The translations under genes were made by a program, and so were the position numbers. DNA of 64,000 nucleotides from Serinicoccus profundi (GTDB lineage: Bacteria > Actinomycetota > Actinomycetes > Actinomycetales > Dermatophilaceae), in NCBI RefSeq assembly GCF_008001015.1, contig NZ_CP042862.1, forward strand, positions 1,798,001 through 1,862,000, written 5' to 3'. This document shows positions 1-64,000 of this stretch, piece after piece. The notes under the pieces are model-generated. The model saw only the letters and a program-made list of their open reading frames with translations, was not told where the DNA came from and searched no databases. Numbering within the stretch: the stretch's first letter is position 1; each line of letters opens with the position of its first letter.

Positions 1-2011
1 TGTGCTCGCGCGCGCCCCGCACGACCACGCGGCGTCCGTCCTGCGGGCGGCGCTCCCGAGGGGTCTCGATGACCTTGCGGCCGGAGAGGTACTGCCCGGT
101 CAACGAGGTCGGGTGGGTCAGGAGGTCCTTGACCGACCCGCTGTGCACGACGTGGCCACCGTGCTCCCCCGCCCCAGGACCGATGTCCACCACCCAGTCG
201 GCGGTGGCGATCGTGTCCTCGTCGTGCTCGACGACGATGAGGGTATTGCCGAGGTTGCGCAGCCGGGTGAGGGTCTCGATGAGGCGGTGGTTGTCGCGCT
301 GGTGCAGCCCGATGCTCGGCTCGTCCAGGACGTAGAGCACGCCCACGAGACCCGAGCCGATCTGCGTCGCCAACCGGATGCGCTGCGCCTCACCGCCGCT
401 GAGCGTGCCGGCGGGGCGGTCGAGGGAGAGGTAGTCGAGGCCGACGTCGAGCAGGAAGCCCAGCCGGGCGTCGATCTCGCGGCTCACCTGCCCGGCGATC
501 GCCGCCTCCCGGGGGGTGTAGTCCACCGAGGAGAGGAAATCCGCGCACTGGTCGATCGGCATGGCGCAGACCTCGGAGATGCTGCGACCCCCGACGAGCA
601 CCGCCAGGATCTCCGGCTTGAGCCGGGCGCCCCTGCAGGCCGGGCACGGCACCTCCCGCATGTAGCCCTCGTAGCGCTCGCGGCTGCTCTCGGACTCGGT
701 CTCGGCGTGCTTGCGCTTGACGTAGGGCAGCACCCCCTCGAAGCCGGTGGAGTAGCTGCGCTCGCGCCCGAAGCGGTTCTTGTAGCGCACGTGCACCTTG
801 TGCTTGTAGCCCTCGAGGATGGCATCCCGGGCACGCCCCGGGATCTGCTTCCACGGGACGTCCATGCGGAAGCCGAGGTCGTCGGACAGCCCGCCGAGCA
901 CGCGGAGGAAGTAATCGCTCAGCCCCGAGGCCGTCGACCAGGGCACGAGGGCGCCGCCGAGGATGCTGAGGTCCTCGCGGACGACCAGCTCGGGGTCGAC
1001 CTCCAGCTCGACGCCGATGCCGGTGCACTTCGTGCAGGCACCGAACGGGCTGTTGAAGGAGAAGGAGCGCGGCTCGACCTCGTCGATGGACAACGGGTGG
1101 TCGTTGGGGCAGGCCATCCGCTCGGAGAACCGGCGCTCCCGCGGCAGCGGCTCGCCGTGCTCGTCGGCCGGCAGCGGCCGACCGGTGTCCTCGTCGGTGC
1201 CCTCGGGGACGTCGACGAACTCGGCGACGAGGATGCCGTCGGCGAGGGACAGCGCCGTCTCCACGGAGTCGGTGAGCCGCCGCGCGTAGGCACGGTCCGG
1301 TGCACCCGCCCCCGAGCCGTCGTCAGCAGGCTCGCCGCTCTTGCTGACGAGACGGTCGACGACGACGTCGATGCTGTGCTTCTTCTGCTTCTCCAGCACG
1401 GGCGGGTCGGTCAGGGTCACGAGCTCGCCGTCGACGCGGGCCCGGGCGAAGCCCTTGGACTGCAGCTCGGCGAAGAGGTCGACGAACTCGCCCTTGCGGC
1501 CGCGCACGACCGGCGCCAGGAGCTGGTAGCGGACGCCGGGAGGCAGCTGGAGCAGACGGTCGACGATCTGCTGAGGGGTCTGGCGCTCCACGGGCTCTCC
1601 GCAGACGGGGCAGTGGGGCCGCCCGACGCGGGCGTAGAGCAGTCGGAGGTAGTCGTAGACCTCGGTGATCGTGCCTACGGTCGAGCGCGGGTTGCGGTTG
1701 GTCGACTTCTGGTCGATCGAGACCGCGGGCGACAGGCCCTCGATGAAGTCGACGTCGGGCTTGTCCATCTGGCCGAGGAACATCCGGGCGTAGGCGGACA
1801 GCGACTCGACGTAGCGTCGCTGGCCCTCGGCGAAGATGGTGTCGAACGCGAGCGAGGACTTGCCCGAGCCGGACAGTCCGGTGAAGACGACCAACGAGTC
1901 GCGGGGGATGTCGACCGAGACGTCGCGCAGGTTGTGCTCGCGGGCGCCCTGCACGACGAGGCGGTCGTGCCGGGCGCGGGTCACGGCAGGAGCGGGGGAG
2001 GAAGATGGCAC
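1..2011 (-). CDS. uvrA: UvrABC excinuclease subunit A, 5' part (runs off the window)
   Basis: Damage-recognition ATPase of nucleotide excision repair, working as a dimer with UvrB. About 670 codons are present. The visible part has the first ABC ATPase with Walker [10 protein letters not shown], the [18 protein letters not shown] segment that follows it, a CPVC zinc pair, a [12 protein letters not shown] segment, the signature [12 protein letters not shown] and Walker [12 protein letters not shown]. The sequence leaves the window just as the second ABC half begins (VVVRGAREH), so roughly the last third is missing. Start: GTG at 2011 has GGAG only two bases upstream; a second in-frame GTG at 1984 lies nearer the conserved [10 protein letters not shown], so the start is not settled. 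It is divergent from gltB across about 180 bases. I found no actinobacterial LexA box (TCGAAC-N4-GTTCGA) in that gap. Confidence 0.97.
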
Positions 2012-2189
2012 GTCTCCACTGTAGGTCCAGAGTCCGACACACCTCTCCCTCACGGTCTTTTCCGTCAGGGCAATTGCATAGGTATGCTGACCTCTGCATG
2101 AAACCCTCGCCGGGCCGTCGCCGTCCCGATCGTTGTCTCCCGGCCCGCTCCCCGTGGTGGCGTGCCCCGTCCTGAAATCCGGTGATCCC

Positions 2190-6768
<4,579 letters not shown>

Positions 6769-6776
<8 letters not shown>

Positions 6777-8229
6777 CCCCAAAGGCTTCCTGACCCACCG
6801 CGAGCGGGAGAACCGGCCCTCGCGCCCGGTCCCGGTCCGGATCATGGACTGGGAGGAGGTGCACGGCGAGCAGGAGACCTCGGTGCTGCAGCGGCAGGCC
6901 AGCCGCTGCATGGACTGCGGGATCCCCTTCTGCCACACCGGCTGCCCGCTCGGCAACCTCATCCCGGAGTGGAACGACCAGACCCGGCGGGCGAACTTCG
7001 CCGAGGCCATCGAGCGCCTGCACGCGACCAACAACTTCCCGGAGTTCACCGGCCGGCTGTGCCCCGCGCCGTGCGAGACCGCCTGCGTGCTCGGCATCAA
7101 CCAGCCTCCGGTGACCATCAAGCAGATCGAGGTCTCGATCATCGACCGGGCGTTCTCCAACGGCCGGGTCACCCCGCAGGAGCCGGAGTGGCTGAGCGGC
7201 CGGACCGTCGCCGTGGTCGGCTCGGGCCCGGCCGGCCTCGCGGCCGCGCAGCAGCTCGGTCGCGCCGGTCACACGGTCGTCGTCTACGAGCGCTCGGACG
7301 CCGTCGGTGGCCTGCTGCGCTACGGCATACCGGAGTTCAAGATGGAGAAGGCGGTCCTGGACCGCCGGCTCGTGCAGCTGCGCGGCGAGGGCATCCGCTT
7401 CGTCACCGGCGTCACCATCGGTGGCGACGGGCCGGACGACGAGTCCCTCGAGCAGCTGCGGGAGCGCTTCGACGCCGTGGTCCTCGCGACCGGCTCGACG
7501 GTGCCCCGACTGCTGCAGGTCCCGGGTGCCGACCTCGACGGGGTCCACCCGGCGATGGACTTCCTGGTCCCGGCCAACAAGGAGGCGCTGGGCGCCGAGC
7601 GGGGCATCGACGCCCAGGGCAAGAATGTCGTCATCATCGGCGGCGGTGACACCGGTGCCGACTGCCTCGGCACGGCGCACCGGCACGGGGCCGCGTCGGT
7701 GCTCCAGCTGGAGATCATGTCGACCCCGCCCGGGGAACGTCCCGAGAACCAGCCGTGGCCGACCTACCCGATGCTCTACAAGGTCAGCGAGGCGCACGAG
7801 GAGGGCGGCGAACGCAGCTACGGCGTGTCCACCGTCGAGGTGCTCGGCGACGACGACGGGCGCGTGCGCGGCCTGGTCATGGTCGACGGCGAGTTCACCG
7901 ACGGACGGTTCGTGCCCCGCGAGGGCAGCGAGCGGGAGATCCCGGCCGAGCTGGTGCTGCTGGCGATGGGCTTCGTGGGGCCGGACGAGCAGGCAGCTCC
8001 GCCCGAGGTCCTCCCGCGCTCGCCCCGCAACACCTACGAGCGGGACGAGACCTTCGCCACGCCGGTGCCGGGCGTCTTCGCGGCCGGCGACTGCGGTCGA
8101 GGGCAGTCCCTCATCGTCTGGGCGATCGCCGAGGGGCGCGCCTGCGCCGCGACCGTCGACCGCTACCTCTCCGGCACGACGACGCTGCCCTCCCCCATCA
8201 AGGCCACCGACCGCCCGCTGACCGCCTGA
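6769..8229 (+). CDS. gltD: Glutamate synthase small subunit
   Basis: Feeds electrons from NADPH through FAD and Fe-S clusters to GltB. 486 aa. N-terminal cluster ligands are Cys47, Cys50, Cys55 and Cys59 ([13 protein letters not shown]) and Cys98, Cys102 and Cys106 (CPAPCETAC). The FAD site is [15 protein letters not shown] and the NADPH site is [15 protein letters not shown]; the C-terminal FAD closure reads [14 protein letters not shown]. The start ATG has GGAGG 8 bases upstream and lies inside the end of gltB. GltBD assimilates ammonia together with glutamine synthetase, which is not in this window. Confidence 0.97.
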
Positions 8230-8252
8230 GCGGGGCACCTAGACTCGGGCAG

Positions 8253-8939
8253 GTGAATCCCTCCGACCTGACCGGCCACGTCACGCCCGGGGGCGCGAGC
8301 TGGACCTACGACCTCGGGTCGGTCGTGGTGCGCAAGTGCAGCGTGGGCGAGATGGACAACAACGTCTACCTCATCACCTGCACGGCCAGTGGCGACCGTC
8401 TCCTCGTCGATGCCGCGGACGACCTCGAGCGCATCCTCGCGCTGCTGGACGAGGACGGCGGCCCGCGGGACCGCCGACTCGGACAGGTGCTCACGACGCA
8501 CCGCCACTGGGACCACCACCGGGCCCTGCCTGCCCTCGTGGAGCGCACCGGGGCACGCACGCTCGCAGGTGCGGCGGACGCCGAGGACCTCCCGGTCCCG
8601 GTGCAGACACGCCTGCTGGACGCTGACACCCTGCGGGTGGGGCACCTGGTCCTCGACGTCGTGCACCTGCGGGGGCACACGCCCGGGTCGGTGGCACTCG
8701 CGCTGAGCACCGCGGCCGATCGCACGACGACGCTGCTCTTCACCGGCGACAGCCTCTTCCCCGGCGGCCCCGGCAAGACGGGCTCGCCGGCCGACTTCAC
8801 CCTGCTCATGGATGACCTGGAGTCACGGGTCTTCGCCGTCTTCGACGACGACGCGCTGGTGCTCCCGGGTCACGGCGACAACACCACTCTCGGCGCGGAG
8901 CGCCCCGCGCTCACGCAGTGGCGCGACCGCGGGTGGTGA
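8253..8939 (+). CDS. Metallo-beta-lactamase-fold hydrolase, glyoxalase II-like
   Basis: 228 aa single-domain hydrolase. The THRHWDHH motif (HxHxDH) binds two metals; further ligands are in RGHTPGS, FTGDSLF and LPGHGD. The last two are typical of the hydroxyacylglutathione hydrolase-like branch, but the substrate is unknown; in organisms of this kind the thiol would be mycothiol rather than glutathione. GTG start 23 bases after gltD, and the end overlaps the next transporter gene. A hydrolase of this fold near uvrA and uvrB is common in actinobacteria as I remember it. Alternative: a lactonase or another thioesterase. Confidence 0.85.
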   Translation: MNPSDLTGHVTPGGASWTYDLGSVVVRKCSVGEMDNNVYLITCTASGDRLLVDAADDLERILALLDEDGGPRDRRLGQVLTTHRHWDHHRALPALVERTGARTLAGAADAEDLPVPVQTRLLDADTLRVGHLVLDVVHLRGHTPGSVALALSTAADRTTTLLFTGDSLFPGGPGKTGSPADFTLLMDDLESRVFAVFDDDALVLPGHGDNTTLGAERPALTQWRDRGW

Positions 8940-9814
8940 CCGCTGACCGCTCCTCGCTGACCCGCCACCCGGTCACGCTCGTCCTGCTGGCGGTCGTGTC
9001 CGTCCAGTTCGGTGGCGCCCTGGCGGCGACGCTCCTGCCGATGGTGGGGGTGGTCGGCTCGGTCGCCCTGCGCCTCACGCTCGCCACGGCCCTGCTGTGG
9101 GCCTTCGTCCGGCCGCGGGTGCGGGGGCGCAGCGCGGCCGACTGGGGCGTGGTGGCGCTCTTCGCGCTGGCCCTGACGTCGATGAACCTCGCGTTCTACG
9201 GCTCCCTCGCGCGGCTGCCCATCGGTGTCGCGGTGACCATCGAGTTCCTGGGACCGCTGGCGCTGGCAGCGGTGCTGTCCCGACGGCTCCGTGACGCCGT
9301 CGCCGTGCTCGCGGCGTTGGCCGGGGTGGTGCTCATCTCGGAGGCGCTCACCACCCCCTGGGCCGAGCTCGACCTCCTCGGCATCCTCCTGGCCGCCACC
9401 GCGGGAGCCTGCTGGGCGGCCTACATCGTGCTCAGCAGGCGCACGGGTGCCCGCTTCGAGGGGCTGGACGGCATCGCCATCTGCATGGCCCTCGGCGCCG
9501 TGGTCACCCTCCCGATGGGGCTGCTCACGGCCGGCAGCGCCCTGTGGGCCCCCGAGGCCCTGCTCCGGGGCCTGGGGATCGCCCTGCTCTCCTCCGCCGT
9601 GCCCTACAGCCTGGAGCTGCTGGCCCTGCGGCACCTGCGCTCCGGCACCTTCGGCGTGCTCCTCAGCCTCGAGCCGGCCGCCGCGGCCCTGGCCGGGCTG
9701 CTCGTCCTCGGTCAGGTGCTCACGGCGACCCAGCTGGTCGGCATGGTGCTCGTCGTCGTGGCGAGCATCGCGGTGCTGGGCCGTCCACCACGGCGGCGCG
9801 CCCACTCAGGCTGA
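8918..9814 (+). CDS. EamA/DMT-family exporter, RhtA-like
   Basis: 298 aa, about ten hydrophobic segments, two EamA repeats. It resembles the RhtA branch (threonine/homoserine or other small amphipathic metabolites) in the order and length of its helices and in segments such as AFYGSLARLPIGVAVTIEFLGPL. The substrate cannot be read from sequence. The start is ambiguous: GTG 8918 overlaps the hydrolase gene by 22 bases, while GTG 8936 gives a 4-base GTGA overlap; the first hydrophobic segment follows both. A hairpin terminator lies downstream, before the convergent terC. Confidence 0.85.
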   Translation: MARPRVVTADRSSLTRHPVTLVLLAVVSVQFGGALAATLLPMVGVVGSVALRLTLATALLWAFVRPRVRGRSAADWGVVALFALALTSMNLAFYGSLARLPIGVAVTIEFLGPLALAAVLSRRLRDAVAVLAALAGVVLISEALTTPWAELDLLGILLAATAGACWAAYIVLSRRTGARFEGLDGIAICMALGAVVTLPMGLLTAGSALWAPEALLRGLGIALLSSAVPYSLELLALRHLRSGTFGVLLSLEPAAAALAGLLVLGQVLTATQLVGMVLVVVASIAVLGRPPRRRAHSG

Positions 9815-9857
9815 CGCCCGCGCCCAGGTGCGCAGCACCCGGGGCACGGCGCCGCCT

Positions 9858-9886
9858 CCGGTGGGCCTGCGTCCTGCGCCCACCGG
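9858..9886. terminator. Bidirectional hairpin between exporter and terC
   Basis: Arms CCGGTGGGC and GCCCACCGG, 9 bp perfect, with an 11-base loop. It sits between two convergent genes and has no clear T-run, as is usual for actinobacterial terminators. Confidence 0.6.
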
Positions 9887-9892
9887 ACCCGC

Positions 9893-11035
9893 TCAGCGGT
9901 GCCGGTCGGTCCTGGCGCCGCCGTCCTGGCTGCCCCGACGCGCTCCGCTGTCGCCCTCGGCGGCGTCGCGGTGGCCATGGTGCTGGGAGTCGCCGAAGAG
10001 TCCGACCTCGTTGATGTCGAGCCGGGCCTCGTCGCCCTCGCGGGTGATGCCGCGGGCGGCGTCCCGACGAGTCTTGAGCAGGCTCGCGACCGCGGTGACG
10101 CCCAGGATGCCGATGATGGCCAGGAGGGACAGCCAGATCGGCACCTCCGGCACGTTGAGGTGCTCACCGCCGTTGATAAACGGGAGCTCGTTCTCGTGCA
10201 TGGCGTGCAGGATGAGCTTGACGCCGATGAAGGCGAGCAGCACCGACAGGCCCAGGCCAAGGTAGACGAGCTTCTTGAGCAGGTCGCCCAGCAGGAAGTA
10301 GAGCTGTCGCAGACCCATGAGCGCGAAGACATTGGCCATGAGGACGAGGTAGGGCTCCTGGGTGAGCCCGAAGATGGCCGGGATCGAGTCCAGGGCGAAG
10401 AGCAGGTCCGTGGTGCCCAGCGCGAGGATGACGATGGCCATCGGGGTGAGCACCCGCTTGCCGCTCTCGACGATCCGCAGCTTGGTGCCGCCGTCCCAGG
10501 ACTGCGTCACGGGGAATCGCTTCTCCACCCAGCGGAGCAGGGCGTTCTCCTCGTAGTCGTCCTCCTCGTCGTCGTGACCGAGGTTCTCCTTGGCCAGCTT
10601 GACGGCGGTGTAGATGAGGAAGGCACCGAAGAGGTAGAAGACCCATGACCAGCGCTCGATCGCGGCAGCGCCGACGAGGATGAAGATCGCGCGCATGACG
10701 AGGGCCATGACGATCCCCACCATGAGGGCGAACTGCTGGTACTTCCTCGGCACGCCGAACTTGGCCATGATGATGAGGAAGATGAAGAGGTTGTCGATGG
10801 AGAGGGAGTACTCCATGAGCCAGCCGGCGTAGAACTCCGCGGCGAACTGGCCGCCGGAGGTGAAGAACACCCCGAGGCCGAAGAGCAGCGCCAGTCCGAT
10901 GTAGATCGACAGCGCGACACTGACCTCCCGCCGGGAGGGCTCGTGCGGGCGTCGACCGAGCACGAGCAGGTCGAAGGCGAAGACGAGGGTGATGAGGACC
11001 AGCGTGACGGTCCACACCCAGCCGGGGACATCCAT
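9893..11035 (-). CDS. TerC-family integral membrane protein, probable Mn2+ exporter
   Basis: 380 aa with about nine membrane segments. Conserved acidic intramembrane motifs are YSLSIDNLFIF and TTDLLFALDSIPAIFG, the presumed metal path of the TerC/Alx family. A cytoplasmic acidic loop (HDDEEDDYEE) separates the halves, and the C-terminal tail is His-rich (FGDSQHHGHRD), possibly metal-binding. TerC proteins export Mn2+, in several cases during metalation of exported enzymes. The 5' leader holds a yybP-ykoY riboswitch (11076-11186), which supports the manganese role directly. The old name tellurite-resistance protein should not be taken as its function. Confidence 0.9.
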   Translation of the reverse strand: MDVPGWVWTVTLVLITLVFAFDLLVLGRRPHEPSRREVSVALSIYIGLALLFGLGVFFTSGGQFAAEFYAGWLMEYSLSIDNLFIFLIIMAKFGVPRKYQQFALMVGIVMALVMRAIFILVGAAAIERWSWVFYLFGAFLIYTAVKLAKENLGHDDEEDDYEENALLRWVEKRFPVTQSWDGGTKLRIVESGKRVLTPMAIVILALGTTDLLFALDSIPAIFGLTQEPYLVLMANVFALMGLRQLYFLLGDLLKKLVYLGLGLSVLLAFIGVKLILHAMHENELPFINGGEHLNVPEVPIWLSLLAIIGILGVTAVASLLKTRRDAARGITREGDEARLDINEVGLFGDSQHHGHRDAAEGDSGARRGSQDGGARTDRHR

Positions 11036-11075
11036 GCGTGGGTACTACCTTCCGATCAGGGCGAACGAGCCGGAC

Positions 11076-11186
11076 CGGAGGTCTCTCCCGCAGCGGGACG
11101 TCCCGGGCAGGACGACGCGCTGCCGACCGCACCGGGCACGGGGCCGTGGTGACGATGGGGTCGCGGGGCGGGGATACTCCCCTCCG
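11076..11186 (-). ncRNA. yybP-ykoY manganese riboswitch upstream of terC
   Basis: On the minus strand the leader begins with GGGGAGTATC (11182-11173), continues with GTCACCACGG (11153-11144) and CCCGGTGCGGTCGG (11136-11123), and closes with GAGACCTCC (around 11086-11078). These match, in order, the conserved GGGGAGUA, GUCA-YACGG, CCCGGU and GAGACC blocks of the Mn2+-sensing yybP-ykoY family. It ends about 42 bases before the terC ATG. In this family Mn2+ binding between two loops turns on expression of exporters. The match is by eye; a covariance-model score would settle it. Confidence 0.82.
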
Positions 11187-11209
11187 ATGAACACCTCCAT
11201 GATCTCACG

Positions 11210-13315
11210 TCAGCCGGTGGCTTCCCGCATCTGACGCAGCTCCTTCTTGAGGTCACCGATCTCGTCGCGGAGCCGGGCCGCGAGCTCGAAGTGGAGGTCC
11301 GTCGCCGCCTGGTGCATCTGCTCGGTCAGCTCGTGGATGAGGTCGGCGAGCTCGGTCGCCGGCAGCTGGTCACCGGTGCGGCGCTCCACCGCGCCGGTCC
11401 CGACGACCGCGGCGGCGGCCCTGCCCCGGCCCTTGCCGCGGGACTGGCTGCGCCCGCTGCCCATGAGCGTCTCGGTGTCCGCGTCCTCCCGCTCGAGCAT
11501 GTCGGTGATGTCGGCGATCCGCTTGCGCAGGGGCGTCGGGTCGATGCCGTGCTCGGCGTTGTAGGCCAGCTGCTTGTCCCGGCGACGGTTGGTCTCATCG
11601 ATCGCCTGCTCCATCGACGGGGTGACGGTGTCGGCATACATGTGCACCTGCCCCGAGACGTTGCGGGCCGCCCGACCGATGGTCTGGATGAGCGAGCGGC
11701 TGGAGCGCAGGAAGCCCTCCTTGTCGGCGTCGAGGATGCTCACGAGGGAGACCTCGGGCAGGTCCAGACCCTCGCGCAGCAGGTTGATCCCGACGAGCAC
11801 GTCGTACTCCCCCAACCGCAGCTCGCGCAGCAGCTCGACGCGACGCAGGGTGTCCACCTCGGAGTGGAGGTAGCGCACCCGCACCCCCTTGTCGAGGAGG
11901 TAGTCGGTGAGGTCCTCGGCCATCTTCTTGGTGAGGGTCGTCACGAGCACCCGCTCGTCCTTGGCGGTGCGCTCCCCGATCTCGTGCAGCAGGTCATCGA
12001 TCTGGCCCTTGGTGGGTTTGAGGACGACCTGGGGGTCGACCAGCCCGGTGGGCCGGATGATCTGCTCGACGTAGCCGTCGCTCTTGGCCATCTCGTAGTC
12101 CCCCGGCGTGGCCGAGAGGTAGACCGTCTGCCCGATCCGCTCGAGGAACTCCTCCCACTTCAACGGCCGGTTGTCCATCGCGCTCGGCAGCCGGAAGCCG
12201 TGGTCGACCAACGTCCGCTTGCGCGACATGTCGCCCTCGTACATCGCACCGATCTGGGGCACGGTGACGTGCGACTCGTCGAGCACGAGCAGGAAGTCCT
12301 CGGGGAAGTAGTCGAGCAGGCAGTTGGGTGCCGTGCCGGCGCTCCGCCCGTCGATGTGGCGGGAGTAGTTCTCGATGCCGGAGCAGGACCCGACCTGGCG
12401 CATCATCTCGATGTCGTAGGTCGTGCGCATCCGCAGTCGCTGCGCCTCCAGGAGCTTGCCCTGCTTCTCGAAGGTCTCGAGCTGGGCGGCGAGCTCGCTC
12501 TCGATGCTGCCGATCGCCCGCTCCATCCGTTCGGGGCCCGCGACGTAGTGCGAGGCCGGGAAGACATACATCTCCCGCTCCTCGCGCACGACCTCGCCGG
12601 TCAGCGGGTTGAGGGTGTAGAGCCGGTCGATCTCGTCACCGAAGAATTCGATCCGCACGGCGAGCTCTTCGTACTGGGGGATGATCTCGACGGTGTCGCC
12701 GCGCACCCGGAAGGTCCCCCGGGAGAAGGCCATGTCGTTGCGGGTGTACTGCATCGTGACGAACCGCCGCAGCAGGTCGTCGCGCTCCACGGTGTCGCCC
12801 ACCCGCAGCCGTTCCATGCGGTCGACGTACTCCTGCGGGGTACCCAGACCGTAGATGCACGACACCGAGGCGACGACGACGACGTCGCGGCGGGTGAGGA
12901 GCGAGTTGGTCGCCGAGTGGCGCAGCCGCTCTACCTCATCGTTGATGGACGAGTCCTTCTCGATGTAGGTGTCGGTCTGCGGGACGTAGGCCTCGGGCTG
13001 GTAGTAGTCGTAGTAGCTGACGAAGTACTCCACCGCGTTGTGGGGCAGCAGCTCCTTGAACTCGTTGGCCAGCTGGGCGGCGAGCGTCTTGTTGGGCGCC
13101 ATGACCAGCGTGGGGCGCTGGACCTGCTCGATCATCCAGGCGGTCGTCGCCGACTTGCCGGTGCCGGTGGCCCCCAGCAGGACGATGTCCTCCTCCCCCG
13201 CTCCCACGCGGCGGGTGAGGTCGGCGATGGCGCGCGGCTGGTCGCCGCTCGGGGAGAAGTCGGAGACGACGCGGAAGGGGTTGACCGTGCGTTGCAGGTC
13301 GGTGGTCGGACGCAT
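11210..13315 (-). CDS. uvrB: UvrABC excinuclease subunit B
   Basis: DNA-damage verification helicase-like ATPase that is handed DNA by UvrA and then recruits UvrC. 701 aa, full length. Walker A is [13 protein letters not shown] (about residues 48-60); the beta-hairpin region reads [21 protein letters not shown] (about 101-121); helicase motifs include [10 protein letters not shown] and QTIGRAARN. The C-terminal UVR motif ([20 protein letters not shown]) binds UvrC. ATG start at 13315. The terC riboswitch begins 24 bases after its stop, so terC is likely transcribed separately or by readthrough. Confidence 0.98.
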
Positions 13316-13343
13316 GCTTCTACGGTAGCCCCCGCCACTGACA

Positions 13344-13374
13344 GTGGTGGCCCGGCCGAGGGCCGGGCCACCAC
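13344..13374 (-). terminator. Hairpin terminator after the BCCT gene
   Basis: Perfect 14-bp stem (GTGGTGGCCCGGCC paired with GGCCGGGCCACCAC) with a 3-base loop, 24 bases past the stop of the BCCT transporter and 28 bases before uvrB. It insulates uvrB from the transporter transcript. Confidence 0.75.
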
Positions 13375-13397
13375 GGTCGAGGTGCGTCGCTCGCGGG

Positions 13398-15080
13398 TCA
13401 GCGCCTCACGTGGGTGTCAGCCCCGTGGGCCGTGCCCCTGTCGGGCCACACGTCCATCTCCTGGGCCTCGAGCGCCAGCTCCCGCGCCATGACCTTGCGC
13501 TCGATCCGGTCACGCTCCTTGTCCTCGGCCGAGAAGGCCTTGACCAGCGAGATGCAGATGCCGATCATGACGATCGTGAACGGGACGGCGGTGATGATCG
13601 CCATCGTCTGCAGGGAGGCGAGCCCGCCGCCCTCGACCCCGGCCGCGGCACCCGCGAGGATCAGCACTGCGGCGATGGCGCCCTCGAGCACGGCCCACAT
13701 CACCCGGCTCCACACCGGCGGGTCGGGGTTGCCGCCGTTGGCGATCATGTCGACCACGTAGGAACCCGAGTCCGAGCTGGTGACGAAGAAGATGACGATC
13801 ATGATGATGGCCAGGCCGGAGAGGAACGGACCGCCCGGCAGGCCGTCGAGCATCTGGAACAACGCGTCGTTGGTGGACACGCTGCCGTCCTCGCCGACCA
13901 GGCCGCCCTCGCCGAAGATCTCCCGGTGCAGGGCCGTGCCACCCATGATGACGAACCACGCCGTCGTGAGGAGGGTGGGCACGAGCAGCACGCCCGTGAT
14001 GAACTCGCGGACCGTCCGGCCGCGGGAGATACGGGCGATGAAGATGCCGACGAAGGGCGACCAGCTGATCCACCAGCCCCAGTAGTAGGTCGTCCAACCG
14101 CCCAGCCAGGCGGGGCCCTCCTCCTGGTAGGCGAAGGTCGCGAAGCTCATCGAGAAGAAGTTCTGGAGGTAGTAGCCGATCGACTGGACCATGTCGTTGA
14201 GCAGGAACAGCGTCGGACCGGCGATGAGCACGAAGATCAGCAGCCCGGCAGCCAGGGTGAGGTTGATGTTGGACAACCACTTGATGCCCTTGCCGATGCC
14301 GGAGACGACCGACGCGGTGGCGATCACCGTGATGACGGCGATGAGCAGGACCTGGAGCCAGGGGCTCGTGCTGTCGGTGAGGCCGACGAAGTTCAGCCCC
14401 GCGGCCACCTGGGCCACGCCGAAGCCGAGCGAGGTGGCGACACCGAAGAGGGTCCCGACGATGGCCACGATGTCGATGAGGTCGCCGATCCAGCCCTCGG
14501 CGCGGTCGCCGAGGATCGGCTTGAGGGCGTACCGGATGGACACCGGGAGCTTGCGTCGGTGCACGGCGTAGGCAACGCCGAGGCCGACGATGATGTAGAT
14601 CGCCCAGGCGTGCAGACCCCAGTGCAGGAACGTCCGCCCGAGGGCCGCGTTCGCCATGTCCGCGTCGCTGCCGCCGCCGGTGCCGGGGGGCGGTCCGGCG
14701 AAGTGGTTGAGCGGCTCGGCCACGCCCCAGAACATCAGCCCGATCCCCATGCCGGCGCTGAAGAGCATCGCGAACCACGAGAGGTATCCGAACTCGGGCT
14801 TCTCCTCGTCGTCACCGAGCTTGATGTCGCCGTAGTCGCTCACCGCCAGCCAGATGCTGAAGACCACGAAGGCGAAGGTGAGCAGGACGTAGTACCACCC
14901 GATGGTGTTGACGACGTATTCGTTGGCCGTCGACAGCGCGCTGTTCATCGTCGCCGGCATGAACACCGCCAGGAGCACGAAACCGATGATGAAGACGGCC
15001 GCGGGCCAGAAGACACGCGGCGCCAGCCCTTCGGTCAGGCGCGCCCTGGTGGGCGTCGGGGAGTCGGTCGAGGTGGTCAC
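13398..15080 (-). CDS. BCCT-family betaine/choline/carnitine transporter
   Basis: 560 aa, twelve predicted membrane segments. The BCCT signature reads [19 protein letters not shown], and the Gly-rich stretch [18 protein letters not shown] resembles the BetP substrate/Na+ region, so glycine betaine or choline is the best guess. Start chosen at GTG 15080 (VTTSTDSP) with AGAGAGG a few bases upstream; a longer ATG reading from 15125 would add residues encoded by an AT-rich leader. The charged C-terminal tail ([13 protein letters not shown]) could act as an osmosensor as in BetP; that is inference. Single-gene unit with its own terminator. Confidence 0.92.
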
Positions 15081-15185
15081 GGATCGCCTCTCTCTCGTGA
15101 ATGCATACGGGAAAAAAATAAACACGTCATCATGAAATCTGGCAGCCAGCAGGCTAACACAGTAAAAGTTCAGGAAAAGATGAAA

Positions 15186-15214
15186 GGGGGCCCGACCGTG
15201 ACGGTCGGGCCCCC
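15186..15214 (-). terminator. rpsA terminator
   Basis: Perfect 12-bp stem (GGGGGCCCGACC with GGTCGGGCCCCC), 5-base loop, about 40 bases after the rpsA stop; on the minus strand it is followed by T-rich sequence (CTTTCATCTTTT). Confidence 0.85.
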
Positions 15215-15252
15215 TGTCGACGACGGGCGCGAACGAGGTCGCGCCGGCCGGA

Positions 15253-16713
15253 TCAGGCGCCGGTCAGCTTCTCCCGCAGCGCGGCCAGGGCCTCGTCAGA
15301 GGCCAGCGTGCCGGTGCTGTCGTCGGAGCTGGAGTCGTCCGAGGAGTAGGACGTGGAGGCCGGGGCGACCTCGACACCACTGTCGGCGTCGGCCTCCGAG
15401 GCGGCATCCACCTGCGCCTTGTGCGCCTCCCAGCGGGCGTGGGCGTCGGCGTACTCCTTCTCCCACTTCTCCCGCTGCTCCTCGTGGCCCTCGAGCCACT
15501 CGTTGGTCTCCGGGTCGAAGCCCTCGGGGTACTTGTAGTTGCCCTGCTCGTCGTACTCCGCGGCCATGCCGTAGAGCGTCGGGTCGAACTCGTTGGCGAC
15601 CGCGTCGTTGGCCTGCTTGAGCGACAGCGAGATGCGGCGGCGCTCCAGGTCGATGTCGATGACCTTGACGAAGACCTCGGCACCCACGGTGACGATCTGC
15701 TCGGGCAGCTCGACGTGACGCTCGGCCAGCTCGGAGATGTGGACCAGGCCCTCGATGCCGTCCTCGACGCGCACGAACGCACCGAAGGGGACGAGCTTGG
15801 TGACCTTACCGGGCACGACCTGACCGATGGCGTGGGTCCGGGCGAAGGTCTGCCACGGGTCCTCGAGGGTCGCCTTGAGCGAGAGCGACACGCGCTCGCG
15901 GTCCATGTCGACGTCGAGCACCTCGACGGTGACCTCGTCGCCGACCTCGACGACCTCACCCGGGTGGTCGATGTGCTTCCACGAGAGCTCGGAGACGTGC
16001 ACGAGGCCGTCCACACCGCCGCCGAGGTCCACGAAGGCACCGAAGTTGACGATGCTGCTGACCACACCGGAGCGGACCTGGCCCTTGGCGAGCTCCTTGA
16101 GGAAGGTGGTGCGCACCTCCGACTGGGTCTGCTCGAGCCAGGCGCGGCGGGACAGGACCACGTTGTTGCGGTTCTTGTCCAGCTCGATGATCTTGGCCTC
16201 GATCTCCTTGCCGACATAGGGCTGGAGGTCGCGCACGCGGCGCATCTCGACCAGGGAGGCCGGCAGGAAGCCGCGCAGACCGATGTCGAGGATGAGGCCA
16301 CCCTTGACGACCTCGATGACGGTGCCGGTGACGACGCCGTCCTCCTCCTTGATCTTCTCGATCGAGCCCCAGGCGCGCTCGTACTGCGCGCGCTTCTTGG
16401 ACAGGATCAGGCGGCCTTCCTTGTCCTCCTTCTGGAGGACCAGGGCCTCGACCTCGTCGCCGACGGTGACGACCTCGGACGGGTCGACGTCGTGCTTGAT
16501 GGCGAGCTCGCGGGAGGGGATGACACCCTCGGTCTTGTAGCCGATGTCGAGCAGGACCTCGTCGCGGTCGACCTTGACGATCACTCCCTCGACGATGTCG
16601 CCGTCGTTGAAGTTCTTGATCGTGGCATCGATGGCCGCGAGCAGTTCCTCCTCAGATCCGATGTCGTTGACAGCGATCTGGGAGATGGCCTTATCGGCCG
16701 TGGTGGCAGTCAT
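15253..16713 (-). CDS. rpsA: 30S ribosomal protein S1
   Basis: mRNA-binding ribosomal protein. 486 aa with four S1 (OB-fold) repeats: about residues 36-105, 123-188, 209-277 and 294-363. Repeats 3 and 4 are the best preserved (GVVSSIVNFGAFVDLGGGVDGLVHVSEL and the matching VTKLVPFGAFVRVEDGIEGLVHISEL, described here in parts). The C-terminus is a long acidic and serine-rich tail (SYSSDDSSSDDS), typical of the short actinobacterial S1. It has its own promoter at 16832-16860 and a strong terminator. Confidence 0.97.
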   Translation of the reverse strand: MTATTADKAISQIAVNDIGSEEELLAAIDATIKNFNDGDIVEGVIVKVDRDEVLLDIGYKTEGVIPSRELAIKHDVDPSEVVTVGDEVEALVLQKEDKEGRLILSKKRAQYERAWGSIEKIKEEDGVVTGTVIEVVKGGLILDIGLRGFLPASLVEMRRVRDLQPYVGKEIEAKIIELDKNRNNVVLSRRAWLEQTQSEVRTTFLKELAKGQVRSGVVSSIVNFGAFVDLGGGVDGLVHVSELSWKHIDHPGEVVEVGDEVTVEVLDVDMDRERVSLSLKATLEDPWQTFARTHAIGQVVPGKVTKLVPFGAFVRVEDGIEGLVHISELAERHVELPEQIVTVGAEVFVKVIDIDLERRRISLSLKQANDAVANEFDPTLYGMAAEYDEQGNYKYPEGFDPETNEWLEGHEEQREKWEKEYADAHARWEAHKAQVDAASEADADSGVEVAPASTSYSSDDSSSDDSTGTLASDEALAALREKLTGA

Positions 16714-16831
16714 GTAGTAGGGACTCCGATTGTGGACAGGATTTATGGATGATGTGTGCGGTGAGCGGCCCCGTCACTCCCGGTGACACCGAGGATTTCG
16801 GGCACCACGAACACGCGGATCGCGCGATGAC

Positions 16832-16860
16832 AGCCTATCGAGGCGCGCGGTGCAGGTCAA
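16832..16860 (-). promoter_or_regulatory. Housekeeping sigma promoter for rpsA
   Basis: On the minus strand TTGACC, a 17-base spacer, then TAGGCT: an almost ideal actinobacterial HrdB/SigA promoter. It would give an rpsA leader of about 110 bases. It starts right beside the divergent methyltransferase gene. Confidence 0.75.
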
Positions 16861-16879
16861 AGCGGGCACACTGGGTCGT

Positions 16880-17707
16880 ATGAGCGGCACCGGCCCGGCC
16901 CCGACCCCCGACCGCGCCCTGCGGCGCCCGGCCACGCACGCGGAGTCCGTCCGGGCGGGACGGTCGTGGTGGGACGCGGAGGCGGACGCCTACTACCGCG
17001 AGCACGGCGCCCAGCTGGGCGATGGGGAGCTGACCTGGGGCCCGGAGGGATGGACCGAGCGGGATCTGGGTCTGCTCGGGGACCTGACCGGCCGTGACCT
17101 CCTCGAGGTCGGGGCCGGTGGCGCGCAGGGCGGGCGCTGGTGCGCCGGGCAGGGCGCACGCGTCGTCAGCACCGACGTCAGCGGCGGGATGCTTCAGGTC
17201 GCCCGGAGGATCGACGCCCGGCACGCGGGCAGCACCCCGGCGGGCTACGCCCAGTGCGACGGGGCCGTGCTGCCCTTCCCCGACGCGACCTTCGACCTCG
17301 TCGTCACCGCGCACGGCGTGCTCGCCTTCGTCCCCGACGCCGCAGCGACCCTGACGGAGTGGGCGCGGGTGCTGCGCCCCGGAGGGCGCGTGGTCTTCTC
17401 CCTCCCCCACCCCTTCCGCTGGGTCTTCCCCGACGCCGCCGACGAGTCGGGCCTCGTGGCGCGCTACCCCTACTTCGACGACGCGGCCTACGTCGAGGAG
17501 ACCGAGGAAGGGGTGGCCACCTACACCGAGCACCACCGCACCGTCGGCGATCTCGTCCGGGCCGTGCACCGGGCCGGGCTCGTCCTCACCGATCTCGTGG
17601 AGCTGGAGTGGCCGGAGTCGCGCGACCTCGTCTGGGGTGGGTGGGGTCCGCTCCGCGGTCGTCTGCTGCCCGGTACGGCCGTCCTGGTGGCCCATCGTCC
17701 CGGGTAG
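16880..17707 (+). CDS. SAM-dependent methyltransferase, type 11 (substrate unknown)
   Basis: 275 aa class I methyltransferase. SAM-binding motif I is LLEVGAGGAQGGRW, motif II around VVSTDVSGGM, then CDGAVLPFPDATFDLVV and the post-motif VLRPGGRVVFSLPHPFRW. ATG 16880 is preferred over an upstream in-frame start at 16850, which would lie in the rpsA promoter. The acceptor substrate is not recognisable. Stands alone between rpsA (divergent) and livK (same strand, about 100 bases on). Confidence 0.85.
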   Translation: MSGTGPAPTPDRALRRPATHAESVRAGRSWWDAEADAYYREHGAQLGDGELTWGPEGWTERDLGLLGDLTGRDLLEVGAGGAQGGRWCAGQGARVVSTDVSGGMLQVARRIDARHAGSTPAGYAQCDGAVLPFPDATFDLVVTAHGVLAFVPDAAATLTEWARVLRPGGRVVFSLPHPFRWVFPDAADESGLVARYPYFDDAAYVEETEEGVATYTEHHRTVGDLVRAVHRAGLVLTDLVELEWPESRDLVWGGWGPLRGRLLPGTAVLVAHRPG

Positions 17708-17810
17708 GTCACAGTTTGGTGACGATGACCACCCCGCAGCCACCTGCGGCCTAGGGTGAGATCCCGTGGACCGGGCAACGATGCCCACCGACACATCAGA
17801 GAGGTGACAC

Positions 17811-19166
17811 ATGCGTGTGAAGACGCACCTGAGGAGCGCAGCCGCACTGTCGGCGCTCGCCCTGCTGGCCGCCTGCGGCGACGCCGAGGAGCCGCAGACC
17901 GACAGCGAGGCCTCCGCCGAGGACACCCCCGCCGAGGATGCCGAGGCAGAGGAGACGGAGTCCGCCGACGACACCATGGAGAGCGAGGAGCCCGCGGCCG
18001 GCGGTGACGGGAACACCTCCGAGACCTTCACCTTCGGCTACGTGCTCCCGGAGACCGGCCAGCTGGCCTTCCTCGGCCCGCCCCAGATCGAGGCCCTCGG
18101 CCTGGCCATCGAGGACATCAACGCCGCGGGCGGCGTCCTCGGCAACGAGGTCCCCGCGCCGATCGCCGGTGACGAGGCCGGCCAGGAGGCCGCCGCCCAG
18201 CAGGCCGCCGACCGCATCCTCTCCGAGCAGCCCAGCGCCATCGTGGGCGCTGCGGCCTCCGGCATGTCCCTGGCCATCGTCGACCGGGTCACCGGCGCCA
18301 ACGTCATGCAGTGCTCCGGCTCCAACACGGCGCCGACCTTCACCGACTACGAGGACGACGGGCTCTACATCCGCACGGCGCCCTCGGACGCGCTGCAGGG
18401 ACCGGTGCTCGCCAACACCATCGTCAACGACGGCTACAGCAATGTCGCCATCGTCGCCCGTGCCGACGACTACGGCTCGGGCCTGGCCGAGGCCACGGCC
18501 ACCGCCCTGGAGAACGCCGGGGCGACCGTGTCCCTCAACGAGACCTACGACCCGCTGGCGCGCGAGTTCAACGCCGTCGTGTCGTCGGTGGAGGCCGCCG
18601 AGCCGGACGCCGTGGTCGTCATCGCCTTCGAGGAGGGCGCGCAGATTCTCCAGGGGATGTTCGAGGCCGGCCTCACGCCTGACGCGGTGGGTGTCTACGG
18701 CGCCGACGGTCTGCGCTCCGCCGACCTCGGCAGCATCGTCAACGAGTCCGACCCGGGCGTCATCGCCGGGATGAAGGGCACCGCCCCGGCCTCGGCCGAC
18801 AACCCCGACTTCATCACGAAGCTGGAGGAGTTCGCGCCCGACCTCGAGGAGACGCAGTTCGCGCCGCAGGTCTACGACTGCGCCGTCACCATGGCGCTCG
18901 CCGCCGAGGTCGCCGGCTCGGTCAACGCCGCCGACTTCAAGGCCGAGGTCAACGGCGTCACCAGCGAGGGCACCGAGTGCACCTCCTTCGAGGAGTGCAA
19001 GGGCCTCATCGAGGACGGCGAGGACATCGACTACAACGGCGCCAGCGGTCCGTTGGACTTCACCGAGGCGGGCGAGCCGGGGACGGCCACCATCGAGGTC
19101 TACGAGTTCGACGACGCCGGTGACCTGCAGTCGGTGGAGACGGTCGAGGCCAACCCTGTGGAGTAG
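17811..19166 (+). CDS. livK: Branched-chain amino-acid-type ABC transporter substrate-binding lipoprotein
   Basis: 451 aa periplasmic-binding-protein type I family. Signal peptide ends in the lipobox LLAAC with Cys22 as lipid anchor. Residues 23-65 are a strongly acidic Glu/Asp/Ser linker that probably spans the cell wall. The binding domain begins with FTFGYVLPETGQLAFLG. RBS GAGAGGTGA is well placed. The binding pocket sequence fits LivK-type proteins, but the true ligand could be amino acid, amide or urea. Its permease and ATPase genes (livHMGF) lie just downstream but on the opposite strand, so the system is made from two convergent transcripts. Confidence 0.9.
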   Translation: MRVKTHLRSAAALSALALLAACGDAEEPQTDSEASAEDTPAEDAEAEETESADDTMESEEPAAGGDGNTSETFTFGYVLPETGQLAFLGPPQIEALGLAIEDINAAGGVLGNEVPAPIAGDEAGQEAAAQQAADRILSEQPSAIVGAAASGMSLAIVDRVTGANVMQCSGSNTAPTFTDYEDDGLYIRTAPSDALQGPVLANTIVNDGYSNVAIVARADDYGSGLAEATATALENAGATVSLNETYDPLAREFNAVVSSVEAAEPDAVVVIAFEEGAQILQGMFEAGLTPDAVGVYGADGLRSADLGSIVNESDPGVIAGMKGTAPASADNPDFITKLEEFAPDLEETQFAPQVYDCAVTMALAAEVAGSVNAADFKAEVNGVTSEGTECTSFEECKGLIEDGEDIDYNGASGPLDFTEAGEPGTATIEVYEFDDAGDLQSVETVEANPVE

Positions 19167-19184
19167 GTCGGTATGACCCCCCGT

Positions 19185-19215
19185 GGTGACCGGGGCACCG
19201 CCTCGGTCACCACGT
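19185..19215. terminator. Hairpin 1 between livK and livF
   Basis: Stem GTGGTGACCG/CGGTCACCAC, 10 bp, 11-base loop, 18 bases after the livK stop. Confidence 0.65.
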
Positions 19216-19221
19216 CCACGT

Positions 19222-19264
19222 CGGACGGCCCGGCACCCTTCGAGGGTGCAGGGCCGTCCGACGT
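19222..19264. terminator. Hairpin 2 between livK and livF, long bidirectional terminator
   Basis: Arms GTCGGACGGCCC plus GCACCC pair with GGGTGC plus GGGCCGTCCGAC, with one opposed G/A mismatch and loop TTCGA. About 18 paired bases. Suits termination from both sides between convergent livK and livHMGF. Confidence 0.8.
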
Positions 19265-19289
19265 ACTGGGGGGTGGTGGGGACCAGGCC

Positions 19290-20039
19290 TCACTCCTGGA
19301 TGCGTGCCAGGGTGCCGAGATAGAGCTCGATGACCTTCGGGTCGGTGGCCAGCTCCGCGCCGGTGCCGGTGTAGGCGTCCTGGCCCTGGTCGAGGACGTA
19401 GGCCCGGTCGGAGATGTCGAGGCACTGGCGGGCGTTCTGCTCGACCATGAGCACCGACACCCCTGCCTCGTTGATCCTCGACACGGCCTCGAAGACCGAG
19501 TCCTGCATGAGGGGCGACAGCCCGGCCGACGGCTCGTCGAGGAAGAGCACGTGCGGACCGGTCATCAGGGCGCGTCCCATAGCGACGACCTGCCGCTCCC
19601 CACCGGACAGCGACCCGGCGCGCTGGGCCCGGCGGTCGGCGAGCAGGGGGTAGAGGTCGCTGACCTCGCGGAAGCGCTCGGCATACTCCTTGGGCCGGAG
19701 GTAGAGCCCCATCTGGAGGTTCTCCTCGACCGTGAGGGAGGGGAAGACGTTGTTGTTCTGCGGGACGTAGCCCAGCCCGTCGGTGACCAGCTTGTGGGCA
19801 GGGCGGGAGGTGATGTCGGTGCCCTGCAGCATGACCTTGCCGGAGCGGACCGGGACCAGCCCGAACATCGCCTTGATGAGGGTGGACTTGCCGGCACCGT
19901 TGGGCCCGATGATGCCGACCAGCTCCCCTGTCCGCACCTCGACCGAGCACCCGCGCAGGATGTCGACGTCGGGGATGTAGCCGGCCACCAGCTCCTCGGT
20001 CCACAGGACCCGCTCGCCGGTGCTCGCGTGCTCGTTCAC
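19290..20039 (-). CDS. livF: Branched-chain amino-acid ABC transporter ATP-binding protein LivF
   Basis: 249 aa ATPase. Walker A GPNGAGKST, signature LSGGERQ, Walker B VLFLDEPSAGL, H-loop in VLMVEQNARQ, where the switch His is replaced by Gln; EQN is usual in LivF. GTG start overlaps the livG stop by 4 bases. Last gene of livHMGF. Confidence 0.94.
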   Translation of the reverse strand: MNEHASTGERVLWTEELVAGYIPDVDILRGCSVEVRTGELVGIIGPNGAGKSTLIKAMFGLVPVRSGKVMLQGTDITSRPAHKLVTDGLGYVPQNNNVFPSLTVEENLQMGLYLRPKEYAERFREVSDLYPLLADRRAQRAGSLSGGERQVVAMGRALMTGPHVLFLDEPSAGLSPLMQDSVFEAVSRINEAGVSVLMVEQNARQCLDISDRAYVLDQGQDAYTGTGAELATDPKVIELYLGTLARIQE

Positions 20040-20962
20040 GACTGCTCCCCGTCCTTGAGTGAGCGGTGGGTGCCGAGGTAGGCGTCGATGACCGCGGCAT
20101 CCTTGCGGATGTCATCAGGGCGTCCCTCGGCGATGACCTTGCCCTGCGCGAAGCAGACGACCCAGTCGCTGATCGACATGATGACGTCCATGTCGTGCTC
20201 GACGAGGACGATCGTCATACCGTCGTCCCGCAGGGCCTCGATATGCCCCAGCAGGGACTGGGTCAGGGCGGGGTTGACCCCGGCCATCGGCTCGTCGAGC
20301 AGGATCATCGCCGGCTGGACCATGAGGGCCCGGGCCATCTCCAGCAGCTTGCGCTGCCCGCCGGACATGGTGCCGGCGAACTCGTCGCGCATGTGGGTGA
20401 GGTTGAACCTGCCGAGCAGCTCCTCGGCCCGGCTGCGGATCCCGGCCTCCTGACCGGCCCACGACGGGCGCAGCAGCGAGGTGAGCAGGCGTTCACCGCG
20501 CTGGCCGGTGGCGCCCAGCATGAGGTTCTCCAGGCTGGTCAGGCGGGTCAGGGCCTTGGTCAGCTGGAAGGTCCGGACCATGCCCTGCCGGGCGATGCGG
20601 TAGGACGGGGCACCACTGATGTCCTTGCCCTCGAACGACCACTGGCCGCTGTCGGGCTTGTCGAAGCCGGTGATGAGGTTGAAGAAGGTCGACTTGCCCG
20701 CGCCGTTCGGCCCGATGAGCGCCGTGATGGTCCCCCGCTGGATCTCCAGGTGCTCGACCTCGACTGCACGAACCCCACCGAAGTGCCGCGACATGTCGTC
20801 GGCCACGAGGATGGCGTCGGGCTTGGCGACGCCGGGGACGTTGGCCACCCCGGCCAGCGCCGCGGCCGCGCGCCGGGCACCGACCGAGAGGGTCTTCTCC
20901 TGCTCCCGCTCGTGCACCGCCTCGCGCTGGGCGAGCAGGTCCTCTTGCGTGTCATCGGACAT
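20036..20962 (-). CDS. livG: Branched-chain amino-acid ABC transporter ATP-binding protein LivG
   Basis: 308 aa. Walker A GPNGAGKST, signature MSGGQRKLLEMARAL, Walker B ILLDEPMAGVN, H-loop VEHDMD. The C-terminal helix typical of LivG follows. It has an N-terminal extension of about 50 residues (MSDDTQEDLLAQ...), longer than usual, of unknown role. Overlaps livM by 11 bases. Confidence 0.94.
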   Translation of the reverse strand: MSDDTQEDLLAQREAVHEREQEKTLSVGARRAAAALAGVANVPGVAKPDAILVADDMSRHFGGVRAVEVEHLEIQRGTITALIGPNGAGKSTFFNLITGFDKPDSGQWSFEGKDISGAPSYRIARQGMVRTFQLTKALTRLTSLENLMLGATGQRGERLLTSLLRPSWAGQEAGIRSRAEELLGRFNLTHMRDEFAGTMSGGQRKLLEMARALMVQPAMILLDEPMAGVNPALTQSLLGHIEALRDDGMTIVLVEHDMDVIMSISDWVVCFAQGKVIAEGRPDDIRKDAAVIDAYLGTHRSLKDGEQS

Positions 20963-21941
20963 CGAGACGCAGCTCCTTGTGGTTGCCGATGAGCCCGGAC
21001 GGTCGGAACATCATGAGCATCATGAGACCGAGCCCGACCGCGGCGAACCGGACGGCGCCGATGTCGCTGGGCGCGAGGATGCTCGTGGGGATCCACCCGG
21101 CCGACATGGCACTCCGGAGGAAGGCGTCCAGGAAGGTCAGGAGGAACCAGAAGACGATCGACCCGAGGATCGGCCCCGCCACGCGGCTGGCTCCCCCGAG
21201 GATCGTGATCGTCCAGAGGTAGAAGGTGATGATGGGGATGAAGGCGTCCGGGGTGATGGCCTGGCTGTTGATGGCGAGCAGCGAACCGGCCAGCGCACCG
21301 AGCACTCCCCCGAGGACCAGGGCCTGCATCTTGTAGGCGAAGACGTTCTTGCCCAGGCTGCGGGCGGCGTCCTCGTCCTCGCGGACGGCCCTCAGGACGC
21401 GACCCCAGGGGCTGTGGATGAGCAGCCACACGAGCGCCGCCGCGAGCAGCGTCGCGCCCCAGGCCACCGTCATGAGCCACAGGGCACGGTCGCTGAAGCT
21501 CAGCGGACCCAGCTCGAGCGGGCCGGTGTAGGGGTTGACGGCGTAGAACCCTCCGGCGAACTGGACCAGGCCGAAGACCCCACCGGTGACCGGCTCGGCG
21601 AAGGAGGACCGGAAGACGTAACGCAGCACCTCGGCGGCGGCGATCGTCGCGATGGCGAGGTAGTCACCCCGCAGCCGGAGGGTGGGGATGCCGAGGATGA
21701 GCGCCAGCACGACGGCGCACGCCATCCCGACGAGCACGCCCGCCCAGAGCGGCAGGTCGAGCGACAGCACCGAGATGGCCGTGCCGTAGGCACCGACGAG
21801 CATGAACCCGACCTGGCCGAAGTTGAGCAGACCGGTGTAGCCGAAGTGGATGTTGAGCCCGATCGCGGCCAGCGCGTAGATCGCGGCCTCGGGGCCGAGC
21901 GCGCCGCGGACGGCGACCGAGAGCACTGCCAGGAAGTCCAT
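20952..21941 (-). CDS. livM: Branched-chain amino-acid ABC transporter permease LivM
   Basis: 329 aa, eight or more membrane segments. Family motifs: YTGLLNFGQVGFMLVGAYG near the N-terminus and the cytoplasmic loop GRVLRAVREDEDAARSLGKN that contacts the ATPases. Start ATG 21941, 11 bases after livH. Homologous to LivH along the core. Confidence 0.94.
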   Translation of the reverse strand: MDFLAVLSVAVRGALGPEAAIYALAAIGLNIHFGYTGLLNFGQVGFMLVGAYGTAISVLSLDLPLWAGVLVGMACAVVLALILGIPTLRLRGDYLAIATIAAAEVLRYVFRSSFAEPVTGGVFGLVQFAGGFYAVNPYTGPLELGPLSFSDRALWLMTVAWGATLLAAALVWLLIHSPWGRVLRAVREDEDAARSLGKNVFAYKMQALVLGGVLGALAGSLLAINSQAITPDAFIPIITFYLWTITILGGASRVAGPILGSIVFWFLLTFLDAFLRSAMSAGWIPTSILAPSDIGAVRFAAVGLGLMMLMMFRPSGLIGNHKELRLDVR

Positions 21942-21952
21942 CGTTCCTCTCC

Positions 21953-23272
21953 TCAGCCGACCCGCTCGCGTCGGCCCAGGATGCCCTGGGGCCGGACGAG
22001 GAGCACGATGATCATGACGAGCAGCGCCCACATGTAGGACAACGAGGCCGGGAACCACAGGGTGGACAGCTGCGAGACCAGGCCGATGACGAGCGAGCCG
22101 AGCATCGCGCCGTACGCGCTGCCGAGCCCGCCGAGGATGACACCGGCGAACATGAGCAGGAGCAGCTCGAAGCCCATCTCGCTGTAGATCGCCTGGGTCA
22201 GCCCGAAGAACACTCCGCCGATCGCGGCCAGCGCGCCGCCGAGCACCCAGACGACGAGGATGACGCGCTGCACGTCGATGCCGGAGGCTTCCGCGAGGTC
22301 CTTGTTGTCGTTGACCGCACGCATCGCGGTACCGATCCGCGTGCGCTGCAGCACGACGGCGACGGCGATCATGATGGCGAAGGCCAGCACGGTGATGATG
22401 AGGTCGCGCGGGGTGATCCTGACCGGCCCGAGGGTCCAGGCCGTCTGCAGGGAGTACTCGTCGTACTGCTGGCGGCGGGACCCGAAGACGATGAGGACGA
22501 GGTGTCGGAGCAGCAGGGAGAGCCCGATCGCGACGATGAACATCTGGATCAGCCCGGCGCCCCGTCGGCGCAGCGGACGCCACAGGCCGACCTCGAAGCC
22601 TCCGGCGACCGCACCACCGACGGCCATGGCGAGGACCGCGGCGAGGACGATGGGCAGGTTGCCCGGTGCCGTGCTGAGGAAGTAGGCCGCGACGGCGCCG
22701 ATGGTGACGAACTCGCCGTGGGCGAAGTTGATGAGTTTCGTCGTCCCGAACACCAGGGACAGGCCCACGGCCGTGATGGCGATGATCGCGCCGAACTTCA
22801 CGCCGTCGACGACGAGCTGCAGCACCCGGCCCACGGGGATGCCGCCAGCGGCCTCCTCCACCTCGCCGGTCCCGAGCTGGAAGATCACCCCCTGCGAGGC
22901 TCCTGGCCGCACCGTCACCCCGTCGAGGACCTCGCCCCCCTCTGCTCGGGGGGCCACCCCCTCGGGAAGGCCGGAGACGTCGAGCGTCACGGTGTAGGAC
23001 CCGGGGCCGGGCAGCGGGACCGCCCACTTCCCCTCCGCGTCGGTCGTCGCGGTGCCCACCTCGGAGCCGTCCTGGCTGACGGTGATCGTGACCCCCTCCA
23101 GGGGTTCGCGGTCGGGGTCACGCAGGGTCCCCTGGACCATCTCCGCCGCCTCCTCCGCGGCGCCGACCACCGCCGTCGGGGCCACGTGGACGGGCACGGC
23201 TCCTGCCGGGGCTGCGGCCAGCAGCATCCAGAGAAAGATGGCAGCCAAGGCTGCCCACAGGCGGGGGGTCAC
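21953..23272 (-). CDS. livH: Branched-chain amino-acid ABC permease LivH with secreted N-terminal domain
   Basis: 439 aa. Start GTG 23272 has a strong AAGGAG six bases upstream. Residues 1-25 look like a cleavable signal peptide (LWAALAAIFLWMLLAAAPAGA). Residues about 46-133 (GTLRDPDREPLEGVTITV..., with TTDAEGKWAVPLPGPGSYTV) have the pattern of a carboxypeptidase-regulatory-like or SdrD-B-like beta-sandwich, placed outside the membrane. The permease core begins near residue 148, with the LivH motif FGTTKLINFAHGEFVTIGA and the coupling loop IGTAMRAVNDNKDLAEASGI. Plain LivH is about 290-310 aa, so the extra domain is real. It may meet the LivK lipoprotein or the cell wall. First gene of the operon. 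Confidence 0.92.
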   Translation of the reverse strand: MTPRLWAALAAIFLWMLLAAAPAGAVPVHVAPTAVVGAAEEAAEMVQGTLRDPDREPLEGVTITVSQDGSEVGTATTDAEGKWAVPLPGPGSYTVTLDVSGLPEGVAPRAEGGEVLDGVTVRPGASQGVIFQLGTGEVEEAAGGIPVGRVLQLVVDGVKFGAIIAITAVGLSLVFGTTKLINFAHGEFVTIGAVAAYFLSTAPGNLPIVLAAVLAMAVGGAVAGGFEVGLWRPLRRRGAGLIQMFIVAIGLSLLLRHLVLIVFGSRRQQYDEYSLQTAWTLGPVRITPRDLIITVLAFAIMIAVAVVLQRTRIGTAMRAVNDNKDLAEASGIDVQRVILVVWVLGGALAAIGGVFFGLTQAIYSEMGFELLLLMFAGVILGGLGSAYGAMLGSLVIGLVSQLSTLWFPASLSYMWALLVMIIVLLVRPQGILGRRERVG

Positions 23273-23393
23273 GGGATCTCCTTCGATGCGGACACGGGGA
23301 GTAAACCACAGGTCGACCCCCCTGCACAGCACCACCTCGCGTCGGTGCCGAGCGGTCGGGCCAGCGGTCGTGCGGACGCCGCCTGCGCGCCGT

Positions 23394-23412
23394 GGCCGCC
23401 GCCTCGGCGGCC
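23394..23412 (-). terminator. polA terminator hairpin
   Basis: Perfect 8-bp stem GGCCGCCG/CGGCGGCC with a 3-base loop, 25 bases past the polA stop. Confidence 0.6.
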
Positions 23413-23436
23413 GTCGCCCGGGGGTGCGCCGCAGAC

Positions 23437-26157
23437 CTAGTGGGCGGCCTCGTGCCAGCTGTGCCCCAGTCCGACGCTGACGTCGAGCGGCACGGACAGG
23501 TCGGCGGCCGCGCCCATCTGCGCACGCACCAGCTCCTCCACCTGAGCCTCCTCCCCGGCAGCGACCTCCAGCACGAGCTCGTCGTGGACCTGGAGCAGTA
23601 TGCGCGAGGCGAGCCCGGCGTCCCGCAACGCGCTCTCGGTGCGCAGCATCGCGACCTTGATGATGTCTGCGGCCGATCCCTGGATGGGGGCGTTGAGCGC
23701 CATCCGCTCGGCCATCTCCCGCCGCTGGCGGTTGTCGCTCGTGAGGTCGTGCAGGTGTCGACGGCGACCCAGGATGGTCTCCGTGAAGCCCGTCCTGCGC
23801 GCCTCCGACACGACGTCGCGCAGGTAGTCGCGCACCCCGCCGAAGCGCTCGAAGTACTCCTCCATGAGGGTCTTCGCCTCGGCGGTGGAGATGCCCAGCT
23901 GCTTGGAGAGCCCGAAGGCGGACAGCCCGTAGGCCAGGCCGTAGCTCATCGCCTTGACCTTGGAGCGCATCTGCGTGGTCACCTCGGACTGGTCGACGCC
24001 GAAGACCCGCGACCCGACGAAACGGTGCAGGTCCTCCCCGCCCCGGAAGGCCTCGATGAGGCCTTCGTCGCCGGACAGGTGCGCCATGATGCGCATCTCG
24101 ATCTGGCTGTAGTCGGCGGACATGAGCGAGGCGTAGCGGGTGCCGGAGGACAGGTCGGAGCCGACGACGAACATCTCGCGGATGCGGCGCCCGGCGGCCG
24201 TCCGGATGGGGATGTTCTGGAGGTTGGGCTCGGTCGAGCTCAGCCGACCGGTGGCCGCGATGGTCTGCTGGAAGGTCGTGTGGATCCGGCCGTCGTCGGC
24301 GACCGAGGCGATGAGCCCCTCGGTCGTCATCCTCAGCCGGGTGGCGTCGCGATGGCGCAGCAGCGCCTCGAGGAAGGGATGCTCGGTCTGGGCGTAGAGG
24401 CCCGCCAGCGCGTCGGCGTCGGTGGTGTAGCCCGTCTTGGTCCGCCGGGTCTTGGGCAGCTCGAGCGTCTCGAAGAGCACGGTCTGCAGCTGCTTGGGCG
24501 ACCCGAGGTTGACGGTGTCGTCGTCGATGGCCGTCCAGGCGTCCTGCTGGGCCTGGGCGACGCCGGCCGCGAACTCACTCTCCAGCGCCGCCAGCGCCCC
24601 GACGTCCACGGCGATGCCGGCCCGCTCCATCCGGCGGAGCACCCCGACGAGGGGCAGCTCGACGTCGCGCAGGAGATGCTGCTCCTGCTCGTCCTCCAGG
24701 TCCTCATCGAGCGCGACCGCCAGGTCGTGCACGGCACGGGCGTGGACCATCGCCGATCGTGCCGCGGCCGACCGCTCCTGCTCCTCACCGGTGTCGAAGG
24801 CGAGGTCGAGTTGACCCTGAGAGCTCGTGGCCGCCGCGGCGTCCCCGTCGAGGCGCAGCTCTCGGTGCAGGTAGCGCAGGGACAGGTCGGTCAGGTCGTA
24901 GGAGCGCTGGTCGGGACGCGCGAGGTAGGCGGCCAGCGCCGTGTCGCTCACCACGCCTTCGACGGCGAGCCCCACCGCCTCCAGCGAGGCGACCTGCTCC
25001 TTGCCTCCGTGCAGGGCCTTGGGGCGGGACGCGTCGGCCAGCCAGGCGCTCAGCGCGGCCTCGTCCGCCGGGTCCATCTCCGCCAGCTGGACGTAACCGG
25101 CGTGCTCGGCCCCCGCCAGCGCCACGCCCAGGGCCTCTCCCGGCCCCGCCGCCGTGCGCGGACCGGCCTCCACGACCAGGGCGAGCCGCCCCTGCCCGCC
25201 GTGCTCCTGGAGCCAGGCGTCGAGCTCGCCGGGGGCCAGGACCGCCCCGTGGACCTCGATGCCGCCCTCGGCCTCGGTCTCGGCCGACTCCAGCGTGGAG
25301 AACAGCCGGTCGCGCAGGACGCGGAACTCCAGGCCGTCGAAGACCCGGTGCACCTCCTCGCGGTCCCACCCGCGCGCCTCCAGGTCGGCCACCTCCACCG
25401 GCAGCTGCACGTCGGCCACGAGCTGGTTGAGCCTGCGGTTCCGCAGCACCTGATCGAGGTGGTCGCGCGTCGCCTGGCCGGCCTTGCCGGTCAGCTGGTC
25501 GGCGTGCGTGACGATGCCCGCGAGGTCACCGAACTGGCCCAGCCACTTGGCAGCCGTCTTGGGCCCCACACCCGGGACGCCCGGGAGGTTGTCGCTGGAC
25601 TCGCCCACGAGGGCGGCGAGGTCGCTGTAGCGCTCCGGGAGGACGCCATACTTCTCCTCCACCGCGGCAGGGGTCATCCGCGCCAGGTCGGACACCCCCT
25701 TGCGGGGGTAGAGCAGGGTCGTGCCGGCGTCGATGAGCTGGATGGCGTCACGGTCGCCCGAGCAGATGAGCACCTCCATCCCCGCCTCGCGCGCCCTCGT
25801 CGTCAGGGTGGCGATGACGTCGTCCGCCTCGTAGCCGTCGACCTCGACGTGGGTGATCCGGAGGGCGTCGAGGACCTCCTTGACGAGGTCCACCTGCCCG
25901 CGGAACTCGTCGGGCGTCGCCGAACGACCGGCCTTGTAGTCGGGGTAGTCCTCGGTGCGGAAGGTCTGCCGGGACACGTCGAAGGCCACCGCGAGGTGCG
26001 TGGGCGCCTCATCACGCAGGACGTTGATGAGCATCGAGGTGAAGCCGTAGACCGCGTTGGTGCTCTGCCCCGTCGTGGTGGAGAAGTTCTCCACGGGCAG
26101 CGCGAAGAACGCGCGGTAGGCCAACGAATGTCCGTCCAGCAGCAGCAAGCGACTCAC
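23437..26157 (-). CDS. polA: DNA polymerase I
   Basis: 906 aa. N-terminal 5' nuclease (LLLLDGHSLAYRAFFALP; ICSGDRDAIQLID; GVPGVGPKTAAKWL), a middle 3'-5' exonuclease-like domain, and the polymerase domain with motif A DYSQIEMRIMAHLSGDE, the O-helix RSKVKAMSYGLAYG and motif C QVHDELVLEV. In the middle domain the first catalytic DxE is missing (VVEAGPRTA), so proofreading is probably inactive, as in other actinobacterial and Taq-type enzymes. GTG 26157 (VSRLLLLDG) fits the family N-terminus; an ATG at 26178 would overlap the start of the divergent thioesterase gene. Confidence 0.95.
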   Translation of the reverse strand: MSRLLLLDGHSLAYRAFFALPVENFSTTTGQSTNAVYGFTSMLINVLRDEAPTHLAVAFDVSRQTFRTEDYPDYKAGRSATPDEFRGQVDLVKEVLDALRITHVEVDGYEADDVIATLTTRAREAGMEVLICSGDRDAIQLIDAGTTLLYPRKGVSDLARMTPAAVEEKYGVLPERYSDLAALVGESSDNLPGVPGVGPKTAAKWLGQFGDLAGIVTHADQLTGKAGQATRDHLDQVLRNRRLNQLVADVQLPVEVADLEARGWDREEVHRVFDGLEFRVLRDRLFSTLESAETEAEGGIEVHGAVLAPGELDAWLQEHGGQGRLALVVEAGPRTAAGPGEALGVALAGAEHAGYVQLAEMDPADEAALSAWLADASRPKALHGGKEQVASLEAVGLAVEGVVSDTALAAYLARPDQRSYDLTDLSLRYLHRELRLDGDAAAATSSQGQLDLAFDTGEEQERSAAARSAMVHARAVHDLAVALDEDLEDEQEQHLLRDVELPLVGVLRRMERAGIAVDVGALAALESEFAAGVAQAQQDAWTAIDDDTVNLGSPKQLQTVLFETLELPKTRRTKTGYTTDADALAGLYAQTEHPFLEALLRHRDATRLRMTTEGLIASVADDGRIHTTFQQTIAATGRLSSTEPNLQNIPIRTAAGRRIREMFVVGSDLSSGTRYASLMSADYSQIEMRIMAHLSGDEGLIEAFRGGEDLHRFVGSRVFGVDQSEVTTQMRSKVKAMSYGLAYGLSAFGLSKQLGISTAEAKTLMEEYFERFGGVRDYLRDVVSEARRTGFTETILGRRRHLHDLTSDNRQRREMAERMALNAPIQGSAADIIKVAMLRTESALRDAGLASRILLQVHDELVLEVAAGEEAQVEELVRAQMGAAADLSVPLDVSVGLGHSWHEAAH

Positions 26158-26176
26158 GGGTGGCAGCCTATGTCCC

Positions 26177-26611
26177 ATGACTGACAACGCCACCCCGCGC
26201 CCCCCGGCCCCGCTCTCCCCCGACGACGTGCCCCGCGGCGACCTCGCCGAACGGATGGGGATCCGCCTGGTGGAGGTCTCGGTCGAACGCACCGTGGCCG
26301 TCATGCCGGTCGAGGGCAACACCCAGCCCTACGGGCTGCTGCACGGTGGTGCCTCCGCCGCGCTCGCCGAGACCGTCGGGTCGGTCGCCGCCATGCTGCA
26401 CGCCGGGGAGGGTCGGATCGCCGTCGGTGTCGACCTCAGCGCCACGCATCACCGGGCGGTGCGCACCGGCGAGGTCACCGCGGTCGCCACCCCTCTCTCG
26501 CGGGGCCGCTCGATCGCGACCTACGACATCACGATCTCCGACGACGAGGGGCGACGCGTCTGCACGGCCCGGCTGACCTGTGCCCTCCGCGACCGGCCCC
26601 CCACGGCGTAG
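26177..26611 (+). CDS. PaaI-family hotdog-fold thioesterase
   Basis: 144 aa. The motif YGLLHGGASAALAETVGS is the active-site helix of PaaI/YbdB-type acyl-CoA thioesterases. Divergent from polA with nearly touching starts. The acyl substrate is unknown; neighbours give no pathway clue. Confidence 0.87.
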   Translation: MTDNATPRPPAPLSPDDVPRGDLAERMGIRLVEVSVERTVAVMPVEGNTQPYGLLHGGASAALAETVGSVAAMLHAGEGRIAVGVDLSATHHRAVRTGEVTAVATPLSRGRSIATYDITISDDEGRRVCTARLTCALRDRPPTA

Positions 26612-26622
26612 CCGGCCGCTCC

Positions 26623-26637
26623 CCCCGCGAGGCGGGG
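26623..26637. terminator. Small hairpin between convergent genes
   Basis: CCCCGC-GAG-GCGGGG, 6-bp GC stem, between the thioesterase stop and the pdtaR stop. Confidence 0.5.
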
Positions 26638-26645
26638 TCCGCGCC

Positions 26646-27368
26646 TCAGGCCTTCTTCGCGGGCATCCCGGAGATGACGGCGTCGGCGACCTCGCGCATC
26701 GACAGGCGGCGGTCCATCGCGGCCTTCTGGATCCACCGGAAGGCGTCAGCCTCGCTGAGCTTGAGCTGGGTCATGAGCAGACCCTTGGCACGGTCGACCT
26801 GCTTGCGGGTCTCGAACCGCTCGCCCAGGTCCGCGACCTCGGACTCCAGCGCCTTGCGCTCGGCCCAGCGGGCCCGGGCGATGTCGATGGCGGGCAGGAC
26901 GTCGGCGGCGCTGAAGGGCTTGACGACGTAGGACATCACGCCGGCGTCGCGGGCCCGCTCGACGAGGTTCTTGTCGCTGAAGGCGGTGAGCATGACGACC
27001 GGCGCGAGACCCTCGCGACCGATCTGCTCGGCGGCGCTGATGCCGTCCATCCCGGGCATCTTGATGTCCATGACCACCAGGTCGGGGGTGGACTCCTGCG
27101 CCAGCGCCACGGCCTGCTCCCCGTCGGCCGCCTGACCCACGATGGTGTGTCCGGCGTCGGTCAGCATCTCCGCGAGGTCCATGCGGATGAGCGCCTCGTC
27201 CTCGGCGAGGAGGATGCGCAGCCCCGTCTCGGGGCCTGTGGTCGACGGGTCCGACCCCGGGTCCGGGGCCGCGGCCGCGGTGGCGTCGCGCTCCTCCGCA
27301 GACCCTGAGGGTCCGTCCTGCGCGTCGGTCTGCTCGCTCTGCGGATCCTGCGGTGTCGTCTCGCTCAC
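26646..27368 (-). CDS. pdtaR: ANTAR-domain response regulator, PdtaR-like antiterminator
   Basis: 240 aa. Acidic, low-complexity N-terminus, then a receiver domain with phospho-acceptor Asp in [14 protein letters not shown] and switch Lys in [11 protein letters not shown], and a C-terminal ANTAR RNA-binding domain ([23 protein letters not shown]). In mycobacteria PdtaR works with kinase PdtaS and binds paired hairpins in nascent RNA to control termination; the kinase is not here. I use GTG 27368 (VSETTPQ); ATG 27395 would add nine residues and is only 27 bases from the tRNA end. Confidence 0.87.
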
Positions 27369-27422
27369 GGTCCCATGCCTCTCTGTCACATCCACCCCGC
27401 CGGCACCTCACCGACGCGGACC

Positions 27423-27508
27423 TGGTGCCGGGAGCGGGACTCGAACCCGCACGCCCTTTCGGGCAGAGCATTTTGAGTGCTCCGTGTCTGCCATTCCACC
27501 ACCCCGGC
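27423..27508 (-). tRNA. tRNA-Leu (anticodon CAA)
   Basis: 86 bases including encoded CCA. Acceptor GCCGGGG pairs with TCCCGGC (one G-U); anticodon stem GAGCA/TGCTC encloses CTCAAAA with anticodon CAA; the long variable arm GCCCGAAAGGGC marks a class II tRNA; T-loop GTTCGAGTC is intact. Reads UUG codons, rare in this GC-rich genome. Confidence 0.96.
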
Positions 27509-27517
27509 GGGCGTGCC

Positions 27518-27538
27518 GACGCGGAACCGGGCCGCGTC
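27518..27538 (-). terminator. Possible pyk terminator
   Basis: GACGCGG/CCGCGTC, 7-bp stem with 7-base loop, 32 bases past the pyk stop and just before the tRNA. Confidence 0.45.
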
Positions 27539-27569
27539 AGGGCCGTGTCAGCATACCGGCACGCGGGCC

Positions 27570-29030
27570 TCAGACCTCAGGGTCGTGGGTGTAGGCCGGA
27601 GCCTGGCCCAGGATCGCGTCGCCCACCCGGTGCATCCGCAGGGCGTTGGTCGTGCCGGAGACCCCAGGAGGTGAGCCCGCCACGATGACGACGATGTCAC
27701 CCTCCTGGCACCGCTGCTCGCGCAGCAACGTCTCCTCCACCTGCTTGACCATCTGGTCGGTGTGCCACACGAACGGCACGAGGAAGGTCTCGACACCCCA
27801 GGTGAGGGCCAGGCGGGACCGGGTGTGCTGCTCGGTGGTGAAGGCGAGCATGGGGGTGGCAGGTCGCACCCGGGCCATCCGGGTGGTGGTGTCACCGCTC
27901 TGGGTGAAGGTCACGAGGAACTTCACCTGGTCGCCCAGGGCGTCGGCGAGGTTGATCGCCGCGCGGGTGACGGCACCGCCCGGCGTCTTCGGCTTCCGCA
28001 CGATCGGCGCGATGCGGTGCAGCCCGTGCTCCTCGGTGCTGGAGATGATGCTGGCCATCGTCTCCACCGCGCGGATGGGCCATGCACCGACCGAGGTCTC
28101 CCCGGAGAGCATGATCGCATCGGCGCCGTCCAGCACCGCGTTGGCGCAGTCGCTGGCCTCCGCCCGCGTGGGACGGGGGTTGTCCACCATGGACTCCAGC
28201 ACCTGCGTCGCCACGATGACCGGCTTGGCCTTCTCCCGGCACAGCTGGATGGCGTCCTTCTGCACGAGCGGCACCTGCTCGAGGGGCAGCTCGACGCCCA
28301 GGTCGCCGCGGGCCACCATGATGCCGTCGAAGGCGTCGACGATGCCGCCCAGGTTGTCGACCGCCTGCGGCTTCTCGATCTTGGCGATGACCGGCAGCCG
28401 CCGGCCCTCCTCGTCCATGATGCGGTGGACGTCCTCGACGTCGACGGCCGACCGGACGAAGGACAGGGCGATGAAGTCGACGCCGCTGCGGATCGCCCAG
28501 CGCAGGTCCTCCTCGTCCTTGTCGGACATGGCGGGGACGCTCACCGCGGCACCGGGAAGGTTGATCCCCTTGTTGTTGGAGACGACGCCACCGACGAGGA
28601 CCTCGCAGATGACATCGGTGTCGGTGACCGTCGTCGCGCGGAGCAGGACCTTGCCGTCGTCGATGAGCAGGTCGTCGCCGGGATGCACGTCGGCGGCGAG
28701 GCCGGAGTGCGTGGTGCCGACGACCTCCTGGCTGCCGGGAACCGTCCTGGTGGTGATCGTGAAGGTGTCGCCCACGGCGAGCGTGACCGGCCCGCCGGCG
28801 AAGGTGCCGGTGCGGATCTTCGGGCCCTGCAGGTCGGCGAGCACCGCGACCGCGTGACCGGTGGCGTCACTGGCCTGCCGGACCCGGAGGTAACGCTCGT
28901 AGTGCTCGTCGTAGGAGCCGTGGGAGAGGTTGAGCCTGGCCACGTCCATACCGGCTGTGACGAGCGCTTCGATCTGCTCGTAGGAGGCGGTGGCGGGGCC
29001 GAGGGTGCAGACGATCTTGGCGCGACGCAT
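27570..29030 (-). CDS. pyk: Pyruvate kinase
   Basis: Last step of glycolysis, PEP + ADP to pyruvate + ATP. 486 aa. Start ATG 29030 ([13 protein letters not shown]) has GGTGGAGG directly upstream; the upstream extension to 29069 is not conserved. Motifs: [16 protein letters not shown], the active-site stretch [25 protein letters not shown] and [13 protein letters not shown]. Preceded by the DsbA-like gene. Confidence 0.97.
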
Positions 29031-29083
29031 ACCCTCCACCCTAGTGGTCGCGTGGGCCGATCCGCGCATCGCCTGCCGCTACG

Positions 29084-29815
29084 TCAGGACCCCGACCCGA
29101 GGAGCTCCTCGACGGTGCCGCTGCCCCCCATGAGGGAGAGCATCTGCTCGTCGGAGACCGGCTCGCCGTCGATGAGCAGTCTCGGGGTCCCGCTGATGTT
29201 GTCGCGGTTGGCGCGCTCCTGCATGTCCTCGACGTAGTCACCGTAGGCGTCACCCTCGAGGCACGCGGTGAACGACTCGAGGTCGCCCTCGGAGATTCCG
29301 GCGGTGCTCGCGAAGGCCAGCAGCTGCTCGTCGGTCCAGCCGGCGCCCTCCTGCGCGGGCTGACCCGCGAAGACGGCAGCGTGGTAGGGCAGGAAGGCGC
29401 CCGCGTCGTCCGCGCACATCGCGGCGTTGGCCGCGCGGTGGGAGGAGTCGTTGCCGAGGGTGCTGTCGAGGAAGGACATCACGGTGTAGGTCAGCGAGAT
29501 CTCGCCCGCCTCGGCCAGCTCCTCCAGCTCCGCCCCGACGGAGGCCTCCAGGTCACCGCAGAACGGGCACTGGAAATCCTCGTAGACGTGGACCTGCGGC
29601 ACGTCGGCCGCGGGATCGGCGCCCACCTGGACACCCCCGCCCTCGGGCAGCGCGCTGGCGCTGCCCTGCGCCCCGAGCCCGGAATCCCGGGACACGGCCC
29701 AGAGCACCAGGCCACCGATGAGGGCGACCACGAGGACCACCACCCCGCCGATGAGCGGCAGGGACGGGCCACCGGAGCTGACGGGCTTGATGTCGGGGGC
29801 GGGCTGACGGGGCAT
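29084..29815 (-). CDS. Membrane-anchored DsbA-like thioredoxin-fold protein
   Basis: 243 aa. A short cytoplasmic N-terminus (MPRQPAPDIKP) is followed by one membrane segment (LPLIGGVVVLVVALIGGLVLW), then an extracytoplasmic thioredoxin-fold domain with redox pair CPFC in VYEDFQCPFCGDLE and the cis-Pro loop ISGTPRLLIDG. A second cysteine pair occurs (MCADD and FTACLEG). Starts one base after the MauE-like gene, so the two form a coupled pair. Likely role is disulfide formation or isomerisation outside the membrane. Confidence 0.9.
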   Translation of the reverse strand: MPRQPAPDIKPVSSGGPSLPLIGGVVVLVVALIGGLVLWAVSRDSGLGAQGSASALPEGGGVQVGADPAADVPQVHVYEDFQCPFCGDLEASVGAELEELAEAGEISLTYTVMSFLDSTLGNDSSHRAANAAMCADDAGAFLPYHAAVFAGQPAQEGAGWTDEQLLAFASTAGISEGDLESFTACLEGDAYGDYVEDMQERANRDNISGTPRLLIDGEPVSDEQMLSLMGGSGTVEELLGSGS

Positions 29816-29816
29816 G

Positions 29817-30323
29817 TCAGGAGCCTTTCTGGAGCCGGGAGTCGAGGGAGTAGAGGCTGCGGGGACGGACGGCGAGCCAGAGCGCCATCGCGAGGAAACC
29901 GAGGTCGCGGAGCATCTCGGTGAGGTAGGTCGTGTCCTCCGGCGCGACCGGCCCACCGGTGCCGAAGCAGCCGCAGTCGATCGAGAGGCCGCGGGCCCAG
30001 GCCGAGGCGATGCCGGCGACGAAGACCACCATGAGCACCGCGGTGACCGTCGCCGAGGCCCGGGTCAGCAGCCCGAGGAGCAGCAGCAGGGCCAGCGCGA
30101 GCTCGAGCACCGGGAGCAGCACGCCGACCGCGCGGGCGATCTCGTAGCTGAACAGCTCGTAGGCCAGGACGTTCTGGACCGACCCGGTGAGATCGACGAC
30201 CTTGGTCCATCCGGCGTAGCCGAGGACCCCGGCCAGCCCCAGCCGCAGCGCCAGACCCACGAGGTCCGCGACGCCGGTGCGCGACCGGGCCGTGCGCGAC
30301 CGCTGCAGGTCCGGGGGCGTCAC
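29817..30323 (-). CDS. MauE/DoxX-family membrane protein, likely redox partner of the DsbA-like protein
   Basis: 168 aa, four membrane segments. The conserved cysteines IDCGCFGTGGP lie between segments 3 and 4 and are the presumed redox centre of MauE-type proteins. GTG start overlaps the trpA stop by 4 bases (GTGA), so it is translated from the trp mRNA. It probably passes electrons between the membrane and the DsbA-like partner. Upstream ATG readings run through trpA and are not real. Confidence 0.87.
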   Translation of the reverse strand: MTPPDLQRSRTARSRTGVADLVGLALRLGLAGVLGYAGWTKVVDLTGSVQNVLAYELFSYEIARAVGVLLPVLELALALLLLLGLLTRASATVTAVLMVVFVAGIASAWARGLSIDCGCFGTGGPVAPEDTTYLTEMLRDLGFLAMALWLAVRPRSLYSLDSRLQKGS

Positions 30324-31105
30324 GCCCCGCGCACCCCCGCGGCCAGCTCGTCGGTGAGCGCCCCGAGCCGGTCGAGGTCGTGGCCCTCTCCCAGGGACCG
30401 CACGAGGGCGGACCCGACGATGACGCCGTCGGCGAAGCGGGCGACCTCGGCCGCCTGCTCCCCCGTGCTCACCCCGAGCCCGACGCACAACGGCAGCTCG
30501 GTGACCTCGCGGGTCCGCGCCACGAGGCCCTGGGCGTCGGACCCGACGCTGGATCGCACCCCGGTGACACCCATGGTCGAGGCGACGTAGACGAAGCCTC
30601 GGCAGGCCTGCGTGGTCATCCGCAACCGCTCGTCGGTGGAGCTCGGCGCCACGAGGAAGACGGGCGCGAGGTCCAGCCGGTCGGCCGCCGCCCGCCACCC
30701 GCTCGCCTCGTCCGGGATGAGGTCGGGGGTGATGAGACCGGCACCACCGGAGTCGGCGAGAGAGTCCGCGAAGCGGTCCACGCCATACCGCAGGACGGGG
30801 TTCCAGTAGGTCATGACGACGGGCACGGCGCCCGCCTCGCGGACCGCGGCCACGACCTCGAAGACGTCGCGCAGCCGGAAGCCGGCCGCCAGCGCGGTGC
30901 TCGCCGCCCGCTCGACGACCGGGCCGTCGATGAGCGGGTCGGTGTAGGGGACGCCCACCTCGATGATGTCGGCGCCGTGGGCGGCCAACGTGCGGACGGC
31001 CTCCAGGGAGGTCGGCAGGTCGGGGTAGCCCGCGGGGAGGTAGGCGACGAGGGCCGCTCGCCCCTCCGCACGGCAGTCGCGGAAGACGGCGTCGAGCGCG
31101 CTCAT
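30320..31105 (-). CDS. trpA: Tryptophan synthase alpha subunit
   Basis: Cleaves indole-3-glycerol phosphate to indole and glyceraldehyde-3-phosphate. 261 aa TIM barrel. Motifs: [10 protein letters not shown], the catalytic Asp region [30 protein letters not shown] and [14 protein letters not shown]. The usual ExGxPFSDP is here EVGVPYTDP, a common actinobacterial form. Overlaps trpB by 4 bases. Confidence 0.97.
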
Positions 31106-32355
31106 GCGTCGTTCTCCCGCGACCCGGCGTCCCCGGTCTCGGCGTCCACGCGGGCCTCCCCCTCGCCGTCGACGAGGCCGAACCAGCGCGCTGCCGTGTC
31201 GACGTCCTTGTCACCGCGACCGGAGAGGTTGATGAGGATCGTCGTGCCCTCGCCCAGCTCCGGTCCGATCTTCAGCGCACCTGCGAGGGCGTGCGCGCTC
31301 TCGATGGCGGGGATGATCCCCTCGGTGCGGCACAGGAGCGAGAAGGCGTCCATGGCCTCCTGGTCGGTCACCGGCGCGTAGCGGGCGCGGCCGGAGTCGT
31401 GCAGGAAGGCGTGCTCGGGACCGACCGAGGGGTAGTCGAGCCCGGCCGACACCGAGTGGGTCTCCAGGGTCTGGCCGTCCTCGTCCTGCAGGACGTAGGT
31501 CGCGGCACCGTGCAGCACGCCCGGCTGGCCGCCCGAGAAGCGGGCGGCGTGACGCCCGGTGTCGACGCCGTCGCCGCCGGCCTCGAAACCCCAGAGCGCG
31601 ACGGAGGGGTCGTCGCGGAAGGCGTGGAAGATGCCGATGGCGTTGGAACCGCCGCCGACGCACGCGCAGACGGCGTCCGGCAGGCCGCCCACGACGTCGT
31701 CCATCTGCTTGCGCGCCTCCTGCCCGATCACGGCGTGGAAGTCGCGCACCATGGTCGGGAAGGGGTGGGGCCCGGTGACGGTGCCCAGGAGGTAGTGCGT
31801 GTGACCGACGTTGGTGACCCAGTCACGCATCGCCTCGTTGATGGCGTCCTTGAGGGTGGCGCTGCCGGTGTGGACGGCCACGACCTCGGCCCCGAGCAGG
31901 CGCATGCGGGCGACGTTGAGCGCCTGGCGCTCGGTGTCCACCCGACCCATGTAGACCGTGCACTCCAGGCCCATGAGCGCGGCGGCGGTGGCGGTAGCGA
32001 CACCGTGCTGGCCCGCCCCGGTCTCCGCGATGACGCGGCGCTTGCCCATGCGGACGGCCAGGAGCGCCTGCCCGAGGACGTTGTTGATCTTGTGCGAACC
32101 GGTGTGGTTGAGGTCCTCCCGCTTGAGGAAGATCCGGGGGCCGCCGGCGTGCTCGGCGAACCGGGGCACCTCCGTGAGCGGACTCGGCCGACCGGTGTAG
32201 TCGCGCTGGAGCCGGTCGAGCTCGGCCCGGAAGTCCGGGCCGGCCAGGGCCTCGAGCCGCGCGGCGTCCAACTCCTCGAGGGCCGCCACGAGGGCCTCGG
32301 GGACATAGCGCCCGCCGAAGTCGCCGAAGCGGTCGGTGGCCTGCGCCGTCGTCAT
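31102..32355 (-). CDS. trpB: Tryptophan synthase beta subunit
   Basis: PLP enzyme joining indole to serine. 417 aa. PLP Lys in [15 protein letters not shown], phosphate loop [12 protein letters not shown], and [15 protein letters not shown]-like segment ([14 protein letters not shown]). Sequence ends with an acidic tail. ATGA overlap with trpC. Confidence 0.97.
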
Positions 32356-33188
32356 CGTGCACCTCCCGCCCGGGCGTGCGCCGCGCCGTGCAGGGCCGGG
32401 TGCGACCCGGCCGCGACCATCTCCGCGACGGCGTCACGGGGCGCCCCCACCGTCACCAGCGCCTCACCCACGAGAACGGCCTGCGCCCCCGCCTCGGCGA
32501 ACTGCACGACATCCAGGGGACCGCGCACGCCCGACTCCGCGACGGCCACCCGGTCGGTGGGTATGCCGGGCGCCATGCGGGTGAAGGTGTCGCGGTCGAC
32601 CTCCAGCGTCTTGAGGTTGCGGTTGTTGACCCCGATGATGCGGGCCCCCGCCGCGAGGGCCCGCTCCAGCTCGGCCTCGTCGTGGACCTCCACGAGGGCG
32701 TGCATCCCCAGCGCCTCGGTCCGCTCCAACAGCCCCACGAGGACCTCCTGCGGCAGTGCCGCGACGATGAGCAGGACGAGGTCGGCGCCGTGCGCCCTGG
32801 CCTCCCAGACCTGGTAGGGGTCGACGATGAAGTCCTTGCGCAGGACGGGGATGTCGACGGCGGCCCGCACGGCGTCGAGGTCGGCGAGCGACCCGCCGAA
32901 GCGTCGGCCCTCGGTGAGCACGCTGATGACGCTCGCCCCACCCGCGGCGTAGTCAGCGGCCAGCGAGGCCGGCTCGGCGATGGCCGCCAGGGCCCCCTTG
33001 GAGGGGCTGCTCCGCTTCACCTCGGCGATGACGTGGGTGCCACCCGGGCGGCTCAGCGCCGCCCAACCGTCGCGGCAGCCAGGGGCCTGGCGGGCGCGTT
33101 CCTGGACGTCTTCCAGGGGCGTCGTGGCGCGACGCTCGGCGAGGTCCTCGCGGACCCCTTGGACGATTTCCTCGAGCACGGTGGACAC
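32352..33188 (-). CDS. trpC: Indole-3-glycerol-phosphate synthase
   Basis: 278 aa TIM barrel, usual length. Motifs: [13 protein letters not shown] (catalytic Lys), [27 protein letters not shown] and the final phosphate site [15 protein letters not shown] start with GGAGG just upstream. Confidence 0.97.
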
Positions 33189-33236
33189 GCCTCCAGCGTA
33201 GTCGGCGCGCGAGGGTGCTCCGGGACCGCCCCGGGG

Positions 33237-33449
33237 TCAGTGCTCGCCCGCGTGCTCCCGCAGCTCACCCATGCCGGCGCGGTCGAGGAGGTACCACGCG
33301 AGCGCACCGACGACGCCCAGCGCGAGCCCGACGTAGAGCAGCCAGTCCGGGGAGAAGACGACACCCCAGCTGCCGATGACGCTGGCGACGAGCATGATGC
33401 CGACGCCCACCCAGGCGGCGACGCTGTGACCGTGGCTGTCCTCATGCAT
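33237..33449 (-). CDS. Small membrane protein, HGxxPAAW family-like
   Basis: 70 aa, two membrane segments. The N-terminal motif is HGHSVAAWVGV; the family usually has HGxxPAAW, so the Pro is replaced here. Genes of this family typically lie between the Trp-associated membrane protein and trpC in actinobacteria, exactly as here. Function unknown. Confidence 0.8.
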   Translation of the reverse strand: MHEDSHGHSVAAWVGVGIMLVASVIGSWGVVFSPDWLLYVGLALGVVGALAWYLLDRAGMGELREHAGEH

Positions 33450-33467
33450 GTGCGTGGTGCTCCTGAC

Positions 33468-34073
33468 TCAACGACCGGAGGGGTCGACCTGACCCTCGTC
33501 GGACATTGTGCCAGCCCCCGGGCCCGGCGCCGGACGAGGTCCCAGCGTCGGGTCCTCACCGGCCGACAAGGCCGACCAGGCCGCGTCCTGGGACCGGCGT
33601 GCGCGCTCGTGCGGATCCGCCGGCGCGGGAACCGGGTCGGCGAGCACCTCGGGTCCGGTCGTGGCGCCGTGACCCCTGGCGCCCCCGGCCCGGGGACGGA
33701 GGGCGAGCACGGCACCCAGGCCCGCCAGGACGGCCCCGCCGAGCGCGATCCACCACCAGGCCGTGGGCGCGTCCGGACGGACGCCGAGCACCATGACCGT
33801 CGCGACGAGCGCCGTCACCACCGCCGCGGACCGCGCCAGCAGGCCGGCGGTCCCCCGCCACACGAGTCCGACCACGGAGGTCACGACCACGAGCAGGACC
33901 AGGGCGGCGACCCCGGGGGCGAGGTCCTGCCCGGTCCACGACTCCTGGACCGCCACCCCGGCCGGGTCCACGCCCTGCTGCACGGACCACGGCTGCCCGA
34001 CCGCGAGCAGGCTCGCGCCCGCCCCGACCAGGGTCAGGGCTAGCGCTCGCGCCCGTCGCCGAGGGTCAGCCAC
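33468..34073 (-). CDS. Trp-operon-associated integral membrane protein
   Basis: 201 aa (from GTG 34073), four membrane segments in the first 140 residues, then a Pro/Ala/Gly-rich cytoplasmic tail. The pattern, with a WWWIALGGAVLAGLG helix near the third segment, fits the TIGR02234-type Trp-biosynthesis-associated membrane protein. A longer ATG start at 34112 exists, but GTG 34073 gives an 8-base overlap with the ABC exporter gene. Role unknown; thought to support tryptophan synthesis or transport. Confidence 0.78.
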   Translation of the reverse strand: MADPRRRARALALTLVGAGASLLAVGQPWSVQQGVDPAGVAVQESWTGQDLAPGVAALVLLVVVTSVVGLVWRGTAGLLARSAAVVTALVATVMVLGVRPDAPTAWWWIALGGAVLAGLGAVLALRPRAGGARGHGATTGPEVLADPVPAPADPHERARRSQDAAWSALSAGEDPTLGPRPAPGPGAGTMSDEGQVDPSGR

Positions 34074-35871
34074 TGCTCTGCTGAGCCGCCCACGAGCCGT
34101 GCATGCGGGCATACACCCCGCCGTCGGTCACGAGGTCGCGGTGGTGACCCAGCTCCACGATCCGTCCGGCGTCGACGACGACCACGAGGTCGGCTGCCTC
34201 CGCGGTCGAGAGCCGGTGCGCGATGGCGACCGAGGTCCGGCCCGTCGTGAGGCCCTCCAGGGCCCGCTGCACCCGCACCTCGGTCGCCGGGTCCACGGCG
34301 CTGGTCGCCTCGTCGAGGACGAGCAGGTCGGGGTCGGCGAGGTAGGCCCGCGCGATCGCCACGAGCTGGCGCTCCCCCGCGGACAACGACTCGCCGCGCT
34401 GCCCGACCTGGGTGCTGAGCCCCTGCGGCAGCCCCTCGACCCAGGCGTCGAGGCCGAGCTCGGTGACCGCGAGGTGCAGCTCCTCGTCGGTCGCCTCCGG
34501 ACGTCCGAAACGGATGTTGTCGGCCAGGTCGGCGTCGAACAGGAAGCCCTCCTGCGGCACGAGGACGACGCGCTGCCGCAGGCTCGAGAAGCGCACCTCG
34601 CGCAGGTCGGTGCCGTCGAGCCGCACGGCGCCCTCGCTGGGGTCCATGAGGCGGGTGAGCAGCTTGGCCAGCGTCGTCTTGCCCGACCCCGTCTGGCCGA
34701 CGACGGCGACCCGGGTATGCGGCTCGATGCGCAGGTCGATGTCGCGCAGCACGGGCTCACCGCCGGGGTAGGAGAACCAGACGCCGTCGAAGTCCACGGT
34801 GATGGGCCCCCGGTCGAGCACCACCCCGTCGGTGCCCGGGTCGGAGACGTCCGCGGGGGTGTCGATGACGCCGATGACCCGGCGCCAGCCGGCGACGGCG
34901 TTCTGCATCTCGTTGAGGATCTCGGTGGCCATGAGCACCGGCTGGGTGAAGAGGTTGACGAGGAAGAGGAAGGCCAGGAGCTGCCCGAGCGTGAGCTCGC
35001 CGCGCGAGGCGAGCACCGTGCCGACGACGAGCACCACGGCCGTCGTCACGCCGGCGAAGGTCTGCCCCGAGACGAAGGCCATGACCGAACGGACCTGGGC
35101 CCGCACCGCCGAGGTGCGGTGCGCCTCGATCGCCTCGTCGATGCGGGCCGCCGTGCGGTCCTCGACACCGTAGGCGCGGATCGTGGTCGCCCCGACGATC
35201 GACTCGCTGATGGAGCCGAGCAGGTCGCCGACCCGCTCGCGCACCGCGGTGTAGGCCCGCCCGAGGATCGGCTGGAACCGGCGCACCAGCAGCGCCAGCG
35301 GCACCAGGCAGAGGTAGACCACGAGGGCCAGGATCGGGCTGTAGACCACCATGAGGATCGTGGCCAGCACGATCTGCGCCGAGCTGACGAGCAGCATGAG
35401 GCCACCGAACTGCACGAACATCGAGATGGTGTCGACATCGCTGGTCACCCGGGACACCAGGGCGCCCCGGCGCTCGGTGCTCTGGGTCAGCACGGACAGG
35501 TCGTGGATGTGCCGGAAGGCCTTGAGCCGCAGGGTCGCCAGCCCGGACTCCGCGGCCGTGAACAGCCGCACGTTGACGGCATACTGCGCCAGCGACGTGA
35601 GCAGGACGACGAACGCCGCCAGCCCGATCGCCCGCAGCACGAACCCGACGTCCGGCCCACCCTCGGCGCCGATGCCGTTGTCGGTCGCCTGCTGGACCAC
35701 GAAGGGGATGACGACCCGGCCCACGGTCGCGAGGACCGCCAGCGCGATCGTCAGCCCCAGCCCGACGCGCAGCTCGGGAGACAGCTGCAGGCCCCGGCGC
35801 AGGGTCGCCATCGTGGCGAGCTGGCCCTGGCCTCCGATCCGGCTCGACGTGCTGTGCTCGGCCGTGCTCAC
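34066..35871 (-). CDS. ABC exporter half-transporter, subunit with consensus ATP-site residues
   Basis: 601 aa: six-helix exporter domain then an ATPase. Walker A GQTGSGKTT, Walker B LLVLDEATSAVD with catalytic Glu, H-loop IAHRLST, but signature LSAGERQ instead of LSGGQ. Start GTG 35871 overlaps the upstream ATPase gene by 4 bases. Together they form a heterodimer of the BmrCD/TM287-288 type. Substrate unknown (drug or lipid). It lies where trpE would stand in the common actinobacterial trp order. Confidence 0.92.
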   Translation of the reverse strand: MSTAEHSTSSRIGGQGQLATMATLRRGLQLSPELRVGLGLTIALAVLATVGRVVIPFVVQQATDNGIGAEGGPDVGFVLRAIGLAAFVVLLTSLAQYAVNVRLFTAAESGLATLRLKAFRHIHDLSVLTQSTERRGALVSRVTSDVDTISMFVQFGGLMLLVSSAQIVLATILMVVYSPILALVVYLCLVPLALLVRRFQPILGRAYTAVRERVGDLLGSISESIVGATTIRAYGVEDRTAARIDEAIEAHRTSAVRAQVRSVMAFVSGQTFAGVTTAVVLVVGTVLASRGELTLGQLLAFLFLVNLFTQPVLMATEILNEMQNAVAGWRRVIGVIDTPADVSDPGTDGVVLDRGPITVDFDGVWFSYPGGEPVLRDIDLRIEPHTRVAVVGQTGSGKTTLAKLLTRLMDPSEGAVRLDGTDLREVRFSSLRQRVVLVPQEGFLFDADLADNIRFGRPEATDEELHLAVTELGLDAWVEGLPQGLSTQVGQRGESLSAGERQLVAIARAYLADPDLLVLDEATSAVDPATEVRVQRALEGLTTGRTSVAIAHRLSTAEAADLVVVVDAGRIVELGHHRDLVTDGGVYARMHGSWAAQQSSG

Positions 35872-37703
35872 GACGGCTCCTCCTGTCGCGTCACGGCAGC
35901 CCGCTCGGCCGCCTCCCGGGAGTAGGCCTGCACCAGGTCGGCGTAGCCACGGCACCGTCCCAGCAGCTCGTCGTGCGACCCCTGGTCGACGACGGCCCCG
36001 TGCTCGACGTAGACCACCTCGTCGGCGAGCAGGATCGTCGCCATGCGGTAGGCCACCACGAGCACCGTCATGCCGCCGCGCGCGTCCCGCAGGCCGGTGA
36101 GGATGGCCTGCTCCACGGAGGGGTCGACGGCGCTCGTGGCGTCGTCCAGCACGAGCAGTCGCGGTCGGCGCCAGATCGCCCGGGCGAGGGCGATCCGCTG
36201 CCGCTGCCCGCCGGAGAGGGTGCCCCCGCGCTCCCCGATGACGGTGTCGAGACCGGAGGGGAGCGAGCGGACGAAGCCGTCGGCCTGGGCGATGCGCAGC
36301 GCCTCCCAGACCGCCTCGTCGTCGGAGTCCTCGCCGAGCGTGATGTTGCCGCGGACCGAGTCGTCGAACATGAAGGTCTGCTGGGCCACGAGGGCGGCGC
36401 TGGCGGGGAGCTCTCCCCGGGCCAGCTCGCGGGCCTCGATGCCGTCGAAGCGGACCGAGCCGCTGTCGGCGTCGATGAGGCGCAGGGCGAGGTTGGCCAG
36501 GGTGCTCTTGCCCGACCCCGTCGGGCCGACCAGGGCGACCGTGCTCCCCGACGGCACGTCGAGGGTCACCCCGCGGATGGTGGGGCGCTCCTCGCCGGCG
36601 TGCGCGTAGGTCACGCCCGCCATCCGCGAGGACGCCGGCTCCTCACGGGTCAGGGACTCCCGGCCGTACGGCATACCTCCCTGGGCGTCGAGCACGTGCT
36701 TGACCCGGTCATGACCCACCACCGAGCGCGGAATCTCGGCCAGGACCCAGCCCAGCGCGCGCACCGGGAAGGCGAGGATGGAGAAGAGATAGGCCATCTG
36801 CACGACATCGGCGGCCTCGAGCGCGCCGCGGGAGACCTGCCAGGTCCCGACCCCGAGGACGGCGAGCGTGCCCAGCGTCGGGATGGCCTCGATGACCGGC
36901 TCGAAGACGCCGCGCGTGCGGCCCACGAGGACGAGAGCATCACGCAACTCGTAGGTCTTGCCCCGGAACCTCTCGGTCTCCTGGTCCTCCCGGCCCATGG
37001 CCTTGACGACCAGGCCGGCCTCGAACGACTCGTGCGCGACCTCGGCGACCTCCGCGCGCAGCTGCTGCGCCCGGGTGATGCGCGGCGACATGACCCGCTG
37101 GAAGACGAGGTTGGCGGCGAAGAGGCCGGGGAAGACCAGCAGCCCGAGCACGGCCAGCAACGGGTCGACGAGCACCATCATCGTGCCCGCGATGAGCAGC
37201 ATGAAGATGACGCCGATCGCCATCGGCAACGGGTTGAAGACCTGCCAGGTCGCCTCCACGTCGGCGTGCGCGTTGGACAGCAGCTGACCGGAGGGGTGGG
37301 CGTGGTGCCACGACAGCGGGAGCCGGAGGTACTGGCGGCTCACCCGCTGGCGGTAGTCGGCCTGCAGGTTGAAGCCGGCGATCGTGGCGTAGACGCGGCG
37401 CAGGATCACCCCGATGACATTGACGACCAGCACCGCGACGAGCACCCCGAAGATCAGCCACAGGCCGGCCGCGTCGACCCGCCTGGCCCGGACCGCGGGC
37501 TCGACGACCTCTCCCGTCAGCCACCCGATCGCCCCGGCGGTCGCCACGGTCGCCGCCGCCCACAGGACCGCACCCAGCACCGCGACCAGCACCGGCCGCT
37601 TCTGGGCGACCATGCCGCCCCAGATCACCCGCAGCCCGCGCCGCAGCACGGCTCGGTCGGCAACTGGACGCGGCACCGGTGCGCTGGCGGCGGAAGCGGA
37701 CAT
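35868..37703 (-). CDS. ABC exporter half-transporter, subunit with degenerate Walker B/H-loop
   Basis: 611 aa, six membrane helices plus ATPase. Walker A GPTGSGKST and signature [14 protein letters not shown] are intact, but Walker B is LLVLDDATSAVD (Glu to Asp) and the H-loop reads VVAYRMATI (His to Tyr). Paired with the partner's LSAGE this makes one degenerate site, while the partner's Walker motifs and this LSGGQ make the consensus site. I start at ATG 37703; GGGAGG stands about 10 bases upstream. Longer upstream readings run into the divergent gene. Confidence 0.92.
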   Translation of the reverse strand: MSASAASAPVPRPVADRAVLRRGLRVIWGGMVAQKRPVLVAVLGAVLWAAATVATAGAIGWLTGEVVEPAVRARRVDAAGLWLIFGVLVAVLVVNVIGVILRRVYATIAGFNLQADYRQRVSRQYLRLPLSWHHAHPSGQLLSNAHADVEATWQVFNPLPMAIGVIFMLLIAGTMMVLVDPLLAVLGLLVFPGLFAANLVFQRVMSPRITRAQQLRAEVAEVAHESFEAGLVVKAMGREDQETERFRGKTYELRDALVLVGRTRGVFEPVIEAIPTLGTLAVLGVGTWQVSRGALEAADVVQMAYLFSILAFPVRALGWVLAEIPRSVVGHDRVKHVLDAQGGMPYGRESLTREEPASSRMAGVTYAHAGEERPTIRGVTLDVPSGSTVALVGPTGSGKSTLANLALRLIDADSGSVRFDGIEARELARGELPASAALVAQQTFMFDDSVRGNITLGEDSDDEAVWEALRIAQADGFVRSLPSGLDTVIGERGGTLSGGQRQRIALARAIWRRPRLLVLDDATSAVDPSVEQAILTGLRDARGGMTVLVVAYRMATILLADEVVYVEHGAVVDQGSHDELLGRCRGYADLVQAYSREAAERAAVTRQEEPS

Positions 37704-37812
37704 GGAGAAAGGGCCTCCCGGAGGGCGAGGTGGTGGGGGTGGGAACCGCCTCCTATCCAACCATGCGCCCCCGACAGACCTTCCCGCGCCCGACACGGTC
37801 TCACGTGCTTCG

Positions 37813-38469
37813 ATGAGCGGTATGCCGCACACACCCGACCTCCTGCGCGGGCTCGTCGCCCGCACCGCCACCGACCTCGGCCCGGACGCCCCCACGCTGT
37901 GCTCCCCGTGGACGGTGCGCGACCTGCTGGCCCACCTCGTCGTGCGCGAGTCCCGGGTCGACGCGCTGCCCGGGGTCGGGCTGCCCGTCCTGGCGCTGCA
38001 GCGGCACACCGAGAAGGTGCAGGAGGGGGTGGCCGCGCGACCCTTCGCGCAGCTGGTCGAGGAGGTGCGCCGGGGCCCCGCGCGGTTCTGGCCCACCCAG
38101 GTGCCGGCGCTGGACCGCACGGTCAACGTCGCCGAGCTGAGCATCCACCACGAGGACATGACCCGGGCCCGGCCCGGCTGGGAGCCGACGGTCCTGCCCG
38201 AGGGCGTGCAGGCCCAGATCTGGGGCACCGTGCGGACGGCGGGCCGGATGCTCTACCGCTCGGCACCGTGCGGGGTCGTGGCGGTCGCGCCGGGGCACGG
38301 TCGGGTCGCGCTGCGACGGCCCCCGCAGGGCCGGGGCAGCGTCGTCCTCACCGGGGACCCCTTGGAGCTCGCGCTGCACGCCTTCGGTCGCGAGCAGGTC
38401 GCCCGGGTGGAGGCCGCGGGCGACGACCGTGACCTCGCGGTCCTGGCGGCGCACCGCCGGAGCGCCTGA
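37813..38469 (+). CDS. TIGR03085-like maleylpyruvate-isomerase-fold protein
   Basis: 218 aa. N-terminal DinB/MDMPI-like four-helix region with LCSPWTVRDLLAHLVVRE, and NVAELSIHHEDMTRA carrying the likely metal-binding His and Glu. Such proteins are thought to use mycothiol in some cases; the actual reaction is unknown. ATG 37813, alternative ATG 37822. Divergent from the ABC exporter. Confidence 0.78.
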   Translation: MSGMPHTPDLLRGLVARTATDLGPDAPTLCSPWTVRDLLAHLVVRESRVDALPGVGLPVLALQRHTEKVQEGVAARPFAQLVEEVRRGPARFWPTQVPALDRTVNVAELSIHHEDMTRARPGWEPTVLPEGVQAQIWGTVRTAGRMLYRSAPCGVVAVAPGHGRVALRRPPQGRGSVVLTGDPLELALHAFGREQVARVEAAGDDRDLAVLAAHRRSA

Positions 38470-38519
38470 ACGGTCGGCCCGCCCCGGCACGCCACCGCCG
38501 GGTCCGTCACACTGGTGCC

Positions 38520-39677
38520 ATGAGCAGCGCCCGCGAGCACGCCCGGGCCGCGCGCCACGTCGTCCTCGACCCGTTGCGCGAGGAGATCCGCCCGAGCGCC
38601 GCCCGGACCCGGGTCCTGCGGCTGCGGGCTCGCGCCTGGCTCATCCTCCAGGCCGCCACCGGCGCCGTCCTCGCGTGGTTCATCGCCCACGACCTGCTGG
38701 GGCACGCGCTCCCCTTCTTCGCCCCCATCACCGCGATGGTCTGCCTCGGCCTGACCTACGGCGACCGCATCCGCCGGATCGCCGAGCTCACCGTCGGGGT
38801 GGCGATCGGGGTGGCCATCGGCGACCTCTTCGTGCACGCCTTCGGCACCGGGCTGTGGCAGATCTTCGCCGTCTGCGTCGTGGCGATGAGCCTGGCGGTG
38901 CTGGCCGGCGCCGGGCAGCTGCTCATGATGCAGGCCGGCATCCAGGGCGTCATCATCACGACCCTGGTGGCCGATGACGGGCAGGCCTTCAGCCGGTGGC
39001 TGGACGCCGCGGTGGGCGGGTCGGTCGCCATGGTCATCGCCATGGTCGCGCCGATGCGGTCCACGACGAAACGTCCCCGGGAGCGCATCATCGCCCTCGT
39101 GGGCCACCTGGCCGAGGTGCTGACCGACACGGCGCAGAGCCTGCGCAACCGGGACGAGGGCCGGGCCACCCGCGCCCTGGAGACCGCCCGCGGGCTCTCC
39201 GCGGAGCTGGAGGCGCTGCAGGACACGACGGCCGAGGCGGCCGCCGCGGCCCGCCTGGCTCCCCTGCTCTCCGGCGTGCACCGCGCCGACGTGCTGGAGA
39301 TCAAGCGGCTGCTCCAGCCCCTGGACCTCGCGATCCGCAACGTCAGGGTGCTCGCGCGCCGCGCGGAGTCGGCCGTCGGCAACGACGAGTTCGTGCCCGA
39401 CTCCTACACCGACATGGTCGAGGGGCTCGCCGAGGCGGCCGCGGTGCTGCAGGAGCAGCTCACCCGCCGCGAGCCGCTGGGCGCCGCCCAGGAGGACCTC
39501 GTGCACCTGGCCCGGCAGTCGACCTGGGGGCACTCGCGGCCGGGGCTGTCGGCCGAGGTCCTGCGGGCGCAGGTGCGCTCGACCGTGGTGGACCTGCTCG
39601 TGCTGTCCGGCATGACGCTGCAGGAGGCGCGTCGCCGGGTCCCGCCCACCCGCGACGAGATCGACCCCGCGGGCTGA
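38520..39677 (+). CDS. FUSC/aromatic acid exporter family membrane protein
   Basis: 385 aa. Six hydrophobic segments in residues 40-175 (WLILQAATGAVLAWFIAHDLL; PFFAPITAMVCLGLTYGDR...), followed by a long helical, charged cytoplasmic region. This is the half-size FUSC/ArAE architecture. Substrate unknown. It directly follows the TIGR03085-like gene on the same strand by 50 bases. Confidence 0.85.
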   Translation: MSSAREHARAARHVVLDPLREEIRPSAARTRVLRLRARAWLILQAATGAVLAWFIAHDLLGHALPFFAPITAMVCLGLTYGDRIRRIAELTVGVAIGVAIGDLFVHAFGTGLWQIFAVCVVAMSLAVLAGAGQLLMMQAGIQGVIITTLVADDGQAFSRWLDAAVGGSVAMVIAMVAPMRSTTKRPRERIIALVGHLAEVLTDTAQSLRNRDEGRATRALETARGLSAELEALQDTTAEAAAAARLAPLLSGVHRADVLEIKRLLQPLDLAIRNVRVLARRAESAVGNDEFVPDSYTDMVEGLAEAAAVLQEQLTRREPLGAAQEDLVHLARQSTWGHSRPGLSAEVLRAQVRSTVVDLLVLSGMTLQEARRRVPPTRDEIDPAG

Positions 39678-39687
39678 GCCCGACGGG

Positions 39688-40140
39688 TCAGCGCTGGTGG
39701 TGCTCCACCAGCGCGGCCAACCGGGCGGCCTCGCGCCGGGCCCGCACCCCGTCGGCGCGCTGGATCGCCATGACGGCCAGCTCCTCGGTGTCGGTGAGCT
39801 CCAGGACCACCCACGGCGAACCGCCGGAGAAGCCGACGTGCACGATCTGGCCCCACTCGACCTCCTCGCGCTGCACGAGGTTGACCACGGTCAGCCCGGT
39901 GCGGCTCGGGACCGCGCGGATGAGGGCATACCTCCAGAGGAAGGCCGCCATGGCGACGCCGAAACCGGCGATGAAGACGCGGTTGAGCAGCGACATGGCC
40001 AGGGTGGACCCGGCGTAGGAGGGGCCGAGGACCGCGATGAGACCGAAGACGAGGACCGAGGCGACCGCCGTGACCCGGGCGACGCGCGCCCCCGTCACCG
40101 GCCGGAACGGCGCGTAGGGGTCGGCCGAACCCGCGCTCAC
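39688..40140 (-). CDS. Small membrane protein with bacterial PH-like domain
   Basis: 150 aa. Two membrane segments (VASVLVFGLIAVLGPSYAG and FIAGFGVAMAAFLWRYALI) then a beta-rich domain (TGLTVVNLVQREEVEWGQIVHVGFSGG) typical of bacterial PH domains of the PF10756 kind. GTG start overlaps the pnuC stop by 4 bases. Function unknown. Confidence 0.72.
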   Translation of the reverse strand: MSAGSADPYAPFRPVTGARVARVTAVASVLVFGLIAVLGPSYAGSTLAMSLLNRVFIAGFGVAMAAFLWRYALIRAVPSRTGLTVVNLVQREEVEWGQIVHVGFSGGSPWVVLELTDTEELAVMAIQRADGVRARREAARLAALVEHHQR

Positions 40141-40862
40141 GAGACCACTCGCTCGCCGGCGTGCGGTGGGCCCCCACCGGTCACCGCGCCCTGGGGCGCC
40201 TCGTCCCGCGCGGCCCGCCGCCACACGACGAAACCCCACAGCACGAGGCCGCCGTAGACGGCATACATCACGGCGGAGGGGTAGTAGCCGGAGTGCCAGA
40301 GCAGCGGCACCCCCACGAGGTCCACCGCGATCCAGACGAGCCAGAAGTCGACCCAGCCGCGAGCCATGGCGTAGGTCGCGAGCATCGACCCGACGAAGAT
40401 CCAGGCGTCGGTCCAGTAGTACCAGCGCGGCGCCGGCCAGCCGGCCCCGACCTGGGCGAAGACCCACTGCGCGAGGACGATGAGCACCACCGCCACCACG
40501 AGGTATGCCGTCCGCTCACCGGCGGTGGCCCAGCGCGGGGTGATGGCCGGCTCACCCTTGGCGCGGGTCCGGCGGGACTGCTGCCAGCGCCACCAGCCGT
40601 AGACGCTCGTCGCGATGAAGAAGACCTGCCGGGCGGCCTGGCCGAAGAGGCTGTGCTCCTGCGGGTTGGTGAACCACACCCCCATGAAGACGGTGAACAG
40701 CAGCAGGTTGCCGATGATCCCGACCGGCCACGCCCACACGGTGCGCCGCATGCCGAGGATGGCCGAGGCGAAGCCGAAGAGGTTGCCGACGACCTCCCGC
40801 CACGCGATGGTGTGGCCGAGGACGGTGAGCTCGGCGTTGAACAGGTCGCCCCAGACGTCCAC
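40137..40862 (-). CDS. pnuC: PnuC-family nicotinamide riboside transporter
   Basis: 241 aa, seven membrane segments. Characteristic PnuC segments: ILGMRRTVWAWPVGIIGNLL, WWRWQQ and the late WFVGSM-to-WLVWIAVDLVGVPLLW region (WVDFWLVWIAVDLVG). Takes up the NAD+ precursor nicotinamide riboside, trapped inside by a kinase. GTG 40862 lies one base after the rpe stop; a longer reading to 40919 overlaps rpe. No NAD riboswitch is seen, so expression presumably follows rpe. Confidence 0.9.
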   Translation of the reverse strand: MDVWGDLFNAELTVLGHTIAWREVVGNLFGFASAILGMRRTVWAWPVGIIGNLLLFTVFMGVWFTNPQEHSLFGQAARQVFFIATSVYGWWRWQQSRRTRAKGEPAITPRWATAGERTAYLVVAVVLIVLAQWVFAQVGAGWPAPRWYYWTDAWIFVGSMLATYAMARGWVDFWLVWIAVDLVGVPLLWHSGYYPSAVMYAVYGGLVLWGFVVWRRAARDEAPQGAVTGGGPPHAGERVVS

Positions 40863-40863
40863 C

Positions 40864-41535
40864 TCAGGACGCCTCGGTCGCCAGCCGGCGCAGGTCGGCG
40901 ATCGCCGCGGGCACGTCATGTGCGCCGTAGACCGCCGAGCCGGCGACGAAGACGTCGGCGCCGGCCTCCGCGCACCGGGCGATGGTGTCGGCGGCCACTC
41001 CCCCGTCGACCTGCACCCAGACCTGGCCGCCGTGGCGGCTGACCGCCTGGCGCACCTCGCGCACCTTGGCCAGCTGGTCGTCCATGAAGGACTGGCCGCC
41101 GAAGCCGGGCTCGACGGTCATGACGAGGACCATGTCGAGCTCGGGGAGGAGGTCGGCGTAGGGCGCGAAGGGGGTGCCCGGCTTGAAGGCGAGGGCGGCC
41201 CTGGCCCCCGCGGCGCGGATCGCCCGGGCGGTGGCGACCGGGTCGCGGACCGCCTCGACGTGGACGGTGACCGAGGAGGCACCGGCCTCGGCGTAGTCCG
41301 GGGCCCACCGGTCGGGGTCCTCGATCATGAGGTGGCAGTCCAGCGGCACGGGGGTGACCCGGGCCAGCGCCTCGACCACGGGCAGCCCGAGGGTGAGGTT
41401 GGGCACGAAGTGGTTGTCCATGACGTCGACGTGGGCCCAGTCGGCGGTCTCGATCGCCTGGAGCTCCGCGGCCAGGTGGGCGAAGTCGGAGGCGAGGATG
41501 GAGGGGCTGATCTGGGGGGTCACGGGCGCAGCCAT
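40864..41535 (-). CDS. rpe: Ribulose-phosphate 3-epimerase
   Basis: Pentose-phosphate pathway enzyme interconverting Ru5P and Xu5P. 223 aa TIM barrel. Metal and catalytic motifs: [44 protein letters not shown] and [19 protein letters not shown]. Lies 4 bases after rsmB. Confidence 0.97.
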
Positions 41536-41539
41536 GGGC

Positions 41540-43048
41540 TCAGCCTAACGACCGCTCCGAGCGACGCAGGAGGGCCACGAACATCCCGTCGGTGCCGTGC
41601 AGGTGGGGCCAGAGCTGGGCCGTCGGCCCGGGGCCGGTGTCGGGGATCGGTTCCCCGGCGCGGTCCTGCAGGAGGGGGCGGACGTCGAGCACCTCGACGT
41701 CCGGATGCCGCTTGACGACGTCCTTGACGACGAGCTCGGTCTCGGCCAGGTGCGGGGAGCAGGTGGCGTAGACCACGACGCCGCCGGGCCGGGTGGCGCG
41801 GAGCGCGGAGTCGAGGAGCTCGCGCTGCAGGGGGCCCAGGGTGGTGAGGTCCTGCGCGCTGCGTCGCCAGCGCGCCTCGGGGCGCCGCCGCAGGGCGCCG
41901 AGCCCGGTGCACGGTGCGTCGACGAGGACGCGGTCGTAGGTCTCCGGCTCCTCCGCGCCCACGTCGCGGCCGTCACCGACCGTGACGTCCACCTGCGCAC
42001 CGCCGTGCACCGGACCGACGAGGGTATGCCGCACGAGCTCGGCCCGGTGCTCACTGACCTCGTTGGCGCGCAGCCGCGCTCCGCGCCCGGCGGCCAGGGC
42101 GGCGAGCAGCCCGGCCTTGCCGCCGGGGCCTGCGCAGAGGTCGAGCCAGCGCTCGTCGGGGCCCCCGATCGGCGCCGCGGCGAGGGCCAGGGTGAGCAGC
42201 TGGGACCCGACGTCCTGCACCGCGGCCCGACCGTCCCGGATGCTCTCCAGCGCCCCGGGGTCACCCTGCGGCAGCTCCCACGCGGTCGGCGCGAGCGGCG
42301 ACGGGCGGGCACCCGCCTGGGCCAGCTCGTCCTCGGCGCCGAGGCCGGGACGGGCCACGAGGGTCAACGGGCCGGGGGTGTTGTGGGCGGCGAGCAGCAG
42401 GGGCAGCTCGGTGTCCGCCTGCGTGACACCACGGGCGGAGACGAGGGCGGCCCGCAGCGCGCGGACGATCCACTCGGGGTGGGAGTGCTCGAGCGCCAGG
42501 CGGGAGGACGGCTCGGTGATCGGCGCCAGGAGCTGGGCGACCCAGGTGTCGCGATCCTGCTCGCTGATGCGGCGGAGCACGGCGTTGACGAACCCACCGG
42601 CGCCCTGGCCCACCTGCTGGCGGGCCAGGCCCACGGTCGCGCTGACGGCGGCGTGGTCGGGGACCCGCATACCGAGCAGCTGGTGCGCCCCGAGGCGCAG
42701 CACGGTGCGCACCGGGCTGTCGATCTCCGTGACGGGCCGGCTCGCGGCCTCGGCGATGACGGCGTCGTAGAGACCTCGCAGCCGCAGGGTGCCGTAGGTC
42801 AGCTCGGTCGCGAACGCGGCATCGCGGCCCCGGAGGCCCGCCGTGCGCAGGGCCCCGGGCAGCACGAGGTTGGCGAAGGCCTCGTCCGTGTCGACCTGGC
42901 GCAGGACCCGGAAGGCGACCGCGCGGGCCGGGTCGGCCTCCCTGGCGCGTTGGGTCGGCGTCTGTGCCGATCGTCGCCGGGGACCTCGCCGCGGGGCGCG
43001 GTCTCCCCCGCGGTCCGGTGCCGGCTGCCGACGTGGCGTCTCACCCAT
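41540..43048 (-). CDS. rsmB: 16S rRNA m5C967 methyltransferase (RsmB/Fmu type)
   Basis: 502 aa. NusB-like N-terminal domain (about residues 38-170), then the RsmB methyltransferase: SAM loop [13 protein letters not shown], the release Cys in [13 protein letters not shown] and the catalytic Cys in [13 protein letters not shown]. The first 35 residues are Arg/Pro-rich and may be disordered. ATG 43048 overlaps fmt by 8 bases. Standard actinobacterial fmt-rsmB-rpe order. Confidence 0.95.
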
Positions 43049-43982
43049 CGAAGTGCACTCCTGTCCCCAGCCGGGCGCCGCGCGCCCAGTCCGGTGCGGG
43101 CATGGCTCGCTTGCCCGGCGCCTGTACCTCGCCGAGCCGCACGGGGCCGGTGCCGGTGCCGACGAGGACCTCGCGTCGGCCGACCCCGATCTCCCCGGGC
43201 GCGAGCACCGTCGTTGACGCGGCCTCGGACGGCAGCGGAGCGACCGGGCCCAGCTTGACGCGTTCGCCCGCGAGCATCGTCCAGGCACCGGGCTCAGGGG
43301 TGCAGGCGCGCACCAGCCGGTCGATCGCGAAGGCCGGGCGGTCCCACCGCACCCGGGCGTCGTCGACCTCGAGCTTGGGTGCGTGACTCACGCCGTCCGC
43401 GGGCTGGGCGACGGCGTGCACCGTGCCCTCCTCGAGGGCGTCGAGGGTGGAGACGAGCAGCTGGGCACCGGCGTCGGCCAACCGGGTGAGCAGCTCGCCC
43501 GCGGTGTCCGTCGGGCGGATCGTCTCGGTCAGGCGGCCGAGCACCGGGCCGGTGTCCAGACCCTCCTCGAGACGGAAGGTCACGGCGCCGCTCACGTCGT
43601 CGCCCGCCCGGAGGGCGTGCTGCACGGGCGCGGCGCCGCGCCAGGCGGGAAGCAGCGAGAAATGCAGGTTGACCCACCCGTGGGCCGGCACGGTCAGCAG
43701 GTCCGGGGGCACGAGGAGCCCGTAGGCGACGACGGGGCACGCCTCGGGCGCCCACTCGCGCAGTCGCTCGAGAGCCTCGGGCTCACGCAGCGACCGTGGC
43801 GTGAGCACCGGTATGCCGGCCTCCTGGGCCACCTGCCGCACCGGTGAGGGGCGCAGGGTGCGGCCACGGCCGGCCGGGGCGTCCCGGCGGGTGAGGACGC
43901 CGACGACTTCGTGCCGCGAGTCCAGGAGGGCCCGCAGGCTCGGGACGGCGGCCGCCGGGGTCCCGGCGAAGACGACGCGCAC
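43041..43982 (-). CDS. fmt: Methionyl-tRNA formyltransferase
   Basis: 313 aa; formylates initiator Met-tRNA. Start GTG 43982 (VRVVFAGTP); the further reading upstream lies in the ABC ATPase end and is not conserved. Motifs: [19 protein letters not shown] (SLLPxxRG) and the C-terminal OB-fold part. Seven bases after the dppDF stop, so it may be read through from the dpp operon. Confidence 0.96.
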
Positions 43983-43989
43983 GCCGCGG

Positions 43990-45831
43990 TCAGCGACGCG
44001 GCTGGTCGTCGCCGCGGTCGAGCTCCTCGACCTCGACGACCTCGGCCTCCGCGGAGGACTGGTGGAACTGCTCGCCGTCGACCTTGAGCTCGACGATCTC
44101 CTCACCCTGCTCCCGCAGCAGCTCGTGCCGCTCCCGCCGACGCCGACCCTGCTCGACCGGGTCGGGGACGGGCGCGGCCGCGATGAGCCGCTGGGTGTAC
44201 TCCTCCTGCGGGTTCTCCATGATCTGCCCGCGCGGCCCGGCCTCGACCACCTTGCCGTTCTGGAGGACCACCACCTTGTGGGCGAGCAGGTCGATCACGG
44301 CCAGGTCGTGGCTGATGAAGAGGCAGGCGAAGCCGAACTGCTCCTGGAGCTCGGCGAAGATCTTGAGCACCCGGGCCTGCACGGAGACGTCCAGCGCCGA
44401 GGTGGGCTCGTCGGCCACCAGCAGCTCGGGGTCGAGCGTGAGAGCACGCGCCACGGAGATGCGCTGCCGCTGCCCGCCGGAGACCTCGTGCGGGTAGCGG
44501 TTGTAGACCTCACGGGGCAGCTGGACGGCCTCGAGGAGCTCGTAGACCTTCTCCTCGCGCGACTTGCGGTTGCCCACCTTGTGCACCACCAGGGGTTCGG
44601 CGATGCACTCGCCGATCGGCAGTCGCGGGTTGAGGGAGGCGGCGGGGTCCTGGAAGATCACGCCGATCCGCTTGCGCAGCGGCTTGAGGTCCTTGCGCTT
44701 CATGCCCGTGATGTTCTCCCCGAGCAGCCGGAACTCCCCGGACGCCGCGGGGATGAGTCCGAGCGCGCAGCGGCCGATGGTGCTCTTGCCCGACCCGGAC
44801 TCGCCCACCAGGCCCACGATCTCGCCGCGGCGGACGTCGAAGCTGACGTCGTCGACCGCGCGGAACGGTGCCTTGCCGAGGCGCTGGTACTCGATGACGA
44901 GGTTCTTGAGCTCGATCGCCAGCGGGGCGTCGGCGTCGATCTCCTCCTTCACGCTGATGCCCATCTGGCCGCGACCATGACCCATCCGGGGCACCGAGCC
45001 GAGCAGCATCTTGGTGTAGTCGTGGTTGGGGTGCAGCAGCACCTCCTCGACGGTGCCCCGCTCGACGATCTCGCCCTTGAACATCACGGCGACGCGGTCG
45101 GCCATGTCGGCCACGACACCCATGTTGTGGGTGATGAGCAGGATGCCGGTGTTGAGCTTGTCCTTGAGCGAGCGGAGCAGGTCGAGGATGTCGGCCTGCA
45201 CGGTCACGTCGAGCGCGGTCGTCGGCTCGTCGGCGATGATGACCTTGGGGTCGCAGCTGATCGCGATGGCGATGACCACGCGCTGCCGCTGCCCGCCGGA
45301 GAGCTCGTGCGGGTACTTCTTCATCTGCCGGGCGGGCTCGGGGATCCCGACCATGCCGAGCAGCTCGATGGCGCGGCTCCAGGCGGCGGCGCCGCGGGCG
45401 ACGCCGTGCAGCTCCATCGACTCCACGAGCTGGGTGCCGATGTTGAGCACCGGGTTGAGCGCCGTCATCGGCTCCTGGAAGACCATCGCGACGTCGTTGC
45501 CGCGCAGGCGACGCATGTTGTTCTCCGAGAGCCGGCCGACCTCGCGGCCCGCGACGTTGACCGCTCCCCCGATGGTGGCGTTGCGCGGCAGCAGCCGCAT
45601 CGCCGTCATCGAGGTGACGGACTTGCCCGAGCCGGACTCGCCGACCAGGGCCACGACCTCGCCGGGACGGACCCTGAGGTCGACCCCCTTGACCGCGTGG
45701 ACGCTGCCGAACTCGGTCTTGAAGCGGACGTCGACGTCGTCGAAGGCGAGGACGACCTCCTCGTCACTGGTGGGCGTGCCCGACCCGGTGAAGACCGGCT
45801 CGCCGGAGTTGCTCTGGGTGGTGGTGGTCAT
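43990..45831 (-). CDS. Oligopeptide/dipeptide ABC transporter, fused double ATPase (DppD-DppF type)
   Basis: 613 aa with two complete OppD/OppF-type ATPases in one chain. First: Walker [29 protein letters not shown]. Second: Walker [30 protein letters not shown]. Each carries the C-terminal oligopeptide-type extension ([21 protein letters not shown]). The C-terminus is acidic ([12 protein letters not shown]...). Starts by TGATG with the dppC stop. Confidence 0.95.
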
Positions 45832-46826
45832 CAGTCAGCGGTCCTGTTCTGACGGGGGTCGAAGGCGTCACGGAGTCCGTCGCCGAGGAAGTTGACGGAC
45901 AGCGCGATCCCGAGGATGAAGAGGCCGGGCCACCAGAACAGCCAGGGCCGGGTCTGGAAGGCGTTCTGGTACTGCGAGATGAGCAGTCCGAGCGAGGTGT
46001 CCGGCGGTCGGACACCGTAGCCGAGGAACGACAGTGCCGACTCGAGCAGGATGGTGGCCGCGATCGTCAGGGTCGCGCTGACGATGATGGTGCCGATGGT
46101 GTTGGGCAGGATGTGCTTGAAGATGATGCGCCCCGAGCCCGTGCCGATGGCCTCGGCCGCGGTGACGAACTCCCGCTCGCGCAGCGAGAGGACCTCGCCG
46201 CGCACCAGGCGGGCCAGACCGGTCCACGAGACCAGGCTCAGCACCAGCGCGAGCGACCAGATGCCACCGCCGGCCATCTTGCCGAGGACGGCCGCCAGGA
46301 CCAGCAGCGGGATGATGATGAACAGGTCGGTGACCCGCATGAGGATGGCCTCGACCCAGCCGCGGAAGAAGCCCGCGATCGCGCCGATGAGGGTGCCGAC
46401 GAGGGTGGAGAGCAGCCCCACGGTGAAGGCGACGATGAGCGAGCGCTGGGTGCCGCGCATCGTCAGGGCGAAGTAGTCCTTGCCGATGGTGTCCTGCCCG
46501 AACGGGTGCTCCCCGATCTGGAAGGGCCACAGCTGCATCGTGGGTCGTCCTCCGTCGACGGCGGCGCCGGCGTCGTAGAACGTCTTGCCCCACCATCCCG
46601 GGATGATGCCGTAGCCGATCGAGGTGAAGGCGATGCCGGCGATGAAGAGCAGCAGGATGAGGGAGGCCATCGCTCCGCGGTGCCGGAAGAAGCGGCGTCG
46701 GACCAGCTGGCCCTGGGAGTAGGACTTCTGGCTGAGGTCGATCTCCTTCTCGACGGAGAAGGCTTCCTCGACGGTGCTCGCGGCCGGGGTGTGCTCCGGC
46801 CGGTCCGGGCGGTGGTTGTCGGTCAT
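45831..46826 (-). CDS. dppC: Peptide ABC transporter permease DppC-type
   Basis: 331 aa. Charged N-terminus, then six membrane segments. The coupling loop is LSLREREFVTAAEAIGTGSGRIIFKHILPN and a typical C-terminal segment is LGYGVRPPDTSLGLLISQ. Follows dppB by 64 bases. Confidence 0.93.
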   Translation of the reverse strand: MTDNHRPDRPEHTPAASTVEEAFSVEKEIDLSQKSYSQGQLVRRRFFRHRGAMASLILLLFIAGIAFTSIGYGIIPGWWGKTFYDAGAAVDGGRPTMQLWPFQIGEHPFGQDTIGKDYFALTMRGTQRSLIVAFTVGLLSTLVGTLIGAIAGFFRGWVEAILMRVTDLFIIIPLLVLAAVLGKMAGGGIWSLALVLSLVSWTGLARLVRGEVLSLREREFVTAAEAIGTGSGRIIFKHILPNTIGTIIVSATLTIAATILLESALSFLGYGVRPPDTSLGLLISQYQNAFQTRPWLFWWPGLFILGIALSVNFLGDGLRDAFDPRQNRTAD

Positions 46827-46890
46827 CGCAGGGTCCTTCGGGTCGAGGCGGTGAGGCGGTCGGCGGGCGGGTGAGGCACGGTCACCGGGC

Positions 46891-48423
46891 TCACCGCCTG
46901 ATCCGCGGGTCGAGGAAGGCGTAGGCGATGTCGGCGAACATGTTCATGAGCACCGCCGCGCCTCCGGCCACGAGGTAGTAGGCCATGACCGGGTTGGGGT
47001 CGACGGTGTCCAGGCCGAGGCGGAACATCGCGCCCAGCCCGCGCCACCCGAAGATCGTCTCGGTGATGACCGCACCGCCGAGCAGCGAGGCGAAGTCGAA
47101 GGCCACGATGGTCGTGATGGGGATGAGCGCGTTGCGCAGCGCGTGCTTGGTGAAGACCACCCGGTCCGAGAGCCCCTTGGAGCGGGCGGTGCGGATGTAG
47201 TCCTGGTTGATCGTCTCCAGCATGGAGCCACGGGTGTAGCGGCTGTAGGTCGCGATGGAGATCAGGGTGAGCACGATCGTCGGCAGGACGAGCTGGATCC
47301 CCCAGTTGAAGATCCCCTCCCAGAAGTCACCCTCGAAGCGCTCGGGGATGATGCGGTTCTGACCGATGGTGCCGACCGGGCGGCCGCTGGGTGCCATGTC
47401 GAGGAAGCCGGCCCAGCCGCGCAGCAGCTTGTCCATGAAGATGAGGAAGCCCATGCTCAGCGCGGTGCCCACGGTGACGATGCTCGCCACGCGACGCTCG
47501 TAGCCGCCCATGACCCACCCGACGGCGAGGGCGACCAGGACGGTCACGACGGTGAGCGCGATGATGATGAGCCACGACGGGTCCTCGAGGATGGGCCCGG
47601 TGACGAAGTAGGAGACCAGCCCCAGGCCGACCGTGACGAGGCCGGCATACATCACCTTGCGGTGCGCGAGACCGACCGTCATGACGAGCATGAAGGCCAG
47701 ACCCAGCAGCGAGCCGAGCAGGATGAGCGGCAGGCCGAGGGCCGGCTGGAGCCACCAGTCGATGCGGTCGAACCAGAAGACCAGGCCGAAGACGACGACG
47801 AAGGCGACCAGGGCGGTGAGGAGCTGTCGGCGTAGCGCTCCCCCGAGCACCGAGGCCACCGTGACCGCGAAGACGGCCGCGATCACCGCGATCGCCGTGG
47901 TCGAGATCGCCGGGTCGGCGATCCAGTTGTTGAACTTGATGGCACCGAAGTCCTTGAGCAGCACCGCGGCCCAGAAGGAGGGCAGGGAGAAGAAGACGAA
48001 GGCGGCGAAGGTGATGACGTAGTCGAAGCCGGAGTACTGGCGGATCGCCGAGAGCACACCGAGGGCCACACCGATGAAGATCGCCAGGAAGGTCGCCAGG
48101 GTCACCAGGCGCAGGCTCGCGCCCGCCGAGGCGACGAGCAGGTTGTTGACGTTGGCCCCGTCCCGCGTGGCACCGAGGTCGCACTGCAGCACGAAGCACT
48201 TGCTCACGCCGGTCAGCCAGCCGAGGTAGCGCTCCCACCACGGGTCGTTCAGCCCCATGTTGTCGATCCGCGCCTGGATCAGCTGGTCGCGGTTCTCGGC
48301 GCGGGACTCGCGCAGATCCTGAAGCGGGTCGGCCGAGTTGATCGTGAGGACGTACATCAGCACGGACCCCAGGAACATGATCAGCGTGGAGATCGCGATC
48401 CTGCGGAGGATGAATTGGAGCAC
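46891..48423 (-). CDS. dppB: Peptide ABC transporter permease DppB-type with large internal insertion
   Basis: 510 aa; ordinary DppB is about 310-340 aa. Residues 1-165 and 350-510 match the family (N-terminal LQFILRRIAISTLIMFLGS; coupling loop DYIRTARSKGLSDRVVFTKHALRN; FGWRGLGAMF). Between them, about residues 168-345, is an extra stretch with some six hydrophobic segments. It looks in frame and intact. The insertion probably adds helices around the core; whether it is common in relatives I cannot check here. Followed by dppC. Confidence 0.92.
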   Translation of the reverse strand: MLQFILRRIAISTLIMFLGSVLMYVLTINSADPLQDLRESRAENRDQLIQARIDNMGLNDPWWERYLGWLTGVSKCFVLQCDLGATRDGANVNNLLVASAGASLRLVTLATFLAIFIGVALGVLSAIRQYSGFDYVITFAAFVFFSLPSFWAAVLLKDFGAIKFNNWIADPAISTTAIAVIAAVFAVTVASVLGGALRRQLLTALVAFVVVFGLVFWFDRIDWWLQPALGLPLILLGSLLGLAFMLVMTVGLAHRKVMYAGLVTVGLGLVSYFVTGPILEDPSWLIIIALTVVTVLVALAVGWVMGGYERRVASIVTVGTALSMGFLIFMDKLLRGWAGFLDMAPSGRPVGTIGQNRIIPERFEGDFWEGIFNWGIQLVLPTIVLTLISIATYSRYTRGSMLETINQDYIRTARSKGLSDRVVFTKHALRNALIPITTIVAFDFASLLGGAVITETIFGWRGLGAMFRLGLDTVDPNPVMAYYLVAGGAAVLMNMFADIAYAFLDPRIRR

Positions 48424-48581
48424 GGGTTCGGACCTTTGCGGTGAGGGTTCACGGCGGTGTGACGGGACTGCCCGCAGACTCTAACCCCTCACGTGGGGTC
48501 AGGACCACGGAACCCCCGGAAGCGTGTCGGGGGCCGCCACCGCGTGTCAACCAGAGAAGTGGGAAGCGGTGCGGACACACG

Positions 48582-48617
48582 GACGGGGCGGGAGGGCGTT
48601 GACCCTCCCGCCCCGTC
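48582..48617 (-). terminator. Strong hairpin between dppA and dppB
   Basis: Perfect 15-bp GC-rich stem (GACGGGGCGGGAGGG paired with CCCTCCCGCCCCGTC, loop CGTTGA), 50 bases past the dppA stop. No T-run follows on the minus strand, so it more likely protects dppA mRNA or partly terminates, giving more binding protein than permease. The rest of the 244-base gap 48424-48667 holds a second small hairpin around GGTGCGC/GCGCACC (48632-48651) and nothing else I recognise. Confidence 0.7.
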
Positions 48618-48667
48618 AGCGTGCCGGTCGTGGTGCGCTCAGCGGCGCACCGTCGACCAGGAGCGCG

Positions 48668-50539
48668 TCAGCTGGCGCGCATCCACTGCTCGGCGTTCCA
48701 GGAGACACCGGTCTGGACCGAGGTGGCCCGGACGTTCTCCAGGGTGCTGTCGTAGCCCGTCACGCCCGGGTGGGCGAAGAGCGGGATGCCGTACAGGTTG
48801 TCCCACAGCAGCTTCTCGATCACCTTGATCTGCTCCATGTGGACCTCGGGGTCGTTCGACGAGGCCAGGGTGTTCCAGGCCGCGTCGACCTCCTCGTTGG
48901 AGAAGCCACCGAAGTTCTGGCCACCACCGGTGGAGTAGATCGGCTGACCCGAGGCGATCTGGCCCGAGCCGGCCCAGGCGAACAGCGCGACCTCCCAGTC
49001 ACCCGACTCCAGCGTGCCACCGGCCTCGAAGAAGTCCGGGTTGCCGGCGTCGACGATGTTGAAGCCCGCCTCGTCGCACGAGGACTTGATCTGGGCGACC
49101 TGCTCGGTCCGGCGCGGGTTGGGCGCCGAGTAGCCGATGCGCACCTCGACGGGCGACTCCAGGCCGGCCTCCTCGAGCTTGGCCTGCGCACCCTCGATGT
49201 CGACCTCGTCGTACTGGCCGCTGTACGCCTCGTCCACGACCTCCTGGTAGTCCTCCTGGAAGGGGAACTTCTCGCGGAGGTTCATGACCTGCGCGTCGGG
49301 GTTGATCGGCTTGATGAGGTTGTCGATGATGTTCTGCCGCGGGACGCACATGGCGAACGCCTCGCGGGCGGCGAGCCCACCGTTGTCATCGCTGAAGGCA
49401 GAGGACTCCGCGAAGTTGAAGTCCAGGTGCTCCCAGGTCATCTCGGCCGTCGTCTCGACGGCGACCGTGTCGCCCATGCCCTCGAGCTGCTGCAGCGTGT
49501 CGACGGTCGCCTGCGGCTCGATGACGTTGATGTCACCGTTCTGCAGCGCCTGGACGTGGGTGTCCGGAGCGGCGAACTTGTAGACGAGGTTGCCGGTCGC
49601 CGGCGCGGGGCCGAAGAAGCTCTCGTTGGGGACCAGCGCGAGCTGGTTGCCGCTCTCCCAGGCCGCACCCTCGAGGGTGTAGGGGCCGGAGGAGGGGACC
49701 AGCGCCTCGTCGGTGACGGAGTAGTCCGGGAACAGCCAGCCGGTGTTCCAGAACTCCGAGACCTCGGCCACCATCTCGCCCTCGCCGTCGAGGATCGCCT
49801 GCGCGAGCTCGTCGGGCTCCATGCCCGCCTGCTCCGCCGCGACGTGCGAGGGGAAGGCGTCATTGACGACGAGCTCCCAGTCCGGGTAGGGCTCGGGGTA
49901 GACGACCGTGAAGGTCTTGCTGCCCGGCTCGGTCTCCGGGGCCTCCGGGACGTACTTGCCGAAGGTGTCGGAGACCGGGTCGAACCCGAGGGCGTCCACG
50001 CCACCGAGGGCCTCGGGGTTGGACGAGGCCCACTCGAGCAGGTAGTCGTTGGAGGTGATCGGGGTGCCGTCGGACCAGACCGCGTCGTCGGAGATGGTGT
50101 ACTCGACGGTCAGCGGGTCCTCGGAGGTCACCTCGTAGGAGCCGAACCACTCGTTGGGGTAGACCGTGCCGTCGGTGCCCCAGTACCAGAAGCTGCTCAA
50201 GAGCTGGTTGTTGACCACCGCGTTGTAGGTGGAGTTGGTGGAGGCGGTGTCGCCGTTGTAGGCGTTGTACTCCTCGGCACCACTGGAGAAGGAGACCGTC
50301 TCCTCGGTGTTGGTGGTGACGTCGCCCAGGTCGGCCTTCGCGGTCGAGCCCTCCTCGCCACCCATGTCCTCAGAGCCCTCGGAGTCCTCCTCGGTCCCAC
50401 CGCTCTCCTCGGACGAGTCCTCGCTGCCGCCGCCCTCGGCCGCGGTGTCGTTGTCCTCCGAACCGCCGCCGGACGTGCAGCCAGCCAGCGCCAGGGCACC
50501 GGCCGCCACGACGGCCATGGTCGCGCGCCTGATCTTCAA
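48668..50539 (-). CDS. dppA: Peptide ABC transporter substrate-binding lipoprotein (SBP family 5)
   Basis: 623 aa. Lipobox LALAGC with Cys21; residues 22-65 are a Ser/Glu/Gly-rich acidic linker. The body fits the DppA/OppA family (YTISDDAVWSDGTPITSNDYLLEW; FSNEEVDAAWNTLASSNDPE). Start is TTG 50539, giving MKIRRATM before the hydrophobic segment; AGGAGG is 4 bases upstream. An ATG eight codons later would lose the positive charge of the signal peptide. Upstream are two inverted repeats that may control the operon. Confidence 0.92.
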   Translation of the reverse strand: MKIRRATMAVVAAGALALAGCTSGGGSEDNDTAAEGGGSEDSSEESGGTEEDSEGSEDMGGEEGSTAKADLGDVTTNTEETVSFSSGAEEYNAYNGDTASTNSTYNAVVNNQLLSSFWYWGTDGTVYPNEWFGSYEVTSEDPLTVEYTISDDAVWSDGTPITSNDYLLEWASSNPEALGGVDALGFDPVSDTFGKYVPEAPETEPGSKTFTVVYPEPYPDWELVVNDAFPSHVAAEQAGMEPDELAQAILDGEGEMVAEVSEFWNTGWLFPDYSVTDEALVPSSGPYTLEGAAWESGNQLALVPNESFFGPAPATGNLVYKFAAPDTHVQALQNGDINVIEPQATVDTLQQLEGMGDTVAVETTAEMTWEHLDFNFAESSAFSDDNGGLAAREAFAMCVPRQNIIDNLIKPINPDAQVMNLREKFPFQEDYQEVVDEAYSGQYDEVDIEGAQAKLEEAGLESPVEVRIGYSAPNPRRTEQVAQIKSSCDEAGFNIVDAGNPDFFEAGGTLESGDWEVALFAWAGSGQIASGQPIYSTGGGQNFGGFSNEEVDAAWNTLASSNDPEVHMEQIKVIEKLLWDNLYGIPLFAHPGVTGYDSTLENVRATSVQTGVSWNAEQWMRAS

Positions 50540-50543
50540 TGTT

Positions 50544-50549
50544 CCTCCT
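50544..50549 (-). promoter_or_regulatory. Ribosome binding site AGGAGG for dppA
   Basis: Perfect anti-SD match, 4 bases before TTG 50539; it supports this rare start codon over the internal ATG. Confidence 0.7.
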
Positions 50550-50617
50550 AGTGAATGGGCGTCTCGCGGTGGTGGACCGTCGTGGTCCACCGCATGCTCT
50601 GGCGACGCACCGGGGGG

Positions 50618-50631
50618 GTTGCAGATGCAAC
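50618..50631. promoter_or_regulatory. Inverted repeat upstream of dppA
   Basis: GTTGCA-GA-TGCAAC, 6-bp arms with 2-base centre, in the dppA leader region. Possible operator; no regulator can be named. Confidence 0.35.
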
Positions 50632-50704
50632 TTAGGCATGGGTCCGCGCCCGACGCCACCACCGTGCCCACACGGTGACGCGATCGTTACCCTTTTGAGA
50701 CTTC

Positions 50705-50722
50705 CGTAGCAGTGACGCTACG
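50705..50722. promoter_or_regulatory. Inverted repeat overlapping a TTGACG box upstream of dppA
   Basis: CGTAGC-N6-GCTACG. On the minus strand its end touches TTGACG (50726-50721), a candidate -35 element whose -10 is not clear. An operator for the dpp operon is possible, but a priA terminator is unlikely as priA ends at 50752 on the same strand upstream. Confidence 0.35.
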
Positions 50723-50751
50723 TCAAGCGTTCGACGCGCCGCCGGCGCAGG

Positions 50752-52899
50752 TCAGGACGTCCCGTCTCCGTCGATCCGGATGCGCACGACGTCCTCCGCC
50801 TTGCGGGCGCTGCGTTCGGCCCGCACGGTGTGGACCGCCGCTGGCACCGTGCCCTCGCCCTGGCGGAGGGTGGCCCGGACCCGGGCGTCGTCCTGACGTG
50901 AAGACGTGCCGTCCAGCGGCACGGTGCCCAGGACCCGCAGGCCGCCCTCCACGAGGGCCCGGCCCACCTGGTCGACCACCGGAGCCGGCCCGGTCACCTC
51001 GACCTGGCGCAGCGACGGGGGCAGCCCGAGCTCGGCGCGCTCCTCCAGCTCCCTGGCCGCCAGCCAGGCCGGATCCCAGCGCACCAGCGCCTCGACAGCA
51101 GGGACGCTCCCGTGCGGCGGGACCCCGCACACGACGACCTCCGGACCGCGGCGACCATCGGAGCGGGCGGCAGGTCGGGCCAGCGCGGCGGCCGCGCACC
51201 AGCGACGCAGGGTCTCCGGCGCCGCGTCGAGGGCCGCGCGCTCGAGCAGCCGCCACCCGTCGAGCAGCACGACGGCGGCATACCCGTCGGCGCACCAGGG
51301 TTCGGCACCGGGCGTCGCGACGACGAGAGCGGGATCAGCCGCGACCTCGTCGACGACATGCTCCCCCCCGGAGGAGACCACGCGGGTCCCGGGGAAGGCC
51401 CGCCCGAGCTCCTCGGCCGTCCGGCGCTCACCGAGCCCCGACGTGCGGCGACGCAACGAACCACACGCCTCGCACGGGCGGTCGGAGGGGAACGCGGTGC
51501 CGCACCAGCGGCAGGCCGCGACCGACACGCGATCTCCTGCGCCCACCGGGCCGTGGCAGGCGGCGCACCGCAGCGCCGAGCGGCAATCCTGGCAGGCCAG
51601 CCCGAGGACGTAGCCCTGCCGTGGCACCTGCACCAGGACCGGGCCGCGCTGGAGACCGGAGCGCAGAGCCGTGAGCGCCACCCCGGGGAGCCGTGCGGTG
51701 CGCGCCGCCGCGTCGCGCTCCTCCTGGTATCCCTCCCCGGCGACGACGACGCCCGGTGCCAGCCGGCGCAGGGTGGTGCGGTCGGCGACGACGGGGGCCA
51801 GCAGCCCCTCCTGCACCCACTGCTGCACCTCGACGCTGCGGGTGAAGCCGCCGACCAGCAGGCCGGCACCCTCCGAGCGGGCACGGCGGCGCAGCACCTC
51901 CCGCACGTGGGGGTAGGGGGCCCGCGGCTCCTGGTGGAGGTCATCGCCCTCGTCCCACGCCACGACGAGGCCGAGGTCGCGCACCGGCGCGAAGGCGCTG
52001 GCCCGGGTGCCCACCACGACGCGGGCGTGCCCGCGGAGCACCCGCAGGAACGCGGAGTAGCGCGCCTCCGGGCCGAGGTCCGCCGTCAGCCGCACGACGT
52101 CGTCCTCGCCAACGGCACGCGCGATCGCGGGCACGACCCGCTCGACGTCGCGTCGGTCCGGCAGGACCACCACGGCGCCCCGCCCCCGGCGACGCACTCC
52201 GCGACCGCCGAGGCGATGGCCTCCGGCCAGTCCAGCTGCGGGGGCTGCCCCGGCAGGGCCAACCAGGCGGCCCGCCGGCGCCTCACCGTCGCGCAGCCGG
52301 CGCAGCAGGGCCGCACCGGCGGGGTAGGCGTCCCACGGCGAGGCGCCGGGCGCGGCGGGAGCGAGAGACGGGGCACTAGCGGACGGCCCGGCCTGCTCGG
52401 CAGCGTCCGCTCCCCCGCCGGGCTGAGCATCTGCGCCGCTCGCGCCACCTCCGGCGACGGCCGGTGGGACCGACTTCTCGGCACGGGCGTGACGAGGTGG
52501 CACGGCGAGCCGCACCGCGTCGGCGAGCGTGCCGCCGTAGTGCCCGGCCACCTCCCGGACCAGGGCGAGGACCTGCGGCGTGAGCACCGGCTCGGGGCTG
52601 ACGACGGTGCGCAGCGGCGCCAGCCGCCCGGTGTGCTCGGCGCTGGAGGTGCGGGTCAGGAGGTAGCCGTCGTGGTCGCGCCCGGCGAAGCGCACCTTGA
52701 CCCGGACCCCCGGCTGCGCCGCGTCGGCGAGGTCTGCCGGGACGGCATACTCGAACGGCCGGTCCAGGTGGGCCAGCGGCGTGTCGACGAGGACGGTCGC
52801 CACCGGGTCCTGCTCGGCGAGCGGCACGTCCGCGGCGGGCGCCGTGGACCGGCGGCGGGGCACCGCCGGAGCGGGGACCAGCTCGAGCTGCTCGCTCAC
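50752..52899 (-). CDS. priA: Primosomal protein N' (PriA), actinobacterial non-helicase type, with two compensating frameshifts
   Basis: 715 aa from GTG 52899 (VSEQLELVPAPAVP). N-terminal DNA-binding domain (VATVLVDTPLAHLDRPFEYAVP), degenerate helicase core without GKT P-loop, and a Cys-rich zinc region (CQDCRSALRCAACHG..., CRWC, CEAC). Loss of the P-loop is usual for actinobacterial PriA, whose function is assumed from homology. Around residues 208-239 (52176-52280) the reading frame seems wrong: the next frame there gives AAWLALPGQPPQLDWPEAIA, a family-like segment. One extra base near 52270-52280 and one missing base near 52176-52188 would explain it. The total reading frame is kept. The gene is 19 bases after metK. 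Confidence 0.83.
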   Translation of the reverse strand: MSEQLELVPAPAVPRRRSTAPAADVPLAEQDPVATVLVDTPLAHLDRPFEYAVPADLADAAQPGVRVKVRFAGRDHDGYLLTRTSSAEHTGRLAPLRTVVSPEPVLTPQVLALVREVAGHYGGTLADAVRLAVPPRHARAEKSVPPAVAGGGASGADAQPGGGADAAEQAGPSASAPSLAPAAPGASPWDAYPAGAALLRRLRDGEAPAGRLVGPAGAAPAAGLAGGHRLGGRGVRRRGRGAVVVLPDRRDVERVVPAIARAVGEDDVVRLTADLGPEARYSAFLRVLRGHARVVVGTRASAFAPVRDLGLVVAWDEGDDLHQEPRAPYPHVREVLRRRARSEGAGLLVGGFTRSVEVQQWVQEGLLAPVVADRTTLRRLAPGVVVAGEGYQEERDAAARTARLPGVALTALRSGLQRGPVLVQVPRQGYVLGLACQDCRSALRCAACHGPVGAGDRVSVAACRWCGTAFPSDRPCEACGSLRRRTSGLGERRTAEELGRAFPGTRVVSSGGEHVVDEVAADPALVVATPGAEPWCADGYAAVVLLDGWRLLERAALDAAPETLRRWCAAAALARPAARSDGRRGPEVVVCGVPPHGSVPAVEALVRWDPAWLAARELEERAELGLPPSLRQVEVTGPAPVVDQVGRALVEGGLRVLGTVPLDGTSSRQDDARVRATLRQGEGTVPAAVHTVRAERSARKAEDVVRIRIDGDGTS

Positions 52900-52918
52900 G
52901 TCGCCGACCCCGGACCCC

Positions 52919-54133
52919 TCAGACGGCGGAGCGCAACGCGTCGACGCGGTCGAGACGCTCCCAGGTGAACCCGTCGACCAGACCGGGGGCCTCGGTCCGG
53001 CCGAAGTGGCCGTAGGCGGCGGTGGGCCGGTAGATCGGGCGCAGGAGGTCCAGCTGGTGCACCAGCGCCGCCGGCCGCAGGTCGAAGACCTCGTCGACCG
53101 CACGCTGGATCCGCTCGACCGGCACCGTCTCCGTGCCGAAGGTCTCGACGTAGAGCCCCACCGGGTGCGGGTAGCCGATGGCGTAGGCCACCTGGATCTC
53201 GCAGCGTCGCGCCAGGCCTGCGGCCACGACGTTCTTGGCCACCCAGCGCATGGCGTAGGCGGCGCTGCGGTCGACCTTGGACGGGTCCTTGCCGGAGAAC
53301 GCCCCGCCGCCGTGCCGCGCCATGCCACCGTAGGTGTCGACGATGACCTTGCGCCCCGTGAGCCCGGCATCGCCCATCGGACCGCCGATGGTGAACACCC
53401 CGGTCGGGTTGACGAGCATGCGGTAGCCGTCGGTCTTGAGCTGCACCCCGGCCTCGTGGGCCTGCTCCAGCACCGGGGTGATCACCCGCTCCCGGATGTC
53501 AGGCGTGAGCTGGTCCTCCAGGTCGACCCCGGTCGCGTGCTGGGTGGAGAGGACGACGGTGTCGAGGCGCACCGCGGTGTCGCCGTCGTAGGCGATCGTC
53601 ACCTGGGTCTTGCCGTCCGGGCGGAGGTAGTCCAGCTCCCCGCTCTTGCGCACGGCGGCCAGCTGCTCGGCGAGCCGGTGCGCCAGGAAGACCGGGAGCG
53701 GCATGAGCTCGGGAGTGTCGTCGCAGGCGTAGCCGAACATCAGCCCCTGGTCACCCGCGCCCTGCTGGTCGAAGGGGTCGACGTCGGCCGACCCGCGGCT
53801 GCTCACCGCGTCGTCCACGCCCGTCGCGATGTCGATCGACTGGTCCCCGATAGAGATCTCCACCCCGCAGGTGCGTCCGTCGAAGCCCTTGTAGGAGTTG
53901 TCGTAGCCGATGTCCAGGATCGTCTGGCGCACGAGCTGGGCGATGTTGGAGTAGCCCTGGGTGCGCACCTCCCCCGCCACGTGCACTAGGCCCGTGGTGA
54001 CCATGGTCTCCACGGCGACCCGGGACTGCGGGTCCTGCGCGAGCAGGTCGTCGAGGATCGCGTCACTGATCTGGTCGCAGATCTTGTCGGGGTGGCCCTC
54101 GGTGACGGACTCGGAGGTGAACAGGCGGGTCAT
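52919..54133 (-). CDS. metK: S-adenosylmethionine synthase
   Basis: Methionine + ATP to SAM. 404 aa, usual length. Motifs: [43 protein letters not shown] and [19 protein letters not shown]. Start ATG 54133 with AAGGAG well placed. No SAM riboswitch in the 80 bases upstream. Confidence 0.98.
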
Positions 54134-54213
54134 CGAGACTCCTTCGCGAACGGGTGCAGCGGCTGCTGACTGACGCGGGTGAGTCTACGGTGGCGCCCCG
54201 ACAGACCCGCCGG

Positions 54214-55473
54214 TCAGGGCAGCGCGGGAGCGACCACGGCCCAGATCGCGTCCGCGACGTGGTCCTTGGTGGCGGGGCCGACGGACACGACCTCGCTCGT
54301 GCCGGGTCGCAGCAGGTGGACGGTGGTGTCGTCCTGCCCGAAGGTCTTGTCCACGCCCACCTCGTTGGCGACGAGCAGGTCGCACCCCTTGCGCTCGAGC
54401 TTGGCCCATGCCAGGGAGAGCACGTCGCCGGTGGCGTCGCCCGTCTCGGCGGCGAAGCCGACGAGGTAGGGCGTGCTCGCGCCACCGCGGGTCGCCACCA
54501 GTCCCGCGAGGATGTCCGGGTTGCGGACCAGCTCCAGCGTCGGGGCGCTGTCGTCCCCCTCGCCGTGGGTCTTCTTGATCTTGGCGTCGGTGTAGTGCGC
54601 GGGGCGGAAGTCGGCCACGGCGGCAGCCATGACGACGACGTCGACGCCCCCGGCGCCCACGAGCCCCCGGACCTGCTCCTCCAGCTCGCGGGCGGTCCCC
54701 ACCTCCAGCACCTCCACGCCCTGGGGGGCGCTGAGGCTCACGTTGGCGCTCACCAGCGTCACCTGCGCGCCGCGCCGACGCGCCGCGGCGGCCACGGCAT
54801 ACCCCTGCTTGCCGGAGGACCGGTTGCCGAGGAAGCGGACGGGGTCCAGCGGTTCGCGGGTCCCTCCCGCGGTGACCACCACGTGGCGACCGGCGAGGTC
54901 GCCCTCGGCGGCGGTAGCGGCGCCAGCGGCGGTGTCGGACGCCTCTTGCTCGGCGAGGACCTGCAGGGCCTGGGCGACGATGTCGTCGGGCTCCGGGAGG
55001 CGGCCCGGGCCGGTGTCCGCCCCGGTGAGCCGCCCCGGGGCCGGCTCGATCACGTGGACCCCGCGCGAGCGCAGGGTCGCCACGTTGTCGACCGTGGCCG
55101 GGTGCGTCCACATCTCGGTATGCATGGCCGGCGCGAGCACGACCGGGCAGCGGGCGGTGAGCAGGGTGTTGGTCAGCAGGTCACCGGCCAGGCCGTGCGC
55201 GGCCTGGGCCAGCAGGTCGGCGGTGGCCGGCGCCACGAGGACCAGGTCGGCCCCTTGGCCGAGCCGGACGTGCGGGACCGCCGGGACGTCGTCCCAGACC
55301 TCGCTGGAGACGGGTCGGCCGCTGAGCGCCTCCCACGTCGCCGCCCCGACGAAGTGCAGCGCGGCGGCCGTGGGCACCACGGTGACCTGATGGCCGGCCT
55401 CGGTGAGCAACCGGAGCACCGAGCACGCCTTGTAGGCGGCGATGCCGCCGGCGACGCCCAGGACCACGCGCAT
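54214..55473 (-). CDS. coaBC: Bifunctional phosphopantothenoylcysteine decarboxylase/synthetase
   Basis: Two steps of CoA synthesis. 419 aa: CoaC flavoprotein half (VVLGVAGGIAAYKACSVLR; PAMHTEMW) and CoaB half (VVVTAGGTREPLDPVRFLGNRSSGKQGYA; MAAAVADFRP; DAKIKK). In the CoaC flap E. coli has a Cys in ACGD...GPGR, while here the text is LTGADTGPGR; as far as I recall this is how many actinobacteria look. Activity is expected. Follows rpoZ. Confidence 0.96.
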   Translation of the reverse strand: MRVVLGVAGGIAAYKACSVLRLLTEAGHQVTVVPTAAALHFVGAATWEALSGRPVSSEVWDDVPAVPHVRLGQGADLVLVAPATADLLAQAAHGLAGDLLTNTLLTARCPVVLAPAMHTEMWTHPATVDNVATLRSRGVHVIEPAPGRLTGADTGPGRLPEPDDIVAQALQVLAEQEASDTAAGAATAAEGDLAGRHVVVTAGGTREPLDPVRFLGNRSSGKQGYAVAAAARRRGAQVTLVSANVSLSAPQGVEVLEVGTARELEEQVRGLVGAGGVDVVVMAAAVADFRPAHYTDAKIKKTHGEGDDSAPTLELVRNPDILAGLVATRGGASTPYLVGFAAETGDATGDVLSLAWAKLERKGCDLLVANEVGVDKTFGQDDTTVHLLRPGTSEVVSVGPATKDHVADAIWAVVAPALP

Positions 55474-55499
55474 ACCGCTGCCGTCCGTCGTCGGGTCGG

Positions 55500-55769
55500 T
55501 CAGTTCTCGGGGGAGCTGGTGTGCAGCTTGCCCTGGTCGATCTCGTGGAGCGCGATCGACAGCGGCTTGTCGGTGGCGTCGGCCTCGACGAGCGGGCCGA
55601 CATACTCCAGCAGGCCCTCGCTCAGCTGGGAGTAGTAGGCGTTGATCTGCCGGGCCCGCTTGGCGGCGTAAATGACCAGGGCGTACTTGCTGTCCGCGCG
55701 CTGCAGCAGGCTGTCGATCGGCGGGTTGGTGATGCCGTCCGGGTGGGCGATGGTGCCGGTTCCACTCAC
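55500..55769 (-). CDS. rpoZ: RNA polymerase omega subunit
   Basis: 89 aa. Typical omega segments: [34 protein letters not shown], with a conserved [10 protein letters not shown] near the end (parts quoted). Start GTG 55769 ([12 protein letters not shown]) seven bases after gmk; ATG 55799 would overlap gmk by 23 bases. Helps assembly of RNA polymerase and may sense ppGpp. Confidence 0.95.
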
Positions 55770-55776
55770 GTTGGTC

Positions 55777-56328
55777 TCAGTCCTTAGCTCGGGGGTCAAC
55801 CATCAATGATACGAGGTGTTCGGCCGCGCGGGCGACATCGTCGTTGACGATGGTCACGTCGAACTCCGAGACGGCCGCCAGCTCGGTCCGCGCCGTCTCC
55901 AGCCGGGTCGCACGCTCGGCCTCGGACTCGGTGCCGCGGCCCACGAGCCGCTGCACCAGCTCCTCCCAGCTCGGGGGCGCGAGGAAGACGAACAGCGCCT
56001 CGGGCATGGCCTGGCGCACCTGTCGAGCACCCTGCAGATCGATCTCCAGCATCGTCGGTCGTCCCTGGAGCAGCGCCTGCTCCACCGGGCCCCGCGGGGT
56101 GCCGTAGCGCGCCCGTCCGTGGACCGTCGCCGACTCCAGCAGCTGGCCGGTCCGCTCGAGCCGGTCGAACTCCGGCTCGTCGACGAAGAAGTAGTGACGG
56201 CCGTCCTCCTCCCCCGGGCGAGGGGGACGGGTCGTCGCCGAGACCGAGAGCCAGACGTCCGGGTAGTGCTCCCTGACGTAGCTCGCCACCGTGCCCTTGC
56301 CCACCGCGGTCGGGCCGGCCAGGACCAC
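55777..56328 (-). CDS. gmk: Guanylate kinase
   Basis: GMP to GDP. P-loop [11 protein letters not shown], then [22 protein letters not shown] (GMP site) and [15 protein letters not shown] 56328 leaves almost no residue before the first beta strand. The frame stays open to a CTG at 56379 that overlaps the mihF stop by 4 bases and would give 200 aa, nearer the usual length, so CTG may be the true start. Confidence 0.93.
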
Positions 56329-56375
56329 CAGTCGCCGGTCCGGGGAGACCCCCTCGCCCGGCGTCGCCGCGGTGC

Positions 56376-56693
56376 TCAGCGGTCGCTGAAGTGGTCGAGC
56401 AGGTGGTGCACCTGGTTGGCGCCGAGCCCCCGCACGCGCCGACTCTCCGAGATGCCGATCTCCTCCATGAGCTGACGCGCACGCACGCGCCCCACCCCCG
56501 GCATCGACTCGAGCAGGGCCGAGACCTTCATCTTGCCGATGACGTCGTTCTCCTTGCCCTCGGCGATGACGTCCTTGAGGGACCCCTGCGAGTTCTTCAG
56601 GCGGTTCTTGACGGCTGCACGCTCACGACGGGCGGCGGCGGCCTTGGCCAGCGCGTCGGCGCGCTGCTCCGGGGTCAGCTCGGGAAGGGCCAC
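56376..56693 (-). CDS. mihF: Integration host factor, actinobacterial type (mIHF)
   Basis: 105 aa nucleoid protein of the actinobacterial S13-like HhH fold, not the alpha/beta IHF of Proteobacteria. DNA-binding core [21 protein letters not shown] and a helix [18 protein letters not shown] 56693 with GGAG upstream. The mihF-gmk-rpoZ order is classic. The gap to pyrF (56694-56834) contains a palindrome CCAGGG-AA-CCCTGG at 56718-56731, possibly regulatory. Confidence 0.95.
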
Positions 56694-56834
56694 GGTCCTA
56701 CTCCTTGTCATCCGGTCCCAGGGAACCCTGGTGCCGACGAACATAGCGACCCTGTCGCCCCGGTGCCAACCCGCGCGTCACGACGGACCTGCCCGGGGGC
56801 GGCGTCCAGGATGCCAGGGGGTCGGGTCGAGGAC

Positions 56835-57707
56835 TCAGCCGGCACCCACCGCGGAGGCGAGCCGGTCGCTCCAGCGCTCGACCTCCCCGCGCACCCGCGT
56901 GGGTCCGGCACCCAGCACACCCCGTGAGATCGGGACGAGGACGCGTCCCCGCACCGCGGCGAAGGACCGCGCGACGTCGTGCTCGTCGGCCCCCTGGGCG
57001 CCCACTCCTGGGGCGAGCACCGGTGCGAGCGAGTCGGCGAGTCCCAGGTCCTCTGTCGCGAGGTCGACGGTCGCCCCGACCACCACGCCGATGTCGCCGC
57101 ACGGCTCCTGTCCGAGGTTGTCGCGGCCCACCTCCTCGAGCACCCGGTGAGCCACGCTGGGCGAGCCGACCGACTGCACCTGGACCGCCTCCGGGTTGGA
57201 CGTGCGCACCAGCACGAAGGCGCCGCGTCCGGCCTGCCGGGCGAGCTCCAGCGCCGGGCGCAGCGATGCGTAGCCGAGATAGGGGCTCACGGTCAGCGCG
57301 TCCGCACCGAGCGGCGCCCCCTCGTCGAGGTAGGCCTGGGCATACCCCATCATCGTCGAGCCGATGTCACCGCGCTTGGCGTCGAGGACGGTGAGCAGGC
57401 CACGCTCCCGGGCCTGGCGCAGGACGTCCTCCAGCACGGCGACCCCGGCCGCCCCGTGGCGCTCGAAGAAGGCCGACTGAGGCTTCACCGCGACGCATCG
57501 CCCGGCTGCCGCCTCGAGCGTGACGGCACAGAACTCACGCAGCCCGTCCGGGGAGTCCGGCAGTCCCCAGGACGCCAGGAGCTCGCGGTGCGGGTCGATC
57601 CCGACGCACAGCGGTCCGTGCGCGGCGATGGCGCGGTGCAGGCGCAGCCCGAACCGCTCGCCACCGCCGTCCGCCGTGGTCGTGCCGGCCTCATCCGTGC
57701 TGGTCAT
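56835..57707 (-). CDS. pyrF: Orotidine-5'-phosphate decarboxylase
   Basis: OMP to UMP. 290 aa, the larger (type 2) PyrF form. Catalytic network in TVLDAKRGDIGSTMMGYAQAYL; early motif LCVGIDPHRELLASWG. ATG 57707 with GAGGAGG 7 bases upstream and overlapping the end of the pyrD-like gene by 4 bases. Confidence 0.96.
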   Translation of the reverse strand: MTSTDEAGTTTADGGGERFGLRLHRAIAAHGPLCVGIDPHRELLASWGLPDSPDGLREFCAVTLEAAAGRCVAVKPQSAFFERHGAAGVAVLEDVLRQARERGLLTVLDAKRGDIGSTMMGYAQAYLDEGAPLGADALTVSPYLGYASLRPALELARQAGRGAFVLVRTSNPEAVQVQSVGSPSVAHRVLEEVGRDNLGQEPCGDIGVVVGATVDLATEDLGLADSLAPVLAPGVGAQGADEHDVARSFAAVRGRVLVPISRGVLGAGPTRVRGEVERWSDRLASAVGAG

Positions 57708-58520
57708 GCAGTCCTCCTCGGGTCGGGGCTTCCAGGATCGTCGAGGGCCTCCCGGACGGCCCACAGGCGGGTCGGGTCGGCCCACAGCGCCGACCCGAGC
57801 TGCACGGCTCGGGCGCCCTCGCGCAGGGCGGCCCGGGCGGAGTCCCCGTCGTGGACCCCGCCGGCCGCGACGACGGGGACGGGGGGCCAGCGTCCGTCGA
57901 CGGCGGCCTCCGCGAGGGCACGGACGCCCGCGCGGCAGACCGCGGCGGTGGAGGGGCCCGACCACCAGCGTCCGGCGCCCAGGGGCACCGAGCCGCAGAC
58001 CACGACCGCACCGGCTCCCCCGGCCACCGCGCCGCGGGCGGACGCCACGAGGTCCGGCTGCAGTGCCGACAACCGGGCCAGGATCAGCAGGTCGCGGGGG
58101 GTCTCCTCGCGCACCCTCGCCATGACCTTGAGGCAGTGCTGGTCGTCGGTGCCCCGCAGGTCGACCTCGACCGCGGCGACGGCGTCGCCCTCCAGCCCGC
58201 GGCTGAGCCGACCGGCGAGGGTGGCCGGCTCCCCCGGCGACCCGCCCCGGACGGCCACGACGCAGCGCAGGCCACGGGTGGCGCACCACCGCAACCGGCC
58301 CACGGCCTCGACGAGCCCGATCCCGGGCGACCCCGCGTGGTCGAGCCCTCCCGGACCGGTGCCGTGGATGAGCGCGGCTCCGGGAGCACCGGGGCGCCGC
58401 GACGACCGGGCCCACCGGCACGAGGATCTCCTCGAGCCGACCGAAGCGCAGGAGCCCGCGAGGGTCGTCGACGGCTCCGGGCGCGATCCACACCGACGGC
58501 AGCGGCTCACCGCGCAGCAT
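57704..58520 (-). pseudogene. pyrD: Divergent dihydroorotate-dehydrogenase-like gene (pyrD position), frameshifted
   Basis: A TIM-barrel DHODH-like chain of about 270 aa in two frames: residues 1-42 start at ATG 58520 (MLRGEPLPSVWIAPGAVDD), and the rest is read in another frame from about 58391. One base too many in the CCCC run (58391-58394) explains it. The rest ends with phosphate-site-like VPVVAAGGVHDGDSARAAL and AVQLGSALWADP. Key DHODH residues are not seen: ExNxSCPN becomes EVDLRG, and KLSPN becomes ARLSAL. Either a decayed gene, a regulatory subunit beside PyrK, or (for the shift) a sequencing error. Overlaps pyrK by 14 bases. Confidence 0.65.
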
Positions 58521-59307
58521 CGACCAACCACTCCCCCGGGACCACGGGCCCCTCGAGGCACGGCCGAGCCGTGCGCGCGCCGCGCGGGTCCACCACCGCG
58601 ACGTCGCACTGGCCGCACAGCCCCGTCCCGCACAGCAGGGTCTCGTCGAGGTCCAGCGCGCAGACCCGCGAGGCCCGACCCCGCGTCCGCGTCACCTCCG
58701 CCACCCGACGGACCGCGCCCCGGGGTCCGGCGGCGAAAACGACACCGAGCCCAGGGTGCTGGTCCAGCGCCTGCGCCACGACGCCGAGGAGGTCACCGGG
58801 TGTGGTCAGCACGACCGAGGCGGCCTGCCGGCGCAGCGGCGAAAGGTCCAGGTGGGCGTCGGGGTCGTCGGCCGCGAGCACCAGGTGCACCTCGCACCCC
58901 TTGGCCCGCAGCACGGGCACGAGCCAGCGCAGCGGGACGACCGAGCCCCCCTGACCCACGAGCAGTGCGGGCACGGGCTCCGCCGGGAGGCCGAAGCCCC
59001 GCCCGAGAGGCCCGAGGACCCGCACCCGTTGACCGGTGGCCCACCCGCCACCGGCGGGCACCACGACGTCCACCGCGGTCCCGTGCACGGGGTCCACAGA
59101 CACCTCCGCGACCCACAGCAGGGTGGGCAGGACCTCACCGCGGGCCGGGTCCCCCGGCAGCACCAGGAACTGGCCCGGCCGCGCCGACTCCCACCCCGGG
59201 CCGGGCGGCACCGCCAGGCTGACGATGTCGTAGGCACCGGCGGCGCGCGCGAGCGTGACGCCGGCCCAGGTCACCGGGTCCGCGCCACCGACCCCGGTCC
59301 TCCTCAC
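58507..59307 (-). CDS. pyrK: PyrK-like dihydroorotate dehydrogenase electron-transfer subunit
   Basis: 266 aa FAD/[2Fe-2S] oxidoreductase of the ferredoxin-reductase type. FAD domain (GQFLVLPGDP), NAD-binding half (PALLVGQGGSVVPLRWLV) and Fe-S ligands in CALDLDETLLCGTGLCGQCDVAVV and RPCLEG. In class 1B enzymes PyrK gives PyrD electrons to NAD+. GTG 59307, 12 bases after carB. Paired with a degenerate PyrD-like gene. Confidence 0.87.
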   Translation of the reverse strand: MRRTGVGGADPVTWAGVTLARAAGAYDIVSLAVPPGPGWESARPGQFLVLPGDPARGEVLPTLLWVAEVSVDPVHGTAVDVVVPAGGGWATGQRVRVLGPLGRGFGLPAEPVPALLVGQGGSVVPLRWLVPVLRAKGCEVHLVLAADDPDAHLDLSPLRRQAASVVLTTPGDLLGVVAQALDQHPGLGVVFAAGPRGAVRRVAEVTRTRGRASRVCALDLDETLLCGTGLCGQCDVAVVDPRGARTARPCLEGPVVPGEWLVDAAR

Positions 59308-59319
59308 CGGATCACCCGT

Positions 59320-62658
<3,339 letters not shown>

Positions 62659-62660
62659 GC

Positions 62661-63875
62661 TCAGGACTCCTGGGTGGTGGGGGCGGGGGACGGCGCGTCG
62701 GCGGTATGCCGCTCCAGCAGGTCCACGAAGCGGTCGAAGAGGTACTCCGCGTCGTGCGGGCCGGCGGCGGCCTCCGGGTGGTACTGCACGCTGAAGGCCG
62801 GGACGTCCGTGCACGACAGCCCCTCCACGACGTCGTCGTTGAGGGCCACGTGATTGCAGCGGACCTGTCCGTAGGGGGTGTCCGCCGGCTGGTCGGTGGG
62901 TATGCCGTCGGGCCAGGCGATCGCGAAGCCGTGGTTGTGGCTGGTCACCTCCACCTTGCCGGTCTCGCGGTCCAGCACGGGCTGGTTGATGCCGCGGTGC
63001 CCGAAGGCCAGCTTGTAGGTGCCCAGGCCCAGGGCCCGGCCTAGCAGCTGGTTGCCGAAGCAGATGCCGAAGAAGGGGATGCGTCGGTCGAGCACCTCCC
63101 GCAGGAGCTCCACCTCGTGCTCGGCCGTCGCGGGGTCACCCGGGCCGTTGGAGAAGAACACGCCGTCGGGCTTCAGCTCGAGCAGCTCCTGCGCCGAGGT
63201 CCGGCTCGGCAGCACGTGCACCTCGATCCCGCGCTGCGCCATGAGCGCCGGCGTCATGCCCTTGATGCCCAGGTCGAGCGCCGCCACCCGGAAGCGCGTC
63301 GCGACGCCCTCCGGCGGGGACACGACATACGCCTCGGGGGTCGAGACCTCCGCCGCCAGCGCCGAGCCCGCCATGCGTGGCGCCTCCTGCACCTGGCGGA
63401 GCATCTCCGGCGTGCCCTCCTGCGCCGCGTCACCGGAGAAGATGCCGACCCGCATCGCCCCGCGGTCCCGCAGGTGCCGGGTCAGCGCACGGGTGTCGAC
63501 GCCGCTGATGCCGACCACCCCGGCGTGATCGAGGGCCTGGGCCAGGTCGCCCTGGGAGCGCCAGTTGGACGGACGGATCGCCGGGTCGCGGACGACGTAG
63601 CCCGCCACCCAGATCCGCTGGCTCTCCATGTCGGTGGTGTTGACGCCGGTGTTGCCGATGTGCGGCGCCGTCATCACCACGACCTGGCGGTGGTAGGAGG
63701 GGTCGGTCAGCGTCTCCTGGTAACCGGTCATCCCGGTGCAGAAGACCGCCTCACCGACCGTGACGCCGCGGGCGCCGTAGGCCTCGCCGTGGAAGGTGCG
63801 CCCGTCTTCCAGCACCAGGAGGGCCGGCTCTGGCTGTGCGTGGGTCACCCTTGCCTCTTTCGTGTCGTTCGTCAT
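62661..63875 (-). CDS. carA: Carbamoyl-phosphate synthase small subunit (glutaminase)
   Basis: 404 aa. Class I glutamine amidotransferase: Cys in [16 protein letters not shown], His and Glu in [14 protein letters not shown]-terminal domain with [21 protein letters not shown]. Start ATG 63875 overlaps the pyrC stop by 4 bases. Note TTG/GTG-rich codon context like its neighbours. Confidence 0.97.
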
Positions 63876-64000
63876 GACGCCGCTCCCCAGACCAGGCCCT
63901 CACGCGCGGTGACCTTGCCCCGGAGCATCGTCAGGTGCACGGCGCCGGTGAGCCGGCGCCCGTGCCACGGGTTGTTGCGGGAGAGCGACCGGGACAGGGC
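63872..64000 (-). CDS. pyrC: Dihydroorotase, C-terminal end (partial)
   Basis: Only the last 42 codons are inside. The residues [17 protein letters not shown] and the ending [13 protein letters not shown] fit dihydroorotase C-termini (SRNNPxxGRxLTG). It precedes carA by an ATGA overlap, the usual pyrC-carA-carB order. Confidence 0.85.

Follow-up and report, generated by a model that had tools for sequence, protein, structure and literature searches.

The RNA between uvrB and terC of Serinicoccus profundi is very probably a Mn2+ riboswitch, belonging to an alx/terC sub-type of the yybP-ykoY class that lacks the P2 hairpin and would free the terC Shine-Dalgarno sequence at high Mn2+. It lies on the minus strand of the 64,000-nt stretch of DNA that we analysed (the window), where an initial annotation, made from the letters of the sequence, had proposed a yybP-ykoY manganese riboswitch in the terC leader. 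That proposal was borne out by a match to a covariance model built without the genus, by covariation among relatives, by homology to the Escherichia coli alx leader and by the manganese-homeostasis genes found downstream of such elements across the phylum. The element is a well-preserved, ordinary and expected addition to an established riboswitch class, and its target gene, too, is a familiar one.

The gap between uvrB and terC is 174 nt long and contains all four of the conserved blocks that had been listed in the initial annotation. Read along the minus strand, they follow one another as expected: GGGGAGTA (11182-11175), GTCACCACGG (11153-11144), CCCGGT (11136-11131) and GAGACC (11085-11080). 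The aptamer does begin 24 nt past the uvrB stop codon, and it is GC-rich, as had been said (76%); the folding energy of the leader is uninformative in DNA of this kind (z = 0.02). A promoter scan of the leader found no sigma-70 consensus promoter, and we therefore do not claim a sigma-70 match. If the extended -10 box listed below as a possible one were used, the RNA might begin at about position 11190; a -10-like box, identified by eye, is also retained in Serinicoccus leaders that have lost the aptamer.

Table 1. Features of the uvrB–terC region, in coordinates of the window.
Feature	Position	Strand	Basis
uvrB, upstream neighbour of terC	11210..13315, stop 11212-11210	minus	Pfam UvrB domains
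Possible extended -10 box (TG-A-GATCAT)	11199..11204	minus	by eye, Serinicoccus leaders
Riboswitch aptamer, yybP-ykoY (Mn2+) class, alx/terC sub-type, three-way junction without P2	11186-11076	minus	held-out covariance model R1 and covariation
P1.1 5' strand GGAGG, pairs with 11081-11077	11181..11185	minus	R1 alignment
L1 5' side GGAGUA	11175..11180	minus	coordinates from sequence
P1.2 5' strand UCCC, pairs with GGGA 11089-11086	11171..11174	minus	consensus helix 2
P3 5' strand GACCCCAUCG	11153..11162	minus	fold and R1 alignment
L3 loop region UCACCACG, putative metal-sensing loop, overlaps P3.1 at 11145	11145..11152	minus	sequence and R1 alignment
P3.1 hairpin, GGC 11145-11143 with GCC 11137-11135	11135..11145	minus	consensus helix 4
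P3 3' strand CGGUGCGGUC	11125..11134	minus	coordinates from sequence
P4 hairpin GCAGCG...CGCUGC	11090..11123	minus	single-sequence fold; consensus helix 5
P1.2 3' strand GGGA and L1 3' side GAGA	11082..11089	minus	R1 alignment
Switch strand CCUCCGGUC: P1.1 3' strand (11081-11077) and anti-Shine-Dalgarno	11073..11081	minus	unconstrained fold, swap test, covariation
terC Shine-Dalgarno region GAUCGGAAGG, 12 nt before ATG	11048..11057	minus	sequence; predicted pairing
terC, TerC/Alx family metal-homeostasis membrane protein	9893..11035, ATG at 11035	minus	PF03741, 169 bits; TIGR03718

Approximately 110 terC loci were gathered from Actinobacteria, and the core pattern was present in 98 locus entries as well as in the window copy; among the loci, L083 is that of the window, and L084 appears to come from the same genome as L003. 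The covariance model, R1, was built from 66 distinct actinobacterial terC leaders with all Serinicoccus sequences excluded, and its consensus structure was derived by RNAalifold. R1 gave the window element 66.6 bits (E = 1.4e-16 in the 64-kb window), with the runner-up match in the same window at 13.3 bits (E = 0.1). When the search was extended to the whole genome, a single contig of 3.48 Mb, the E-value of the element was 7.6e-15. This held-out match identifies the aptamer computationally and led us to reject a chance origin for it.

Five helices (P1.1, P1.2, P3, P3.1 and P4) are backed by compensatory change in the 66-leader alignment, in which the invariance of the pattern letters partly reflects how the leaders were chosen; the helices played no part in that choice. 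Paired cells make up 95% in the real alignment, against 84% in shuffles and 36-54% in slid controls, while cells with both sides changed number 194, against 58 in shuffles. The covariation score was 0.385, compared with 0.177 for shuffles (0/500) and 0.06-0.13 for slid partners. P1.1 is 99% paired in the aligned relatives, with compensatory changes; at one pair of P1.2 both sides have changed in 28 of the 66 relatives, and all five pairs of P4 (helix 5) covary.

The window copy carries the full set of loop motifs. The L3 motif, GUCAnnACGG with CCGG at the 3' side of P3, is present as GUCACCACGG and CCCGGU, with its two middle letters varying among relatives, and we take the invariant sensing A to lie in its GUCA block. 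Flanking P1.1 and P1.2 is the L1 motif, GGGGAGUA/GAGACC, a name that we took by analogy from the Xanthomonas oryzae structure paper (PMC6754395). P3 has a single C-C mismatch in the window copy and is fully paired in S. kebangsaanensis. The P2 hairpin of the four-way junction is absent from the consensus of the 66 leaders, and in the window the spacer between P1.2 and P3 is just 8 unpaired nt. We did not treat P2 as defining, since a review calls the mgtA yybP-ykoY aptamer canonical despite its three-way junction (PMC9495176).

The initial annotation had proposed a search with the Rfam family model, RF00080, as the check on its claim, and had held that the lack of an above-threshold match would refute it. 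With Rfam 15, the window indeed falls below the gathering score of 45, which is a database threshold and not a biological feature: a search of 281 nt gave 11.6 bits (E = 0.28). Taken literally, this is the outcome that was to refute the claim, but the same model finds no match at E<=0.5 in the E. coli alx leader (L171), and a sub-threshold score is therefore no evidence against membership. A gathering-level scan of the window and 20 relatives' loci gave no RF00080 match, an E-value scan of 20 loci, nearly all of them R1-positive, gave nothing at E<=1, and the E. coli mntP leader (L170) scored 41.6 bits, below the threshold. In our phylum sample, 45 of 198 genomes were positive with R1 (E<=0.001), compared with the 1 of 198 that passed with RF00080; several of the phylum matches to RF00080, upstream of GDT1 and MntP genes, were also found by R1 with lower scores.

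When RF00080 is set against the window, L1, P3 and L3 align weakly. The RF00080 consensus has a longer, UCAACAUACU-type L3 together with P2, whereas the window sub-type has the GUCAnnACGG L3 and is without P2. The leader of Corynebacterium glutamicum cg2157 (terC) was listed under RF00080 at 49.13 bits in Rfam data of 2013, and a 5'UTR was observed there by RNA-seq (PMC3890552); going by that published listing it is, like the present case, an actinobacterial terC with a yybP-ykoY leader. C. glutamicum is not among the phylum genomes matched by the Rfam 15 model (E 0.01). From the 2013 listing it appears that actinobacterial terC members were known before and that the present RF00080 model is narrower. 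That RF00080 fails on the window reflects a shortcoming of the model as it now stands.

R1, although its training set consisted solely of leaders from actinobacterial terC loci, also recognises alx of E. coli, whose leader scores 43.5 bits (E = 1.7e-10) and is described as a Mn-responsive yybP-ykoY switch (PMC9603457). The two leaders serve the same TerC/Alx gene family and have L1 and a GUCAUUACG-type L3 in common, and in alx, too, a segment just downstream, GGCGAGGUC, can pair with the P1.1 3' strand (GACCUUGCC). They differ in the lengths of the distal arms and in the nature of the competing segment, which in alx folds into a local hairpin at some distance before the start codon and in the window is the Shine-Dalgarno region itself. 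By homology, then, the ligand in S. profundi would be Mn2+. We consider it very unlikely that the aptamer has drifted to some other signal, such as another divalent ion or pH, and stands at a distance from RF00080 for that reason. The low RF00080 score and the missing P2 could be read in this way, and in E. coli the switches of both mntP and alx are responsive to alkaline pH as well (PMC9603457). However, a model that misses alx is uninformative on the ligand, the L1, L3 and P1.1 motifs are intact, R1 reaches alx, and the genes downstream encode TerC, GDT1 and P-type ATPases.

The way in which a Mn2+ aptamer could control terC is suggested by the 3' strand of P1.1, CCUCC, whose sequence complements that of the Shine-Dalgarno region of terC. 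The longer switch strand, CCUCCGGUC, can form nine pairs with GAUCGGAAGG, with one bulged A. In the unconstrained fold, computed without Mn2+, this anti-Shine-Dalgarno pairing has a probability of approximately 1 and P1.1 is absent; in the computed folds the two pairings are mutually exclusive. The predicted OFF fold has an energy of -88.1 kcal/mol against -76.8 kcal/mol for the ON fold, a gap so large that switching would need co-transcriptional folding and Mn2+ binding, both of which lie outside the energy model.

Across the leaders examined, the pairing between each leader's own anti-Shine-Dalgarno and Shine-Dalgarno partners had a mean of -14.9 kcal/mol; swapping the partners weakened it to -12.7 (sd 0.28), and none of 5000 trials did as well, in a comparison that is uncorrected for relatedness; the window duplex, at -12.3, is weaker than average. 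Pairing of -10 kcal/mol or better is found in 60 of 71 leaders, and strong pairing is missing in about 11 of the 71, mostly from Nocardioides. The pairs change between genera at positions 8-9, outside P1.1. Covarying partners include CCUCCGGUAC with GUACCGGAGG in Cellulomonas, CCUUCGGAG with CUCCGGAGG in Kribbella and CCUUCGGAG with CUCCGAAGG in two Nocardioides, in a listing that is uncorrected for relatedness and for which the best register was chosen in each leader, which favours pairing. An independent instance of the design, unrelated in sequence, comes from a second terC in the S. profundi genome, where CCUUGACGUCGU is set against ACGAUGCGAGG at -13.8.

In the X. oryzae member of the class, Mn2+ between L1 and L3 stabilises P1.1, and a competitor structure would otherwise occupy the P1.1 3' strand (PMC6754395); E. 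coli mntP is turned on at the level of translation by Mn2+ (PMC11647493). We suggest that at low Mn2+ CCUCCGGUC would pair with GAUCGGAAGG and block translation of terC. At high Mn2+ the metal, held between L1 and L3, would stabilise P1.1 (GGAGG/CCUCC), and formation of that helix would withdraw the switch strand and leave the Shine-Dalgarno sequence free, allowing TerC to be made; TerC may then lower or redistribute cytoplasmic Mn2+. Because the P1.1 strand is at the same time the anti-Shine-Dalgarno, and because its pairing covaries, translational activation by Mn2+ is the likely mode of control, with the ON direction being one that we infer.

An intrinsic-terminator platform was rejected, as no intrinsic terminator-like site was found in 10980-11320. 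A broader possibility, to which we give a small but not negligible probability, is that a genuine aptamer acts mainly on transcription, by ending it within the leader with the help of Rho or in some other way, and not by hiding the Shine-Dalgarno sequence. Precedents exist in the intrinsic terminators of yybP-ykoY switches in Bacillus subtilis and Lactococcus lactis and in the Rho coupling of E. coli mntP (PMC11647493), and some Nocardioides leaders are without the anti-Shine-Dalgarno pairing. The missing terminator speaks against such a mechanism, as does the presence of a covarying anti-Shine-Dalgarno pairing in most of the leaders, and any Rho dependence may coexist with that platform. We therefore retain the translational platform for the window. 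The design is simple, since the strand that completes the metal-sensing helix is also the one that would block the ribosome site, and we found no published account of such a platform in Actinobacteria in the open literature searched.

Within a Nocardioides subgroup (L016, L017, L024, L026, L032 and L035), the aptamer is kept and the anti-Shine-Dalgarno pairing is missing. Several of these leaders have a strong hairpin after P1.1 in its place, so that a different expression platform is likely there.

The protein encoded by terC falls within the NCBIfam family TIGR03718, 'R_switched_Alx', at 363.2 bits (cut-off 246.4). It is 92% identical to the S. kebangsaanensis protein, and its nearest named relatives belong to Serinicoccus. 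The initial annotation had predicted a manganese role for this protein and not a tellurite one, and this agrees with the literature. One study sees no evidence for tellurite transport by TerC (PMC10550928), and a riboswitch-controlled TerC of Vibrio parahaemolyticus exports Mn (PMC13274385). By analogy, the window TerC is likely to be a Mn exporter. We go no further than to infer this activity because the B. subtilis TerC proteins, MeeF and MeeY, provide minor Mn efflux and function in the metalation of exported enzymes (PMC10550928).

The second terC of S. profundi (3385338-3386273) is 46% identical to the first and has its own R1 site just upstream (3386479-3386375, minus strand; L114 / L121; 37.3 bits, E = 1.1e-6); the L3 there is of the UCAGUUCG type, and the leader has an anti-Shine-Dalgarno pairing of its own. 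In S. kebangsaanensis (L003) the element of the uvrB-linked copy, terC1, is intact and scores 65 bits, and the genome of the genus that apparently corresponds to it (G047) gave a single R1 site and a single TerC. The terC1 leader is scrambled in S. sediminis (L004), the element is lost in two uncultured Serinicoccus (L005 and L006), and there is an internal deletion in that of Ornithinimicrobium CNJ-824 (L012). All three of these Serinicoccus genomes have kept the R1 element on their second terC. It follows from the three losses that the element is dispensable in the genus, and from the retained second copies that the uvrB-linked terC can do without manganese control where its paralogue is under such control. 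These losses, together with the P3 mismatch and the lack of a gathering-level Rfam match, might be taken to mean that the S. profundi element is itself a chance or decaying remnant whose aptamer-like blocks no longer work in the species. That is the least probable of the alternatives, and we give it hardly any weight: a model trained without any Serinicoccus sequence gives the element 66.6 bits, and the loop motifs, P1.1, P1.2, P3.1, P4 and the anti-Shine-Dalgarno are all intact in the window, as they are in S. kebangsaanensis.

Genes for GDT1, P-type ATPases, MntP and TerC are the usual company of the yybP-ykoY class. In the family to which S. profundi belongs, 53 of 59 genomes had at least one R1 match, and 63 of the 86 matches were followed by a TerC gene at a distance of 23-130 nt; the remaining 23 preceded GDT1 (20), a putative cation exchanger (2) or a PGPGW protein (1). 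The 29 loci inspected in the phylum sample comprised 19 with TerC, 6 with P-type ATPases, 2 with GDT1, 1 with an M50 peptidase and 1 cut by a contig end.

Several of these neighbours deserve separate mention. R1-type elements stand before a putative CaCA-type cation exchanger, recognised by eye, in two family genomes (L193 and L194), and at L150 a gene for an M50 (site-2 type) metalloprotease lies downstream of another. At L191 an R1-type element with CUCAGAC/GUCUGAG anti-Shine-Dalgarno pairing precedes a small PGPGW/TIGR02611-like membrane protein; this was the only PGPGW case seen, though proteins of that family are frequent in the genomes concerned.

Taking the phylum as a whole, we think it rather more probable than its opposite that Actinobacteria share a compact, P2-less sub-class of Mn2+ riboswitch that Rfam misses and in which the P1.1 switch strand doubles as the anti-Shine-Dalgarno. 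Its targets would exceed the known exporters and would include the CaCA-type exchanger, the M50 peptidase and the PGPGW protein, each seen in a single genome or a few, as candidates for a part in Mn homeostasis. The present Rfam model passes over the sub-type in an entire phylum, as it does over alx in E. coli, so annotation pipelines that rely on RF00080 will miss cases in which manganese regulates terC, GDT1 or P-type ATPase genes. Within Serinicoccus, the species with and without the element amount to a natural experiment on the worth of manganese control of TerC.

Follow-up and report, generated by a model that had tools for sequence, protein, structure and literature searches.

Introduction

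Some proteins of the urea permease family UrtB bear an N-terminal extension. Two beta-sandwich families are also relevant here: CnaB-type isopeptide domains are defined by conserved Lys and Asn/Asp residues that form an isopeptide bond, and transthyretin-like folds can bind small ligands. In the maltose importer, a periplasmic region of the permease, MalF-P2, contacts the binding protein MalE (PMC3150292; see also titles cited in PMC3328499). We found no paper on a fusion of LivH with a CarboxypepD_reg domain in the literature searched, with most subscription journals outside its coverage.

Here we analyze such a fusion in Serinicoccus profundi, encoded in a 64,000-nucleotide stretch of contig NZ_CP042862.1 (the window, whose numbering is used throughout). 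It is built from known families and is present in many public genomes. An earlier note, made from the letters of this DNA, had read the gene as a LivH permease behind a secreted beta-sandwich domain that might serve as a docking site for the lipoprotein LivK or for cell-wall material.

Results

Gene start and permease core

Translated on the minus strand, positions 21953-23272 yield 439 residues with no internal stop; the features of the gene and its neighbors are collected in Table 1. The earlier note had left room for a start near residue 145, in which case the upstream stretch would not be part of LivH at all. GTG codons do occur at residues 138, 147 and 150, but none of these internal starts is preceded by a Shine-Dalgarno-like site, while the GTG at 23272 has one; this argument from the nucleotide sequence supports a start at residue 1 and speaks against one near residue 145. 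Among 167 homologous loci, 103 show a Shine-Dalgarno-like word before a candidate start located upstream of the signal peptide, and 16 show one before a start between domain and core. Misannotation is further opposed by the single open frame that domain and core share in the homologs examined (the Streptomyces type excepted) and by the low dN/dS of the domain (see below), and we give it next to no chance.

Table 1. Features of the livH gene and its neighbors (positions in the window).
Feature	Position	Strand	Evidence or remark
livK, substrate-binding lipoprotein, points towards livF	17811..19166	+	Peripla_BP_6 116.9 bits; lipobox LAAC, acidic linker
livF, ATP-binding subunit	19290..20039	-	ABC_tran 115.4 bits
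livG, ATP-binding subunit	20036..20962	-	ABC_tran 107.9 bits, BCA_ABC_TP_C 41.3 bits
livM, second permease subunit	20952..21956	-	BPD_transp_2 162.1 bits
livH, LivH-type permease core (BPD_transp_2), residues 147-439 + stop	21953..22834	-	159.3 bits; BtuC-type fold
livH, acidic linker joining domain to core, residues 136-146	22835..22867	-	length varies among homologs
livH, transthyretin/CnaB-like beta-sandwich (Pfam CarboxypepD_reg), residues 45-135, predicted extracytoplasmic	22868..23140	-	Pfam, AlphaFold, fold comparison; dN/dS 0.19
livH, family-specific loop LDxx(T/S)LPxG, residues 97-105, best candidate functional site	22958..22984	-	conservation
livH, disordered stretch, residues 26-44	23141..23197	-	pLDDT <50 at residues 21-42; dN/dS 0.91 within genus
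livH, signal peptide, residues 1-25	23198..23272	-	helix 4-19 in AlphaFold model; predicted cleavage after AGA
Shine-Dalgarno-like AAGGAG	23278..23283	-	sequence AAGGAGATCCCGTG; 5 bases upstream of GTG start at 23272

The LivH-type core proposed behind the N-terminal domain is confirmed by its Pfam match (BPD_transp_2, PF02653; cut-off 26.8 bits, 460-aa ORF) and by its predicted model, which superposes on BtuC with Z 15.5 (VIA-align). A narrower identity was rejected, because the core scores below the curated NCBIfam cut-offs both of the E. coli-type LivH equivalog (NF008011, 117 bits versus 379) and of UrtB (TIGR03409, 156.8-158.3 bits versus 250.3), the latter being its best match in that collection. 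No solved structure matched the core well by sequence (phmmer, E up to 1): among the 7 rows returned, the best is an SdrD chain that matches the domain only, and the others are weak. A separate variation of the core occurs in family f23 (L185, L193, L208 and similar loci), where a long insertion with hydrophobic stretches follows the second core helix; it is absent from the window LivH.

Operon and LivK

The gene lies in the setting expected of a LivH-type permease: livM, livG and livF follow it on its own strand, livK comes next on the opposite strand, and this order recurs in relatives. Wherever contigs extend far enough around the 80 named loci, the genes run livH-livM-livG-livF, and polA, a gene for a thioesterase, a PdtaR-like regulator gene and pyk are often close by. 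A convergent livK follows livF in 56 of the 59 loci where this region is visible, and 51 of 54 livK ORFs carry a lipobox, so that the permease almost always has a lipoprotein partner nearby.

The binding protein itself varies. In the window, the linker between its lipobox and binding domain (17877-18020, plus strand) is long, very acidic and of low complexity. Four loci (L119, L120, L161, L168) have three or four adjacent livK-like genes downstream of livF, which suggests duplication of the binding protein for a single transporter, and a livK match broken into two parts at L104, L106, L107, L108 and further loci of Geodermatophilaceae suggests that the protein has acquired an insertion there.

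Signal peptide and topology

The signal peptide that the earlier note placed at residues 1-25 is a family feature: a hydrophobic segment lies upstream of the domain in all 168 distinct domain-bearing homologs, preceded by six residues with a mean net charge of +2.0, and an AxA/VxA site follows it in 167 of them, versus 125 expected from shuffles (duplicates of other loci or truncated loci, namely L003, L086, L087, L155, L095, L143 and L091, are omitted from this survey and from that of linker length). Among 169 aligned proteins (L003, L086 and L087 omitted), mean K/R counts are 3.0 in loop 234-243, 3.5 in loop 311-333 and 3.5 at the C-terminus, while the linker before the first core helix averages 0.6 K/R and 3.8 D/E. 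By the positive-inside rule, K/R-rich cytoplasmic loops and C-terminus together with an acidic N-terminal linker put the domain outside. Signal peptide and loop charges thus agree with the proposed extracytoplasmic N-terminus, and we infer from them that the CarboxypepD_reg domain of the window LivH lies outside the cytoplasmic membrane. The signal peptide may instead be an uncleaved signal anchor; the domain is outside either way. The linker between domain and core has length quartiles of 10, 13 and 40 residues, and its longest value (221) is inflated, since the core match starts late where an insertion is present.

Family and fold of the N-terminal domain

Pfam places a CarboxypepD_reg domain (PF13620) at residues 46-133, just where the earlier note had seen one: the match scores 45.0 bits on the 460-aa ORF (cut-off 32.3) and 48.5 bits on the first 143 residues alone (E 1.1e-12), far beyond chance. 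Its second candidate family, SdrD_B (PF17210), did not hold up, with 22.3 bits on the ORF and 25.2 on residues 1-143 against a cut-off of 29.7. Each protein contains exactly one such domain, and no further copy occurs in the loci examined.

AlphaFold predicts the beta-sandwich that had been proposed. With 44 aligned homologs, the window LivH is modeled at a mean pLDDT of 82.7 as a helix at 4-19, disorder at 21-42, strands within 45-135 (pLDDT blocks mostly 74-87), a weak linker at 136-143 and a helical core. The domain modeled alone (108 rows, that is, the window's own stretch and 107 of the 151 that remained after 173 were thinned) gives the same strands at a mean pLDDT of 79.3. The predicted domain superposes in VIA-align on SdrD B (10ps, Z 11.9), CnaB2 (8bdw, Z 10.4), the transthyretin-like domain of carboxypeptidase D (5aq0, Z 10.3, rmsd 2.0 over 81 residues, 30% identity) and transthyretin (Z about 9.3-9.6), and Foldseek with the domain alone returns similar fold neighbors (E about 2e-4 to 1e-2).

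Conservation across the 169 aligned rows falls largely on positions of the fold (G48, G60, G81, W83, P88, G91, Y93). Neither Lys nor Asn is the majority residue at any of positions 46-135, which rules out an isopeptide-forming CnaB domain; likewise, no catalytic or metal-binding residue set stands out in these rows, and no conserved aromatic or basic patch was seen in the domain. Its surface is poorly conserved, with no conserved patch in the 169 rows beyond one short loop, LDxxTLPxG, where weighted conservation is 74% for L97, 86% for D98, 89% for T/S at 101 and 98% for P103. The domain is strongly acidic: its net charge averages -9.6 across homologs.

Distribution and history of the fusion

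The domain-plus-core architecture proved widespread in Actinomycetota, as surveyed in genomes of the phylum, plasmid records and named loci; an oddity confined to this genome is ruled out by the class and phylum surveys, the named loci and the tree. Among 149 genomes of the family, the domain is present in every one of the 19 ortholog rows, our own included, that have an E-value of 1e-70 or below. The other family matches, mostly unexamined, have E 1e-44 or weaker and nearly all start past the domain, which indicates that the gene is patchy within the family; in the same genus, one of nine genomes (G104) lacks the gene. In 296 genomes of the class, the domain is present in 113 of the 114 rows besides our own that reach E 1e-61, a cut chosen after the list was seen. 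These 113 comprise 28 of the 29 rows L036-L064, all 25 rows examined whose match began after residue 100, L090, and 59 rows for which the sole evidence is an alignment running across the domain. The single domain-less row is L042; the next in the list, L184 (1.8e-61), has no domain and is placed outside the clade described below.

In the phylum survey (296 genomes), L042, G510 and five rows of family f56 (50-54% identity) match most strongly among those that lack the domain. Its absence was read directly in G510 and four of the f56 rows, the match in G636 beginning at a contig edge. By our own profile, 79 of the 80 named loci carry the domain (the exception is Streptomyces sp. NBC_01481), although the query used to rank these loci contained the domain and favors loci that have it; the domain-bearing ones span Actinomycetes, Acidimicrobiia and Nitriliruptorales. 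Among 1002 matching plasmid records, seven reach a query coverage of 80% or more. Two records labelled Acidobacteria and Thermoanaerobacterales (L094, L138) hold the actinobacterial locus, with 83% identity between the Pyk of L094 and that of the window, and the labels are probably wrong. The domain is an old feature of this gene, shared by most actinobacteria. The earlier statement that ordinary LivH has nothing in front of its core is correct for the paralogs and outgroups tested, including the other full-length LivH-type match in this genome (L002, 33% identity), but fails for the orthologs studied here, which as a rule carry the domain.

A tree of the core, with 85 sequences hand-picked from the available LivH rows, unites 60 domain-bearing sequences and two Streptomyces-type rows in one clade with support 100/100, and the f56 group falls outside it. 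The domain label requires two changes on this tree, versus a mean of 21.9 in 500 shuffles, and as we read the tree they are one gain and one loss, the latter in Streptomyces. Our computation shows that the architecture became established a single time, at an early point in the history of Actinomycetota, and has persisted since. In the two Streptomyces-type loci (L042, L127) the domain is lost and a signal peptide directly before the core is retained; L127, the one with enough flank, keeps livM, livG, livF and livK. Estimated from six sequences of the genus, dN/dS is 0.11 in the core and 0.19 in the domain, compared with 0.55 in the signal peptide and 0.91 in the stretch ahead of the domain. 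Purifying selection acts on the domain, and its value of 0.19 shows that it is not a loose spacer.

Discussion

We propose that the domain is an accessory module at the permease mouth that most likely contacts or holds LivK. This is the single most likely role, with a probability of roughly 0.38, and the contact is suggested by place and precedent only. The signal peptide would start export of the domain and fix an N-out topology, leaving the transthyretin-like domain outside the membrane, tethered by the acidic linker to the first core helix. The flexible linker could let the domain swing over the permease mouth and contact or hold lipid-anchored LivK nearby, much as MalF-P2 contacts MalE, with the conserved LDxxTLPxG loop as the putative contact site. 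The analogy with MalF-P2 makes docking plausible. A bolder form of this proposal, in which a phylum-wide external arm captures or gates the lipoprotein binding protein, an invention of a BtuC-fold importer that parallels MalF-P2 and was lost only in Streptomyces, seems to us rather unlikely.

The specific docking role for LivK advanced in the earlier note was not borne out: the domain does not co-diverge with LivK beyond the other subunits, its surface has no conserved patch apart from the loop, and L127 keeps livK without the domain. In the 59 of 80 loci that have all parts and a convergent LivK, the distance correlation of domain and LivK, controlled for the other subunits, gives a partial r of -0.011 (permutation p 0.507) in what is a weak test, and that of core and LivK is weakly positive (0.175, p 0.044). 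Docking is also opposed by the acidity of both the domain and the window's LivK linker, by conservation that outside LDxxTLPxG falls mostly on fold positions, and by the absence of the domain from both Streptomyces-type loci; the variable length of the linker argues against rigid positioning. Of the 50 inter-domain pairs ranked highest by mutual information between domain and core, 40 involved predicted outer loops and none a cytoplasmic loop; variable non-loop core columns used as a control gave an equal excess, and the signal was dropped as an effect of variability.

Several of these observations fit another role, which we rank close behind LivK contact and consider possible but somewhat less probable: signal peptide and domain could form a biogenesis module that serves mainly the export of the N-terminus and the N-out topology, folding or stability of LivH, with no direct part in transport or LivK binding. 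Conservation of fold residues and not of the surface, the missing co-divergence with LivK and the signal peptide retained by the domain-less Streptomyces-type rows are all consistent with such a module. Against it, domain-less LivH paralogs and outgroups manage without one, the LDxxTLPxG loop is conserved beyond what the fold explains, and the tree shows just one loss of the domain.

The other half of the earlier docking idea, a site for cell-wall material, gained nothing that points there in particular. As an envelope anchor, a CnaB/SdrD-B-like domain would bind peptidoglycan, an envelope glycan or an envelope protein and fix the transporter in the wall. The solved fold neighbors do include wall proteins and pilins (SdrD, UafA, CnaB2, SpaA), but transthyretin and the carboxypeptidase D domain match nearly as well, so the fold says little about function, and a single, acidic domain with no conserved aromatic or basic patch seen makes such anchoring improbable. 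Still less probable in our judgement is a sensor of substrate or signal that binds a small ligand and tunes transport: the conserved loop and the known capacity of transthyretin-like folds for small ligands speak for it, and the lack of a conserved catalytic or metal-binding set among the 169 rows speaks against it.

If the domain acts in transport, a core amino-acid-type importer has a phylum-wide extra extracellular element that is missing from textbook LivH models and that trimming of start sites or domains in annotation would hide. If it is only an aid to folding or export, it nonetheless shows cleanly how a domain gained one time can be retained throughout a phylum. The natural domain-less LivH of Streptomyces offers a ready comparison and makes the role directly testable.

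It is instructive to set this protein beside its known counterparts. With LivH-type permeases (PF02653) it has in common the core at 147-439, the operon with livM, livG and livF, and a neighboring livK, while differing in the signal peptide and CarboxypepD_reg domain in front and in scoring below the LivH equivalog cut-off; UrtB (TIGR03409), the NCBIfam family closest to the core, is likewise matched only below its curated cut-off. The domain belongs by above-cut-off sequence and common fold with the CarboxypepD_reg/transthyretin-like domains (PF13620; carboxypeptidase D, 5aq0), yet it sits on a permease rather than on a peptidase or adhesin and has the LDxxTLPxG loop. It has the beta-sandwich fold of the CnaB and SdrD B-type domains of Gram-positive surface proteins, but not the conserved isopeptide Lys/Asn, and SdrD_B stays under its Pfam cut-off. 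The proposed likeness to MalF-P2 of the E. coli maltose importer is that of an extracytoplasmic folded permease region contacting a binding protein (PMC3150292); MalF-P2 is residues 91-271 inside MalF, in an importer of a different type, whereas the domain described here is N-terminal, hangs on a flexible linker and may contact LivK.
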